Shown: one piece after another, positions 1 through 52,254 of the stretch | How the letters are laid out: every line of letters starts with the position of its first letter | How positions within the stretch are numbered: the stretch's first letter is position 1 | NCBI GenBank assembly: GCA_946406015.1 | Contig: CAMJJD010000009.1 | Coordinates: 1 to 52,254, forward strand | Length of the DNA: 52,254 bases | Source of the DNA: an uncultured Bacteroidales bacterium | Lineage (GTDB): Bacteria > Bacteroidota > Bacteroidia > Bacteroidales > P3 | Reading direction: 5' to 3' | Position numbers and translations under genes: made by a program | Notes under the pieces: generated by a model | What the model was told of the DNA's origin: nothing | Database searches by the model: none | The model's input: only the letters and a program-made list of their open reading frames with translations

Positions 1-68
1 GCCGACAGGAGACCAACCACAAGCATAGCCTCTCCCCCTCTCTCAATAGGGAAAGGCCATCGTCGGAA

Positions 69-503
69 TCACATCCTCGTCAGTTTCAAACTGTAGTGGA
101 TATAATAGGTGGTATAATCGATTGTGGCACTGCTTATGCCGTGGAGGTAGCAATGCTTTCTGTTGAGTTTGTCGATGAAGTAGGCCATGGAGCCGTCATC
201 GGCAATGAGGGTGATTTTGTCTTTCTGGATGCTCCAGGTGCCGTTTTTCTCCATCTCGCCCTCGGTGGTGTGGTGCACGGTGGTGTAGGTGCCGTCGGCT
301 CTGAAGGTAATCTCGGCGGTCTCACCCTCCCCGAGAGCGGAGTAGGTCTCGGGACTATCGTTGTCAATGGTATGGGTTACGGTGGACTCGTCCTCATTCC
401 AAGTGCCGATGATGAGTTCCTCAAAGTCCTTCTGGCACCCGGTGAGGCTGAGGGTCAGAGCAGCAACAACCACCGCCACGATGGTCTCCAATGTCTTTTT
501 CAT
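69..503 (-). CDS. Small lipoprotein, lipocalin-like
   Basis: A 144-residue protein with a lipoprotein signal peptide: Lys2-Lys3, a hydrophobic stretch, then a lipobox (LTGC) with the lipidated Cys at residue 23. The mature part has the rhythm of the small lipocalin-like lipoproteins of Bacteroidota: 'IIGTWN' shortly after the Cys, 'EITFRADGTYTT', 'NGTWSIQKDKITL', then further beta strands. Members of that group are predicted outer-membrane or periplasmic beta-barrel proteins of unknown ligand. It lies 60 bp downstream of the hydrogenase-like gene on the same strand, but nothing links it to that gene functionally. The 68 bases between its stop and the window edge hold nothing recognisable. The lipoprotein call is firm; the lipocalin-like call is by motif resemblance only. 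Confidence 0.75.
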   Translation of the reverse strand: MKKTLETIVAVVVAALTLSLTGCQKDFEELIIGTWNEDESTVTHTIDNDSPETYSALGEGETAEITFRADGTYTTVHHTTEGEMEKNGTWSIQKDKITLIADDGSMAYFIDKLNRKHCYLHGISSATIDYTTYYIHYSLKLTRM

Positions 504-563
504 TGTTTTGATGGTTTTAACAGGCTAATTAATTGAGTTACATTCTCTCAAGGCAGGTGTGCA

Positions 564-1925
564 TCACACCTCTATCTCGCCGCTGATGCGGTCGTCGCCC
601 CAGACGGCGTACATATTGGAGCGGCCTTCGTGGAGGGTCATCTTGCCGGCCTGCTCGAGGTGGAGGCGGTAGAAGACGCACTGGTGTAGGCTGGCCTGCT
701 GGCAGACCACGTCGGTGGCGAAGGCCTCGCAGGTGGGGGCGCCGCAGACACCGCAGTCGATCTGCGGCAGGTGCACCTTCATACGCTCTATCTTCTCCAT
801 CTTCTCCAGCGCCTTGCTGATGTCGGGGTCGAGGACCATCATGGAGCGGGGCTGCACCTCGTCGACGGTGGAGTTCTCGATGAGGTAGTCCTGATACTTC
901 TCCATCTCGCGGTCGCGCGGCATCTCGCCGTTGCGCTCGCGCTCGGCGGCCTTGCGGGCACGGGCATACATGCGCTCGCCGCAGAGGAAGCGGTTGTCGA
1001 CACTCAGCAGGGCCCCGGCGCACGACTGGTCGCAGGCGCGGAGCTCGAGGAACTCGACACCCTCCACCTCGTCGTTCTCCAGCCGGTCGAGGAAGTCCAT
1101 CACGTTCTCGATGCCGTCGATGGCATAGCTGCGCTTGGCGGTGCAGATGCGGCGCTCGCCGTTGGTGAGGGTGCTGAGGATGGCGTCGGCGCTGAGGCGC
1201 TGGCGCGACAGGGGCGGGTACTGGTGGTTCTTGCCCATGTCCTTGATATGCTTGTAGACGCGGTTGTAGAGCAGGTTCATGTTGATCACGCCGTCGATGA
1301 GGCTCTTCTCCTCGCCCACGGGGGCCTTGACGGCCGACACCTTGGCGGCGCAGGGGGTGATATAGAAAAGGCCTATCTCCTCGCGCGGGATGCCGCGGCT
1401 GACAAGCTCCTGGACGGCATACATGGCGCTGAGGTCGAGCGGCACCTTGATGGGCATCACGTTCTCGGCCAGCGAGGGGTACTTGATCTGAATCAGGCGC
1501 ACGATGGCGGGGCAGAACGACGAGATGAGGGGCCGCACGTCGGGGTGCTCGCGGGCGTAGCGCTCCTTGGCCTCCTTGTAGATCATGGCGGCGCTCTCCA
1601 CCTCCATCACGTGGGCGAAGCCGAGCTCGTAGAGCGAGGCATAGACCTTCGAGACGTTGATGTCGTCGGGGAACTGGCCCATGAAGACGGCGGGCAGCAG
1701 GGCCACCGAGTGCGGATAGCGGCGGATGGCCTCGAAGTCGTCGTCCTTGATGCGGATGGCTTGCGCCGGGCAGACCTCGTAGCAGCGGCCGCAGTCGATG
1801 CAGCGGTGCTCCTGGATGGCGGCCTTGCCACCGTGGATGCGGATGGCCTCGGTGGGGCAAATCTTCATGCAGCGCGAGCATCCGATGCAGCGCGGTTCGT
1901 CGACCTGTAAAGCGTGATAAAACAT
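564..1925 (-). CDS. Ferredoxin/[FeFe]-hydrogenase-like protein (putative sensory type)
   Basis: 453 residues. The N-terminus is a 2x[4Fe-4S] ferredoxin (Cys13/16/19/23 and Cys42/45/48/52). A hydrogenase large-subunit H-cluster domain follows at about residues 70-310, then a C-terminal four-Cys cluster region starting at Cys391, Cys394 and Cys399. All four presumed H-cluster ligands are present: Cys138 in 'SSFCPA', Cys192 in 'TPCAAK', and Cys298 and Cys302 in 'ACDQSC'. In catalytic [FeFe]-hydrogenases the first motif is TSCCP, whose first Cys is the proton relay; here that position is Phe137. The L3 motif also lacks the usual glycine run. A redox or H2 sensor therefore seems likelier than a fast catalyst. 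It is the last gene of a three-gene set with the ATPase and the DRTGG protein, an arrangement familiar from Clostridia and Bacteroidales near bifurcating hydrogenases, although no catalytic HydABC is in view. The start ATG at 1925 is the only one placed before the first cluster. Confidence 0.85.
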   Translation of the reverse strand: MFYHALQVDEPRCIGCSRCMKICPTEAIRIHGGKAAIQEHRCIDCGRCYEVCPAQAIRIKDDDFEAIRRYPHSVALLPAVFMGQFPDDINVSKVYASLYELGFAHVMEVESAAMIYKEAKERYAREHPDVRPLISSFCPAIVRLIQIKYPSLAENVMPIKVPLDLSAMYAVQELVSRGIPREEIGLFYITPCAAKVSAVKAPVGEEKSLIDGVINMNLLYNRVYKHIKDMGKNHQYPPLSRQRLSADAILSTLTNGERRICTAKRSYAIDGIENVMDFLDRLENDEVEGVEFLELRACDQSCAGALLSVDNRFLCGERMYARARKAAERERNGEMPRDREMEKYQDYLIENSTVDEVQPRSMMVLDPDISKALEKMEKIERMKVHLPQIDCGVCGAPTCEAFATDVVCQQASLHQCVFYRLHLEQAGKMTLHEGRSNMYAVWGDDRISGEIEV

Positions 1926-2047
1926 ACTGACAATTTTATTTTAACGGCGAATTAAACGGATTAAACGAAGCTACGCAGGTCAATTATTGACGAATTACTC
2001 GAATTGGTTTCCATTCGTCGTTCTCCATTGCATAACCTGAATTTCGC

Positions 2048-2461
2048 TCACGCGAAATTCACCTCCATCTCGACGGTGGTGCCGACGCCGACCTCGGAGG
2101 TGACGTTGAGCTTGTCGACATTCTTCTGCATGTTGGGCAGACCCATGCCGGCGCCGAAGCCCATGTCGCGCACCTCGGGACGCGCGGTGCTATAGCCCTC
2201 CTGCATGGCCAACGCAATGTCGGGGATGCCAGGTCCCTTGTCGGCCACAACCATCTTGATTTTGTCGGGGTCGATATCAACAATCACCTTGCCGCCATAG
2301 GCGTGGGCGATGGCATTGACCTCGGCCTCGTACAAAGCCACAACCACGCGCTTCACCACCTGGGGGTTCACGTTCAGTTGCTTCAAGGTTTTCTTGACCG
2401 AGCTGGAAGCCTTGCCGGCGTTTACAAAGTCGCCCTCGATTACAGTATACTCTTGATGCAT
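2048..2461 (-). CDS. RsbT/anti-sigma-type HATPase protein
   Basis: 137 residues forming a lone GHKL/HATPase_c domain. The N box is 'EAEVNAIAHAYGG', the G1 box 'DKGPGIPD' and the G2 box 'GFGAGMGLPNM'; there is no dimerisation/phosphoacceptor domain or membrane segment. This is the layout of RsbW/RsbT/SpoIIAB-type serine kinases and anti-sigma factors, which act in the cytoplasm on small partner proteins. It ends one base before the DRTGG stop-start junction (stop of the upstream gene at 2463, start here at 2461), so the two are translationally coupled. The ferredoxin/hydrogenase-like gene follows after 122 bp. A role in relaying a redox signal from that protein is inferred from context only. 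Confidence 0.85.
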   Translation of the reverse strand: MHQEYTVIEGDFVNAGKASSSVKKTLKQLNVNPQVVKRVVVALYEAEVNAIAHAYGGKVIVDIDPDKIKMVVADKGPGIPDIALAMQEGYSTARPEVRDMGFGAGMGLPNMQKNVDKLNVTSEVGVGTTVEMEVNFA

Positions 2462-2462
2462 A

Positions 2463-2804
2463 TCAATACAAAGGTTTCATTCCGGCTTCATACAGAATGC
2501 CGCAGGTTTTGAACATCGAATACTGGCAGCAGATGAGCACCATGCCATTCTCGTCGGCCAGCTCCACCATATCCTCGGTGGGGCGCTTGCCACGCACAAA
2601 AATGACCACGTCGAGGTTGGCCATGTCGCAGGTGCGGATGGTCTGCACATTGCACAGGCCAGTGATAAGCACCGGCGTGTCCTTCAGCGTCAGCACGTCG
2701 CTCATCAGGTCGGAGGCGAAAGCATGCTCCACCTCGCGGTCCAGCCTGTCGGCGCCCAGCCCCACGGTGGCGCCCAATTTGTCTACAATTTGCTGTAAAG
2801 TCAT
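2463..2804 (-). CDS. DRTGG domain-containing protein
   Basis: 113 residues that match a stand-alone DRTGG-type domain: N-terminal 'MTLQQIVDKLGATV', then alternating strand/helix segments such as 'TPVLITGLCNVQTIRTC' and 'LDVVIFVRGKRP'. DRTGG domains are small alpha/beta ligand-binding modules found with CBS domains and in phosphotransacetylase-type proteins. Stand-alone versions recur beside RsbT-like ATPases and hydrogenase-like ferredoxins. It is the first gene of the three-gene unit and has a good Bacteroidota promoter about 40 bp upstream of its start. No catalytic residues are recognisable; a regulatory role is inferred. Confidence 0.75.
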   Translation of the reverse strand: MTLQQIVDKLGATVGLGADRLDREVEHAFASDLMSDVLTLKDTPVLITGLCNVQTIRTCDMANLDVVIFVRGKRPTEDMVELADENGMVLICCQYSMFKTCGILYEAGMKPLY

Positions 2805-2841
2805 ATATGGATATATTAAATTTTGTATTAAAAATCGAGTG

Positions 2842-2873
2842 CAAATGTACGAACTTTTTCTGATTCCGCCAAA
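2842..2873 (-). promoter_or_regulatory. Bacteroidota promoter for the DRTGG-ATPase-hydrogenase set
   Basis: Read on the minus strand, TTTG (complement of 2870-2873) is followed after 20 nt by TACATTTG (complement of 2842-2849). This fits the Bacteroidota consensus TTTG-N19-21-TAnnTTTG. The predicted 5' leader to the ATG at 2804 is about 30 nt. Confidence 0.75.
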
Positions 2874-2940
2874 CTTTTTTTCAACAAGTCCTCCCTTCTC
2901 CCCCGTACCCGACCTTTCTGCACCCTGTTTTACACGGCAT

Positions 2941-2987
2941 TTCTTCGGTTATGCCTCGGTTCTCCGCAGAATAACCAGAAACAAACC
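2941..2987. repeat. 11-bp-period palindromic repeat
   Basis: Two 11-mers of the form nnCTCGGTTn or TTCTTCGGTTA (2941-2951 and 2952-2962) are followed, after one base, by two 11-mers in the opposite sense, CCGCAGAATAA (2964-2974) and CCAGAAACAAA (2975-2985). The whole forms an imperfect inverted repeat with arms built from degenerate tandem 11-mers. It sits in the spacer between the divergent DRTGG and LD-carboxypeptidase genes. Related copies are at 23239-23301 and 50333-50399. Confidence 0.55.
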
Positions 2988-3082
2988 ATAGATTACACAT
3001 AAAATCACCGAGATAACAAAACTGGAAAACCAAGGGTCAGACGATTCCTCGACATAATAAAACGTGAGAGACTGCGTTATTC

Positions 3083-4006
3083 ATGTCGATTATGGAGAAC
3101 ATTCCGTTTTTGAAGAGGGGCGACCGAGTGGCGCTGGCGGCTCCGGCGCGGGCGGTAAGTCCGAAGGAGATGGCCCCTGCCATTGCCATGTTAGAGTCAT
3201 GGGGTCTACAAGTCATTGTATCAAAAGGGCTTTACGAACAAGAGGGGCAGTTGGCCGGTAGCGACCGTCACCGGGCGGCATTCTTGCAGAAATTACTTGA
3301 CGACCCCGACATCAAAGCCATCTTTTGCTGCCGCGGAGGCTACGGCACCGTACGCATCATCGACCGGCTGGATTTCAAACGCTTCGCCGAACATCCAAAA
3401 TGGATTGTAGGCTACAGTGACATCACCGTACTGCACAGCCACATTCACAGCACATTGGGGCTCCCCACGTTGCACGCCACCATGCCTATCAACATGCACG
3501 GCGAGGAGACTCCTGCCACACATACAATGCATGATTTCCTCTTCAGCTCGAAACACGACTATGTGGACTACGAATGGGAGCCTTCGGAGATGAACCGCAA
3601 AGGAGCGGCAACCGCGCCGGTAGTGGGCGGCAACCTCTCGATTCTCTATAGCCTATGTGGTTCTTGTTCTCAAATAGATACACGTGGAAAAATACTCCTC
3701 ATCGAAGACCTGGACGAATACCTCTATCACATCGACCGTATGATGCAGGGGCTCAAGCGGGCCGGTATGCTGACGGAACTGGCGGGGCTTGTGGTGGGCG
3801 GTATGACGAATATGCACGACAATACGGTGCCATTCGGCCGCACAGCCATGCAAATCGTGGCAGATACGGTGCGCGAGTATGACTATCCCGTTCTCTTCGG
3901 CGCCCCATTCGGACATCTGGGCGACAACAACTTAGCCATTCCACTGGGAATAAAATGCACTTTGGAAGCCTCCAATTCAAAAAAATGTCGTATCTTTGCA
4001 TCTTGA
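3083..4006 (+). CDS. LD-carboxypeptidase, peptidase family S66
   Basis: 307 residues spanning the whole S66 (LdcA/MccF) fold. The family catalytic triad is visible: Ser112 in 'GYSDIT', Glu208 in 'LLIEDLDEY' and His278 in 'GAPFGHLGD'. The N-terminal 'GDRVALAAPA' and 'CCRGGYG' segments are also typical. LdcA enzymes cleave the L,D bond of tetrapeptide stems during cytoplasmic recycling of peptidoglycan; MccF relatives hydrolyse microcin adducts. There is no signal peptide, in keeping with a cytosolic enzyme. The start could be 3083 or the second ATG at 3092. The next gene starts one base after this stop, and its promoter lies inside the 3' end of this gene. I see no clear TAnnTTTG box upstream of this gene. 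Confidence 0.9.
   Translation: MSIMENIPFLKRGDRVALAAPARAVSPKEMAPAIAMLESWGLQVIVSKGLYEQEGQLAGSDRHRAAFLQKLLDDPDIKAIFCCRGGYGTVRIIDRLDFKRFAEHPKWIVGYSDITVLHSHIHSTLGLPTLHATMPINMHGEETPATHTMHDFLFSSKHDYVDYEWEPSEMNRKGAATAPVVGGNLSILYSLCGSCSQIDTRGKILLIEDLDEYLYHIDRMMQGLKRAGMLTELAGLVVGGMTNMHDNTVPFGRTAMQIVADTVREYDYPVLFGAPFGHLGDNNLAIPLGIKCTLEASNSKKCRIFAS
3991..3998 (+). promoter_or_regulatory. -7 box inside ldcA 3' end
   Basis: TATCTTTG followed by CA lies 9 nt before the ATG at 4008. It matches the Bacteroidota -7 element exactly. No TTTG is found at the ideal distance upstream (the nearest, 3961-3964, is 26 nt away). If used, the transcript would have almost no leader. Confidence 0.5.
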
Positions 4007-4007
4007 T

Positions 4008-5321
4008 ATGTTGCTCGTACACGTACCAAAACTGACCAATCGGCTGGGGTACACACTAAACGTATTGTTTCGTCACGTGTTGCACACCGAGTTCAGTATC
4101 ACCACCGACGAGGAATATTTCCTCGCCTACGGCGATGCAAAGTTTTGCTACGGCCCGCGTCGGCTAGGCGACAGCCCACACATCAGAAATACCAAGCTTC
4201 TGTTTGAGACGGCAATTGAAGAGCAGCAGCCACGGCCGTTCCTGCGCGACGGGCAATGGATGTTGTTCCCCGTTTATGGCAACGATTTGGATCTACCTTT
4301 CGACCTTCTTGCGGCGACCTTCTATATGGTGAGCCGCTACGAGGAGTATCTACCTCACCGTGAGGATGAACACGGGCGTATCACCACCGCCGGACAGCTA
4401 GCCGTAGAGGCCGGATTCAATGAAGAACCGGTGGTGGATCAGTGGGCTTGCATGCTGCGCACCATACTGACAGAGCGCTATCCCGCCGTAGCGATACCTG
4501 AGCGAAGCTACCATTTCGTACAGACGGTCGACATCGACGCCGCCTGGTGCTTTAAACACAAAGGTATCTTCCGTACCGTAGTGGGCTCGCTACGCGACCT
4601 CATCGCGCGGCGCACCCCCTCTGAGGTAGGAAGCCGTATACGCGTGCTCCTCGGACGTGAAAAAGACCCCTTCGACACATTTGACTACATTCTGGAGCAA
4701 CACTTACAAAGGCCAGGCAACAAACTAATATTCTTTACTCTGGTATCAGACTACAGCCAATACGACAAGCCAGCACATTACCAAAATCCGCACATGCGCG
4801 ACCTGATACAGCACCTCGACGATTATGCCAGCCTGGGGGTGCATCCAGGATACGACTCCCTGGAAAAGCCGTCAATCGTGGATCAGGATATCCGCCGACT
4901 GGAGAACATACTGCACCGTCCAATATCCAAATCGCGCTACCACTTCCTGCGAACACAGATGCCCAAAAGCTACAATACACTCATCCACGCAGGATTGACA
5001 GACGACTACACCATGGGGTACGCCGATGCCACCGGATTCCGAGCCGGAATCAGTTCGCCTTACCCTTTCTACGACCTGGAACGCGATATCGAGACAGGAC
5101 TCACCATCCACCCCTTCTGCGTGATGGACACTACACTGCAGAAGTATCTACACCTGACTCCCGAAGAGGGTGTGGAGCGCTACAGAACGCTGGTGAACAA
5201 AGTGCGACACGTAGGTGGTACTTTCTGCTGCATCATTCACAACCAGAACCTCTGCGAGCGTTATGGCTGGGAAGGATGGCGCAACGTGTACGAACGTATG
5301 CTCGACATAGCAACATACTGA
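4008..5321 (+). CDS. Polysaccharide-deacetylase-like protein
   Basis: 437 residues from the ATG at 4008; a TTG at 3996 would add four residues but overlaps the -7 box. The N-terminal 170 residues resemble the DUF7033-type domain that precedes NodB-like deacetylase domains in Bacteroidota, with 'LPFDLLAATFYMVSRYEEYL' as the strongest stretch. The C-terminal part carries a degenerate NodB signature: 'VQTVDIDAAW' in place of TFDDG, and 'GVHPGYDS' supplying the metal-binding His. The family removes acetyl groups from surface or wall polysaccharides, but the substrate here cannot be told. No signal peptide is seen, so a cytoplasmic precursor or lipid-linked glycan is possible. The gene follows ldcA by one base and precedes the kdsC-like gene by six, suggesting an envelope-synthesis operon. 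Confidence 0.75.
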   Translation: MLLVHVPKLTNRLGYTLNVLFRHVLHTEFSITTDEEYFLAYGDAKFCYGPRRLGDSPHIRNTKLLFETAIEEQQPRPFLRDGQWMLFPVYGNDLDLPFDLLAATFYMVSRYEEYLPHREDEHGRITTAGQLAVEAGFNEEPVVDQWACMLRTILTERYPAVAIPERSYHFVQTVDIDAAWCFKHKGIFRTVVGSLRDLIARRTPSEVGSRIRVLLGREKDPFDTFDYILEQHLQRPGNKLIFFTLVSDYSQYDKPAHYQNPHMRDLIQHLDDYASLGVHPGYDSLEKPSIVDQDIRRLENILHRPISKSRYHFLRTQMPKSYNTLIHAGLTDDYTMGYADATGFRAGISSPYPFYDLERDIETGLTIHPFCVMDTTLQKYLHLTPEEGVERYRTLVNKVRHVGGTFCCIIHNQNLCERYGWEGWRNVYERMLDIATY

Positions 5322-5327
5322 TAAACA

Positions 5328-5849
5328 ATGATAAACTACAAAGAAAAATTGCAACCCATCCGTGCTTTTGTATTCGACTTCGACGGTGTGATGACCAATG
5401 GCGATGTATGGGTCTACGCCGACCGAGAGACAGTGCGTTGCGGAAATATAAAAGACGGATTTGCAGTGCAATATGCCGTCAAAAAAGGCTATATTGTCGC
5501 CGTCATCAGCGGAGCCACCTCGGCCAGTATCGACAACCGCATGGCGATGTTGGGAGTTGAACAATGCTACACTGGCAGCGGCGACAAAATAAAGACCTAC
5601 GAGAAATTTCTCAAAGATAACGGTTTACGCGACGAAGAGGTACTTTGCATGGGCGACGACCTGCCCGACTATCCCATACTGCAACGTGCAGGCGTCAGTA
5701 CCTGCCCCGCCGATGCAGCGGTGGAAATCAGGGAGATGGTCGACTACATTTCGCTCTACAACGGTGGCTACGGATGCGTGCGTGATGTTATCGAGCAAGT
5801 GTTACGCCTCCACGGCCAATGGTTCCACCCAGACGCGGTGGTATGGTAG
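5328..5849 (+). CDS. kdsC: KdsC-like HAD phosphatase
   Basis: 173 residues, the normal length for tetrameric C0-type HAD phosphatases such as 3-deoxy-D-manno-octulosonate 8-phosphate phosphatase. HAD motif I is 'VFDFDGVMTNG' (Asp17 nucleophile, Asp19 acid), motif II is 'VISGAT', and motif IV is 'MGDDLPDYPI'. KdsC releases phosphate from KDO-8-P in the cytoplasm before KDO is activated for lipopolysaccharide core assembly. The absence of a cap domain fits the family. The related N-acylneuraminate-9-phosphatase domain is similar, so substrate identity is inferred. Its stop overlaps the ATG of the rlpA-like gene, showing translational coupling. Confidence 0.85.
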   Translation: MINYKEKLQPIRAFVFDFDGVMTNGDVWVYADRETVRCGNIKDGFAVQYAVKKGYIVAVISGATSASIDNRMAMLGVEQCYTGSGDKIKTYEKFLKDNGLRDEEVLCMGDDLPDYPILQRAGVSTCPADAAVEIREMVDYISLYNGGYGCVRDVIEQVLRLHGQWFHPDAVVW

Positions 5850-6592
5850 CTCGACGGCTCATAGCGACGCTAACATTACTAGTTATCACTGCCTTGCAAT
5901 TGCAGGCGCAGAACTATTCGGTGACAGATACAGTGACCGAGTATCCCAACAAAGGGACCTTCTACCACGACCTTTTTGAAGGCCGAAAAACCTCCAGCGG
6001 GGAAGTGTTTGACCAGAACAAATTCACTGCCGCACACTGGAAAATCAAACTTGGTACCTACGTTATGGTCACCAATAAAAACACAGGTTTGCAAGTGATT
6101 GTAAAAGTCAACGACCGCTGTCCGAAGCGTGGCGTATTCGACATGAGCCATCGTGCTGCTGCAGCCATTGGCATCCGCGGCATGCAGCCGGTCACAATAC
6201 GCATACTACCAGAAGGCTACGAAGAACGCTGGGCCGCACAGGAGAGCCTGTTCGACTCGGTGCGTTCACGCCTGAACCCGAACGCTCCACCCGCACTCAC
6301 AAACAAAGAACAAGGTGGCGCTGCTCAGCGTACGGCCGACGACAAAGCCACGGGGTCGGGAACCGACTGCTATAACCTGCTATTGGGCATCGCGGCGACA
6401 CATGGTGAAGTGTACACCCAGACACGGCGTCTGCCTGCAAACTACCGAGACCGAGTTAACGTGGAATCTATTGAAGGTTGCGACAGTCTGCGCATCACCT
6501 TGAATGTGCGTTCCACAAAGAAAGAGGCTCAGCAGCTGAGTCGAACTTTGCGGAACACTTTTCCGAAAGTGCAGCTTATTCCTGCCGAATAA
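5843..6592 (+). CDS. RlpA-like septal/peptidoglycan protein
   Basis: 249 residues. The ATG at 5843 overlaps the kdsC stop and is followed by a clean signal peptide (Arg4-Arg5, hydrophobic core, cleavage after 'LQLQA'). Residues about 30-115 form an RlpA double-psi beta-barrel: 'GTFYHDLFEGRKTSSGEVFDQ', 'AAHWKIKLGTYVMVTN' and 'VKVNDRCPK', ending 'FDMSHRAAAAIGI'. The family includes lytic transglycosylases acting on denuded glycan strands, with a catalytic Asp; the 'NDRCP' stretch holds the matching Asp. The last 80 residues look like a divergent SPOR-type domain. It is the last gene of the envelope operon, and the T9SS promoter lies 79 bp further on. The longer frame start (5819) is unlikely because it would run into kdsC and bury the signal peptide. 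Confidence 0.85.
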   Translation: MVARRLIATLTLLVITALQLQAQNYSVTDTVTEYPNKGTFYHDLFEGRKTSSGEVFDQNKFTAAHWKIKLGTYVMVTNKNTGLQVIVKVNDRCPKRGVFDMSHRAAAAIGIRGMQPVTIRILPEGYEERWAAQESLFDSVRSRLNPNAPPALTNKEQGGAAQRTADDKATGSGTDCYNLLLGIAATHGEVYTQTRRLPANYRDRVNVESIEGCDSLRITLNVRSTKKEAQQLSRTLRNTFPKVQLIPAE

Positions 6593-6670
6593 TGGCGATG
6601 ACAGACCGGACAGCACACTGCTTCCTTCTGGCATAAAATCTGTCACAAGCGAAAAAAAATTAAACTTTTT

Positions 6671-6701
6671 TTTGCCATTTTAATAAATATTATTATTTTT
6701 G
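6671..6701 (+). promoter_or_regulatory. Promoter of the T9SS operon
   Basis: TTTG (6671-6674), 19 nt, then TATTTTTG (6694-6701) followed by CA matches the Bacteroidota consensus. The leader to the porP start is about 70 nt and contains a small hairpin, GGCAC (6728-6732) with GTGCC (6740-6744) around a 7-nt loop. No other promoter of this quality was noticed before 17522, so it may serve all ten downstream genes. Confidence 0.75.
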
Positions 6702-6778
6702 CACAATCAAATCATGCCCAGAAAACGGGCACGAAAAGAGTGCCAATAAAAGTATAATAGACTAAAAAACAAGCCGTT

Positions 6779-7837
6779 GTGGCAGTAACACATAGACAAA
6801 GAACCCCACGTTGGACTCGGAAAACAGCGTCATTTTTTGTAATGACGACCTTGTTTTTGTCTGTTGCCACCGCTCAAAACGAGGGTCAGTATTCACATTT
6901 TATGTTCAACCAGCTAAGCTATAACCCAGCTTACGCCGGCAGTCAGGGAGCATTGTCGTTCTCCCTGCTTTACAACAACCAGTGGATGGGACTTGATTTG
7001 CAGGCCCCGACGCCCGAGCTAGAGGCAGGCACCACACCGACCAACTACCTAGCTTCGTTCGACATGCCCGTCACGTTCCTGCATGGCGGCATTGGACTCC
7101 TCTTCAATAACGAAAGCATCGGCTACCACAAGAATACCACCATCAATATTGACTACGCATTCCGCATCTACTGGGGTCGGGGCAACCTGGCCGCCGGTTT
7201 TGAGGCCAACCTATACAACTTCTCGTTCAACACATCGAACCTCTTAGGCACCGAAGACCTGACTGGCGATCCGGGCAACCCCATAGGCAACAGCGGCGAC
7301 CCCTCTATCAGCGGACAGGATTTGTCGGAGTTCATGGTTGACTTTGCCACCGGCCTCTACTATCAGGTTCCGGGCGAATACTACCTCAGCTTATCTGTGA
7401 AGAACCTGCTGGCCTCGCACAGCGAAACACTACATTACACCAATGCACGCACATTGTATGTGATGGGTGGTTACGAATATTCTTTCCCCTACAACCCCTC
7501 GTTCAAGTTGAAGCCCAGCTTCATGGCTAAGACTTCGGACTTCTCCGTATTCCAGGCAGAAGCAGCGTTGCTGCTTGACTACGAAAGTGCCTTCTGGGGT
7601 GGCCTTGGATATCGTTTGGGCGACGCCTTCACCTTCTTGGCCGGTATCAATTGGAATTTCTCCAACCTCAATTGGCTGCGTATCGGTGTAGCCTACGACC
7701 TCACCACATCGCAACTCGGATCTTTCAAGACGGGCCGTAGTTTTGGATCGCTGGAAATATTCGCCAACGGTACATTCCGCATCATCGTGCCCGACCGTCC
7801 GCCGACCGTGTCGCGCACCACGCGATTCCTATTATAA
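6779..7837 (+). CDS. porP: T9SS outer-membrane protein PorP/SprF family
   Basis: 352 residues. A signal peptide ends 'LFLSVATA', followed by the family start 'QNEGQYSHFMFNQLSYNPAYAGSQG', which is diagnostic for PorP/SprF proteins. The rest is amphipathic beta-strand sequence ending in a basic-aromatic C-terminus, as expected for an outer-membrane barrel of about 14 strands. PorP links the periplasmic PorK-PorN ring to the outer membrane in the type IX secretion system. I prefer the GTG at 6779 because it supplies the basic n-region of the signal peptide; the ATG at 6842 would leave only 11 residues before the cleavage site. It is first in the operon, in the same order as porPKLMN of Porphyromonas gingivalis. 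Confidence 0.92.
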   Translation: MAVTHRQRTPRWTRKTASFFVMTTLFLSVATAQNEGQYSHFMFNQLSYNPAYAGSQGALSFSLLYNNQWMGLDLQAPTPELEAGTTPTNYLASFDMPVTFLHGGIGLLFNNESIGYHKNTTINIDYAFRIYWGRGNLAAGFEANLYNFSFNTSNLLGTEDLTGDPGNPIGNSGDPSISGQDLSEFMVDFATGLYYQVPGEYYLSLSVKNLLASHSETLHYTNARTLYVMGGYEYSFPYNPSFKLKPSFMAKTSDFSVFQAEAALLLDYESAFWGGLGYRLGDAFTFLAGINWNFSNLNWLRIGVAYDLTTSQLGSFKTGRSFGSLEIFANGTFRIIVPDRPPTVSRTTRFLL

Positions 7838-7906
7838 AATGATAAATATTCTAAAATAAGAAACAAATTACAGAGAAATACGTTGTAAATAATAAACATT
7901 AAATAT

Positions 7907-9268
7907 ATGAAGAAGTTTGCTTTCATCCTCGCCGCCTCAGTAGCCATGTTTTACGGCTGCAGCTCCTCGAACAGGGGTGAACTCGTAGGCGTGAACGACC
8001 GTCCTTACTTTGAGGACATCGACCTGAAAGGCATGGTATTTATCAACCAAGGCAACTACACAATGGGCGCCGGTGTACAGAACGTCACCTACGGCGAAAC
8101 TTCGCAACCCCGCAAGATGCAGATTGGTTCATTCTTTATGGATGAGACCGAGATTACCAACAATGAGTATCGTCAATTTGTCTATGCCGTCCGCGACTCG
8201 GTGGCACGCCGCATTCTGGGTGAGGCCGGTATCGACGGCTTCCTGGTGGAAGAGGATCAGTATGGCGAACCCCTCGACCCTCCCACCCTCAATTACAAAA
8301 CCAAGATTGACTATGCCGATGCCGATGTGCGTCAGGCACTCATCGATGGTGGATTCTACCTGATTGACATCAACCACCGCCGCGTGGTGGACGTGAGCAA
8401 ACTGAACTACGAATATTACCGTATCGACTATGCCGATGTGGCCAAAAAGGAAAACGGCGTAGCCGGCAAAAGCGAGCACCGCGGCACTTCCTTTGCCGTG
8501 CGTCCGAAAGGCTTGAACAATCGTTCCAGCCAGATTCAGCGTGAATATATCAACATCTACCCCGACACCCTGTGCTGGGTGCACGACTACACCTATTCGA
8601 TGAACGAGGATTACACCCGTAGCTATTTCTCCTCGCCCGCTTTTGACAACTATCCCGTCGTGGGTGTCAGCTGGCGTCAGGCCAACGCTTTCTGCGTGTG
8701 GCGTAGCAATATGCTCAACAATTATCTGGAAAGTATCAACTATTCGACCCTTAACGACTTCCGTCTGCCAACCGAAAGTGAGTGGGAGTTCGCCGCTCGT
8801 GGTGGCATTGCCTCACAGAGCTACCCTTGGGGCGGCCCCTACGTGCGCAACCCGAACGGATGCTTCCTGGCCAACTACGAACCCCTGCGCGGTGCCTATG
8901 ACGACGACGGTGGTGTGAAGACCCTTATGGTGGGTCACTATGCCCCGAACGACTACGGTCTGTACGACATGGCCGGAAACGTCAGTGAGTGGTGCTTGGA
9001 TGCCTACAACGAGTCGACCTATATCGTCGCCAACGCCCAAACCCCTTACTATAACTACAACGCCAAAGACGATGACCCGCTGGCCATGAAACGTAAAGTG
9101 ATTCGTGGAGGCAGCTGGAAAGACCAGAAATACTTCATCCAGGTGCAGACCCGCAGCTACGAGTTCATGGACACTGCAAAGTGCTACATCGGCTTCCGCT
9201 GCGTGCAACCCTATCTGGGTCGCGTAAAGGGTGACAACCTGCGTACCGCCAGCAACGTGGCACGTTAA
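7907..9268 (+). CDS. gldK: T9SS ring lipoprotein GldK/PorK
   Basis: 453 residues. A lipoprotein signal with Cys18 (motif 'MFYGCSSS') is followed by a formylglycine-generating-enzyme/SUMF1-like domain. Its landmarks include 'DETEITNNEYRQFV', 'FRLPTESEWEFAARGG', 'YDMAGNVSEWCLDAY', 'VIRGGSWKDQ' and the terminal 'IGFRCVQ'. GldK/PorK uses this fold structurally, forming with PorN a large periplasmic ring bound to the outer membrane. The region about residues 100-220 is an insertion typical of GldK relative to plain FGE proteins. Position right after porP and before gldL confirms the assignment over the paralogue GldJ. Confidence 0.95.
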   Translation: MKKFAFILAASVAMFYGCSSSNRGELVGVNDRPYFEDIDLKGMVFINQGNYTMGAGVQNVTYGETSQPRKMQIGSFFMDETEITNNEYRQFVYAVRDSVARRILGEAGIDGFLVEEDQYGEPLDPPTLNYKTKIDYADADVRQALIDGGFYLIDINHRRVVDVSKLNYEYYRIDYADVAKKENGVAGKSEHRGTSFAVRPKGLNNRSSQIQREYINIYPDTLCWVHDYTYSMNEDYTRSYFSSPAFDNYPVVGVSWRQANAFCVWRSNMLNNYLESINYSTLNDFRLPTESEWEFAARGGIASQSYPWGGPYVRNPNGCFLANYEPLRGAYDDDGGVKTLMVGHYAPNDYGLYDMAGNVSEWCLDAYNESTYIVANAQTPYYNYNAKDDDPLAMKRKVIRGGSWKDQKYFIQVQTRSYEFMDTAKCYIGFRCVQPYLGRVKGDNLRTASNVAR

Positions 9269-9322
9269 ACGAACAAAAGAAACAAACAACACATTATAAG
9301 CAAACACTCAAAAAACAGGATT

Positions 9323-10171
9323 ATGAGCTTCATTGACAACATCGTTCGCAGTAAAGCGTATAAAAACTTCATGGCCAAGCTGTATGGTATTGGTGCAGCT
9401 GTCGTTATCTTCGGTGCCCTGTTCAAAATCATGCACTGGCCGGGTGCTAACCTGATGCTTATCGCAGGTATGACCACAGAGACCCTCATCTTCTTCCTCT
9501 CGGCCTTCGAACCGCCTCACAAAGAGTGGGACTGGAGCTTGGTGTATCCTGAGTTGGCCGGCATGATTGAAGAGACAGCATTGCTGGACGAGAACGGCAA
9601 TCCCATCGAAACTCCTGTCAGCAAAGACCCACTGAGTGCCAAACTCGACAAGATGCTTGAAGATGCCAACATCAGCCCCGAGCTCATCGACCGACTGGGA
9701 CAAGGCATGCAGAATTTGGCCGACAGCGCCAATTCGATGAACAACATGGCCAGCGTCACGGCAGCCACAGACAAGTTTGTTACCAATCTGGACGGCGTTG
9801 CCGGTCAGGCTGGCAAACTGCTGGAAAGCATGCAGGGTGCACCCGAGGCAATTTCGACTCTCTCCTCCATCTATCGTGAAACAGCCGAGTCGCTGGGTGG
9901 CGAAGTGAGCTATGTGGAAGAGATGAAGAAGATGTCCGCTAGCTTGAGTAGTATCAATGCAATGTACGAGATGCAGATCAACAATGCCTCGACACAGATG
10001 AACCTCAACAAGGAGTTTGAGGAGAAGATGGGTGCCATGCTCGCCAACTTCACCGACTCGGCCGACGGCATTATGAAATACAAAGAACAAGTCGACGCCC
10101 TTACCCGTAAAGTTGCCGAACTCAACAACGTATACGGCAACATGTTGGCAGCCATGCAGACCAGGATTTAA
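9323..10171 (+). CDS. gldL: T9SS motor inner-membrane protein GldL/PorL
   Basis: 282 residues. Two hydrophobic helices (about residues 20-37 and 44-62) are joined by 'KIMHWPGANL', the hallmark of GldL/PorL. A conserved Glu within the second helix (about residue 53, in 'GMTTETLIFFL') is the expected proton-path residue. The remaining 200 residues are cytoplasmic, largely helical and coiled-coil-prone. GldL with GldM forms the proton-driven rotary motor that powers type IX secretion and, where present, gliding. The gene sits 54 bp after gldK and 51 bp before gldM. Confidence 0.95.
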   Translation: MSFIDNIVRSKAYKNFMAKLYGIGAAVVIFGALFKIMHWPGANLMLIAGMTTETLIFFLSAFEPPHKEWDWSLVYPELAGMIEETALLDENGNPIETPVSKDPLSAKLDKMLEDANISPELIDRLGQGMQNLADSANSMNNMASVTAATDKFVTNLDGVAGQAGKLLESMQGAPEAISTLSSIYRETAESLGGEVSYVEEMKKMSASLSSINAMYEMQINNASTQMNLNKEFEEKMGAMLANFTDSADGIMKYKEQVDALTRKVAELNNVYGNMLAAMQTRI

Positions 10172-10222
10172 ACCATCGCACTAGTAACTAAACGCAAAGG
10201 GTAACTAAGAAAGGAATAGACT

Positions 10223-11866
10223 ATGGGTGCAACAAACTGTCCGGAAACACCGAGACAAAAGATGATTACCATGATGTACCTCGTGTACACCGCCATGTTG
10301 GCCCTGAATGTTTCCGCCGAGGTTGTCAATGGCTTCAAGACCGTCGGCTCTGCCATGACAAAATCGAACGAGAATATCCAGGTGAAACTTGACGAGACAT
10401 ATACCAACTTCTCCAAAGCATTGCAGAACAGCCCAGAAAAGGTTCAGGAGCAGTATGACAAAGCTCAGAAGGTGCGTGAATTGTCTGTCGCCATGGGCAA
10501 CTATATCGACAGCCTTGAATACACCTTCATGGCTGCCATCAACTCCACTGCAGAAGTACCTATCGACATCAACAACCCCAAGAAAACACGTAAAATCCCC
10601 GTTGTCAACGAGGATAAAACGCCCAACTTCGACAGCATTAAGAAAGCCATCGATATCGCTGGTTTCCGCTGGCTCAAGATGGACGAATTACATGAAAGTT
10701 CCCGTATGTTCATCGACGGAGGAGCAGGTCTGGAGTTGAAGAATAAAATTATTGAATATAAGAAGAACGTCAAAGAGATTCTCGGCGAAGACTCCAGCCA
10801 TGTGAGTATGGCTCTCAACGTGGAGCAGAAAGAGCTCAACCCCGACAACGAGTTGCTCGACTGGGAAGTCCTCTGCTTCTCCGAGGTGGTGTCCGGCTCT
10901 GCTCTGGTGACACTCACCCGACTGAAAGCCGAGACAATGAACGCTGAATTCGACGCAGTCAACATGCTTTACAAGCAGGTTGACAAGGGTGACTTTAAGT
11001 TTGACCAAATTGCTATGATATCGCGTCCCAAATCCACCTACATCATTCAGGGTGGTGTTTATGAGACCGACATCAATGTGGCAGCATACGACTCCAAGCA
11101 GCACTTCACCGCCACCGTCAACGGCCAGCAGCTCAACTCAACCGACAGCGGCTCGGTGCACTATCGCACCGTCTGCAACAATCTCGGTGTACAGCGTATC
11201 AATGGCGTAGCCTATGTGACCACTCCTGATGGCGGTACCAAAGAATACCCCATCTCGGACAACTATTTTGTAGCAAAACCTGTTGCTGTTGTCTCACTTG
11301 ACAACATGCAGGTGATGTATGCTGGTATCGAGAATCCATTTACCGCTTCTGTACCCGGTATTGACGGCCGCAACGTGAAGGTCTCCATCATCGAAGGTTC
11401 CGGAAAATTGTCTTCTGGCGAGGGAGAAGGTAAATATAACATCACCCCCGCCACCGGCTGCAAGAAGATTGTCTTGGGTGTGGATGCTGTCGTGGACAAG
11501 AAAACCACACGTATGGGTGCACCTGTCTACAAAGTAAAGCCCATTCCCAACCCCAGCATCACCGTTGGTGGATTCACAAATGGAGCCAAAGTATCCCGCT
11601 CGAGCCTGGCTTCCGGAGCCACGGTTATCGCCCGTCCGCAGGAAGGTTTCGAGTTCAAGATTCCCAAAGGAAGCATCCGCGTGATGAGCCTCGAGGTCTT
11701 TGTGGGTAACAAGCCTTTCAACATGAACGGCAACAGTTTCGACCCCGACTTGCTCAGCGCCATCAAGAAAGCCAACCGTGGCGACAAGATTTATGTCGAC
11801 GCCAAGGTGATGATGCCCGACGGCGTACCTCGGACGAGCAGCTGCATCCTGACCATCAACAAGTAA
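10223..11866 (+). CDS. gldM: T9SS motor protein GldM/PorM
   Basis: 547 residues, normal for the family. The N-terminus 'ETPRQKMITMMYLVYTAMLALNVSAEV' is the signature cytoplasmic tip plus single transmembrane helix of GldM. It is followed by a helical bundle (to about residue 220) and three beta-rich domains that make up the long periplasmic shaft. GldM dimers insert into the GldL pentamer and transmit rotation to the PorK-PorN ring. The final segment 'VDAKVMMPDGVPRTSSCILTINK' is the usual terminus of the last domain. Gene order and spacing match porL-porM-porN. Confidence 0.95.
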   Translation: MGATNCPETPRQKMITMMYLVYTAMLALNVSAEVVNGFKTVGSAMTKSNENIQVKLDETYTNFSKALQNSPEKVQEQYDKAQKVRELSVAMGNYIDSLEYTFMAAINSTAEVPIDINNPKKTRKIPVVNEDKTPNFDSIKKAIDIAGFRWLKMDELHESSRMFIDGGAGLELKNKIIEYKKNVKEILGEDSSHVSMALNVEQKELNPDNELLDWEVLCFSEVVSGSALVTLTRLKAETMNAEFDAVNMLYKQVDKGDFKFDQIAMISRPKSTYIIQGGVYETDINVAAYDSKQHFTATVNGQQLNSTDSGSVHYRTVCNNLGVQRINGVAYVTTPDGGTKEYPISDNYFVAKPVAVVSLDNMQVMYAGIENPFTASVPGIDGRNVKVSIIEGSGKLSSGEGEGKYNITPATGCKKIVLGVDAVVDKKTTRMGAPVYKVKPIPNPSITVGGFTNGAKVSRSSLASGATVIARPQEGFEFKIPKGSIRVMSLEVFVGNKPFNMNGNSFDPDLLSAIKKANRGDKIYVDAKVMMPDGVPRTSSCILTINK

Positions 11867-11896
11867 ACATACAACGACAATTAAAACATATACAAT

Positions 11897-12775
11897 ATGA
11901 AAAAGGTTTTGTTAAGCATCTTCGCAGTGGCAGCATTCGCCATGACTGTCAATGCACAGAGCATCATTGATGCCGAAGACGGCAGCAACCCTAACGATTT
12001 CTACCAGAAAGGTATCGTCATCGGCAAGCGCGCCATGCCCTATGCCAACCTCCGCGAAAGTGACGTAGTATGGAAGATGCTGGTCTACCGCCACATCGAC
12101 CTCAACGAGAACTTCAACCAGTTCTTCTACTACCCCATCGAGCAGGGCAAGAACGAACAGGGCCGTATCAACCTCGTCAACCTTATCATGACCGCTGCAG
12201 CCAACGGCGAGTTCGACGTCTATGAAGACGACGATATGAAAGTGCCGCAGGAATGGAGCAAAGCCATTGCCAACCTGCAGGGTCGTCAGCTCAAGGTGCG
12301 CTATGGTGAAGAGGACGAGTTCGGTGACCAGGAAGTCTTTAACGACACCATCCCCGAGGACTTCGATCCTGCCACCGCCCGTCTGATAAAGCTCAAAGAA
12401 TACTGGTATATCGACAAGCAGGATTCGCGTCAGAAGGTGCGCATCACCGGTCTGGCATTCCGTTTCTCGAAGAACATCCTGCGTTCCGGCGAAAGCGAGG
12501 AAGTAAGCGAATGGAGCTTCTGGATTCCCATGAACGACATGCGCGTGCGTCAGGTACTCGTCAACGCCAACGCATACGATGAACATAATGACGTCGCCGA
12601 GCGTTCCTACGACGACATCTTTATCCAGCGCTACTTCGACAGCTACATCACACGCGAAAGCAACAAGTACAACCGCGAGATTACCCAGTACCTCACTGGT
12701 GAAGATGCCATCATTGAGTCGCAGATGATCGAAGACAAAATCTTCGACATTGAGAACGACATGTGGGAATACTAA
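11897..12775 (+). CDS. gldN: T9SS ring protein GldN/PorN, copy 1
   Basis: 292 residues with a signal peptide (cleavage after 'MTVNA'). The body has the GldN landmarks 'MPYANLRESDVVW', 'NFNQFFYYPIE', 'WSFWIPMNDMRVR' and a C-terminus running 'YLTGEDAIIESQMIEDKIFDIENDMWEY'. GldN/PorN binds PorK to form the periplasmic ring of T9SS and contacts GldM. It lies 30 bp downstream of gldM. A second, shorter-signal paralogue follows after a strong hairpin; this copy keeps the more typical features (polar insertion around residues 115-150), so it is probably the main PorN. Confidence 0.95.
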   Translation: MKKVLLSIFAVAAFAMTVNAQSIIDAEDGSNPNDFYQKGIVIGKRAMPYANLRESDVVWKMLVYRHIDLNENFNQFFYYPIEQGKNEQGRINLVNLIMTAAANGEFDVYEDDDMKVPQEWSKAIANLQGRQLKVRYGEEDEFGDQEVFNDTIPEDFDPATARLIKLKEYWYIDKQDSRQKVRITGLAFRFSKNILRSGESEEVSEWSFWIPMNDMRVRQVLVNANAYDEHNDVAERSYDDIFIQRYFDSYITRESNKYNREITQYLTGEDAIIESQMIEDKIFDIENDMWEY

Positions 12776-12798
12776 TCCCCAAGTTGCATAAACCCCAT

Positions 12799-12852
12799 AT
12801 GTTCAGGAGTTAGACGTTAGGAGAGCGCTCCTAACATCTAACTCCTGAACAT
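12799..12852 (+). repeat. Large hairpin between the two gldN genes
   Basis: A 25-bp stem (12799-12823 with 12828-12852) has one mismatch and a 4-nt AGCG loop. No T-tract follows, so it is not a classical intrinsic terminator. Each arm is itself a run of degenerate 7-mers: AGGAGTT (12805-12811), AGACGTT (12812-12818), AGGAG on the left, and CTCCTAA, CATCTAA, CTCCTGA on the right. It may stabilise or process the operon mRNA, or be an inserted palindromic repeat. Confidence 0.85.
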
Positions 12853-12862
12853 TTAAGAAAGC

Positions 12863-13738
12863 ATGAGAGCACACTGCAGCATACTTCTGGCATTCCTGGC
12901 AATAACAGTTCCTTCCGTGGCCCAAAACGACATAGAGTCCACGGCCGACGACTTTTACATCAGCACATTGGAACACCAGCAACGCCCCATGCCGTTCCCT
13001 CACCTGCGTGAAAGCGATGTTGTGTGGAGCACCATGCTGTGGAAGACAATCGACCTCAACGAACTATTCAACCAATTCATCTACTACCCCATCGAGAACC
13101 CCGACCCCTCGGGCAAGAAAAGCCTGGCCTACGTTATCTGGGATGCCGTCGCCGCAGGCGAGATACCCATCTACGAAGACGACGAGCTCACCATCCCCAT
13201 CGACAACATCCAGTTCGTCGCCCGCTACACCAAACCCGACACCATCCTGCTTGAAATTGGGTACGACGATGACGACAACGAACTCTACCAGACCATCATA
13301 CGGCCCCATGAATTCGATGGGGCCGAGATTTATCAATACTCACTTCGCGAAGCGTGGTTCATCGGACGACAAGACACTCGTATGGACTCGCGTCGCCTGG
13401 CTGTGGCCCCTCTCAAACAGTCCTACCACAAATTTGCCAACACCGAGGAAGAGATCTATCTTGGTCGACTGCCCCTTTTTTGGGTGCCAATGCAGAATCC
13501 TTCCGTCCGGCGATTGCTGGCACGCTACACCGCCTACACCAACGACAACAACCTCGTCGGACAACCCTCCTGGGACTGGATATTCCTTAGCCAACGCTAC
13601 CACGCCTTCATCACACGCGAGAGCAACATCTACTCCCGCTCCATCAATCATTATCTAACTGGCGAGGACGCCCTCGAGCAGGCCGACCTCATCGAAGATA
13701 AACTATTCGATATCGAGAACGACATCTGGGACTACTAG
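12863..13738 (+). CDS. T9SS GldN/PorN paralogue, copy 2 (GldO-like)
   Basis: 291 residues, clearly homologous to the upstream gldN. It shares 'LRESDVVW', 'NQFIYYPIE', 'FWVPMQNPSVRRLL' and the C-terminal 'YLTGEDALEQADLIEDKLFDIENDIWDY'. A signal peptide ends 'VPSVAQ'. The middle (residues 90-190) has diverged much more than the ends. Flavobacterium johnsoniae also carries a tandem pair, gldN and gldO, in which gldO can partly replace gldN; whether this pair is orthologous or an independent duplication cannot be told here. The gene is separated from gldN by an 87-bp spacer holding a 25-bp hairpin and is followed by the sugar-nucleotide genes after 5 bp. Confidence 0.92.
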   Translation: MRAHCSILLAFLAITVPSVAQNDIESTADDFYISTLEHQQRPMPFPHLRESDVVWSTMLWKTIDLNELFNQFIYYPIENPDPSGKKSLAYVIWDAVAAGEIPIYEDDELTIPIDNIQFVARYTKPDTILLEIGYDDDDNELYQTIIRPHEFDGAEIYQYSLREAWFIGRQDTRMDSRRLAVAPLKQSYHKFANTEEEIYLGRLPLFWVPMQNPSVRRLLARYTAYTNDNNLVGQPSWDWIFLSQRYHAFITRESNIYSRSINHYLTGEDALEQADLIEDKLFDIENDIWDY

Positions 13739-13743
13739 CAACC

Positions 13744-14832
13744 ATGAAGAAAATACTGACCATTATAGGAGCACGCCCGCAGATTATCAAAGCCGCCGCC
13801 ATCAGTCGGGCCATCCACACCCACTACCCCACCCTGCTGGAAGAGCACATCCTGCACACAGGCCAACACTACGACGCAGCCATGTCACAGGTCTTTTTCG
13901 ACGAACTGGGAGTACCCAAACCCCATATCAACCTTGGCGTAGGGTCGGGCAGCCACGGATGGCAGACCGCACGCATGCTGGAAGGAATTGAGCAAACCCT
14001 GCAGAGCGGTTCCTACGATGCCGTTCTAGTGTACGGCGACACCAACTCCACCCTCGCCGGCGCCCTGGCTGCCTCGAAGTTGCACGTACCTGTCTTCCAC
14101 ATTGAGGCAGGGCTGCGCTCCTTCAACATGGCCATGCCTGAAGAGCAGAACCGCATCGTGGCCGACCACCTTGCCACACGCCTCTACGCCCCAACGCAGA
14201 CCGCCGTCAACAACCTCATACACGAAGGTCTGGATACGCACACGCTGCTCTCGGGCGACATCATGCTTGACAACACCCTTCACTACCTTCCACAAGCCCT
14301 GCATAGCGGCATTCTGCAACGATACAACCTCACCGAAGGACACTACGCTCTCGCCACACTACACCGCGATTTCAACACCGACAATACCACCCGCTTGCAG
14401 TCCATTCTACAGGCGCTCGGGCAAATAGCCCATACCGATGGCACAGCCGTCGTCCTTCCCCTCCATCCTCGCACAACTGCCCGGCTGAAAGATCAGCATA
14501 TAACCCTACCCGACGGCATCCTCCAACTGCCACCTGTCTCTTACCTCGACATGCTGGCCTTGGAACATGGCGCACGCATCGTGCTGACAGACAGCGGAGG
14601 GGTACAGAAAGAGGCCTACTTTGTGCAGCGTCCATGCCTCATCCTGCGGCCCGAGACCGAATGGAAGGAGATTGTGGACGAAGGGGCCGCCATCCTGACC
14701 GATGCCGACCCACAGCGCATCCTTGAGGCCTACGACACCCTCCTCGGACAAACCGTCACTCGCCACGCACTTTTCGGCGACGGCGACGCCTCATCGCATA
14801 TCATCAACGACATACTGAAACACATCAGATAG
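13744..14832 (+). CDS. UDP-N-acetyl sugar 2-epimerase, WbpI/WecB type
   Basis: 362 residues covering the non-hydrolysing UDP-GlcNAc 2-epimerase fold. Motifs seen: 'IGARPQIIKAA', 'LHTGQHYD', 'VYGDTNSTLAGALAA', 'HIEAGLRS', 'PEEQNRIVAD', 'TDSGGVQKEA' and 'LRPETEW'. Members invert C2 of UDP-GlcNAc (WecB) or of UDP-GlcNAc3NAcA (WbpI, giving UDP-ManNAc3NAcA). The three genes that follow are WbpB-, WbpE- and WbpD-like, so the WbpI role is favoured by context. It lies 5 bp after the second gldN paralogue, putting surface-sugar synthesis directly in the T9SS operon. Confidence 0.88.
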   Translation: MKKILTIIGARPQIIKAAAISRAIHTHYPTLLEEHILHTGQHYDAAMSQVFFDELGVPKPHINLGVGSGSHGWQTARMLEGIEQTLQSGSYDAVLVYGDTNSTLAGALAASKLHVPVFHIEAGLRSFNMAMPEEQNRIVADHLATRLYAPTQTAVNNLIHEGLDTHTLLSGDIMLDNTLHYLPQALHSGILQRYNLTEGHYALATLHRDFNTDNTTRLQSILQALGQIAHTDGTAVVLPLHPRTTARLKDQHITLPDGILQLPPVSYLDMLALEHGARIVLTDSGGVQKEAYFVQRPCLILRPETEWKEIVDEGAAILTDADPQRILEAYDTLLGQTVTRHALFGDGDASSHIINDILKHIR

Positions 14833-14838
14833 ACCATC

Positions 14839-15819
14839 ATGCAAAACTTCGCACTTGTGGGCGCTGCTGGCTACATCGCGCCGCGCCACCTCAAAGCTAT
14901 CGCTGACACTGGCAACAACCTTGTAGCCGCCTTCGACCACTTCGACAGTGTCGGTCGACTCGACAGTTCATTCCCCGACTGTTTCTTCTTTACAGAGCAT
15001 GAGCTCTTCGACCGCTTCTGCACCAAACGGCAGCAGACCGACAACCCCATCCAGTGGCTTTCCATCTGCACCCCGAACTACACCCACGACGCCTTCATCC
15101 GTTATGGCCTGCGCCTCGGATGCGACGTCATCTGCGAGAAACCTGTCGTCCTCAACCCACACAATATCGACAACCTAATGGAAGTCGAGCAACAGACCGG
15201 CCACTACGCCTACACCATCCTGCAGCTGCGTCTGCATCCCGCCATCGTGGCCCTCAAAAAGAAAGTTGACGAAGGTCCCAAAGACAAGGTCTACAATGTC
15301 GACCTCACCTATATCACCTCGCGCGGCAAGTGGTACTATGCGTCCTGGAAGGGCGATGTGCACAAGAGTGGCGGTGTGGCCACCAATATCGGCGTCCACT
15401 TCTACGACATGCTGCAGTGGATTTTCGGTCCCGTACAGAAAAACATCGTCCACGTTATGAACCACGACCGCGTGGCCGGCTACCTGGAACTCCATCAAGC
15501 CCGTGTGCGATACTTCCTCAGCATCAACGCGCTCTGCCTGCCCCCCAACGCTGTCGAGGGCGAGAAAAAGACTTACCGCACACTCAACATCGACGGCGAT
15601 GAGTTCGAATTCAGCCAAGGCTTCACCGAGCTGCACACACGCAGCTATGAAGAGATACTTGCAGGCCATGGCTTCCGCATCAGCGAAGCTCGCCCCTGCA
15701 TCCAGATTGTGAGCGACATCCGTCGTTCCACACCCATCGGTCTCCAAGGCGACTACCACCCCTTGGCACGCCTGCCGCTCACCCCCCACCCCTTCGGCTG
15801 GGACGACATGAAATATTAA
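14839..15819 (+). CDS. Gfo/Idh/MocA sugar-nucleotide 3-dehydrogenase, WbpB/WlbA type
   Basis: 326 residues. The N-terminal Rossmann fold has 'ALVGAAGYIAPRHL', and the family EKP motif is present with Lys101 in 'ICEKPVVL'. The substrate domain has 'SGGVATNIGVHFYDML', characteristic of WlbA/WbpB. These enzymes oxidise the C3 hydroxyl of UDP-GlcNAcA with bound NAD, giving the 3-keto sugar used by the next enzyme. The gene is 6 bp downstream of the epimerase and 5 bp upstream of the aminotransferase. The 6-dehydrogenase (WbpA) that would make UDP-GlcNAcA is not in this window and must be elsewhere if the pathway is complete. Confidence 0.88.
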   Translation: MQNFALVGAAGYIAPRHLKAIADTGNNLVAAFDHFDSVGRLDSSFPDCFFFTEHELFDRFCTKRQQTDNPIQWLSICTPNYTHDAFIRYGLRLGCDVICEKPVVLNPHNIDNLMEVEQQTGHYAYTILQLRLHPAIVALKKKVDEGPKDKVYNVDLTYITSRGKWYYASWKGDVHKSGGVATNIGVHFYDMLQWIFGPVQKNIVHVMNHDRVAGYLELHQARVRYFLSINALCLPPNAVEGEKKTYRTLNIDGDEFEFSQGFTELHTRSYEEILAGHGFRISEARPCIQIVSDIRRSTPIGLQGDYHPLARLPLTPHPFGWDDMKY

Positions 15820-15824
15820 GGCTT

Positions 15825-16958
15825 ATGGCAAACAGCATCCCCATGGTCGACCTACACGGCCAATACCTCAAAATTAAAGCCGACATCGACACTGCCCTGC
15901 AGCAGGTCATAGACAGTTGTGCATTCATCGGAGGTCCTGCCGTAAACACCTTCACCTGTCATCTGAGCGACTATCTCGGCGGCAGCCGGGTGACAACCTG
16001 CGCCAACGGAACTGACGCACTCCAGTTGGCCCTCATGGCCCTCGATTTGCATCCTGGCGACGAAGTCATCGTCCCTGCCTTCACCTATGTCGCTTCAGCC
16101 GAAGTCATCGCACTTCTGGGACTCACCCCCGTGCTGGTCGACGTCGACCCCAACACCTTCAACGTGAGCATTTCCGCTGTTGCCGCTGCCATCACCCCGC
16201 GCACCCGCGCCGTCATTCCCGTGCACCTCTTCGGCCAAAGCTGCGACATGGAGCCCCTGCTCAAGATTGCCACAGAGCACCATCTGTATGTCGTCGAGGA
16301 TAACGCGCAGGCCATCGGAGCCGAATACATCTTCAGCGACGGCTACCGAGCCAAGACGGGCACCATGGGCACCATAGGCTGCACATCCTTCTTCCCATCT
16401 AAAAACCTCGGCTGCTATGGCGACGGCGGAGCCCTTTGCTCTTCCGACGAAGCGCTGTCCGAACGTATCCGCATGATGGCCAACCACGGTCAGCGTGTGA
16501 AATACCACCACGATGTCATAGGATGCAACTCGCGGCTCGATGCCATGCAGGCCGCCATCCTCGACGTCAAATTGCGCCACCTCGACGAATACAACGCGGC
16601 ACGGCAATCGGCGGCACAATACTACACCGCAGCTCTCCGTGAGGTCGACGGCATCCGCGTCCCCACTGTGAGCAGCAACACCACGCATGTGTTCCACCAA
16701 TACACCCTGCGTGTCCTCGGCGGAAAGAGAGACGCCCTCAAGGCATTTCTTGCCGAACGCGACATTCCCAGCATGATTTATTATCCCCTGCCGCTGCACC
16801 ATCAAGAAGCATTCCACAACATCTGCCGCCATGGTGGCGACCTCTCATTCTCCGAACAACTGGCTGGCGAAGTGCTCTCGCTGCCCATGCACACCGAACT
16901 CACCACCGACCAGCAAGACCGCATCATCGACGCAGTCAGAGACTTCTTTAAACAGTAA
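15825..16958 (+). CDS. DegT/DnrJ/EryC1 aminotransferase, WbpE/WlbC type
   Basis: 377 residues of the sugar aminotransferase family. The PLP-binding Lys193 lies in 'FFPSKNLGCYGDGG', Asp159 in 'VVEDNAQAIGA' pairs with the pyridine nitrogen, and 'ANGTDALQLAL' binds the phosphate. The C-terminal 'IPSMIYYPLPLH' is typical. WbpE/WlbC transfers an amino group from glutamate to the 3-keto-UDP-GlcNAcA made by the preceding enzyme. The close spacing (5 bp and 3 bp to its neighbours) and the full set of flanking enzymes support this substrate over other amino sugars. Confidence 0.9.
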   Translation: MANSIPMVDLHGQYLKIKADIDTALQQVIDSCAFIGGPAVNTFTCHLSDYLGGSRVTTCANGTDALQLALMALDLHPGDEVIVPAFTYVASAEVIALLGLTPVLVDVDPNTFNVSISAVAAAITPRTRAVIPVHLFGQSCDMEPLLKIATEHHLYVVEDNAQAIGAEYIFSDGYRAKTGTMGTIGCTSFFPSKNLGCYGDGGALCSSDEALSERIRMMANHGQRVKYHHDVIGCNSRLDAMQAAILDVKLRHLDEYNAARQSAAQYYTAALREVDGIRVPTVSSNTTHVFHQYTLRVLGGKRDALKAFLAERDIPSMIYYPLPLHHQEAFHNICRHGGDLSFSEQLAGEVLSLPMHTELTTDQQDRIIDAVRDFFKQ

Positions 16959-16961
16959 ACC

Positions 16962-17522
16962 ATGAATTACTTCGTACACGAATCCTCCTACGTCGACGAC
17001 GACGTGCAGATAGGTGCCGGAACCAAGGTGTGGCACTTCTGCCACATCCAGCGTGGCGCTCGTCTTGGCTCCAACTGCTCACTCGGACAGAATGTCAACA
17101 TCGGCAACAACGTCCGCATCGGCAACGGCGTGCGTATTCAGAACAACGTGAGCATCTATGAAGGCGTCGAGCTGGAGGATAATGTCTTCTGCGGCCCATC
17201 ATGCGTCTTCACCAATGTCGTCACCCCTCGCGCCCACTTCCCCGTGCACGGTGTCTACGCCAAGACGCTGATAAAAGAAGGGGCCTCGCTGGGAGCCAAC
17301 AGCACCGTCGTCTGCGGCCACACCGTGGGCCGCAGCGCCTTGGTCGCCGCCGGTGCCGTAGTCACCAAAGATGTCAAAGACTATGCCCTCGTCGCCGGAG
17401 TTCCGGCACGTCAAATCGGCTGGGTGTGCGAATGCGGGCGCCGCCTCAACAGTGGTCTCACCTGCTCCTGCGGCCGTCGCTACCAAGAACACGACGGTCA
17501 CCTCTCCCCTGTCAATCAGTGA
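16962..17522 (+). CDS. Hexapeptide-repeat N-acetyltransferase, WbpD/WlbB type
   Basis: 186 residues, nearly all left-handed parallel beta-helix of [LIV]GxxxX hexapeptides ('[14 protein letters not shown]', '[19 protein letters not shown]', '[11 protein letters not shown]'). It matches WlbB/WbpD, which acetylates the 3-amino group of UDP-GlcNAc3NA from acetyl-CoA. The C-terminal tail holds two Cys pairs ('CECG' and 'CSCG'), a zinc-ribbon-like addition often seen in WlbB-type proteins. It ends the ten-gene T9SS/sugar operon and its stop overlaps that of the convergent rluD by 7 bp, so no terminator fits between the two genes. Confidence 0.88.
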
Positions 17523-18529
17523 TTCTCAATATAGTTGCGCCAGCGTTCCAGACAGGCCGTAAAGTCGGCCGGTAGCGCGCTTTCGAAATGCATGTGTTTC
17601 CCCGTACGAGGATGCTCAAAGCCGAGGATGCGGGCATGCAGCGCCTGCCGCGGAAGCACCTCGAAACAATTCTCCACAAACTGTCGGTAGCGGCTGAAGG
17701 TGGTGCCTTTGAGGATGGCGTTACCGCCATAGGAGGCATCGCTGAATAGCGGATGCCCTATATGCCGCATGTGGGCGCGTATCTGGTGCGTACGTCCCGT
17801 TTCCAGCACACACTCCACCAAGGTAACATATCCGAAGCGTTCCAGCACATGCCAGTGAGTGACGGCATGCTTGCCATGCTCGTCGTCGCAGACATCCATG
17901 ATGCGGCGGTCGCGCGGTGAACGGGCCAGATTGCCCACGATAGTGCCCTCTTCTTCATCGAAATCACCCCACACAAGCGCGTTGTACTTACGCTCAATCG
18001 AATGGTCGAAAAATTGCTTGGCCAACACCACCTGCGCCTCTTCGTTCTTGGCGACAAGCAGCAAACCGGAGGTATCTTTGTCGATACGGTGCACCAGCAA
18101 CGGATGGGCTATGGCATTCTCTCCAAAATAGTAGAGCAGGCCATTGACCAACGTACCTGTCCAGTTGCCCACACCAGGATGTACCACCAAGCCTGCCGGC
18201 TTGTCTATCACCAACACATCTTCATCCTCATAGACCACCGGGATATCCATCGGCTCGGGCAACATCTCAAACTCGTGCACCGGCTCGGGCAGCAGCACCG
18301 TGATGACGTCCTGCGGCTTGACTTTATAGCTGGGCTTCGTCTCCTTGTCGTTGACACGCACACATCCCGCCTTGGCAGCGGCCTGCACCTTGTTGCGCGA
18401 CACTCCAGTGAGGTGCGACTGGAGGTAGATGTCCAACCTCACGGCCGTCTGGCCGCGGTCCACCACAAAGCGGTGGTGTTCATACAATTCCTGTTCCTGC
18501 TGTTCTATCTCGAGGGCTTCGTCGTCCAT
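17516..18529 (-). CDS. rluD: RluA/RluD-family 23S rRNA pseudouridine synthase
   Basis: 337 residues. An S4 RNA-binding domain occupies about residues 28-85 ('[19 protein letters not shown]'), followed by the catalytic domain with '[15 protein letters not shown]'; Asp150 is the nucleophile of the HRxDxxTSG motif. RluD modifies uridines in helix 69 of 23S rRNA; sequence alone does not fix the exact site. It lies 4 bp downstream of a T9SS cargo gene and closes the miaB-PASTA-cargo-rluD unit. The N-terminal 20 residues are Glu/Gln-rich and variable in the family. Confidence 0.92.
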
Positions 18530-18533
18530 CGCT

Positions 18534-20459
18534 TCAGTGTTTAATAATCAAGCTGACCGGATGACCCGACAGCTGGGTGGATGAAATGACACGTAGCACA
18601 TACACCCCGTTGGGCAGGCGGGAGACATCCAGGCTGTTGTTGCGCGAAGTCATCTGCCGGCGACCCATCATATCGTACAATTCAACACCTTCCACCGCCC
18701 CGTCGACAAACACTCTGTCGTTGGCCGGATTGGGATAGACACGGAGGTCGGAGGTCTGAGGTTGGAGGTCAGAAATACCCACGGTGGCAGCCGAGCCAAA
18801 GGCCGGCCGCATCATCAGACTTCCGCTGAGAATACTCTGCTGCCATTCGGTCCCGGTAAGATACCAGATACGGTCGGAAGTGTTCAGACTGCGGTCGAAG
18901 CCCAGATTGATATAATCGTTGCCCGACTGTTCAAAACCCACAAAGACGGAACCGTCGACCGACACCGGCGACTCAAGAGCATAGCGCACAAAGCCGTCCG
19001 AGCCATCACGCGGCAGACGACGCATCTCGTCGCGATAAAGCACATCGGTGGGGCGACCATCGTCGCCCACACTCCACAGCGTGAGGTAGAACGGGATGGC
19101 GGCATTGCCTGAGTCGAGGGTGGCGTTGAACCAGAAATCGACGGCCGTAAGCGTATCGGCTCCGTTCAGGTCAAAACGGTAGGCCAGGTAGAGCCGCGAG
19201 GCAGTCGAGGTGAGGCCGTAGCCATTCTCCGCGCTGCCGTCGTCGTAGGCGTAGTAGTCGCCGAAGTGCTGGCTGTAGCTCACCGTGTCGTTCTGCGGGA
19301 AGGCGTCGCCGCCCGTACCCTCACGAATCACGTGCACCACGGTGTAGTCGGTCTCCGACGTCATCGTCGGGAAGACGAAGCCGACGGCGGGAGTGGCATG
19401 TAAAGGGCTCGTCTGGTAGCTGCCGTCCGGCTGGAAGCACGGCGCATTGTCGAAACCGCCGTCATAAGCGTGCAACGTGTCGCCCGTGCTGTCAAGAACG
19501 TTATAGGTATAGTGTGTCGCCAACGGCGAGGAATAGCGGTTGGTGATGGTCATCGACAATGTCGAAGACATGGCGGCAGGTGTGTACTGGCGCCAAGGCA
19601 TAGCGCGGTAGGAGCGCAGCATCGAGGGAGCCGGCGCGGCAAAAGCCACGTCGCGCGTCATCCCGTTTGTCACACCCGTTTCCCCGTCCTGCACTTGATA
19701 GAGTCTAACGTAGTCGAGGTGCCAGTAGTCGCCGTTGCCAGCCTTGCCGGCTTTGGGTGACGCCTCGAGCGAAGCATAGTTGCGGAAGCGGAAATGGAAG
19801 GTGCTGTCAAAGAAAACGCTGTCGGCAATCCGGAGCCACACATACTGCCAATCCGTACCTGTGCGGGCCATCAGCGTGTCGACGCTGACGCCGCCAGTGC
19901 TCCACACCGTCACCCATGTGCTGTCCGCCGGCCGATAGAAGTCGAGGAAGAGCGAGTCCTGCGGGTCGGGAGTCTCCCCTACCCGCTCCCACATATTGCC
20001 GTAGCCACCGCCCGGCAGGTAGTAGAAGCTGAACAGCACCGAGTCGGCAGGCGTGAGGCTGTCGAGCCGCACGGGAAGCGACAGAAGCGTGTCGGCCATG
20101 AAAAGGTCCGTCGAAGCATGGGAATAGAGGTTGCCGTCGGCATCGAGGGCGTCGAGCGTAGCCACACCCACCGTAGGTGCCAGCGGACTGACATCCATCG
20201 AGACCGTGACGCCGCCCCGTGGATCCCATAAGTCAGCATCAATTCTGCCGTCGGCGAAGTCGTCGAATAGCGGCAGGACGATTGCCTGACCGCCCAACTG
20301 CTTGAATGCGCAAACGCGGGAAATGCCGTGTTGCAGCGGCAAGAGCACCTCCTGCGCCGCTGTCTGACGAAAACCGGATAGAAGAAATAAGGAAACGAGA
20401 CAGAAGCAGAGCTTCAGCCCCATCGGTTTTCCACTTTCCTCTTTCCTCATTTCTACCAT
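18534..20459 (-). CDS. T9SS type A sorting-domain secreted protein
   Basis: 641 residues. A signal peptide ends 'RQTAAQ', preceded by an unusual charged extension. The body is a beta-rich secreted protein with two jelly-roll-like segments ('DYWHLDYVRLYQV' near residue 255). The C-terminus is a T9SS type A sorting domain from about residue 575: 'RVYPNPANDRVF', 'VELYDMMGR', 'LPNGVYVLRV', ending in basic 'IIKH'. It should be exported through T9SS and either anchored or released; no enzymatic motif is visible. The start is uncertain: ATG 20459 overlaps the PASTA stop by 7 bp, whereas ATG 20423 follows an AGGAAAG stretch and gives a conventional signal peptide. That stretch is two tandem 7-mers (20434-20447). 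A 28-bp array of four 7-mers also encodes the linker just before the sorting domain. Confidence 0.88.
   Translation of the reverse strand: MVEMRKEESGKPMGLKLCFCLVSLFLLSGFRQTAAQEVLLPLQHGISRVCAFKQLGGQAIVLPLFDDFADGRIDADLWDPRGGVTVSMDVSPLAPTVGVATLDALDADGNLYSHASTDLFMADTLLSLPVRLDSLTPADSVLFSFYYLPGGGYGNMWERVGETPDPQDSLFLDFYRPADSTWVTVWSTGGVSVDTLMARTGTDWQYVWLRIADSVFFDSTFHFRFRNYASLEASPKAGKAGNGDYWHLDYVRLYQVQDGETGVTNGMTRDVAFAAPAPSMLRSYRAMPWRQYTPAAMSSTLSMTITNRYSSPLATHYTYNVLDSTGDTLHAYDGGFDNAPCFQPDGSYQTSPLHATPAVGFVFPTMTSETDYTVVHVIREGTGGDAFPQNDTVSYSQHFGDYYAYDDGSAENGYGLTSTASRLYLAYRFDLNGADTLTAVDFWFNATLDSGNAAIPFYLTLWSVGDDGRPTDVLYRDEMRRLPRDGSDGFVRYALESPVSVDGSVFVGFEQSGNDYINLGFDRSLNTSDRIWYLTGTEWQQSILSGSLMMRPAFGSAATVGISDLQPQTSDLRVYPNPANDRVFVDGAVEGVELYDMMGRRQMTSRNNSLDVSRLPNGVYVLRVISSTQLSGHPVSLIIKH
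18743..18770. repeat. Four degenerate 7-mers in a T9SS cargo linker
   Basis: Plus-strand units GGAGGTC (18743), GGAGGTC (18750), TGAGGTT (18757) and GGAGGTC (18764) run without gaps. They encode the SDLQPQTSDL-like linker just before the sorting domain of the 641-residue protein. As 7 is not a multiple of 3, each unit is read in a different frame. Confidence 0.8.
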
Positions 20460-21337
20460 GCCCAGTCGTCTTTACTCTCTATCTCTTCCGGCGTGGGCCG
20501 GCCGTCGTTGATGAATTCGGGATCCTCTATCTTGCTCGAATCCACCTTGAATTCGCGCACCATACGTTCCACATCCACAGCGTCGGCATCGGTATACCAC
20601 AACTCCACCTTGGTACCGTAGGGATACTTGCTGACACCCGTGTAGTCGGGCTCTTGCTGGCACACCACCGCGGTTTGTTTGTCCTTGACACCGCCGAAAT
20701 GTTCACGCCCCACGTTGAGCGAAGCCGCCTGTATGTCGCGCCGTGCACGGTCGGCGGTCTTGCCGATGACGAAAGGCACCACACTGCGGCCGCTGCCGTC
20801 GCCAAGCCCCACCGTCAAGTCGATGACCGAGCCGCGCGCTATCTGCTGGCCTGCATAGACGGTCTTCCCCTTGCAGGTTTGCTCTATGACGTTGTTCTTA
20901 TAGGGATCTTCCACGAATTTCAAATTGCCACATACGAGACCCGATGCCTGCAGCTCGTTGACCGCCTGGCGCACCGTGAGACCTGCCAACTCGGGCAGCA
21001 CGGCGTCCTCCGGTGTAAAAGCCGTCATGGTGATGTAGAGCTTGCGCCCTTTCTTGACCATCGTGCCACCCTTGGGGTCCTGTGTCAGGATGCGTCCTCC
21101 CTCCTGCCCCGGTCGGTAGATAGAGTCGAGCACCACGATGTCGAGTCCTATAGGATTGTCGGCCTGCAGTTCGGCGATATTCTTACCCACCATATCGGGC
21201 AGCTCGAATTCCTCGCCCTGACGGGCATAGATGCGGATAAACAGGAACACCAGCATCAGCACCACCAGCGACACACCCACCATCAGCAGCAGGTGCAGCA
21301 GCCACGGATGCTTCTTCAATATGTTTTCTTTCTTCAT
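20453..21337 (-). CDS. Membrane-anchored PASTA-domain protein
   Basis: 294 residues. A short basic N-terminus and one transmembrane helix (about residues 12-36) are followed by three PASTA domains: about 43-107 ('LPDMVGKNIAELQ'), 112-178 ('LPELAGLTVRQAVNEL') and 186-248 ('VPFVIGKTADRARRDI'). PASTA domains bind muropeptides or beta-lactam-like ligands. Unlike Ser/Thr kinases or PBP2x, this protein has no other domain, so it is a plain periplasmic sensor or scaffold. The acidic C-terminal tail ends 'DDWAW'. It follows miaB by 30 bp and overlaps the next cargo gene by 7 bp. Stand-alone PASTA proteins next to rluD are common in Bacteroidota. Confidence 0.9.
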   Translation of the reverse strand: MKKENILKKHPWLLHLLLMVGVSLVVLMLVFLFIRIYARQGEEFELPDMVGKNIAELQADNPIGLDIVVLDSIYRPGQEGGRILTQDPKGGTMVKKGRKLYITMTAFTPEDAVLPELAGLTVRQAVNELQASGLVCGNLKFVEDPYKNNVIEQTCKGKTVYAGQQIARGSVIDLTVGLGDGSGRSVVPFVIGKTADRARRDIQAASLNVGREHFGGVKDKQTAVVCQQEPDYTGVSKYPYGTKVELWYTDADAVDVERMVREFKVDSSKIEDPEFINDGRPTPEEIESKDDWAW

Positions 21338-21367
21338 ATACGGTATAACGGGGAAACGTCAAATTTA

Positions 21368-22714
21368 TTACACCAACTTGCCAAGCAGCGTGGCAGCGGT
21401 GCAGTCGGTGACGCGCACACGGCGGTAGGTGCCGGACACTGCTTCGGGGCCGCCCTCCGCGGGTATGCGGTCAAACACCAGCACCTTGTTCTGGCTGTTG
21501 CGGCCGAAGAGCTGCTCCTTCGAACGATGGCTCTCGCCCTCCACCAGCACCTCATACTCGCGTCCCACTTCCTGCCGGTTGTTCTCCAACGCAATCTGCC
21601 CCTGCAGGGCGATAATCTCGTTCAGGCGGCGCGTCTTCTCCTCCTCCGGTATGTCGTCGGCCAGATGCTTCCAGGCATAGGTGCCCTCGCGGAGCGAATA
21701 CTTGAACATATAGGCGTAGTCGTAGCGCACGCGACGGAAGAGGTCGAGCGTAGCCTGATGGTCTTCCAGGGTCTCGGTCGAGAAGCCGGCAATCACATCG
21801 GTGGTGATGGAGCAGTCGGGCAGGTAGCGGCGGATGGCATCGACACGGTCGAGGTACCACTCCACTGTGTATTTGCGGTTCATCAGCTTCAGCATCCTAT
21901 TGCTGCCGCTCTGCACCGGCAGGTGTATGCAGCGACAGATATTCGTGTGTGCCGACATCACCTGTAGCAGTTCGTCACTCAGGTCCTTGGGATGCGACGT
22001 GGCGAAGCGCACCCGCAGCGCCGGGTCGATTGACGCCACACGGTCCATCAGCTCGGGGAAGGCCACCTGCGCCCCTTGCCTGTCGGGCGAGAGTCCGTAG
22101 CTGTTCACATTCTGTCCCAGCAGCGTCACCTCGCGGTAGCCGCGGTCGAACAGCGCGCGGGCCTCATCGATAATGGTCTGCGGGTCGCGCGAGCGCTCGC
22201 GGCCGCGCGTGTAAGGCACCACACAATAGGCGCAATAGTTCTGACAGCCGCGCATGATGCTGATATAGGACGAGATGCCGTTGCTTCCCAGACGCACAGG
22301 CTCTATGTCGGCATAGGTCTCACTGGTGCTCAGCTCCACCTCGGCGACCTTTTGGCCCTGCCGCACCTGCGCAATGAGTTCGGGCAAGCGGCGGTAGGCG
22401 TCGGGGCCGCAGACAAACGACACATTGTCCTCCTCGGCCATCAGACGGTCTTGCAGCCGCTCGGCCATGCAACCCAGGATGCCTATGCGCAGGCGCTTGT
22501 GACGCCCCTGCATGGCGCGTAGCTCGCGCACGCGATGGCGCACCCGCTGCTCCGCATTGTCGCGGATGGCACAAGTGTTGATCAGCACAAAATCGCACCC
22601 CTCAATCTCGCCACAGAGCTGGTAGCCGGCCTTTTCCAGAATAGACGCCACCACCTCGCTGTCAGCGAAATTCATCTGACAACCATAGGTTTCTATATAT
22701 ATTTTCTCACTCAT
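21368..22714 (-). CDS. miaB: tRNA-2-methylthio-N6-isopentenyladenosine37 methylthiotransferase MiaB
   Basis: 448 residues from the ATG at 22714. The N-terminal UPF0004 domain has 'IYIETYGCQMNFADSE' with Cys12 and two further cluster cysteines ('NTCAIRDNA', 'GILGCMAE'). The radical SAM motif CxxxCxxC is in 'RGCQNYCAYCVVPYTRG'. A C-terminal TRAM domain follows ('VGREYEVLVEGES'). MiaB adds a methylthio group to i6A37 in tRNAs reading UNN codons, using two [4Fe-4S] clusters. A longer frame to 22849 would add 45 residues that cross the promoter, so 22714 is chosen. Confidence 0.95.
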   Translation of the reverse strand: MSEKIYIETYGCQMNFADSEVVASILEKAGYQLCGEIEGCDFVLINTCAIRDNAEQRVRHRVRELRAMQGRHKRLRIGILGCMAERLQDRLMAEEDNVSFVCGPDAYRRLPELIAQVRQGQKVAEVELSTSETYADIEPVRLGSNGISSYISIMRGCQNYCAYCVVPYTRGRERSRDPQTIIDEARALFDRGYREVTLLGQNVNSYGLSPDRQGAQVAFPELMDRVASIDPALRVRFATSHPKDLSDELLQVMSAHTNICRCIHLPVQSGSNRMLKLMNRKYTVEWYLDRVDAIRRYLPDCSITTDVIAGFSTETLEDHQATLDLFRRVRYDYAYMFKYSLREGTYAWKHLADDIPEEEKTRRLNEIIALQGQIALENNRQEVGREYEVLVEGESHRSKEQLFGRNSQNKVLVFDRIPAEGGPEAVSGTYRRVRVTDCTAATLLGKLV

Positions 22715-22734
22715 CGCAGTCGGTAATGAAACTG

Positions 22735-22764
22735 CAAAGATACAACTTTTTTCCGACATGCAAC
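22735..22764 (-). promoter_or_regulatory. miaB promoter
   Basis: On the minus strand TATCTTTG (complement of 22735-22742) is followed by CAG, 20 nt before the miaB ATG. A weaker GTTG (complement of 22761-22764) lies 18 nt upstream in the -33 region. Confidence 0.65.
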
Positions 22765-22773
22765 AGATAAAAA

Positions 22774-22898
22774 GACAGCGAGTCGGCGAGACTTCAAGAC
22801 TTCGAGTCGAAGAGTCGAAAAGGCTAAACGGTAAAAAAAAGCTTGACAACTTAAAGTCTCAATGTCTCGTTGACTCAGTCACCCAGCAACCCAGCCTC
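22774..22898. repeat. Period-8 degenerate inverted repeat
   Basis: Left half: consecutive 8-mers of the form GWCnnnRA from 22774 to 22821 (for example GACAGCGA, GACTTCGA). Right half: 8-mers of the complementary form from 22843 to 22898 (for example TCAATGTC, TCGTTGAC). The two halves face each other across about 21 nt of A-rich sequence, so the element is an imperfect inverted repeat with arms of degenerate tandem 8-mers. Confidence 0.6.
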
Positions 22899-23119
22899 TC
22901 TTCTAAACCACAATCAGTGGTATGCCTGCGAACACTTTTAGATCAATTAAACACAGCGAATCAACTAAAAGAACTATCAGAACTTTTCTCTAACCGAAAG
23001 CTCCGTAAGTCGAGCTCAGTGTCATGCAGCATGAACATTGCCAAGATGAAGGATCGTTGACAAAGTCAATCAATCCGAACCAATCAAAAACAGCACTCAT
23101 TTTCAGCCGATTAATAGGC

Positions 23120-23165
23120 GTTCCACAGACGTTCTTCTCGAATTCGAGAAGAACGTCTGTAGAAC
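23120..23165. repeat. 36-nt perfect palindrome with extended arms
   Basis: Positions 23125-23160 read the same on both strands (ACAGACGTTCTTCTCGAA and its complement, centre between 23142 and 23143). After one mismatch on each side (23124, 23161) the arms pair again for four bases (GTTC 23120-23123 with GAAC 23162-23165). No T-tract follows either side. It lies between divergent promoters, so terminator use is unlikely; protein binding or a mobile palindromic repeat is possible. Confidence 0.9.
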
Positions 23166-23238
23166 AGTAAAAGAACAGATGGTGTTTTGCCGGAGTGCTG
23201 CGCGCTTCATACACCTGTATTTTGCAATGATTTACAGT

Positions 23239-23301
23239 AACATTTTCGGTATTTCTTCGGTAAAAACCAAAGAAATACCGAAGAAATGCCGAAGAAATAC
23301 C
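23239..23301. repeat. 11-bp-period palindromic repeat (type copy)
   Basis: Left arm units AACATTTTCGG (23239) and TATTTCTTCGG (23250), a TAAAAA loop, then right arm units CCAAAGAAATA (23267), CCGAAGAAATG (23278), CCGAAGAAATA (23289) and a final CC. The arms pair 13 of 14 bases next to the loop (23247-23260 with 23267-23280). Related but weaker copies occur at 2941-2987 and 50333-50399, each between divergent genes. Confidence 0.75.
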
Positions 23302-23475
23302 CCAAAAAAGACGCACATCTTTAAACCATTTCATTATGTAAATGGAAGATTTGTACTTTTGTGGAGTATTAGAGCATTCTACGGAACGATTTAGGCATTT
23401 TCGGCAAAACAGTCTTACCTTGGGCGGTAGTCACACAAGAGTGATGAATGAGTGTAGTGATTTGTATTTTTTTCG

Positions 23476-23483
23476 TATCTTTG
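23476..23483 (+). promoter_or_regulatory. -7 box of the T9SS Plug gene
   Basis: TATCTTTG followed by CAGC sits immediately before the ATG at 23488, four bases away. Transcription starting at the usual distance would give a leaderless or nearly leaderless mRNA. No TTTG lies at 19-21 nt. Confidence 0.6.
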
Positions 23484-23487
23484 CAGC

Positions 23488-24801
23488 ATGAAAAGGATGA
23501 TATTGACAGCGCTTTGTATGTTGACCCTGAGCCTGCAGGCTCAGAAGGAATGGCCACAAGGGGTGATATATGACTCGGCATGGCGCGACGACGTGAAGAC
23601 GGTACAGCTGTACCGCCCGGGGGCGGAACTGGATTTTCCCTTACTCATCATGGGGCAGGAAAGCCAGCTGGTGCTGGAGTTCGACGTGATGAGCGACGTG
23701 CTGTCCGAGCGCGGCGGCGGTGCCGAAGCGTTGCAATGGCGCATCTACCACTGCGACCGCCACTGGGTGTGCGACAAGCTGGAGGCAAGCGACTTCCTGT
23801 CGGGCTTTGCTGAGGGGACGGTGGAGGAGTTCGACTTCTCGTTCACGACACGGCGCGACTATGTGCACTACCGATGTGTGCTGCCGGGTCCCTACGCGGA
23901 GTTCATCCTTTCGGGCAACTACATTGTGGAGGTGAGGAGCCAGGAGTCGGATGCCGGAAGCCGGAGGTCAGACTCGGCGGTTCTGCTGACACGGCGGTTC
24001 TGCGTGAGCGAACAGGGGGTGCGGGTGAGCGCCGAGGTGGGACGCCCCTATGACGGGGTAGACCTGGACCGTAGGCAGGAGGTAGACGTGCGCGTCGACG
24101 CGACGGGCGTAAACGAGCAGTGGCTGACGGTGACGGTGCAGCAAAACGGACGGTTGGACAACCGACGCGAGCTGGTGTTCTCGGGGTATGACGGACGGGC
24201 GCTGGCCTTCCGCCAGCGAAAGGAGAACATCTTCGACGGAGGCAACACGTTCCGATATTTCGACTGCAGCAACCTGCGCACGCCGATGTACAATGTGGCC
24301 CGGGTGGAGGAATACGGCGGCGAACAGTTTGTGCTGTTACGACCGGAAGAGGACCGCTCGCGTAAGCACTTCCTGACCGAGACAACGCTGAACGGGGGGA
24401 TGAAGGTGAATGTGTGGGACAGGAACAACCCGCGGCTGGAGGCCGACTATGTGTGGGTGAACTTCAGCCTGCCGATGGCGCAGCCGATGCTGGAGGGGAA
24501 CGTGTATATCGTGGGGGCGCTGACGGATTGGCGGCTGGACGAGGGAAGCCGGATGGAATACAACCCCAAACACAAGGCCTACACCAAACGACTGCTGCTG
24601 AAGCAGGGCTACTATGCCTATCAACTGCTGGTGAGCAACACGAAGGGCGGAAGGATCGACGGACGGTCGGCAACGGCGGTGTTGGAAGGCGACCACCGCG
24701 AGACGCACAACCGTTACACCATATTTGTGTACCAACACGGGCCGTCGGATGTAGCCGAACGGCTGGTGGCGGTGAGCACGGCGGTGGGGGGTGTCAGGTA
24801 G
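23488..24801 (+). CDS. T9SS Plug protein (DUF5103 family)
   Basis: 437 residues. A short signal peptide (cleavage near 'SLQAQ') is followed by the DUF5103/T9SS-plug N-terminal domain, recognisable by 'KTVQLYRPGAELDFPLLIMG', 'LQWRIYHCDRHW', 'DFLSGFAEGTVEEFDFSF' and 'YVHYRCVLPG'. The second half contains 'TPMYNVARVEEY' and a carbohydrate-binding-like 'VYIVGALTDWRLDE' segment. Plug proteins close the periplasmic side of the giant SprA/Sov translocon until PorV-bound cargo arrives. The gene is alone on its strand and overlaps the 3' end of tilS by 8 bp. Residues about 151-162 (VRSQESDAGSRR-like) come from a stretch of GGA-rich 7-mer-like DNA at 23934-23975 that looks inserted. Confidence 0.88.
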   Translation: MKRMILTALCMLTLSLQAQKEWPQGVIYDSAWRDDVKTVQLYRPGAELDFPLLIMGQESQLVLEFDVMSDVLSERGGGAEALQWRIYHCDRHWVCDKLEASDFLSGFAEGTVEEFDFSFTTRRDYVHYRCVLPGPYAEFILSGNYIVEVRSQESDAGSRRSDSAVLLTRRFCVSEQGVRVSAEVGRPYDGVDLDRRQEVDVRVDATGVNEQWLTVTVQQNGRLDNRRELVFSGYDGRALAFRQRKENIFDGGNTFRYFDCSNLRTPMYNVARVEEYGGEQFVLLRPEEDRSRKHFLTETTLNGGMKVNVWDRNNPRLEADYVWVNFSLPMAQPMLEGNVYIVGALTDWRLDEGSRMEYNPKHKAYTKRLLLKQGYYAYQLLVSNTKGGRIDGRSATAVLEGDHRETHNRYTIFVYQHGPSDVAERLVAVSTAVGGVR

Positions 24802-26116
24802 TCATGGTGAGGCGCAGCGCGTGGCGGGTGGCGTCGGTGATGCGGAAGCGGTTGTCTGAGCGCAGGCCTACAACCCATACGATGCGGTCGTCGGCGTCGA
24901 CGACAACATAGACGCAATACTTCTCGAAAACACTTACCTTGCAATCTTTCAGGAAGTCGCTCAGGCGACGCCGGTGCGTCATGCCCAGAGGATAGAAACG
25001 GTCGCCCGGCTTCCAAGGGCGGACGGTGAGCGGCTGGCGCACGAGGTCGGCGTCGATATACTCGACCGTCGCCTCCTGGCGGCCAGTGCCAAGGTAAGGC
25101 AGTTGGTCGACGGTGACGGGCGAGATGTCAACCCGGGGCTTGACGCAGAAGGTATAGTCGACCAGGATGAGGCGGTCGCGGTCGATAGCCGCCATATAAT
25201 CGGGGGAGAAGAAGCGTGTGCCTGAATGGGATTTTGGCAGGGCTTCGATAATATCGTCGACCACGGCAGCCGAGAAACCATAAGGGCGCAGGAGTTCGAA
25301 AAGGAGAGTGCGCTGCGGACGGAGGCCGGACAGGTCGGATAGGTCGAAGTAGTTGTAGTTGAAGCCGAAGGGCGAGGTGGCGGTATGCTCGATGCGATCG
25401 CTAAGCTGGTCGATGGCATCGTCGTAGACCTCTTCCACCTGACGGAGGCGTTCCATGTTGGCCAGCATGGTATCGTCGACCGACGGATAGAGTTCGCGCA
25501 GCAGCGGCATAAGCTGATGGCGTATGCGGTTACGTTGGTGGACGAGTTGGCTGTTGGTGCTGTCTTCGACGTAAACGAGGTGGTGGCGGCTGACGTAGTC
25601 GTCGATGTCGCTGCGCGAGAAGCAGAGCATCGGCCGTATGATGGTCATCAGGGCGCGTTCGGAGGAAGGACGGATGCCGTGGAGACCCGCGATACCGGTG
25701 CCGCGGAAGAGGTTGAGGAAGAAGGTTTCGACGGCATCGTCGCGATGATGGGCCGTAGCGATGTAGCGGAAAGAGTGCTCGTGACAGAGGTCGAAGAAGT
25801 AGTTATACCGCAGATGACGGGCGGTTTCTTCAATGCCCCGGTGGTGCAATCTGGCAAATTCACGGGTATCGAAGTCGGTAGTAAAGAAGTCCACGCCCAT
25901 TTCTTGAGCGAGCTGACGGACGAACTGCTGGTCGCGGTCGCAGTCGCCGGGACGGAGGTGGAAATTGCAATGCGCGATGGCGAAAGGGATGGCGGCGCAA
26001 TGGAAGAGGTGGGCCATGCACACCGAGTCGCGACCGCCACTGACGGCCAGCAGCACCTTCGCGCCGGAGGGCAGAAGGTGCTGCTGAGTCAGATACTCTT
26101 TAAAACGGTCGAGCAT
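24794..26116 (-). CDS. tilS: tRNA(Ile)-lysidine synthetase TilS
   Basis: 440 residues. The N-type ATP pyrophosphatase loop SGGRDS is at residues 26-31 ('LLAVSGGRDSVCMAHL'). Other landmarks are 'ATAHHRDDAVETFFLNLFRGTG', the 'NRIRHQLMPLL' segment, and a C-terminal tRNA-binding domain with 'PWKPGDRFYPLGM' and 'RLSDFLKDCKV'. TilS attaches lysine to C34 of the AUA-reading tRNA(Ile), an essential step. The ATG at 26116 overlaps the stop of the giant surface-protein gene (TGATG), so it may depend on read-through from that 11.8-kb transcript; a GTG one codon earlier is also possible. Confidence 0.94.
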   Translation of the reverse strand: MLDRFKEYLTQQHLLPSGAKVLLAVSGGRDSVCMAHLFHCAAIPFAIAHCNFHLRPGDCDRDQQFVRQLAQEMGVDFFTTDFDTREFARLHHRGIEETARHLRYNYFFDLCHEHSFRYIATAHHRDDAVETFFLNLFRGTGIAGLHGIRPSSERALMTIIRPMLCFSRSDIDDYVSRHHLVYVEDSTNSQLVHQRNRIRHQLMPLLRELYPSVDDTMLANMERLRQVEEVYDDAIDQLSDRIEHTATSPFGFNYNYFDLSDLSGLRPQRTLLFELLRPYGFSAAVVDDIIEALPKSHSGTRFFSPDYMAAIDRDRLILVDYTFCVKPRVDISPVTVDQLPYLGTGRQEATVEYIDADLVRQPLTVRPWKPGDRFYPLGMTHRRRLSDFLKDCKVSVFEKYCVYVVVDADDRIVWVVGLRSDNRFRITDATRHALRLTMTT

Positions 26117-29100
26117 CACTTGAGAATCATCTTCCGCATCTGCCGTTGACCGTTCACCTCGATGCCGTAGTAGTAGACGCCGGCGGCATAGGCTTCCATG
26201 TCGACCGTGAGAAGATGGCTACCGGCCTGGTAGAAGTTCTCGAAGCGGTGGACGATGTGACCCATGGCATCCATGACGAAGAAGCGTACTTTGGCGGCAT
26301 TGGGCAAAGTGAAGGGAATGGTGGTCTGCTGCGTGAAGGGGTTGGGGTAGTTCTGCTCGAGGACCAGGTTGTCGCCATTGACGGTGGGAGCATCTTCGAA
26401 GTAGTTGATGACTTCGACAACGGTGGTCTGGTCGTTGACACGGTTGTTATCGCCGGAGACCTCCCTGATGAGACCCATACCGACATAACTGCGGGTGGGC
26501 GACTTGGGGATGCGACGGCGGAGTTCGAGGTGAATCACATCGGCCGGATCGAGACGGCGACTGACGTTGGTGGCATTGGAGTCGCTGCCGTTGATGACGG
26601 CACGCAGACGCAGTTCCTGACCCACCACAGGGATATTACCCTTGTTCGTCAATTCGACGAAGACACGGCAGTCGTTGTTGGCATTCTCTTCGACGAGGAC
26701 TTTCTGCACCTCGACGTCGACGAACTGGTTGGCAAAGACATTGGTGGTGTCGTTGGACGAGTCGTTATCGCCGTCGACATGGACAAAGGCGTTGACGATG
26801 TTGTAGCCGGACGAACGCGGAGGCAGCACCGTATTGAAGCGGTAGTAGCCAGTGTTGAGTGCTGCCAAGGGCTCGGCGCGATAGTAGGTCTCGTGCACCA
26901 TGTTGGTGGTGTCATTGTCAATCCAGAAGCCCACCTCGAAGTTGTTGACGCCACGTGCACCCACGTTGTCGATGACGAGTCCAATATGGGTTCCGTTGTG
27001 GTCGGAGGTGTCGACGATGAGCGCCGAGGCGGCTATGTCGGTAATCGACATGATACCTTCGGTGCGCTTGGTGATAGTGTCGTTATAGATGTAGTCGTTG
27101 GTGGGGCTCTTGACGATTGCCGTGAGGTTCATCACACCCATGGGGGCCGTGATGCGACGATGGAAGGTGTAGTTGAAATACTCGAGCGACTGGAGCGGAC
27201 GTCCCAGGTACTCCTCGAAGTCGATTACCTCATCGATACGCGTGATGCCGTTGACGATATAGCTGGCGGTGGCAGCGTAGATGGGATTGACGCCGAAGTT
27301 ACGCATGCGGACGGTGACTTTCACCGAGGTGTCGCCGGCGACCACATTGTCTAGTGGCGATACAAATTCCTCGGCGCTGATATCATTGTCGAGCGGCATG
27401 AGGGTGAACATCTGCGTCAGGGTGTCGTTGTTGCGATAGGTGTCGCTGGCCATCGTGGTGAAGGCGGTGATATGGAACTCCTCGGGGTAGTCGCTGGTGA
27501 TGATGAAGGGCGAAGTGCACAGGAAGGTGTCAGCCCTGCCCGGGTCGATGCGGCAATTGATATCGGTGTATTTGGCCAGATAGAATCCGTGGTGAGTGTA
27601 GCCGACACGGATGAACTTCAAGGTATCCCAACCGTAGTTCATCACCACCACCTCGGGGTAGATGGTCTGACCATACTTGGGAGCCTCGGGCTGTGTGATG
27701 GCTATCACACCGGCATCATATTTGGCGCGGGCGCGTCCCACATAGAAGTCGTCGACGGCACAGCCCTCGCCGAACGCCGAAGTGGTGCTGGAGCCCATCG
27801 GCGTAGTGTAGACGATACGGAACTGGAGGTCCTCGTTGAAGTCGTTGGTGATACGCGTCGAGGTGGCACTGATGCAGTAGAAGCCATAGCCTTCACTGGT
27901 GGGCGAGGTACCGGAGAAAACCTGATTGTCCATATCGTCCCTCGTATTATAGAAGGTGGTGCAGGAGTCGTGCGCCAGGCGTACCCACTTGCGTTCATAG
28001 TTGTAGTACTCGACATACATCGCGCTACCACTGGTTAGGTTGTAACGCAGACGGAATCCGATGGTGTCGGGTCTCGTATTGGCGATGTTGATGATGGGGC
28101 TATAGAGATAGCTCACATTGCCACGTTTACCGGTAACGATGCTGTTGTGCAGGTCGGTGACCCAAGCATAGTCGCCCGAATAGGTGGTGTCGAAACGAGG
28201 CTTGTTGGGCATACCTCGCTGCCAATAGTTGTGCGAGAAGTTATTGTATCCCCTCGGTGCATACCAGTTGTTCTCATCATCGAAATTATCCATAAAGATG
28301 GGACGCGTGGAGAGGAAGCGGTGATACTCATAGAAGAAGGTATTGTTGGTGGAGTCGGAATCACCTTCCAGGTTATGCCAGATGGTGAGCGACGAGGTGC
28401 CGATGGGGAACACGTGGGCCGGCAGGGCGACCACCGTGCTGGTACCGCCATCGAGCGTACCTGTCCAATGCACCACGCCCGTCGCCGTCGAGTCAATGGT
28501 GTCGGCGGCAAAGCTATAGTGGATATCGACGCTGTTGATTGCGGTGCTGCCCCGGTTAGTCATCCGGAATCTTATCACCTTGGGATCTTCGTCGCGGATG
28601 ATAAAGTCGCGCGGGGAGACCATCTGGGTAATACCGAGGTCAATTTCGGGAGCCTGATCGTCGACGAAGAGCAGGAAGTCGATGACATGGCCCTCGGGGG
28701 AATCAGAGGTGTAACCCGTCACCCTGACGCGCATTCTCATATAACCCAGCGAAGCGCATGTCGGAACCGAGATGACTGACGCGAGGGTGGAGTCGCTGTA
28801 GAAGACTGCGCTGTTCACCAACACCTCATTGCAGGAGCCGCCAGAGGTGAATGCACCATCGCGGTCGAAGTCGATAGCCACCGTGCCTCGGCAGCGGAAA
28901 TGCTGTTCGGTAACATCCAGCGGAGTCACCTGGATGAGGATGGAGTCGGTAGTTCCACGAGTTACATGGAGCACAGGATAGTCAGGGCTATTGTAGTCGG
29001 CCAGATTGGTAAAGGAGCGGTTCAGCGGCGGCATTTCCAGGTCGATACCATTAAACGATACGCGCGTGATATCGAAGCGGGTGACGTCCGCGCTGGGGAA

Positions 29101-32100
29101 GTCGGCATTCTGCTCATAGGTCTCCTGCGCCTTTGACGAGAAAGTGTGAGCCGTACGTAGCGTGTCGTTGCGACGAGTGGCATCGTTGGTCAAGTCAGTC
29201 CATACCATCAAGGAATAGTTCTGAGTCGTCAACGGAGTGGGAATGTTGAGCAAGGTGTCGAAGGTATAAACATACGTTTGGCCCGATGCGACACTCTGCG
29301 TCACTGTTTCGGTAACGGTCTGAATAATGTTGTTACCGCGCTTGAGCTGATAGGTGATGGGGAAGTTGGCTTGCGCTGTGGTGCCATAGTTGGCAATCTG
29401 CACACGCACCGTGTCGTTTTCCATATAGACGCGACCGCCCAGCGGGGCCAACATATACTCGACAGCCATGTCTCTGGGCTTACGCGGCATCACAGACACA
29501 TGCACCTCAGAATAGTAGCTGGGACACTGCTTGTCACTGAGCGCATTCAGGTAGTAGGTCGAGTCATGGAAATACTGCGGCGTGTTGCTCCATCTCCTAG
29601 AGGTATTATACTGAGTAGGACTGTAGAACGGAGCGGCGGTGGAATCTCTGTACCAACGTATCGCCCGGCTGTTCTCCTGTTCGGCAGTCACCTCACCCCA
29701 CGTACCATAGGCAAGCGTGGTATCGTGTCCCAGAGGAGGAGCGGGAGTGAAGTAAGAATCCTTGACAGGCGAATTGCCAGCATTCAGACTGGTTGTGTCG
29801 TTGGCCTGCGTAATGTCGTAGTCAAAGTTGACCCAACCTCTTACTCGGACCTTGATATTGGTGAAGGTTCCTGTAGGATAGAGATTAGCCAAGCTGTCGA
29901 AAGTAAACCACACATCCGACTGCTTGGGAAGGATGTTGTTGAGCGTGACCATCTGCTCAACCGTATCGGGCAAGGTGGCGATGGTGACGTTAGCGGGATT
30001 CGTGATTTCGGTATGATAACCGATCTTGAATGTAGTACCGGCAGGGAAATCCTTGCTTCCGTCGTTCTTGACATTAATACTGATTTCCGTCTGATGCATA
30101 CGGCATCCGGCAGGAGTCTCAGGACAGGTGGCAGTCACCTTCAATGCTGCAAGGTTGAAGGCAGGCGCCAGGTAGAACGGTTGACTCATCTGGTTGTTGC
30201 TCATATCCTGATCGTTGTTGGCGACGACGACCACACGGATATTCTGCGTGTCGATAATACCCAAAGTTGTGGGTATATACACGGAGTCGGTTTTCTGCTG
30301 TGCCACAGCGAAGGTACCAAGGTTACGGTTGACCGAACGTGTCGTGGCCTCATAACCCTCAATATACGCATACCATGTGACGTTCGACTCGATAGAGAGG
30401 CCGTTGTTGTTGAACAATGCCTTCACCAGGACAGAGTCGGTCTCCACATTCTCCGGATTGGCAAGACTTAGCGGCAGCTGCGGCTTGATGATGCGGACCA
30501 CTGCCATATCATGGTTCTCACGGTTTTTCTCATGTGCGCCGATGGTCGGGCCAAGGACGGGACGAGTGGTGCCGTCGATATCATCAATCACCGAAGTGTT
30601 GAACTGTGCTTTGGCAGCGAAGTTGGTCATCCGCAAGTGGAGGTCGTCATTTGCCACATAGAAGGGTTCCTCCTGTACAGAATTACCATCCATCGACGAT
30701 GCTGTCTGCCAAGCAGCCAGGTTGCCGATCGAGGTCTGCGTTCCGACGGCATACTTACTATCGGCCATCGTAAAGAAGGCATTGTAGTTGGAGACAGTCA
30801 CCGTATTGGCCTGCGACAGGAAGTAAGCATATCCATATCCGAAGTTGGAGAAGATATTGTTCATCACAGAAATCTGGGTGGGCGAAGTACCGCACCAGAA
30901 GGCATACGTCAAGTTATTAGCGCTGTTCAATTGACTCACGGTGCTGAACTCTGTGACATTGCTTCCCTTCACACGCACCGAGTTGTACAGCACGTTCACA
31001 TACGAACTCAACGAGTCGATCCATATACCTGCCGACTTGGCCGGCGAGAGGCCTGCCGAACCCGTACCATGTGTGCTTATCATATTGTTGACCACCATGG
31101 CGGGAGCGGTAAGCGTACCTGTGACATTTTCCAACTGGATGCCTCGCTTGGCGCCCGGACGTTCGTCGACCAGATAGATGAAGTTCTTCTGGATGACCAT
31201 ACTGTCGGTCGTGGCTGCCATATAGACACCAATCAACCCTCGGTTGTTGGCCGAATTACTGGAACGAATCTCATTCTGGGCGACATTCACACGGTTGACA
31301 CCGCGGAGATAGATGCCACCGCTGGCAAAATCACGGAACGTGTTATTGCTGATACGGATGTTGGAGTAATTGGTCTGCTCGCCCACTGTCTTAAGAGCGT
31401 AATAGCCACTATCCGTCACCGAGCCATCAATGGTGAGGTTAGCGATATTACCCTGCAAGACTATACACGAAGCATTGGCGTTCAGAATGGTTCCCTTCAC
31501 TTTGAAGTGGCAGCCGGCAACGTTGATATTACTGTCGTTCAACATCACCAGAGCATGAGCGAAGTTGACGTTATTTGCTGTAGGACGGGCGACAATCGTC
31601 AGATTCTCTATACTCACATTGGAAGCGCCATCAATCTTCATCACATAGTTGGCTGTCTGACTGGTCGAGGCGGTGAGCATCACATCCTCACCCTGACCCA
31701 CGAAACTAATCGTGTTGGTCTCCGACGAGCCGTCGACATTGTTCAACACCACCTGTTCGGTATAGGTGGCCGGGGCAACCAGGAAGGTCACCGGTCCCAC
31801 AACACCCACTTGGTTCAGTGTGTCGATGGCAGCGCCAAACGATTGATAGTCAGCCGTAGTATCGTTAGCAGCAATCGTATAGTTTCCGCCGCAGAATCGT
31901 ACCGTGAAGACCGTGCTGATGGTATCATTACTGCTGATGGTGTCACCGGCTACATTGATGACCGCCATCACCGAATGGCGACCCGGCAAGAGCACTCTGT
32001 CAAGGAATGTGAGGTCGTAGGTATGTCCAGCCACGAACACAGTATCCATATACATGACAGAGTCGGCAGCCTGAGCATCCAGATAATAGCGGATAGTCAG

Positions 32101-35100
32101 CGTGTCAATATTCTCACTGCCCTGGTTGCGTATCTTGATTGGCAACGAGATGGTGTCGCAGGAGTTGTACACCAACGTATCATGTCCGTCGGCCCAGAAG
32201 AGAGCAGCATCGTGCATAGGCATTCCCGAGAGGGTGACATTGAACGGTGTGATTGGACCCGAGCAACCATAATACCGCATTCCAAACTTGACATTGGGTC
32301 GATTGCCGCCTTTCGTCAGCGATGTCGTTGAGGCCGTGATTGGAGCATCTTGATTCTTATGCAGGGTGGTGTTGGATTTAGCGGTATAGGCGGTCTTCAC
32401 ACCCGTCGTCACCTTTGCACTCAGATGGTATTCCACCTGCACCACCACCGTTGACACACCATCCCACTCGAACGGAGTGTCGAACACATGCGTCACCCAA
32501 GCCTTGTCATCATTGGCTGTCAATGTGAGCGTATCCCGGGTAAACACCGACGACGAAGCATCTTTCCATCCTGTGGCGTTGGTGGCGGTAAAGATGGTGT
32601 CGGATGTCATTCCAAGGGAGAGTGTATAATCCAGATAGTTTATCGAGGCAACGTTACCCAGGATAGTGTCGAGGTAGAACGAGAGAGACGTAATTGTACC
32701 CGGCTCCACACCCGCGGCAGCAAGGTCGCTGGCCGTATACAGGTACTGTTGCTTGACATATTTTGCAGTAGATTGGTAGGGCGACGGGAAGGCCGTGTTG
32801 CCGTTGGTGGTCGTCGCTGTACCCACCTGACCACCGCCGGGCTTCAGGGCAAGGTAAGATATTCCACGCGTCCCGTTGCCGTAAAGCAGCTCGGTAATGT
32901 GTGTATAACCTGTGTCGACGGGGTTCATGTCATAGTCATACCACACCGGCATCACTGGGAGTGTCGGCATGTGGGTGATTGTATCGCTCGTGGCGTATTG
33001 CACCACTCGGTCGGCTATGGCGGTAGGAGCACCCGGCGTGAACAGCGAAGTCACCACCGACACACTGGTGTCGTTGGTTCTGATGGGGTCGTCGGCCAGC
33101 GAGTCAACCCACACACGCACCGTCACTACCGAGTCGGTGGTGAAGGCCAGATTCAGCTGCGTACTGAATGTGTAGTTGGTATCGCTGTGCGGCAGAATGA
33201 CACCCACGAGGGTATCCGTCACCGTGTCGGCACCGGCACAATAGTTCAACACCAGATTGGCTATTGTATCCGAACCGAAATTGGAAACCGTGACGGTCAC
33301 ATCCTCGTTACCCAATCCGCAGCTCGACTCCGGCAACATGGCAGGCATCACGTCGATGTCCACCAACGGAGGTGCGATGATACCCACTCTCACAGTGGCA
33401 TAATCGCCCTCGCAGCCATAATCCTCATACATCACCCACTCCTCGTTCGTATTTCCGAGGAACATGGGAGATGCGGCCGTCGAGATATCCCAGTCGCCGA
33501 CACCGCCGTTGAAGCTGGTACGGATGATACCGGCGGTATTCTGGCTGAAAGTCAATCCCGGACCGTTCCAGATGTACGAGGGCACACCTTGCGAGGTCCA
33601 CTGGGTCGAGTTGGTAGTCGTACTCTCAAATACAACCGCATCCTCAATCACACCGCCGTGACGATAGATGAAGCCCACTTTGGAGTTATAGGCGAAGGTG
33701 GGAGTCAGGCCCGTACGAATAGTGACGCTGCTGTCGGTAACGCCGTTGCCGACATACTGCAACACCAACGACTCGCCCGGCTCAATTTTCACATTCCCGA
33801 AGACATACACCTTGTTGTGGAGACTCGACGTCGGCGACACAGTCATAAGGGTGTCTCCGGCAAGATAAGCCGTTGCATCGCCGATGTTCGTCAGCTGCAC
33901 CGCAGCCTTACGGTTGTTTTCGAGCCAGTAGGGTATCGGACTCGTCAATCCAACCACATTGTTTCCGCGCAGCAGCTCCACCTGCGTGATACGCACTATA
34001 GGCATCGCGCGGCGCTGACGGATATAATAGGTGGTGTCGTTCTGCAGCGGACCCGTGATGAAGGTGGAGCCGACATAGATGGGCTCCGAAGAAGTCGAGT
34101 CGCTGTACCAATAGATTGACGACGAGCGACGCGGTGCGCCGGCATTGCCGTACACCTGCCATGTGTTGATACCCACCGTCGGCGTGATGGTATCGCTGGC
34201 CGAATAGTTGATTGAGTCGGTGAAACTGCCGGGAGCAGCCGGATGATAACGGCTGATGACTGTGAATACATTCGTGTCGTTCGTCTGGTTCGGGTCGCCG
34301 GCATAGGTGTTCCACACGCGGAGGGTGTAAACCGCGTCATTGTACGTACCCGACGGCAGCGACAATGTCTGGCCCGTATGCACCGACACCGTGTCGTCGG
34401 CAGGGATGGTCTGATTGATTGTCACCGTATGGATGGTACCGTTGTTCACCTGATATCTCAGCTGCAGCGGCGTGGTATTCGTCGAGTCATAAACATTGAT
34501 ACCGTTGTTGCGCATGCGAACCACCAGTTCGACCGAAGCCGGCATATAGCAGGTCTCGTTCAAGGGCGAGACGAGAGCTTCGGGCTCGAAGTCATAAGGC
34601 AGCGACGAGAACTCGAAGGCACCAGGGCAGCTGACGCTGTCGCCTCGGGGATTGCCATAGATATCGGAAGTCACTGCCGCAATGGGAATGCCCACGCCCT
34701 TCAGGTTGCGGTTGTACGTTCTCAGGTCGACCAACGTCGTGTTCAGGAAATTCGGGTTCACCGACACCGACATCGTATCCTCGGTCATCACCATGCGCCA
34801 TGCATCCAGCGACGTGAATGCCGATGAGCCTCGGCGGATAATCACCATTCCTGTCGAATAGTAGTCGTTGTTGGAGACCACGTTCGTCGTGCTGCCCAGG
34901 GGCTGGAAGCTCAACGCAAAGTTCAATTCGCCGAACGAGGCGACGATGTTGTTCATGAACCGGCTGTTGTTCAGCGTGCCGCCGCCGAAGGTCGCCGCTG
35001 CGATATTGTTGCGGGTCGGCGCATTCAACTTCACCGAGTTGTACACCACGTCAATCCACTCGCCCTGGATGATATTCAGCGGCGTAGTAAGCTGCACACC

Positions 35101-37923
35101 CGACTGGTTGTCATCACTCACAATCATATTATTGGCCACCACCGCATGTCTGTTCTGCGTGGCAACCACATCGTTCACTGCCAAAGCGCCGGCACCGTAG
35201 CTCGTGTACAGTTTGTTGCGTTCCACGTTCACGGCTCCGCCACATCCGTTCAGCAGCAGCACATAGCTCGCTCCGGTCGACACATCCATCATGCTGTTGT
35301 CAACCACTGTGATGCTGTCCATATACTCGACCTTCACGGCATTCGTATACTGACCCGTAAAGGCGCTGCGGCTAATCAGCACGCCCTCCGAATGGTCGTC
35401 AGGAGCGGCACCTCGCACGTTCACACCGATATTACCGCCGTTGAACGTACAGGTGTCCACAATCATATTGTCGGCATTGCCACTGTTAATCAGCGCCCCG
35501 ATGCGCAAACTTGCGACCTCGTTGCCTGCATATCCGAGCATATCTGTAAAACCGCACTGCTCGAAGCGGCAGTTTTCGCTGTTGGGGCCGAGCGTCACCA
35601 TGTCGGTCAACGGACCGTTGTTGCGCTTGAAGTCAATATTCCGGAATCGAATGTTGTCCGCATTCTCCAAATTCACTATGGAAGTCCGTCCCATCGTACT
35701 GTCGCTGTACAGCACCGCACGTGCACCACTCGGTGACTGACGTGTTTCGAACACGATGTAGTTGTTCTCCGAAACACCGGGCACTGCCTGCATCGTGAAG
35801 CCGGGATAGTCGGCCGGAGCCAGACGCACTATCAAGCTGTCGTCCACTCCGCAGCGGCTCAACGAGAAGAGGAACTCCTCGATCGTGTTGAAGTGCGCAT
35901 TCGTTCCACCGATATTCCGCACACCGCTCATCGGACCGTCACACACCACAAAGTCCGAACAGGCCGTGTCGTTGTACGGCTCGTGGTCTCTGTACAGCTG
36001 GCCGCTCGACGTCACCGAATCCTCCACCCACACACACAGGTGGTGGAAGCCGGGCGTAAGGTTGACGTTCGTCGCAATCAGCACACTCGTTTCCTCGCCG
36101 CCGTTCAGCGTTCCCGTCCAATCATAGTAGCCAGCAATCGTATTGTCGACCAAGTAGGAAATACGCACCGCATTCAGCACCCGCTCGCCGAAGTTTTTCA
36201 GTTTCACCGTCAGGCTGTCCGGATGCTCCGTCATCGGCACGTCGTAATTCGGGTCCACCAGTTCACTGATTCCAGCATCGTACAGCAACGGCTGCAGGTG
36301 TGTCTCAGTGAAGATGAACGCCGGACGCATATTCTCCGACAGCGCCGTTTTCTTGAAGTCCGGCGACGTGAAGGGATTGTATCCGTACGATGCCGAACCG
36401 TTGTAGAAGTAGAACGATTTCTTGCTCTCCGAACTCGGGATGGCCTTCAACGAAATAGGCGCCGGATGGTCCACCGTCCCGTCATACGTAATCTGCATCA
36501 CGATGTCGTTGCCCGTATAGTAGAACGTATCCTGGAACACAATCGTCTGCTCCAGGTTCGACGGCATCACCGGTATCGTCAGCGCCGAGTCGTACACCGT
36601 CTGCATGGCTTCCGTCGTAAAGTAGTATTTGTAGTCGTTCGCCATCGTCACCACATAATCCGACGGCACATTCTTCATCTTAATCTGGAATCGCGGCTCC
36701 GTTCGTGCCTGGTTCACACTCGCAGCCACCTTGAAACGCAACGCCGTGATGGCGCCGGGGCCATAGCCCGCCGCTCGCAGCAGCGCCGAGTCATACACCA
36801 TCTCGCACCGGTGGTCCGCGTGCTCCACAAACGGACAGTTCGTCGTCGTCAGCGTCCCCTCAAACTCAGGCGTCGCCAATCCTGGCTGCACCGTATTGCC
36901 TCGCACACACCGGTATTCCACCCACGTGTTGTCCGTCGGCGGATAGGTCACTCGGTTCGCATTACCCGTCGCATCGCATGCCACACAATAGAATCGCATC
37001 AACGTGTCGTAACCGTAGAATGGGATACGGCACTCATATTGGTTCGCCAACCCCTGCACCGGCGTCAACGACAACCGGTGCTCTGTCGGGTCACTGCCTC
37101 CAGTGTACACCAAATACACCGAATCAGGGTTTATACCAGCCGTCACGGCCGTCGACGCCGCAAGTGCGATATGTGCACCTCGACTGTTCGGATAGAACTC
37201 CACCGTCGGATACTCCAGCATCGTAATCGTCGGCGTCACCATACGCTCCGCGCTCGCACTCACCTTGATGTTGTCTATCCACCATGCCACTTTCGACGTG
37301 TCCAGCGAAGTGTTCAGCGTCCGATGCCACAGCACAAACTTGATCAGCAGCTTGCGCTCGTTCACCGGCACCGACGACGTCATCACGTTGTCCAGGTCGA
37401 AACGCTCCGAATGCCACTGATTGTTCGACACATTCGGCGAATTCGACGCCAACCAATCGCTGTACGACTCATCTTTGAATGCACCCATCGTGTAGAAGTC
37501 GTTACTATAGGTGCCGCTACCGCCCGAGATGTTGTACTCCTGGCTCGACAAAGGCGTCCAGGACGGCTGATTGGCACGCTTGTAGTAAATCATTGCCATT
37601 GCATTGTCCTCCGACGAATTTATCGGTATGCGGCAGATGTGGTCAAATCGCAACGCGATGTAACGCAGCGTCGTGTTCTGCGTGAAGTCGATGGTGTCGA
37701 GGATGACCTCCACACTCTGTGTGGAATTCTGCACCAACTTCAACGAACGGTTGCCGCCGCTACGGATTGTCGAAGAATACCTCACTCCCGATGTGGGCGT
37801 GCCACTGTAGTTGATCGACTCGCCCGACTCAAAGCCCTGATAGTACATTTCAGAGACCTGAGCTCGCGCAGCAAGGCCAAAAACAGCAAAAATTGCTCCT
37901 AATAGCAAATACTTTGTCTTCAT
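26116..37923 (-). CDS. Giant T9SS surface protein with CARDB-like and beta-helix repeats
   Basis: 3935 residues in one intact frame. Signal peptide 1-22 ('VFGLAARAQ'). About 23-230 resembles a jelly-roll/MAM-like module. Two right-handed beta-helix regions follow (roughly 660-1100 and 2010-2460), full of N/D-rich coils such as 'NIRFRNIDF' and 'NVAQNEIRSS'. Between and after them are many copies of CARDB-like beta-sandwich domains, recognisable by 'VRMRNNGINV', 'VTVSNFGSDTI', 'IKIRNQGSENI' and 'VRMRNFGVNPI', each with a '...D..NDT...' loop, and Ig-like linkers such as 'YWYSDSTSS' and 'RWYRDSTAAP'. The C-terminus (from about 3856, 'EQNYPNPFTQQTTIPF', ending 'MRKMILK') is a type A T9SS sorting domain. 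It is most likely a cell-surface adhesin or stalk; no catalytic motif is seen. Opposite-strand frames of up to 669 codons are shadows. Confidence 0.9.
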   Translation of the reverse strand: MKTKYLLLGAIFAVFGLAARAQVSEMYYQGFESGESINYSGTPTSGVRYSSTIRSGGNRSLKLVQNSTQSVEVILDTIDFTQNTTLRYIALRFDHICRIPINSSEDNAMAMIYYKRANQPSWTPLSSQEYNISGGSGTYSNDFYTMGAFKDESYSDWLASNSPNVSNNQWHSERFDLDNVMTSSVPVNERKLLIKFVLWHRTLNTSLDTSKVAWWIDNIKVSASAERMVTPTITMLEYPTVEFYPNSRGAHIALAASTAVTAGINPDSVYLVYTGGSDPTEHRLSLTPVQGLANQYECRIPFYGYDTLMRFYCVACDATGNANRVTYPPTDNTWVEYRCVRGNTVQPGLATPEFEGTLTTTNCPFVEHADHRCEMVYDSALLRAAGYGPGAITALRFKVAASVNQARTEPRFQIKMKNVPSDYVVTMANDYKYYFTTEAMQTVYDSALTIPVMPSNLEQTIVFQDTFYYTGNDIVMQITYDGTVDHPAPISLKAIPSSESKKSFYFYNGSASYGYNPFTSPDFKKTALSENMRPAFIFTETHLQPLLYDAGISELVDPNYDVPMTEHPDSLTVKLKNFGERVLNAVRISYLVDNTIAGYYDWTGTLNGGEETSVLIATNVNLTPGFHHLCVWVEDSVTSSGQLYRDHEPYNDTACSDFVVCDGPMSGVRNIGGTNAHFNTIEEFLFSLSRCGVDDSLIVRLAPADYPGFTMQAVPGVSENNYIVFETRQSPSGARAVLYSDSTMGRTSIVNLENADNIRFRNIDFKRNNGPLTDMVTLGPNSENCRFEQCGFTDMLGYAGNEVASLRIGALINSGNADNMIVDTCTFNGGNIGVNVRGAAPDDHSEGVLISRSAFTGQYTNAVKVEYMDSITVVDNSMMDVSTGASYVLLLNGCGGAVNVERNKLYTSYGAGALAVNDVVATQNRHAVVANNMIVSDDNQSGVQLTTPLNIIQGEWIDVVYNSVKLNAPTRNNIAAATFGGGTLNNSRFMNNIVASFGELNFALSFQPLGSTTNVVSNNDYYSTGMVIIRRGSSAFTSLDAWRMVMTEDTMSVSVNPNFLNTTLVDLRTYNRNLKGVGIPIAAVTSDIYGNPRGDSVSCPGAFEFSSLPYDFEPEALVSPLNETCYMPASVELVVRMRNNGINVYDSTNTTPLQLRYQVNNGTIHTVTINQTIPADDTVSVHTGQTLSLPSGTYNDAVYTLRVWNTYAGDPNQTNDTNVFTVISRYHPAAPGSFTDSINYSASDTITPTVGINTWQVYGNAGAPRRSSSIYWYSDSTSSEPIYVGSTFITGPLQNDTTYYIRQRRAMPIVRITQVELLRGNNVVGLTSPIPYWLENNRKAAVQLTNIGDATAYLAGDTLMTVSPTSSLHNKVYVFGNVKIEPGESLVLQYVGNGVTDSSVTIRTGLTPTFAYNSKVGFIYRHGGVIEDAVVFESTTTNSTQWTSQGVPSYIWNGPGLTFSQNTAGIIRTSFNGGVGDWDISTAASPMFLGNTNEEWVMYEDYGCEGDYATVRVGIIAPPLVDIDVMPAMLPESSCGLGNEDVTVTVSNFGSDTIANLVLNYCAGADTVTDTLVGVILPHSDTNYTFSTQLNLAFTTDSVVTVRVWVDSLADDPIRTNDTSVSVVTSLFTPGAPTAIADRVVQYATSDTITHMPTLPVMPVWYDYDMNPVDTGYTHITELLYGNGTRGISYLALKPGGGQVGTATTTNGNTAFPSPYQSTAKYVKQQYLYTASDLAAAGVEPGTITSLSFYLDTILGNVASINYLDYTLSLGMTSDTIFTATNATGWKDASSSVFTRDTLTLTANDDKAWVTHVFDTPFEWDGVSTVVVQVEYHLSAKVTTGVKTAYTAKSNTTLHKNQDAPITASTTSLTKGGNRPNVKFGMRYYGCSGPITPFNVTLSGMPMHDAALFWADGHDTLVYNSCDTISLPIKIRNQGSENIDTLTIRYYLDAQAADSVMYMDTVFVAGHTYDLTFLDRVLLPGRHSVMAVINVAGDTISSNDTISTVFTVRFCGGNYTIAANDTTADYQSFGAAIDTLNQVGVVGPVTFLVAPATYTEQVVLNNVDGSSETNTISFVGQGEDVMLTASTSQTANYVMKIDGASNVSIENLTIVARPTANNVNFAHALVMLNDSNINVAGCHFKVKGTILNANASCIVLQGNIANLTIDGSVTDSGYYALKTVGEQTNYSNIRISNNTFRDFASGGIYLRGVNRVNVAQNEIRSSNSANNRGLIGVYMAATTDSMVIQKNFIYLVDERPGAKRGIQLENVTGTLTAPAMVVNNMISTHGTGSAGLSPAKSAGIWIDSLSSYVNVLYNSVRVKGSNVTEFSTVSQLNSANNLTYAFWCGTSPTQISVMNNIFSNFGYGYAYFLSQANTVTVSNYNAFFTMADSKYAVGTQTSIGNLAAWQTASSMDGNSVQEEPFYVANDDLHLRMTNFAAKAQFNTSVIDDIDGTTRPVLGPTIGAHEKNRENHDMAVVRIIKPQLPLSLANPENVETDSVLVKALFNNNGLSIESNVTWYAYIEGYEATTRSVNRNLGTFAVAQQKTDSVYIPTTLGIIDTQNIRVVVVANNDQDMSNNQMSQPFYLAPAFNLAALKVTATCPETPAGCRMHQTEISINVKNDGSKDFPAGTTFKIGYHTEITNPANVTIATLPDTVEQMVTLNNILPKQSDVWFTFDSLANLYPTGTFTNIKVRVRGWVNFDYDITQANDTTSLNAGNSPVKDSYFTPAPPLGHDTTLAYGTWGEVTAEQENSRAIRWYRDSTAAPFYSPTQYNTSRRWSNTPQYFHDSTYYLNALSDKQCPSYYSEVHVSVMPRKPRDMAVEYMLAPLGGRVYMENDTVRVQIANYGTTAQANFPITYQLKRGNNIIQTVTETVTQSVASGQTYVYTFDTLLNIPTPLTTQNYSLMVWTDLTNDATRRNDTLRTAHTFSSKAQETYEQNADFPSADVTRFDITRVSFNGIDLEMPPLNRSFTNLADYNSPDYPVLHVTRGTTDSILIQVTPLDVTEQHFRCRGTVAIDFDRDGAFTSGGSCNEVLVNSAVFYSDSTLASVISVPTCASLGYMRMRVRVTGYTSDSPEGHVIDFLLFVDDQAPEIDLGITQMVSPRDFIIRDEDPKVIRFRMTNRGSTAINSVDIHYSFAADTIDSTATGVVHWTGTLDGGTSTVVALPAHVFPIGTSSLTIWHNLEGDSDSTNNTFFYEYHRFLSTRPIFMDNFDDENNWYAPRGYNNFSHNYWQRGMPNKPRFDTTYSGDYAWVTDLHNSIVTGKRGNVSYLYSPIINIANTRPDTIGFRLRYNLTSGSAMYVEYYNYERKWVRLAHDSCTTFYNTRDDMDNQVFSGTSPTSEGYGFYCISATSTRITNDFNEDLQFRIVYTTPMGSSTTSAFGEGCAVDDFYVGRARAKYDAGVIAITQPEAPKYGQTIYPEVVVMNYGWDTLKFIRVGYTHHGFYLAKYTDINCRIDPGRADTFLCTSPFIITSDYPEEFHITAFTTMASDTYRNNDTLTQMFTLMPLDNDISAEEFVSPLDNVVAGDTSVKVTVRMRNFGVNPIYAATASYIVNGITRIDEVIDFEEYLGRPLQSLEYFNYTFHRRITAPMGVMNLTAIVKSPTNDYIYNDTITKRTEGIMSITDIAASALIVDTSDHNGTHIGLVIDNVGARGVNNFEVGFWIDNDTTNMVHETYYRAEPLAALNTGYYRFNTVLPPRSSGYNIVNAFVHVDGDNDSSNDTTNVFANQFVDVEVQKVLVEENANNDCRVFVELTNKGNIPVVGQELRLRAVINGSDSNATNVSRRLDPADVIHLELRRRIPKSPTRSYVGMGLIREVSGDNNRVNDQTTVVEVINYFEDAPTVNGDNLVLEQNYPNPFTQQTTIPFTLPNAAKVRFFVMDAMGHIVHRFENFYQAGSHLLTVDMEAYAAGVYYYGIEVNGQRQMRKMILK

Positions 37924-37961
37924 ATAATCATTTCTATTATTTTCTCTTTTTCAATATTTTA

Positions 37962-38021
37962 CAAAAATACACATGCGCATTTCGCACCCTTTTCGGACGC
38001 CAAAATACCAGCACAAAGATA
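37962..38021 (-). promoter_or_regulatory. Candidate promoters of the giant surface-protein gene
   Basis: Two -7 boxes on the minus strand precede the gene: TATCTTTG (complement of 38014-38021, leader about 85 nt) and TATTTTTG (complement of 37962-37969, leader about 33 nt). The first matches the box used by other genes here better. Neither has a clean TTTG at 19-21 nt. Confidence 0.5.
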
Positions 38022-38171
38022 CGTTTTTTTTCGCACGTGATTAAATAATAATAATAAAAAATAAAAAATTAACCCATTTTAACACCCCGTCCACTTTGGG
38101 TTTTCCGTCTTTCATCACTCTTTTTCCCTCACTATAATAGCGAAATAAAGACAGCATAAATTACATCCATA

Positions 38172-38212
38172 GAAAAAAAAATCCCCATCGTAACGCATAG
38201 GTTACTCCGGGG
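38172..38212 (-). terminator. Rho-independent terminator after rlmB
   Basis: On the minus strand CCCC (complement of 38209-38212) pairs with GGGG (complement of 38183-38186) and GTAAC with GTTAC around a 6-nt loop, separated by a 3-nt internal loop. A run of nine T residues follows (complement of 38173-38181). It ends the ruvB-to-rlmB unit before the giant gene. The rest of the 361-bp spacer 37924-38284 is AT-rich and holds only the promoter candidates. Confidence 0.75.
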
Positions 38213-38284
38213 TTATTCCGATTCCTCACCGACTATGGTTCAACCGCAGTCAAACCAACGATGATGTTTTGATACGATGCTGAA

Positions 38285-39076
38285 TCAAAGGCGGCGACGC
38301 TGCTCCAGCGCCTCATACATCATCACGCCGGCAGCCACGCTGACGTTGAGCGAGGCCACTTCGCCCACCATAGGCAAACAGGCTCTCACATCACTCAGTT
38401 TCAGCAGCTCCGGGCTGATACCCGTCTCTTCATTGCCCATGACGAGTAGCGTGGGACGACTGAAGTCGACATCACGATAGTGCACGGCACCTTTCTCGGT
38501 TGCCGCCACCACCTGATAGCCACACTGGTGCGCCAAGTTGACAACAGTCTTGAGGTTCTGCTCGCGACAGACAGGTAGCCGCAGCAATGCACCGCTACTG
38601 GTCTTGATGGCGTCCTCGTTCATCGCCGCCGTCCCGCGGTCAGGCACCACCAGAGCTCCGACTCCGGTACATTCGGCTGTTCGGGCTATGGCTCCCATAT
38701 TACGCACATCGGTGATATGATCCAACATGACAATCAGCTGTGGAGCGTCCTCCCGTTCCACCAGCTCCATAAAACTCTGGTACTTCACAGCCGCCAACGT
38801 GGCCACCACCCCCTGATGATTGCCCGAGGTCAGCTTGTTGAGCTTCTCCACAGGCACATACTGGAATGGGACACCCTGTTCCTTGATCAACGTTCGCAAC
38901 TCGGACATCAGCGAACTGTTGAGGCCGTTTTGTATGATCACACGTTCCACCTGGGCACCGCTGCCCAACGCCTCCATCACTGGTCGTAAACCATAGACAA
39001 TCTGTTTATTGTCACGCTGAAACTTAGGCTCGTTGACGTGCTGGTTTGACGCATTGTTATTCTGTATTCTTTCCAT
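38285..39076 (-). CDS. rlmB: TrmH/RlmB-family rRNA 2'-O-methyltransferase
   Basis: 263 residues from the ATG at 39076. An N-terminal substrate-binding domain ('[15 protein letters not shown]') precedes the SPOUT knot with the three family motifs: '[18 protein letters not shown]', '[16 protein letters not shown]' and '[21 protein letters not shown]'. These proteins methylate 2'-O of guanosine in 23S rRNA (RlmB, G2251) or tRNA; the RlmB assignment rests on the N-terminal domain. The first 20 nt overlap the end of the ABC ATPase gene. A frame to 39232 would add 52 residues antisense-like to LolD and is rejected. A terminator follows. Confidence 0.9.
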
Positions 39077-39710
39077 CTCTGATAGTGATTTTACGGTCAG
39101 CCATATTGGCCAACTCTTCGTTATGGGTGACGATGACAAACGTCTGCCCCAGTTCTTTGCGTAGTGTGAAGAAGAGTTCATGCAACTCAAGCGCGTGCTG
39201 GCTGTCGAGATTGCCGCTGGGCTCGTCGGCAAGCACCACCATAGGCTTGTTCATCAGGGCTCGGGCCACAGCCACACGCTGGCATTCGCCGCCACTGAGG
39301 GCGGCGGGTTTGTGCAAGGCCCGGTCGGCCAAGTGCAGGTGTTCCAGCAACTCAGACGCCCGCCGTCGGGCGTCGTCCGGCTTGTCGCCTCGGATGAGAG
39401 CAGGTATCATCACATTCTCGACAGCGGTGAATTCGGGCAGCAAGTGGTGGGCCTGGAAAACGAACCCTATCTTCTCGTTTCGGAAGCGTGCCAATTCGCG
39501 CTCTTTCAACCGTGTAACATCCACATCGCCATACATGATGCTGCCGCTGTCGGCCCGGTCAAGCGTGCCAAGAATCTGCAGCAACGTAGTCTTGCCAGCT
39601 CCCGAGGCGCCCACGATGCTGACCACCTCGCCCCGTTCAATGGTGAGCGTCACATCACGCAACACATGCAACGCCCCATAACTCTTATTGATATTGACTG
39701 CCTTAATCAT
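39057..39710 (-). CDS. lolD: LolD/MacB-type ABC transporter ATPase
   Basis: 217 residues, the length of LolD-type ATPases. Walker [10 protein letters not shown] is at residues 34-42, the Q-loop is '[18 protein letters not shown]', the signature is '[15 protein letters not shown]', Walker B is '[13 protein letters not shown]', and the H-loop is 'VIVTHNEEL'. The 'NLDS' after Walker B is typical of the lipoprotein-release/MacB group. LolD powers transfer of lipoproteins from the inner membrane to LolA. Its permease partners are not in the window. It follows hutI by 28 bp of repeat sequence. Confidence 0.85.
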
Positions 39711-39746
39711 TAACCTTTAACCATTACACCTTTAACCACTACACCT
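39703..39746. repeat. Degenerate 7/8-mer array between hutI and lolD
   Basis: Plus-strand units TTAATCA, TTAACCT, TTAACCA, TTACACCT, TTAACCA and CTACACCT run head to tail from 39703 to 39746. The array begins inside the first codons of lolD and ends inside the hutI stop, so it makes up the whole junction. On the sense strand it supplies an AAAGG near the lolD start. Confidence 0.65.
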
Positions 39747-40971
39747 CCACCCCATTCAGGAACACCCGTTCCACCTTGTTCTCGCCATAGGCATAGGGCA
39801 TGTATTCGTAGCTCGCTATCGGCTTGGTGATGTAGAAGTTGGCCTTCTTGCCGACAGCTATGCTGCCCACCTCGTTGCTCACACCCATGGCGTAGGCGGT
39901 GTTCAGAGTGGTGGCATTGATGGCCTCCTCGGGCGTGAGGCGGTAGCGGATGCATGCCATCGAGAGGATGAGCTGCATGTTGCCCGAGGGCGAGGTGCCG
40001 GGATTATAGTCGGAGGCCATAGCCACCGGCAGACCTGCCTCGATCATCTTGCGGGCCGGCGAGAGCGGCAGGTTGAGGAAGAAGGCGCAGCCAGGCAGTA
40101 TGGTGGGCATCGTCTCAGTGCCCTTCAAGCATTCTATCTCGGCGTCGCCCATCTGCTCCAGGTGGTCGACCGAGATGGCGTTGTATTTCACACCCACCTG
40201 CACGCCGCCCGAGACAGCCATCTCGTTGGCGTGAATCTTGGGCCTCATGCCATACTTGATGCCGGCTTCCAGAATGCGCGCGGTATCCTCGACGGTGAAG
40301 AAGCCCTGATCGCAGAACACATCGATGAAATCGGCCAACCCTTCGGCCGCCACCTTCGGTATCATCTCGTTGATGACCAAGTCGACATAATCCTCCTGGT
40401 GGCCGCGATACTCCATCGGGATGCCGTGGGCGCCGAGGAAGTTGGACTTGATGGTCATGGGCGAGTTCTCTTTCAGACGGCGGATGACGCGCAGCAGCTT
40501 CAGCTCACTCTCGGTCGAGAGGCCGTAGCCGCTCTTGATCTCAATGGCGCCGGTGCCCATGCGCATCACCTCGTCGAGGCGTTGTTTGGCCATATCGTAG
40601 AGCTCGTCTTCCGAAGCTGCGGCAGTGGCTTTGGCCGAATTGAGGATTCCCCCTCCCCTCTTGGCTATCTCCTCATAGCTGAGGCCGCGGATTTTATCCA
40701 CAAATTCATGCTCGCGCGAGTTGGCATAGACAATGTGCGTGTGCGAATCGCAGAAAGTCGGCATCACCATCCGCCCTGCGGCATCGACCACTTTATCAGC
40801 GGTGCCATTCCATTCGCTCATCGGTCCGAAGGCCTTTATCTTGCCGTCCTCTACGAGCAGGCAGGCATCCTTGACGGACTCCAATTGAGCCATCTCCTTG
40901 CCCTGCTTGCGGAACTTTGGTGAGGTCTCCACACCCACCAGCTCCTTGATATTCTTAACAAGTGTTCGCAT
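39739..40971 (-). CDS. hutI: Imidazolonepropionase HutI
   Basis: 410 residues, full length. An amidohydrolase fold with metal-binding His77 and His79 in 'CDSHTHIVYA', then 'GTGAIEIKSGYGL', 'FLGAHGIP', 'IHANEMAVSGG', 'SVDHLEQM' and 'ASDYNPGTSPSGNM', all typical of HutI. It opens the imidazolone ring in histidine breakdown, giving N-formimino-glutamate. The other hut genes (hutH, hutU, ftcD) are not here, so the pathway must be split. It lies 14 bp after the YD-like gene, whose transcript from ruvB it probably shares. Confidence 0.94.
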   Translation of the reverse strand: MRTLVKNIKELVGVETSPKFRKQGKEMAQLESVKDACLLVEDGKIKAFGPMSEWNGTADKVVDAAGRMVMPTFCDSHTHIVYANSREHEFVDKIRGLSYEEIAKRGGGILNSAKATAAASEDELYDMAKQRLDEVMRMGTGAIEIKSGYGLSTESELKLLRVIRRLKENSPMTIKSNFLGAHGIPMEYRGHQEDYVDLVINEMIPKVAAEGLADFIDVFCDQGFFTVEDTARILEAGIKYGMRPKIHANEMAVSGGVQVGVKYNAISVDHLEQMGDAEIECLKGTETMPTILPGCAFFLNLPLSPARKMIEAGLPVAMASDYNPGTSPSGNMQLILSMACIRYRLTPEEAINATTLNTAYAMGVSNEVGSIAVGKKANFYITKPIASYEYMPYAYGENKVERVFLNGVEV

Positions 40972-40985
40972 ATTATATCTTTTTG

Positions 40986-41891
40986 TTATTCCCAGTATTC
41001 TATTTCGTATTCGATGATACCCATAGGGGATTTCGAATAGACAAGCACATCATGTTCGTCGTAGCGATAATACTCATCGGATGGTTCTGTGTCTGTCGGA
41101 TCATCGTAGTTTTTCCAATACTCACGGCGTTCCTTGCGAGTGCCGTCGGGACGGAAGGTAATGGTTACGTCGGCCTCCATGTCCAAATCATACTTCTTGC
41201 CTGTCTGCGAGACGAGGACCCCGTTGGCATCATAGTTATAGTCGAGTGTATCCCACGATTCATAATAATAGGTCCTGCTGGCGACAATACGCCCAAAAGC
41301 ATCATAGAAGAGCTTCCTGTCGCGGTATCCGTCTCCCTCGTCGTTGCAATACTCATGCAGCATGCGCCCCGCGGAATCATATTCGCACAAGTAACGAAGC
41401 GTGTCTCTATATTCCCTTCCCCAATCAATAACATAGACATATTCCGTAAGGCCGAAACGGGGATGCACCTTGTGAGAATAGAGATGGTATTCGCTTACGC
41501 CTTCATGATACTTGCCGAAACTTTCTCTTTTGACATGCTGCACAACACCATCAGGGGCATACTCGATACTGCATCGTGACATCAACTCGCGGCGCAGCAT
41601 CGGGTTGACAGAGGAACTGACCCATTGGTAAGTCTCGTGCAAAACGAGGCGGCCTTGGTCATCGTATACATTGCGATAGGAGGTGTCGGCACTATAGCCG
41701 TGACGGTCATAGTACTCGGTACGCTTCAGTTTCCGTGCACCAGTCAATGTGTCGATGGAATAAGTGCGTATCACTTTGATAGGCTTGTCAGTATGAGAAG
41801 GAAAATATGGCAAATCCATAAGTGGCCCCTGTCCCGTAGCGGACAGAAAAGTCGTAAAAAGCAGCAATATCAGTCCGGCTTTCTTCATCAC
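40986..41891 (-). CDS. Secreted protein with YD/RHS-like repeats
   Basis: 301 residues with a signal peptide ending 'TFLSATGQ' (start 41891 or 41888). The body contains several short YD-like repeats: 'YDDQGRLVLHETY', 'YDSAGRMLHEY', 'YDAFGRIVASRTYYY' and 'YDANGVLVSQT', and the acidic C-terminus ends 'YEIEYWE'. Such repeats form extended beta sheets in RHS/teneurin proteins; short stand-alone versions in Bacteroidota have no known role. No sorting domain or lipobox is present, so it may stay in the periplasm. It starts one base after the ruvB stop. Function unknown. Confidence 0.75.
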   Translation of the reverse strand: MMKKAGLILLLFTTFLSATGQGPLMDLPYFPSHTDKPIKVIRTYSIDTLTGARKLKRTEYYDRHGYSADTSYRNVYDDQGRLVLHETYQWVSSSVNPMLRRELMSRCSIEYAPDGVVQHVKRESFGKYHEGVSEYHLYSHKVHPRFGLTEYVYVIDWGREYRDTLRYLCEYDSAGRMLHEYCNDEGDGYRDRKLFYDAFGRIVASRTYYYESWDTLDYNYDANGVLVSQTGKKYDLDMEADVTITFRPDGTRKERREYWKNYDDPTDTEPSDEYYRYDEHDVLVYSKSPMGIIEYEIEYWE

Positions 41892-41892
41892 T

Positions 41893-42912
41893 TCAAAACA
41901 GTTCCTGCTGGTTACCGTTGGTCTTTATCTTGCCGAGGTGCTGGTAGGCGAGCATGGTGGCTTCGCGGCCGCGCGGGGTGCGCATGAGATAGCCTTCCTG
42001 GATGAGGTAGGGCTCGTAAACCTCCTCGACGGTGCCTGCGTCCTCGCCCACGGCGGTGGCGATGGTGTTGAGTCCCACAGGGCCGCCTTTAAACTTGTCG
42101 ATGATGGTGGTGAGAATACGGATATCCATGTCGTCCAATCCGTTGCGGTCGACATTGAGGGCTTGCAGGGCATAGCGGGCGATGTCGAGGGTGATGGTGC
42201 CGTCGCCCTTCACCTGGGCGAAGTCGCGCACACGGCGCAGCAGACGGTTAGCGATACGGGGGGTGCCACGCGAACGGCGCGCGATCTCGATGGCGCTCTC
42301 ACTGGTTATCTTCACCTGCAGGAGTCCCGCCGAGCGGTTGACAATCTTGGTAAGCGTCTCGGCATCATAGTATTCCAATCGGCAATTGATACCGAAGCGG
42401 GCGCGCAAAGGGGCGGTGAGCATGCCGCTGCGGGTGGTGGCGCCGATGAGGGTGAAGGGTTTCAGGTTGAGCTGCACCGAACGGGCGGCGGGACCGCTCT
42501 CAATCATGATGTCGATGCGGAAGTCCTCCATAGCAGAGTATAGATACTCTTCGATGACAGGCGAGAGTCGGTGTATCTCGTCGATGAAGAGCACGTCGTT
42601 GGGCTGCAGCGAGGTGAGCAATCCGGCCAAGTCGCCGGGTTTGTCGAGCACCGGTCCGCTGGTGGTCTTGATTCCCACACCGAGCTCGTTGGCTATGATG
42701 TTGCTGAGCGTTGTCTTGCCGAGGCCGGGAGGGCCGTAGAGAAGCACATGGTCGAGCGGTTCGCGGCGCTCACGGGCAGCACGGACGAAGACCTTCAGGT
42801 TCTCCACCACCTGCTGCTGACCGGCAAAACTGTCGAACCCCGAAGGGCGCAACGCGCGTTCTATATCTTTCTCTTGCGCAGAGATACTGCGGCTGTCGAG
42901 GTTGTCATTCAT
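41893..42912 (-). CDS. ruvB: Holliday junction branch-migration ATPase RuvB
   Basis: 339 residues from the ATG at 42912. AAA+ landmarks: Walker A at residues 60-68 ('[12 protein letters not shown]'), Walker B '[11 protein letters not shown]', sensor 1 '[11 protein letters not shown]', the arginine-finger region 'LRARFGI', and a C-terminal winged helix with '[23 protein letters not shown]'. RuvB hexamers drive branch migration with RuvA. The start is set by 'MNDNLDSRS'; an ATG 15 bp upstream lies inside the -7 box. It heads the unit ruvB, YD-like gene, hutI, lolD, rlmB. Confidence 0.96.
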
Positions 42913-42916
42913 GGTG

Positions 42917-42950
42917 CAAAGATACATCTTTTTTCAGATATAGCGGCAAA
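42917..42950 (-). promoter_or_regulatory. ruvB promoter
   Basis: TATCTTTG (complement of 42917-42924) ends four bases before the ruvB ATG, with TTTG (complement of 42947-42950) 22 nt upstream. A transcript starting at the normal distance would be leaderless or nearly so. Confidence 0.65.
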
Positions 42951-43140
42951 TATTATTGTAATCACTGAAATTCAACCACGTACCCACACATCCCACTCCC
43001 TTGCCGGCAGCAGGTTCTTTATCTCAAAACGCGAAGCTTCTACGACGGGGTACGAGAAGGCCAAGCCTACGGGAAAGTTTTTTTTTAGTGCCGACACAAT
43101 ATTCCAGCGACTCATTTCGTTGTATGCTACAAATATAACC

Positions 43141-43989
43141 ATGAGCTCTATGAAGTCTATATTAGTAGGTACCGACTTTTCGGAGGGTTCCTATGTGGCC
43201 CTCGAACTGGCTGTCGATATAGCCAACCGGATGCAATGCGGCATCTTGCTTGTATGGGTGCGCCGCGAAAAAATGCTCTTCTCCGGCGACCAACTGGATA
43301 TGCTCACCAACCTGGCCAAGGAAAAACTACAATCCCTTTGCAACAAATACCAGCCTGCCATGCTTCATGGCACCATACAGCACAAGATACTCAACGGCAA
43401 GGTGTCGAGCGCCATTGCCGATGCAGCCAAGCAAGAGCTTTCACCCATGATAGTCATCGGCACCAACGGTGCCTCGGGATTTGAAAAATTCTTTATCGGC
43501 AGCCAAGCCGCACGTATCGTGCAGGACTCGCCCTGCCCCGTGCTGACCATGCGCCAAGGCTATGACTTCCACAAACGGCTGGAGCGTATCGTGGTGCCTC
43601 TGCGCGTCAACTCCAACTCGCGCCAGAAGGTGCCGCCCGCAGCCACCATAGCCAAAATATTCGGCTCCGAAGTGCACATCCTCGGTCTGCTCGACCTGAA
43701 GGAGGAAGAGTCGGCCCTGCGCACCTACATTGGACAAAGTATTGATTATCTGGAACGCGAAGGTGTCTCTTACCACTTCGAAATCCGCACATACTCCACC
43801 TATAGTGACACCGTACTCAACTATGCCGACGAGATTAAAGCCGACTTGGTGATTATCAACACCGAGCAGGACCGCGTCATCTCGCAGATATTCCTGGGCA
43901 CCAATGCACAGCAGGTGGTACACAAATCGCAGATTCCCGTACTCTGCATCCACCCCGAGGACTACATCAACGTAGCCGCAAAGGTCTGA
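43141..43989 (+). CDS. Tandem universal stress protein (UspA family)
   Basis: 282 residues forming two Usp domains. The first opens 'MKSILVGTDFSEGSYVALELAVDIA' and ends with the ATP-binding signature GxxG...GS in 'GTNGASGFEKFFIGSQAARI'. The second starts 'RIVVPLRVNSNSRQKV' and has lost the glycine motif ('INTEQDRVISQIFLGT'), so only one nucleotide site seems intact. Usp proteins help survival under stress, with unknown biochemical output. The longer frame from 42571 is excluded because it runs through ruvB on the other strand. A small inverted repeat TTGTA-tgc-TACAA (43120-43132) lies 9 bp before the start and could be an operator, but it is short. I saw no TAnnTTTG box. Confidence 0.9.
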   Translation: MSSMKSILVGTDFSEGSYVALELAVDIANRMQCGILLVWVRREKMLFSGDQLDMLTNLAKEKLQSLCNKYQPAMLHGTIQHKILNGKVSSAIADAAKQELSPMIVIGTNGASGFEKFFIGSQAARIVQDSPCPVLTMRQGYDFHKRLERIVVPLRVNSNSRQKVPPAATIAKIFGSEVHILGLLDLKEEESALRTYIGQSIDYLEREGVSYHFEIRTYSTYSDTVLNYADEIKADLVIINTEQDRVISQIFLGTNAQQVVHKSQIPVLCIHPEDYINVAAKV

Positions 43990-43994
43990 CAGCT

Positions 43995-45281
43995 ATGGAT
44001 TACGACGTTATTATTGTCGGTGCCGGCGCGGCAGGTCTGATGGCCGCCATAACCGCCGCCGAACGCGGTCGGCGTGTACTTCTGCTCGAAAAAATGGACC
44101 AGGCCGGACGCAAACTGCGCATTACCGGCAAAGGCCGATGCAACCTCACCAACACCAACACTCTGCGCGACACACTGCCCCATATCGGCAGTGACAGCCG
44201 CTGGATACGCAACGCCTACGGACGCTTCTTCAACCGCGAGTTGATGGACTTCTTCGAGCAGCGAGGTGTGGCGCTCACCGTGGAGCGAGGCAACCGCGTC
44301 TACCCCTCCAGCGGCAAGGCGCTCGACATCTTCCTGGCACTTATCAACGAGCTGGAAAGCAACCCCAACGTCACCATCCGCAAGAACTGTACCGTGAAAT
44401 CGGTAGGGACACGGCGTGCCGTGTCCGCAAGCGACAACGAGACGCCCGCAGCCCCTACTGAGGTGTCCGAAGTCGTGTTACAGAACGGCGAGCGTATCCC
44501 CTGCCGTCATATCGTGCTGGCCACCGGAGGCCTCTCCTACCCCACCACCGGCTCCACAGGCGCCGGCTACCGCATGGCCAAAGAATTGGGACACACCATC
44601 GTGGAGACAGTTCCCGCCTTGGTGCCCCTCAAATGCGAGGAGAAGATTCCCTACGAGTTGGTAGGCTTCCAACTGAAGAACGTACAGCTTTTTATCCGCG
44701 ACGGACAAACCACGCTATTCACTTCGGGTGTAGGCGAGATGACGTTCGTCGACGACGGTTTGGCAGGTCCCATCACACTCAGCGCCAGCCGAGTGGCCTC
44801 ACGCCTGCTCAATTCGGGCAATTCACCGTCAAACCTCACGGCCATCCTCGACCTCAAGCCCGGCTTGACCACAGAACAACTGGACAAGCGCCTCATCGCC
44901 GACCTCGACGCCAACGGCACACGCATCTTCAACGATGCCCTTCGCCTATGGCTCCCTGCCGAACTGATACCCCTGGCCCTGAAGCAACTGCATATAGAAT
45001 ACTACAAACGCCTCCACCAGATTACCGGCGACGAACGCCGTCGCCTGGGACGATGGATGAAAGGTGTAACCTTTACCCTCACCGGCACCCACGACTGGAA
45101 CGAGGCCATCGTCACCCAAGGCGGCGTAACCCTCGGCGAGGTGAATCCCAAAACCATGGAATCCAAGCTGGTGCAGGGGTTGTACCTCGTCGGAGAGTTG
45201 CTGGACCTCGACGCCGACACCGGCGGCTACAACCTGCAGCTGGCCTTTTCTACCGGCCATGCAGCCGGTATGGCGGTATAA
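43995..45281 (+). CDS. HI0933-family flavoprotein (BaiN/RdsA-like)
   Basis: 428 residues. The FAD-binding GxGxxG is at residues 9-14 ('VIIVGAGAAGLMAAI'). The family marks are 'RKLRITGKGRCNLTN', 'VLATGGLSYPTTGSTGAGY', 'GEMTFVDDGLAGP' and the C-terminal 'TMESKLVQGLYLVGELLDLDADTGGYNLQLAFSTGHAAG'. These flavoproteins are predicted oxidoreductases; members have been tied to bile-acid metabolism (BaiN) or rRNA maturation, but the native substrate here is unknown. Residues 137-154 ('VGTRRAVSASDNETPAAP') are an insertion encoded by a palindromic repeat (44403-44457), placed in a loop before 'VVLQNGERIPCRH'. The gene follows uspA by 5 bp. Confidence 0.9.
   Translation: MDYDVIIVGAGAAGLMAAITAAERGRRVLLLEKMDQAGRKLRITGKGRCNLTNTNTLRDTLPHIGSDSRWIRNAYGRFFNRELMDFFEQRGVALTVERGNRVYPSSGKALDIFLALINELESNPNVTIRKNCTVKSVGTRRAVSASDNETPAAPTEVSEVVLQNGERIPCRHIVLATGGLSYPTTGSTGAGYRMAKELGHTIVETVPALVPLKCEEKIPYELVGFQLKNVQLFIRDGQTTLFTSGVGEMTFVDDGLAGPITLSASRVASRLLNSGNSPSNLTAILDLKPGLTTEQLDKRLIADLDANGTRIFNDALRLWLPAELIPLALKQLHIEYYKRLHQITGDERRRLGRWMKGVTFTLTGTHDWNEAIVTQGGVTLGEVNPKTMESKLVQGLYLVGELLDLDADTGGYNLQLAFSTGHAAGMAV
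44403..44457. repeat. In-frame palindromic repeat, copy 1
   Basis: Begins GTAGGGACACGGC and forms a 9-bp stem GGACACGGC/GCCGTGTCC around GT; the far end is GCCCCTAC, the near-complement of the starting GTAGGGAC (7 of 8 bases). The second internal stem is decayed. It is translated V-G-T-R-R-A-V-S-A inside the HI0933-type flavoprotein. Compared with 51207-51282, the sixth base pair of the stem is C-G here and G-C there, a compensatory change. Confidence 0.85.
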
Positions 45282-45323
45282 AAGAATGGGGCGTCTCAGC
45301 ATGAACTGAAACGCCCCATTCTT
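45282..45323. terminator. Bidirectional terminator between flavoprotein gene and rpmF
   Basis: A 13-bp perfect stem (45282-45294 with 45311-45323), a single mismatch, then four more pairs (TCAG/CTGA) around a 6-nt loop. Minus-strand reading ends in TTTTATA, a good T-tract for rpmF transcripts; plus-strand reading ends CTTCTTTAG, weaker, for the flavoprotein gene. Confidence 0.85.
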
Positions 45324-45339
45324 CTTTAGCTCCTAGAGG

Positions 45340-45525
45340 TTACTCTTCGGCACCTTTTTCGATGGCGAGTTTACCACGATAGTAGCCGCACTCGGGGCAA
45401 ACGTGGTGATACATAACCTGGGCTCCGCAGTTGCTGCAAGTGGTCAACTGCGCTGACTCCAACGCGTCGTGCGTTCTTCTCTTGGCCGTACGGGTCTGAG
45501 AGAATCTGTGTTTTGGATGTGGCAT
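45340..45525 (-). CDS. rpmF: 50S ribosomal protein L32
   Basis: 61 residues. The basic N-terminus 'MPHPKHRFSQTRTAKRRTHDAL' and the zinc-binding Cys30, Cys33, Cys43 and Cys46 ('CSNCGAQ' and 'CPECGYY') identify bacterial L32. It follows the DUF177 gene by 21 bp, the usual pairing, and is closed by a terminator. In many bacteria plsX and fabH follow rpmF; here they do not. Confidence 0.96.
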   Translation of the reverse strand: MPHPKHRFSQTRTAKRRTHDALESAQLTTCSNCGAQVMYHHVCPECGYYRGKLAIEKGAEE

Positions 45526-45546
45526 ATTATTACTTTTTTTTATTTA

Positions 45547-46053
45547 TTATTTCAACTTCTTAAGTGCTTCCCATCGAGGATCCACGTAGTCATCGTCGTG
45601 TTTTTGCTCTTCCTCCGCGATGTACTTCACCATCTCCGGGTCGCATTCTCCGTCGGGGTGGGTGTGTTGCATAGGCAGTCGCACGGCGACAAACTCATAC
45701 AGCCACGGGGTCAAATCCAACTCGTGTGCCTCTTCCGGCAGGATAACCACCTGCTCGTCGTCGGACACTTCGGAGTCGCTGAAACGCACATTCAACCGTT
45801 CTTCACCACTCACATTCACTGTCATCTCACCCAGACACCGGTCGCACTCTGTCTTCACCTCGCCTTGGAAGACGAAAGTGAGCATCGTCACCCTCTCGTT
45901 GCGTTCCATCTTGACGTCAAAATGCACTCTTCCACCCTTGATTTCCTCGTTTTCGAAGCTCTTGAAGAAGGTGTCATCAAGTAGCATCTCATAGGTATAA
46001 ACACCTGGTTTAATGCCACTAAAGCGCACTATTCTATCGTCAATCTGACCCAT
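45547..46053 (-). CDS. DUF177/YceD-family protein
   Basis: 168 residues from the ATG at 46053. The family core is the Cys pair in 'VKTECDRCLGEMTVNV' followed by an acidic stretch ('DSEVSDDEQVVILPEE') and the C-terminal 'DPRWEALKKLK'. YceD-type proteins are linked to 23S rRNA accumulation or maturation and are almost always encoded just before rpmF, as here. The 33 extra residues available upstream would run through the promoter, so 46053 is preferred. A good promoter lies 23 nt upstream. Confidence 0.9.
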   Translation of the reverse strand: MGQIDDRIVRFSGIKPGVYTYEMLLDDTFFKSFENEEIKGGRVHFDVKMERNERVTMLTFVFQGEVKTECDRCLGEMTVNVSGEERLNVRFSDSEVSDDEQVVILPEEAHELDLTPWLYEFVAVRLPMQHTHPDGECDPEMVKYIAEEEQKHDDDYVDPRWEALKKLK

Positions 46054-46075
46054 TTTCACACTCCTATTGAGGGTG

Positions 46076-46106
46076 CAAAGATACAAAGAAAAAAGAAACT
46101 GACAAA
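46076..46106 (-). promoter_or_regulatory. DUF177-rpmF promoter
   Basis: On the minus strand TTTG (complement of 46103-46106), 19 nt, then TATCTTTG (complement of 46076-46083) and CA: a full match to the Bacteroidota consensus. Confidence 0.8.
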
Positions 46107-46135
46107 AAAAAATTACACATATCGAAAAAAGTTTG

Positions 46136-46143
46136 TACTTTTG
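46136..46143 (+). promoter_or_regulatory. -7 box of the LysE-type gene
   Basis: TACTTTTG followed by CA, 20 nt before the GTG at 46164. No clear TTTG at the -33 distance. It is divergent from the DUF177 promoter, with about 30 nt between the two. Confidence 0.55.
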
Positions 46144-46163
46144 CATTCCCAAAAAACGACCAA

Positions 46164-46916
46164 GTGGAAATACTGATTGGCATACTCTGCGGACTTGTCC
46201 TGTCGCTGTTCTTCAGTTTCGGCCCCGGTTTCTTCGGGCTGATACAGAACAGTATAAACTACGGATTCCGCAAGGGTGTAGCCTTCGAAATCGGCATCAA
46301 CGCCAGCGACATCTTCATGGTGGCCATGATGCTCACTTTGCTGAAAGACGTCGAACTGGGCCCCCTATTGCACAACCCTTGGGTGGCTTCCATCGCCGGT
46401 GCAGCGATGATTACGCTGGGCCTTTTCATGCTGCTGCGCAAACCCTCCATCAAACGTGAAGGTGGGAGAATCAAGTTCGTAGGTATTCCTCGCAGCCGTG
46501 AACTGATAGTGCAGGGCTTTGCCTTAAACACCATCAACCCCGGAGTATGGCTCTACTGGATTTCACTTGTCTCTTTGATTTCCGGTGAGTTTAGCCTCTC
46601 CGTCGGAGATCGCTACACCTTCTTCTTAAGTCTATTGTTGGCCGAACTGGCTGGCGGTATACTGAAATGCCGTCTGGCATCGCTCATCCAGAACAGGGTC
46701 TCCATCCGCACCACAGCCGTCATCAACCGCATTACAGGCTGCTTCGTGATAGGCGTGGGTGTCTTCCTGATTGTGTCGATGCTGATAGCACAGAGCCACC
46801 CTGAGCGGGAAAGCAAAGAACCCGCCGAGAACGCGGCACAAATCATCCACCGCATTCACACTATGGGCAAGGACACCGCCGAAAAGAACGGCGTCGACAC
46901 CCTCTATCTGGAATAA
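46164..46916 (+). CDS. LysE/RhtB-family exporter
   Basis: 250 residues, about six hydrophobic segments: roughly 4-24, 40-60, 73-92, 115-140, 150-165 and 185-205. The N-terminal 'FSFGPGFFGLIQNSINYGFRKGVAFEIGINASDI' carries the LysE-type motif (GPxxxxxxxxxxxxGxRxGxxxxxG), and 'NTINPGVWLYWISLV' is the second family motif. LysE/RhtB proteins export amino acids or small metabolites across the inner membrane; the substrate cannot be told. The last 45 residues are a charged soluble tail. The start is GTG, chosen because it follows the promoter at the usual distance and begins the first helix. The 3' end overlaps the convergent LRR gene by 13 bp. Confidence 0.85.
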   Translation: MEILIGILCGLVLSLFFSFGPGFFGLIQNSINYGFRKGVAFEIGINASDIFMVAMMLTLLKDVELGPLLHNPWVASIAGAAMITLGLFMLLRKPSIKREGGRIKFVGIPRSRELIVQGFALNTINPGVWLYWISLVSLISGEFSLSVGDRYTFFLSLLLAELAGGILKCRLASLIQNRVSIRTTAVINRITGCFVIGVGVFLIVSMLIAQSHPERESKEPAENAAQIIHRIHTMGKDTAEKNGVDTLYLE

Positions 46917-47992
46917 TAGCTGATTTTTATGGCTTCGTTGCCTGCGAGCAACACATAGACACCTGCTGTCGGCAACGTCAGGGGTTGCTCGGCACCTGCA
47001 TACGTCACCTTGCACACCCTGCGCCCTAGCATGTCGCACACCGTCAGGGGCATACCTTCGGCTCCCCGCACCAAAACTCCTCCATTGACAACCGTCACCT
47101 CCAGCCGGTTGGACACAACATCCTCAATGCCGACAGGACAAGGGGCCTCAACAATGTCGAATGCATTCCAATACTGCGCCGAGCTGTAAGCCGTAGCCGT
47201 ACTGCAGGGCACCATAAGTACCGGCAGAGGGTTCAACCCGTCGAACGAATCATCCGAGAGGGTCGGCGGCACATTGCAATGCAATTGGAATGTATCCACC
47301 TCGTAGCAGTCTTTGAAAGCGCCGTCGCCTATGATACGCATCGTACTAGGCAACACCACTTTATCGATATAGCGACAATAAAGGAATGCACTGTTGGCAA
47401 CACCCATGACACCTTCGTGGACATGCACTGTGCCGCTTGCCTGGTTACCCACCTTCAATACCCATTGACCCAACGTCAACATCATCTCGCTGCTCCAGTT
47501 GTCGCTGTTGTTATAGTAGGCGGTGTTCTCAAACGCCGACACAGCGATGCGCGTCAGCGTGGTAGGCAGTTCGATGGTATCAAGCCGGGTACAGGAGATA
47601 AAGGCCATCATATCGATACGCTCAATTCCTTCCTCCAGAATGGCTGTCACCAAGAGCGTATCCTCGGCAAAGGCTCGCTGGCCAATGGACACTACCGAAC
47701 CCGGGATGGTGACCTCAGTAAGGCCATAGCAACACTGGAAAGCCATCCTGTCGATAGCCGTGACGTTATAAGTAGTACCTCCGTTAACCACCGTGGACGG
47801 GATAACAAGGGTTCCCGTAGGGGTGCTGTAGCTACCCCAACTGGCCGTTGCCGGAGCCACCACCTTGACGGCTGCATCGCCGGTAACGGTGTAATAAAGG
47901 GTCTGGCCCGTTGTCGCCGGAGCGCTAAAACTGAAAGCGTGGGCCGACACGCTGACGGCCCACACCAACAGTAATGGAAGTATCTTCTTCAT
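46904..47992 (-). CDS. BspA-like leucine-rich-repeat surface protein
   Basis: 362 residues. Signal peptide 1-19 ('VSVSAHAF'). Residues about 75-250 contain LRR_5 (BspA-type) repeats: 'AFQCCYGLTEVTIPGSVVSIGQRAF', 'AFISCTRLDTIELPTTLTRIAVSAF', 'AFLYCRYIDKVVLPSTMRIIGDGAF'. This family forms extracellular adhesins in oral and gut Bacteroidales. The C-terminus ('VVNGGVLVRGAEG', 'LTVCDMLGRRV', 'PTAGVYVLLAGNEAIKISYYSR') resembles a T9SS type A sorting domain, though it is short and lacks the usual NP motif. It lies 6 bp after the mutase gene. Confidence 0.88.
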   Translation of the reverse strand: MKKILPLLLVWAVSVSAHAFSFSAPATTGQTLYYTVTGDAAVKVVAPATASWGSYSTPTGTLVIPSTVVNGGTTYNVTAIDRMAFQCCYGLTEVTIPGSVVSIGQRAFAEDTLLVTAILEEGIERIDMMAFISCTRLDTIELPTTLTRIAVSAFENTAYYNNSDNWSSEMMLTLGQWVLKVGNQASGTVHVHEGVMGVANSAFLYCRYIDKVVLPSTMRIIGDGAFKDCYEVDTFQLHCNVPPTLSDDSFDGLNPLPVLMVPCSTATAYSSAQYWNAFDIVEAPCPVGIEDVVSNRLEVTVVNGGVLVRGAEGMPLTVCDMLGRRVCKVTYAGAEQPLTLPTAGVYVLLAGNEAIKISYYSR

Positions 47993-47998
47993 AAGCTT

Positions 47999-50164
47999 TT
48001 ATTCTATACCGCGAGCGGCAAAGAGCAATTCCATCATACGGATAGCCGAGGTGCTGACAGGCGTACCAGGGCCAAAGACGGCAGCCACGCCGGCATCGAA
48101 CAGGAACTGGTAGTCCTGCGGCGGGATGACACCACCGGCGACGACCATAATGTCCTCGCGACCCAGTTTCTTCAGTTCTTCAATCACCTGCGGCAGCAGC
48201 GTCTTGTGACCAGCTGCCAGCGAACTGGCACCGAAGATATGGACATCGTTCTCCACTGCCTGCTTGGCCGCCTCGGCGGGCGTCTGGAACAGGGGGCCCA
48301 TATCGACGTCGAAGCCCATGTCGGCATAGCCGGTAGCAACCACTTTGGCTCCGCGGTCGTGACCGTCCTGACCCATCTTGGCCACCATGATACGGGGACG
48401 GCGGCCCTCCAACTTGGCGAATTTGTCGGTCATTTCCTGCGCCTTCTTGAAGGCGTCGCTCTCCTTGGTTTGTGAACTGTACACGTTGCTGATAAGATTT
48501 ATTTTAGCCTTATAGCGGCCGTAAACTTTCTCCAATGCATAGCTGATTTCGCCCAGCGAAGCACGCTTGCGGGCGGCGTCGATGCTGAGCTCCAACAGAT
48601 TGCCTTCACCAGTGCGGGCGCACTCGGTCAGCCGGTCCAATGCAGCCTCGACGGCGGCGCTGTCGCGCTCGGCGCGCAGCTTCTTCAGGCGCTCGATCTG
48701 TGCATTACGCACAGCGGTGTTGTCGATTTCGAGGGTCTCGATGGGGTCCTCATGCTCGAGACGGTACTTGTTGATACCCACGATGGTGTCGACATTCGAG
48801 TCGATACGGCTCTGCTTGCGGGCCGAAGCCTCCTCGATGCGCATCTTAGGCACCCCGCTCTCGATGGCCTTGGCCATACCACCCAGCTTCTCCACCTCCT
48901 GGATGTGAGCCCAGGCGCGGTGGGCAAGTTCGTGGGTGAGGGTTTCCACATAGTAGCTGCCTGCCCACGGGTCGACCACACGGCAGATGTTGGTCTCCTC
49001 CTGCAGATAAATCTGCGTGTTACGGGCGATACGGGCGCTGAAGTCCGTCGGCAGTGCGATGGCCTCGTCGAGGGCGTTGGTATGCAAGCTCTGGGTGTGA
49101 CCCAGGGCGGCGCCCATGGCCTCGATGCAGGTGCGGGCCACGTTGTTGAACGGGTCCTGCTCGGTGAGCGACCAACCCGAAGTCTGGGTGTGCGTACGCA
49201 GGGCCAGCGACTTGGGGTTCTTGGGGTTGAACTGGCTGACAATCTTGGCCCACAGCATACGGGCGGCACGCATCTTGGCGATCTCCATGAAGTGGTTCAT
49301 GCCCGAGCCCCAGAAGAACGACAGACGCGGCGCGAAGTCGTCGACGCTCATGCCAGCCTTCACACCGGCGCGCAGGTACTCCAAACCGTCGGCCAGCGTG
49401 TAGGCCAGCTCGATATCGGCGGTGGCACCGGCTTCCTGCATGTGGTAGCCCGAGATGGAGATGCTGTTGAACTTGGGCATATGCTTCGAGGTGTACTCGA
49501 AAATGTCGGCGATAATCTTCATCGACGGCAGCGGAGGATAGATGTAGGTGTTACGCACCATGAACTCCTTGAGGATATCGTTCTGGATGGTGCCCTGCAG
49601 CTGGTCCTGCGTGACGCCCTGCTCCTCAGCGGCGATGATGTAGAACGAGAGGATGGGCAGCACAGCGCCGTTCATCGTCATCGAGACCGACATCTTGCCC
49701 AGGTCAATCTGGTCAAACAGTATCTTCATGTCGAGGATGCTGTCGATAGCCACACCGGCCTTTCCCACGTCGCCAACCACACGCTCGTGGTCAGAGTCAT
49801 AGCCACGGTGGGTAGCCAGGTCGAAGGCGCAGCTCAGACCTTTCTGACCGGCGGCGATGTTGCGGCGGTAGAAGGCGTTGCTCTCCTCGGCGGTCGAGAA
49901 GCCGGCATACTGGCGGATGGTCCACGGACGCATCACATACATCGTCGAGTAAGGTCCGCGCAGGAACGGCGCGATACCGGCGGCATAGTTCAGATGCTCC
50001 ATGCCTTCCAGATCCTTGCGGCCATAGGCGGGCTTCACGTCAATCTGCTCGGGCGTGCGCCAGTTCTTCTCATTATGGTTCTCCTGCTCCCACTGGGCGA
50101 AGGATTCCTTCTTTCCCTCGGCACCACGGAAGTCGACATTTTGGAAGTTCGGTCTCATTATCAA
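47999..50164 (-). CDS. scpA: Methylmalonyl-CoA mutase, large (catalytic) subunit
   Basis: 721 residues, the full length of the catalytic subunit. The TIM-barrel half has '[18 protein letters not shown]', '[18 protein letters not shown]', '[14 protein letters not shown]' and '[19 protein letters not shown]'. The C-terminal cobalamin domain has the DxHxxG motif in '[15 protein letters not shown]' (about residue 600), with '[16 protein letters not shown]' behind it. It interconverts succinyl-CoA and methylmalonyl-CoA, the route to propionate in Bacteroidales. In many members a small subunit (mutA) precedes it directly; here the upstream region is a 311-bp spacer. The start may be 50164 or the ATG at 50158. 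Confidence 0.96.
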
Positions 50165-50200
50165 ATGTTTATATTGTTATCGTATCGTATATTCAATCTG

Positions 50201-50231
50201 CAAATATAATAAAAAAAAACAATATGGCAAA
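50201..50231 (-). promoter_or_regulatory. Methylmalonyl-CoA mutase promoter
   Basis: TTTG (complement of 50228-50231), 19 nt, then TATATTTG (complement of 50201-50208) and CA. It matches the consensus and leaves a leader of about 30 nt. The rest of the 311-bp spacer to 50475 holds an 11-bp-period repeat and the phosphatase promoter; no gene is seen. Confidence 0.8.
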
Positions 50232-50332
50232 AAATAACGAACCCACCCTCACATCCGACACCTAATGGCTTCTATTTCACTACCTCGGGAAATTCTAGAA
50301 AACAAGGCATTGTGGCCTGTTGTACCGAGGGG

Positions 50333-50399
50333 TGAGGCTTCGGTTATACGTCAATCCTTAGACTTTCCGAAGAAAAACCAAAGAACAACCTGAAAACCA
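50333..50399. repeat. 11-bp-period palindromic repeat
   Basis: A left unit TGAGGCTTCGG (50333-50343) and then, after 23 nt, right units CCGAAGAAAAA (50367), CCAAAGAACAA (50378) and CCTGAAAACCA (50389). The right units match those at 23267-23299 closely; the left arm has only one recognisable unit. It lies between the divergent mutase and phosphatase genes. Confidence 0.6.
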
Positions 50400-50439
50400 G
50401 CATTCGAGAAGCACCTAACAAACATTACCTACATTTTTA

Positions 50440-50471
50440 TTTGTCCGTATCGGAATTAATTCGTAACTTTG
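50440..50471 (+). promoter_or_regulatory. Phosphatase promoter, nearly leaderless
   Basis: TTTG (50440-50443), 20 nt, then TAACTTTG (50464-50471) and CACC, with the ATG at 50476. Full consensus with only four bases between the -7 box and the start codon. Confidence 0.8.
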
Positions 50472-50475
50472 CACC

Positions 50476-50934
50476 ATGAAACGGATATTATTTGTTTGTC
50501 ACGGCAACATCTGCCGCAGCCCGATGGCAGAGTTTATTCTGAAGAAGATGACACGCCAAGCAGGCTTGGAGAACGAGGTGGAAGTGGCCTCGGCCGCCAC
50601 CAGCACTGAGGAACTGGGCAACCCTGTCTACCCCATGGCACGGCAAGAATTGGCCATGCACGGCATCGGATGTGCCGGCCACAAGGCACGCCAACTCACC
50701 GCAGCCGACTACGATAGCTACGATCTCATCATCGGCATGGACTGCGCCAACATCGACAACATCCTGCACATTGTCGGCGACGACCCCGACGGGAAAGTAC
50801 GTATGCTACTCAAGGACAAAGAGATTGCCGACCCTTGGTACACACGCAACTTCCGCGCTGCATGGAACGACATCCATGCCGGATGCACCGCCCTCTTCAA
50901 CGAAATCGCCGCCGATGCCGGAACAGCCGATTGA
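50476..50934 (+). CDS. Low-molecular-weight protein-tyrosine phosphatase
   Basis: 152 residues. The active-site loop CxxxxxR(S) is right at the N-terminus: Cys8 and Arg14 in 'FVCHGNICRSPMAE'. The general acid Asp119 is in 'IADPWYTRNF'. All elements of the LMW-PTP fold are present, so it should be active on phosphotyrosine, in Bacteroidota often tied to capsule control. It overlaps the next gene by 20 bp. Arsenate reductases share the fold but lack this DPW-type motif. No tyrosine kinase is encoded nearby. Confidence 0.94.
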   Translation: MKRILFVCHGNICRSPMAEFILKKMTRQAGLENEVEVASAATSTEELGNPVYPMARQELAMHGIGCAGHKARQLTAADYDSYDLIIGMDCANIDNILHIVGDDPDGKVRMLLKDKEIADPWYTRNFRAAWNDIHAGCTALFNEIAADAGTAD

Positions 50935-51787
50935 CTTCGAACAGATTGAAGCCCTGGGTATCTCGCGCGAAGCCTACGACGAGGTGCTCGACATCGTGGG
51001 TCGCATCCCAACCATGGAAGAGCTCTCCACCCTGCTGGCCATGTGGGAGAGCAACGGCCGCCAACAGAGCCTATACGGTTGGCTCCGAGGACAGAAGCAC
51101 ACCGTCGAGCGCGACGAATACCTCTACACCGGTTCAGCCGACCACCGCAGCATCCGCGAGCCCCGCGTGAAGGACTGCCTCGCCATCGCCCAGCAACTCA
51201 CCCATAGTGTAGGGACAGGGCACGCCCTGTCCGCAGAAGAATGCACCTCCCACAGCGGACAGGGCACGCCCTGTCCCTACACCACAGGTATGCTGCTCTA
51301 CCTTGTGGGCAATGTCAGCACCGAGTTTGCCGACTCGGAGTACGCGCGTCGCTGCCTCCACCTGGTCGACCAACCTATGGGGGCCGGCGGCCATGAGGAA
51401 GACTGCCAGTATATCGAAATGATACTTGGCGCCCTGAGCGACGCGGGAATGCTCACTCCCGGCGGTGCCGTAGGTCATGGTGGGCTCTTCTGCTCGCTGT
51501 TGCGCTTCCTGTCCCCCACTCAAACAATCACACAATCACACAATCAAGCAATCGGTTTCGACATCCTTACACCCCGCGAGGTGCGCCTCGACGCATTCCT
51601 CTTCGGCGAAGAGGAGGGACGCTACCTGGTGGCCGTCGACGAAGGGCACGACGACCAGTTCCTACTGAAGATGGACGACGCCCGTCTCAACTGCTGCTTC
51701 CTCGGCCGCACCACCAAAGGCCGCATCCTCGTCGACGGCTACGACTTCGGCCCCGTGAGTCATTTCACAGGCGACCAAGCCAATTAA
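50915..51787 (+). CDS. PurL/AIR-synthase C-terminal-like protein
   Basis: 290 residues from the ATG at 50915, which overlaps the phosphatase end by 20 bp. The second half resembles the C-terminal domain of AIR-synthase/PurL proteins: 'LYLVGNVSTEFADSEYARRCL', 'GALSDAGMLTPGGAVGHGGLFCSLLRFL', 'RLDAFLFGEEEGRYLVAV' and 'GRTTKGRILVDGYDF'. No ATP- or FGAM-binding half is present, so it is a fragmentary relative, not a full PurL; function unknown. Two stretches look inserted: residues about 98-123, encoded by a palindromic repeat (51207-51282), and 'TQTITQSHNQA' from a period-8 array (51523-51554). Both keep the frame. It abuts the convergent sorting-domain gene. Confidence 0.65.
   Translation: MPEQPIDFEQIEALGISREAYDEVLDIVGRIPTMEELSTLLAMWESNGRQQSLYGWLRGQKHTVERDEYLYTGSADHRSIREPRVKDCLAIAQQLTHSVGTGHALSAEECTSHSGQGTPCPYTTGMLLYLVGNVSTEFADSEYARRCLHLVDQPMGAGGHEEDCQYIEMILGALSDAGMLTPGGAVGHGGLFCSLLRFLSPTQTITQSHNQAIGFDILTPREVRLDAFLFGEEEGRYLVAVDEGHDDQFLLKMDDARLNCCFLGRTTKGRILVDGYDFGPVSHFTGDQAN
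51207..51282. repeat. In-frame palindromic repeat, copy 2 (complete)
   Basis: Two 28-nt arms (51207-51234 and 51255-51282) are inverted copies matching at 26 of 28 bases, around a 20-nt spacer. Each arm also contains its own 9-bp stem, GGACAGGGC/GCCCTGTCC around AC. The outer ends are GTGTAGGGAC and GTCCCTACAC. The start is translated V-G-T-G-H-A-L-S-A, in the same frame as the copy at 44403-44457. Confidence 0.92.
51523..51554. repeat. Period-8 tandem array inside a gene
   Basis: Units AACAATCA (51523), CACAATCA (51531), CACAATCA (51539) and AGCAATCG (51547) run head to tail. They encode a Thr/Gln/Ser-rich stretch between two conserved blocks of the PurL-like protein. Confidence 0.85.
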
Positions 51788-51788
51788 T

Positions 51789-52178
51789 CTACTGACGACT
51801 TACTACCAGTTTCTTGGTGACATTGCCGACGGGGGTGGCTACACGGACCAGGTAGGTATCCTCAGGCAGGGCGTCGATGTTGAGCGTGAGGCTGAGCCCC
51901 GACGCAGGAAGGTCCATCACCTTGACTCCGGCCGTGTTGAATACCTCCACATGGTTCAAGCCCACACTCGAGGCCACCTGCACCCTCTCGCTGGCGGGGT
52001 TGGGCTGCAAGGCAACAAAACGCTCCACCGTCTGCACATTGCCCACCCCAAGTGTGTCGTCTCCGGAATGGGTTGTGTCCTGGTATGGACGCGGGGTCAG
52101 GATTGGGTATATCAAACCAACAAAAAAAAGCAACGTGCTGATAAGCACGCTGCCTAAAGTCCAATACCGTATCGTCAA
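51789..52178 (-). CDS. Tiny protein made of a TM helix plus T9SS type A sorting domain
   Basis: 129 residues if the TTG at 52178 is used; a GTG at 52148 would give 119. A hydrophobic segment (about residues 8-27, 'LGSVLISTLLFFVGLIYPI') is followed by a 30-residue polar linker and then a sorting domain from about residue 57: 'ALQPNPASERVQVAS', 'VEVFNTAGVKVMDL', 'LPEDTYLVRVATPVGNVTKKLVVSRQ'. There is no cargo domain at all. The hydrophobic segment could be an uncleaved signal anchor. It starts 8 bp after the rplS stop and may be co-transcribed with it. No other domain is recognised. Confidence 0.72.
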   Translation of the reverse strand: MTIRYWTLGSVLISTLLFFVGLIYPILTPRPYQDTTHSGDDTLGVGNVQTVERFVALQPNPASERVQVASSVGLNHVEVFNTAGVKVMDLPASGLSLTLNIDALPEDTYLVRVATPVGNVTKKLVVSRQ

Positions 52179-52185
52179 AGAGTGC

Positions 52186-52254
52186 TTAGAAGCGTTTCTC
52201 TTTGATACGGGCTTTCTTACCGGTGAGGTCGCGCAGATAGAAGATGCGGGCGCG
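52186..52254 (-). CDS. rplS: 50S ribosomal protein L19, 3' end only
   Basis: The last 22 codons of a gene running off the window edge, encoding 'RARIFYLRDLTGKKARIKEK' and two further residues before TAA (complement of 52186-52188). This is the conserved C-terminus of L19 ('KLYYLRxLxGKxARIKE'), which lies at the 30S-50S interface. The start is outside the window. Confidence 0.88.
   Translation of the reverse strand, partial: RARIFYLRDLTGKKARIKEKRF

Follow-up and report, generated by a model that had tools for sequence, protein, structure and literature searches.

In-frame GTAG-type palindromic repeats inside genes of a Bacteroidales genus

Two genes in the window, by which we mean the whole 52,254-nucleotide stretch analysed here, are each interrupted by a palindromic element that is read in frame with its host protein. 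To which class of repeat do these palindromes belong, and what could account for their presence inside coding sequence? An earlier note on this DNA had described both elements, proposed that they form one mobile family and placed them closest to the Rickettsia palindromic elements (RPEs). We examined the two copies, their relatives within the genome, the genus and other taxa, and the transposase genes that accompany them.

Structure and distribution of the element

The element at 51207-51282 spans 76 nt and consists of a GTAG foot with a 20-nt palindrome, a 24-nt spacer and an inverted arm (Table 1). Its arms of 24 nt each match at 26 of 28 bases, as reported before, once 2 bases are added per end, and each arm forms a perfect 9-bp stem of its own around a 2-nt centre. 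The predicted RNA fold of the full 76-nt element has an energy of -55.5 kcal/mol (z -10.45), a value that none of 200 shuffles equalled. The shorter, partly decayed copy that had been noted at 44403-44457 is the same element, with a perfect first arm and a mostly lost second arm, shortened to ...CCCTAC (44453-44458); as a whole, 44403-44457 folds no better than chance (z -1.49). The forward arms of the two copies share phase 0 and encode VGTGHALS and VGTRRAVS, respectively, in line with the V-G-T-x-x-A-x-S pattern first seen in them. The two hosts are indeed unrelated, an AIRS_C/PurL-like protein and an HI0933-family flavoprotein, and orthologue alignments placed both inserts between blocks that are conserved among the orthologues of the respective host.

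Table 1. Coordinates of the repeat copies and host genes in the window, and of RAYT genes lying in frame within host genes of the genus
Feature	Location	Strand	Remark
Whole REP doublet, head-to-head, REPIN-like, in frame in host gene 1	51207..51282		26/28 arm match; phase 0
REP arm 1: GTAG foot + GGACAGGGC/AC/GCCCTGTCC	51209..51232	+	read VGTGHALS
Inter-arm spacer, 24 nt	51233..51256		
REP arm 2, inverse, CTAC end	51257..51280	-	read GQGTPCPY
Host gene 1: AIRS_C / PurL-like, 290 aa	50915..51787	+	insert = residues 99-122
REP arm GTAGGGACACGGCGTGCCGTGTCC	44403..44426	+	read VGTRRAVS
Spacer and remnant of second arm, CCCTAC end	44427..44458		fuller second arm in G001 and G065 orthologues
Host gene 2: HI0933-family flavoprotein (TIGR00275), 428 aa	43995..45281	+	insert from residue 137
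Complete-looking RAYT in frame inside SpoU/TrmH methyltransferase	L091 787-2100 (G046); L380 1480-2760 (G047); L089/L381 (G065)		bounded by translated repeats
RAYT in frame inside WYL-domain regulator	L393 943-2733 (G027); L396 829-2523 (G021); L403 868-2559 (G079)		repeat peptides GTGTLPVS / STGFQPV
RAYT in frame at HAD phosphatase C-terminus	L394 751-2160 (G098); L408 1360-2922 (G034)		via VGTRTA repeats

The orthologues do not all carry these segments. The PurL-like gene had a match in 91 genomes of the genus, and among the 29 alignable loci of 30 fetched, the insert was absent from all 28 others. The HI0933-like gene had a match in 92 genomes, and upon aligning 30, we found a doublet in the same loop in 2 of the 29 others (G001 and G065) and none in the remaining 27; the insert-bearing loop is also shorter in PDB 2i0z. 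As both loops vary in length across the genus, the empty site is not exact. Elsewhere in the PurL-like gene, at about 51520-51556 of the window, ACAATCAC-like units make up another repeat read in frame.

The element belongs to a family with many copies. We searched the window's genome (G000; 2.2 Mb, 124 contigs, 80.6% complete) with the pattern GTAGGGACANGGCNNGCCNTGTCC, which itself includes the GTAG and leaves 2 stem positions free, at up to 3 mismatches, and obtained 28 forward and 24 reverse matches against 0 and 0 for the reversed-pattern control. As 13 of the 52 are other-strand readings of an arm already counted, the genome has 39 distinct arms in 24 places, and dozens of further arms thus accompany the window copies. 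The window itself holds 3 matches, all mismatch-free, where 0.37 are expected at up to 3 mismatches and 1 of 100 shuffles reaches 3. Many arms in the genome are paired as doublets, about 48 nt apart, and one-base variants of the GTAG foot are also present. The earlier proposal withstands both of the contrary observations that the note had named, as orthologues without the segment and further copies exist. The proposal of one mobile family thus stands for the single family and its many copies, while its mobility is something we infer rather than have seen as movement.

The compensatory C-G versus G-C pair that had been noticed between the two window stems proved to be general: the free stem pair is complementary in 192 of 198 exact matches pooled from three sets, with arms readable both ways counted twice. 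It is Watson-Crick in 15/15 exact matches of G000, in 17/17 of sister species and, among the matches listed for other taxa, in 160/166. Without any pairing filter, 22 of the 31 GTAG-footed arms of G000 keep all 9 pairs, and both-sided changes occur at three stem positions.

The tight pattern matched in 8 of 99 genomes of the genus and in 9 of 190 of the family, and a wider stem pattern in 20 of the 99, with 44 matches in G001 (98% complete), 34 in G068 (99% complete) and 32 each in G000 and G065. Further afield, the repeat occurs in at least 117 GTDB stretches, under at least 80 record titles that include Clostridia, Spirochaetes, Anaerolineae, Ignavibacteria and cyanobacteria. By eye, the flanks of the GTAG foot revealed no consistent target-site preference.

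Host genes, genic location and reading phase

We inspected 23 of the 24 places in G000, all but the one on contig C97, using the window and 19 retrieved stretches; of these, 12 lie within 11 plausible genes and 11, as judged by eye, outside clear genes. Nine of the hosts are supported by Pfam: the AIRS_C/PurL-like and HI0933 proteins, a peptidase C69, NamZ, three DUF6266 proteins, a beta-mannosidase with two doublets and a DUF4880 protein with three arms; the other two, a membrane-like protein (L037) and L050, have no Pfam family. Hosts in sister species, named from their Pfam matches, comprise a GltA-like reductase, TsaC, a PLP aminotransferase, an EEP nuclease, a transglutaminase, RadA, an alpha-2-macroglobulin (two sites), RnfD, GH92, an amidohydrolase, a PNGase F-like protein, HydF, MenG/UbiE, a SPASM protein, AsmA/DUF748 and DUF6266, and Pfam gave no family for L363 and L337. 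HydF, the GltA-like protein and the SPASM protein carry the insert between their annotated domains, and RnfD carries it close to its C-terminus. In L054 and L066, the inverse arm stands right at the start of a GH92 gene and may supply part of the signal peptide or the start codon. Sister species also contain other repeats read in frame, namely SQFSTLNSQFST (L101) and STRGQ[AV]LPTTHYPL[SP]T (L097, L065).

To compare location with chance, we merged arms less than 150 nt apart, dropped elements less than 600 nt from a stretch end and scored as in-gene any element that lay in an open reading frame (ORF) of 200 codons or more and had 40 of them to either side; the ORFs ran from stop to stop and some are spurious, an error that the random-position control carries equally. 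In the genus, 42 of 65 elements fell in long ORFs versus 74% of positions drawn at random from the same loci, and 36 of 58 versus 77% when the DUF6266 loci (a hand-made list) were removed; the fetched G000 loci alone, window excluded, gave 8 of 15 versus 74%. Among the matches listed for other GTDB taxa, by contrast, 13 of 97 lay in long ORFs versus 69% of random positions (36/58 versus 13/97, Fisher p 7e-10), and in four of the in-gene cases there, the gene is RAYT-like. Elements of the genus are thus still mildly depleted from long ORFs (p 0.017; 0.007 and 0.004 at stricter ORF limits), while depletion in the other taxa is massive (p 4e-29). The repeat is predominantly extragenic in those taxa and not so in this genus.

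The frame common to the two window copies recurs in other hosts. At distinct sites in hosts supported by Pfam or NCBIfam, the forward arm was in phase 0, which reads V-G-T-x-x-A-x-S, at 20 of 24 sites, in phase 1 at 4 and in phase 2, which is closed because of the TAG within the GTAG foot, at none; four or fewer of 24 has a probability of 8e-4 under two equally likely phases. This count merges orthologue-shared sites by hand and omits hosts without a family match (L037, L050, L058 and L335, all four in phase 0) as well as other arms in long ORFs (e.g., L373, L339 and L363). It also merges into two sites, as paralogues, seven further DUF6266 loci in phase 1 (L364, L365, L369, L370 and L376-L378); with the DUF6266 loci counted singly, the fraction becomes 20/31 (one-sided p 0.07), and the phase bias hence depends on the merging of paralogues. 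Of the four sites in phase 1, those in the EEP nuclease and Pth are near the N-terminus and may precede the true start. Inverse arms, with three open phases, were distributed 6, 5 and 13. Rare codons offer no clear account of the bias: Arg is least often encoded by AGG and AGA (5/163 each in eight window genes), but the favoured phase itself uses GGG and CGG, which are likewise uncommon.

RAYT-like genes and the class of the repeat

We found the window's repeat associated with a RAYT-like gene in the same genus. In genome G046, this gene (L053, 1166-1711) is flanked by the repeat and contains an in-frame copy: one arm lies just before the start (1121+), a doublet lies inside the gene between HUH and Tyr (1418+/1501-), and a second, near-identical doublet lies just past the stop (1719+/1802-). 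Its protein matches NCBIfam REP_Tyr_transpos (E 9.5e-13, under the model's cut-off) and Pfam Y1_Tnp (E 0.0021, under the curated cut-off), with 4er8 TnpArep as the best PDB match (E 0.011), and it has the motifs NHIH and WQ along with YIENN followed by V. Using tblastn, we located RAYT-like genes near the repeat in six places; the other GTDB loci have five such genes beside it, with the repeat in frame, among the matches listed, in L184, L239, L257 and L266 and not in L232. Relatives of the G046 RAYT occur in 21 of 99 genomes of the genus, and with the G046 protein as query, none of its type was found in G000, G001, G004, G009 or G068. In G068, one-orientation repeat arrays stand at contig ends (L359-L362), so that the cluster was probably split during assembly, and a RAYT within it may have escaped the search.

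Some relatives of the G046 RAYT contain in-frame repeats from other GTAG families, reading VEPFHETA (G072), VEPFYKTA (G035) and VGANDDSP (G065). The RAYTs L306 (G065), L307 (G072) and L309 (G035) contain their own in-frame GTAG/GTGG repeats, which start at a GTA or GTG codon, and two RAYT-like proteins of 472 and 395 aa (L092 in G065 and L095 in G001) have HUH and Tyr separated by a repetitive insert rich in VHGG. The sole Y1 protein of G000 by PF01797 (C40:685-1023, L032) was set aside as a mobiliser because of its Y---Q--HH motif, which is that of subclass 1.2 (Quentin et al. 2018, PMC6006769), and because it is flanked by palindromes of another kind, GGGGGTAGCGCCCCCG and CCCCTGCAGGGG.

Given the GTAG foot, the head-to-head doublets and a RAYT-like gene that carries the same repeat, the window palindromes are, judged from sequence, GTAG-type REP doublets of the REP/RAYT kind and not RPEs, the nearest kind named before. 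This kind is already known, and the unusual part is the location inside genes. REPs owe their name to their extragenic position. Di Nocera 2013 (PMC3733652) described GTAG REPs, head-to-head dimers and intragenic REPs, including GTAG/CGTC REPs and dimers within ORFs of O. terrae and R. conorii, where dimers and groups code for stretches of 20 to 30 amino acids; those REPs are mostly intergenic, and the parts of that paper at hand list no GTAG repeats for Bacteroidetes, no phase preference and, in the table, no transposase associated with CGTC repeats. A closer likeness is found in TnpAREP subclass 2.4 (Bertels group 4), which shares the GTAG foot, the long hairpin, the head-to-head doublets, repeats that flank the RAYT and lie in frame between HUH and Tyr, and the presence in Bacteroidetes, one of several groups where that subclass occurs (Quentin et al. 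2018, PMC6006769). Its motifs are NH[IFV]H, WQ and YIxNNP, the last of which reads YIENNV in the G046 protein. The genus further differs in that unrelated genes show only a mild depletion of its elements and that several repeat-rich genomes lack the G046-type RAYT. With subclass 2.4 placed in Bacteroidetes, the earlier statement that no such family was known in Bacteroidales was not fully right.

RAYTs with repeat families other than the window's are themselves nested in host genes (Table 1). With the G046 SpoU-RAYT protein as query, 87 of 99 genomes gave a partial or full match, and a full-length, stop-free match was found in three (G046, G047 and G065). The same site holds repeat peptides only (GTQASRLH...) in G093 (L382) and G009 (L383), and a short unrelated loop with neither RAYT nor repeat in G000 (L389); the loop could be parsed in 16 of 30 fetched loci, 14 without a RAYT and 2 with one, the RAYT-bearing G065 not being among them. 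The WYL regulator is uninterrupted in 5 of 8 parsed rows, and in G027 and G079, judging by open frames, the stops in the matched stretches precede the likely start. Among the titles and abstract openings that searches of the open literature listed, none reported a host gene with a RAYT nested in its reading frame, or a genus where REPs hardly avoid genes.

Possible origins of the in-gene copies and their meaning

We consider it probable that the in-gene copies are REP doublets spread by a RAYT and kept, and translated, where they landed in frame in tolerant gene regions. A RAYT (an HUH/Y1 transposase, TnpAREP) would recognise the GTAG foot and the hairpin in single-stranded DNA and by cutting and rejoining could carry the doublet to new sites. 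TnpAREP has been shown to cut single-stranded REPs (Corneloup 2021, PMC8266576). Insertions that left the frame open in a tolerant loop or linker would be retained and translated, with one phase of the forward arm closed by its TAG, two open and V-G-T-x-x-A-x-S favoured at distinct sites; thereafter, arms would stay palindromic or decay by deletion, as may have happened at 44403. The RAYT-like gene with the same repeat in the same genus supports this account, as do the structure of foot, stem and doublet, the number of copies, the complementary free stem pair, the high in-gene share and the favoured phase. Presence also differs between species at one site: in the beta-mannosidase, the first doublet is common to G000 and G068, and the second is present in G000 and absent from G068, which has an unrelated 11-residue stretch there. 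Against it stand the near-complete genomes G001 (44 matches) and G068 (34), in which no G046-type RAYT was found; for these and for G000, mobilisation would need a missing, lost or different enzyme. Furthermore, in-frame doublets of 71 and 73 nt (L036) show that simple insertion of a fixed unit does not explain every case. The sub-cut-off scores of the G046 RAYT, the mild depletion from long ORFs that remains in the genus and the dependence of the phase bias on merged paralogues also weigh against it.

The repeat-rich genomes G001 and G068 would also fit an origin of the copies without a currently active transposase, through recombination or gene conversion among repeats already present, as would the DUF6266 genes of G001 and G065, whose similar, same-phase inserts resemble spread by gene duplication (Pfam was run on two). 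Conversion, however, requires a pre-existing copy, whereas the in-gene copies lie in unrelated genes, and the genus does have a RAYT-like gene with the same repeat; we regard this route as quite improbable. Somewhat less improbable, yet still unlikely, is that the in-gene copies have been domesticated, with selection acting on the peptide or on the hairpin, be it in mRNA or in single-stranded DNA. One phase is favoured, and sites shared between species suggest that arms are conserved beyond their host genes, a comparison affected by how the sites were discovered: in 5 of 9 comparisons the arms are identical at 24/24 positions with host DNA at 75-88% identity, the spacer of the mannosidase doublet has diverged between species with both arms unchanged, and the TsaC variants at one site differ (15/24 identical) yet remain nearly palindromic. 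But most shared sites came from the pattern search, which favours intact arms, and perfect 24-mers are common in some hosts (22% of windows in GH92 and 44% in menG). Arms also differ at 3/24 positions in the HI0933 and SPASM comparisons and at 1/24 in L335/L337, one HI0933 arm is mostly deleted in G000, and the PurL-like site is filled in 0 of 28 other orthologues. An RPE of the Rickettsia type, or an ordinary MITE, is highly improbable: RPEs do lie as in-frame palindromes within likely functional genes, but RPE-4 and RPE-6 of R. conorii bear a CGTC tag where the window copies carry the GTAG foot, RPE-1 is longer, the phylum is another one (Di Nocera 2013, PMC3733652), and the RAYT link favours REPs.

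Beyond spread by a RAYT, we would put at about even the chance that the REP/RAYT systems of this genus are 'coding-compatible' mobile elements. Their repeats would enter genes nearly as often as other sequence, at tolerated linkers and mostly in one phase, and whole RAYTs would transpose in frame into housekeeping genes, i.e., those for the SpoU methylase and the WYL regulator, with a fusion to the HAD phosphatase, to be made as unspliced host-transposase fusions. In other bacteria, the same repeat keeps clear of genes, which it hardly does in this genus, where it is read inside RadA-, TsaC-, HydF- and MenG-like enzymes. Such gene-tolerant repeats would make it possible to test directly how selfish DNA comes to supply proteins with loops and why one phase is favoured, and the host genes of sister species, found empty, with repeats only or filled with a transposase, offer a natural series of the entry of a mobile element into coding sequence.
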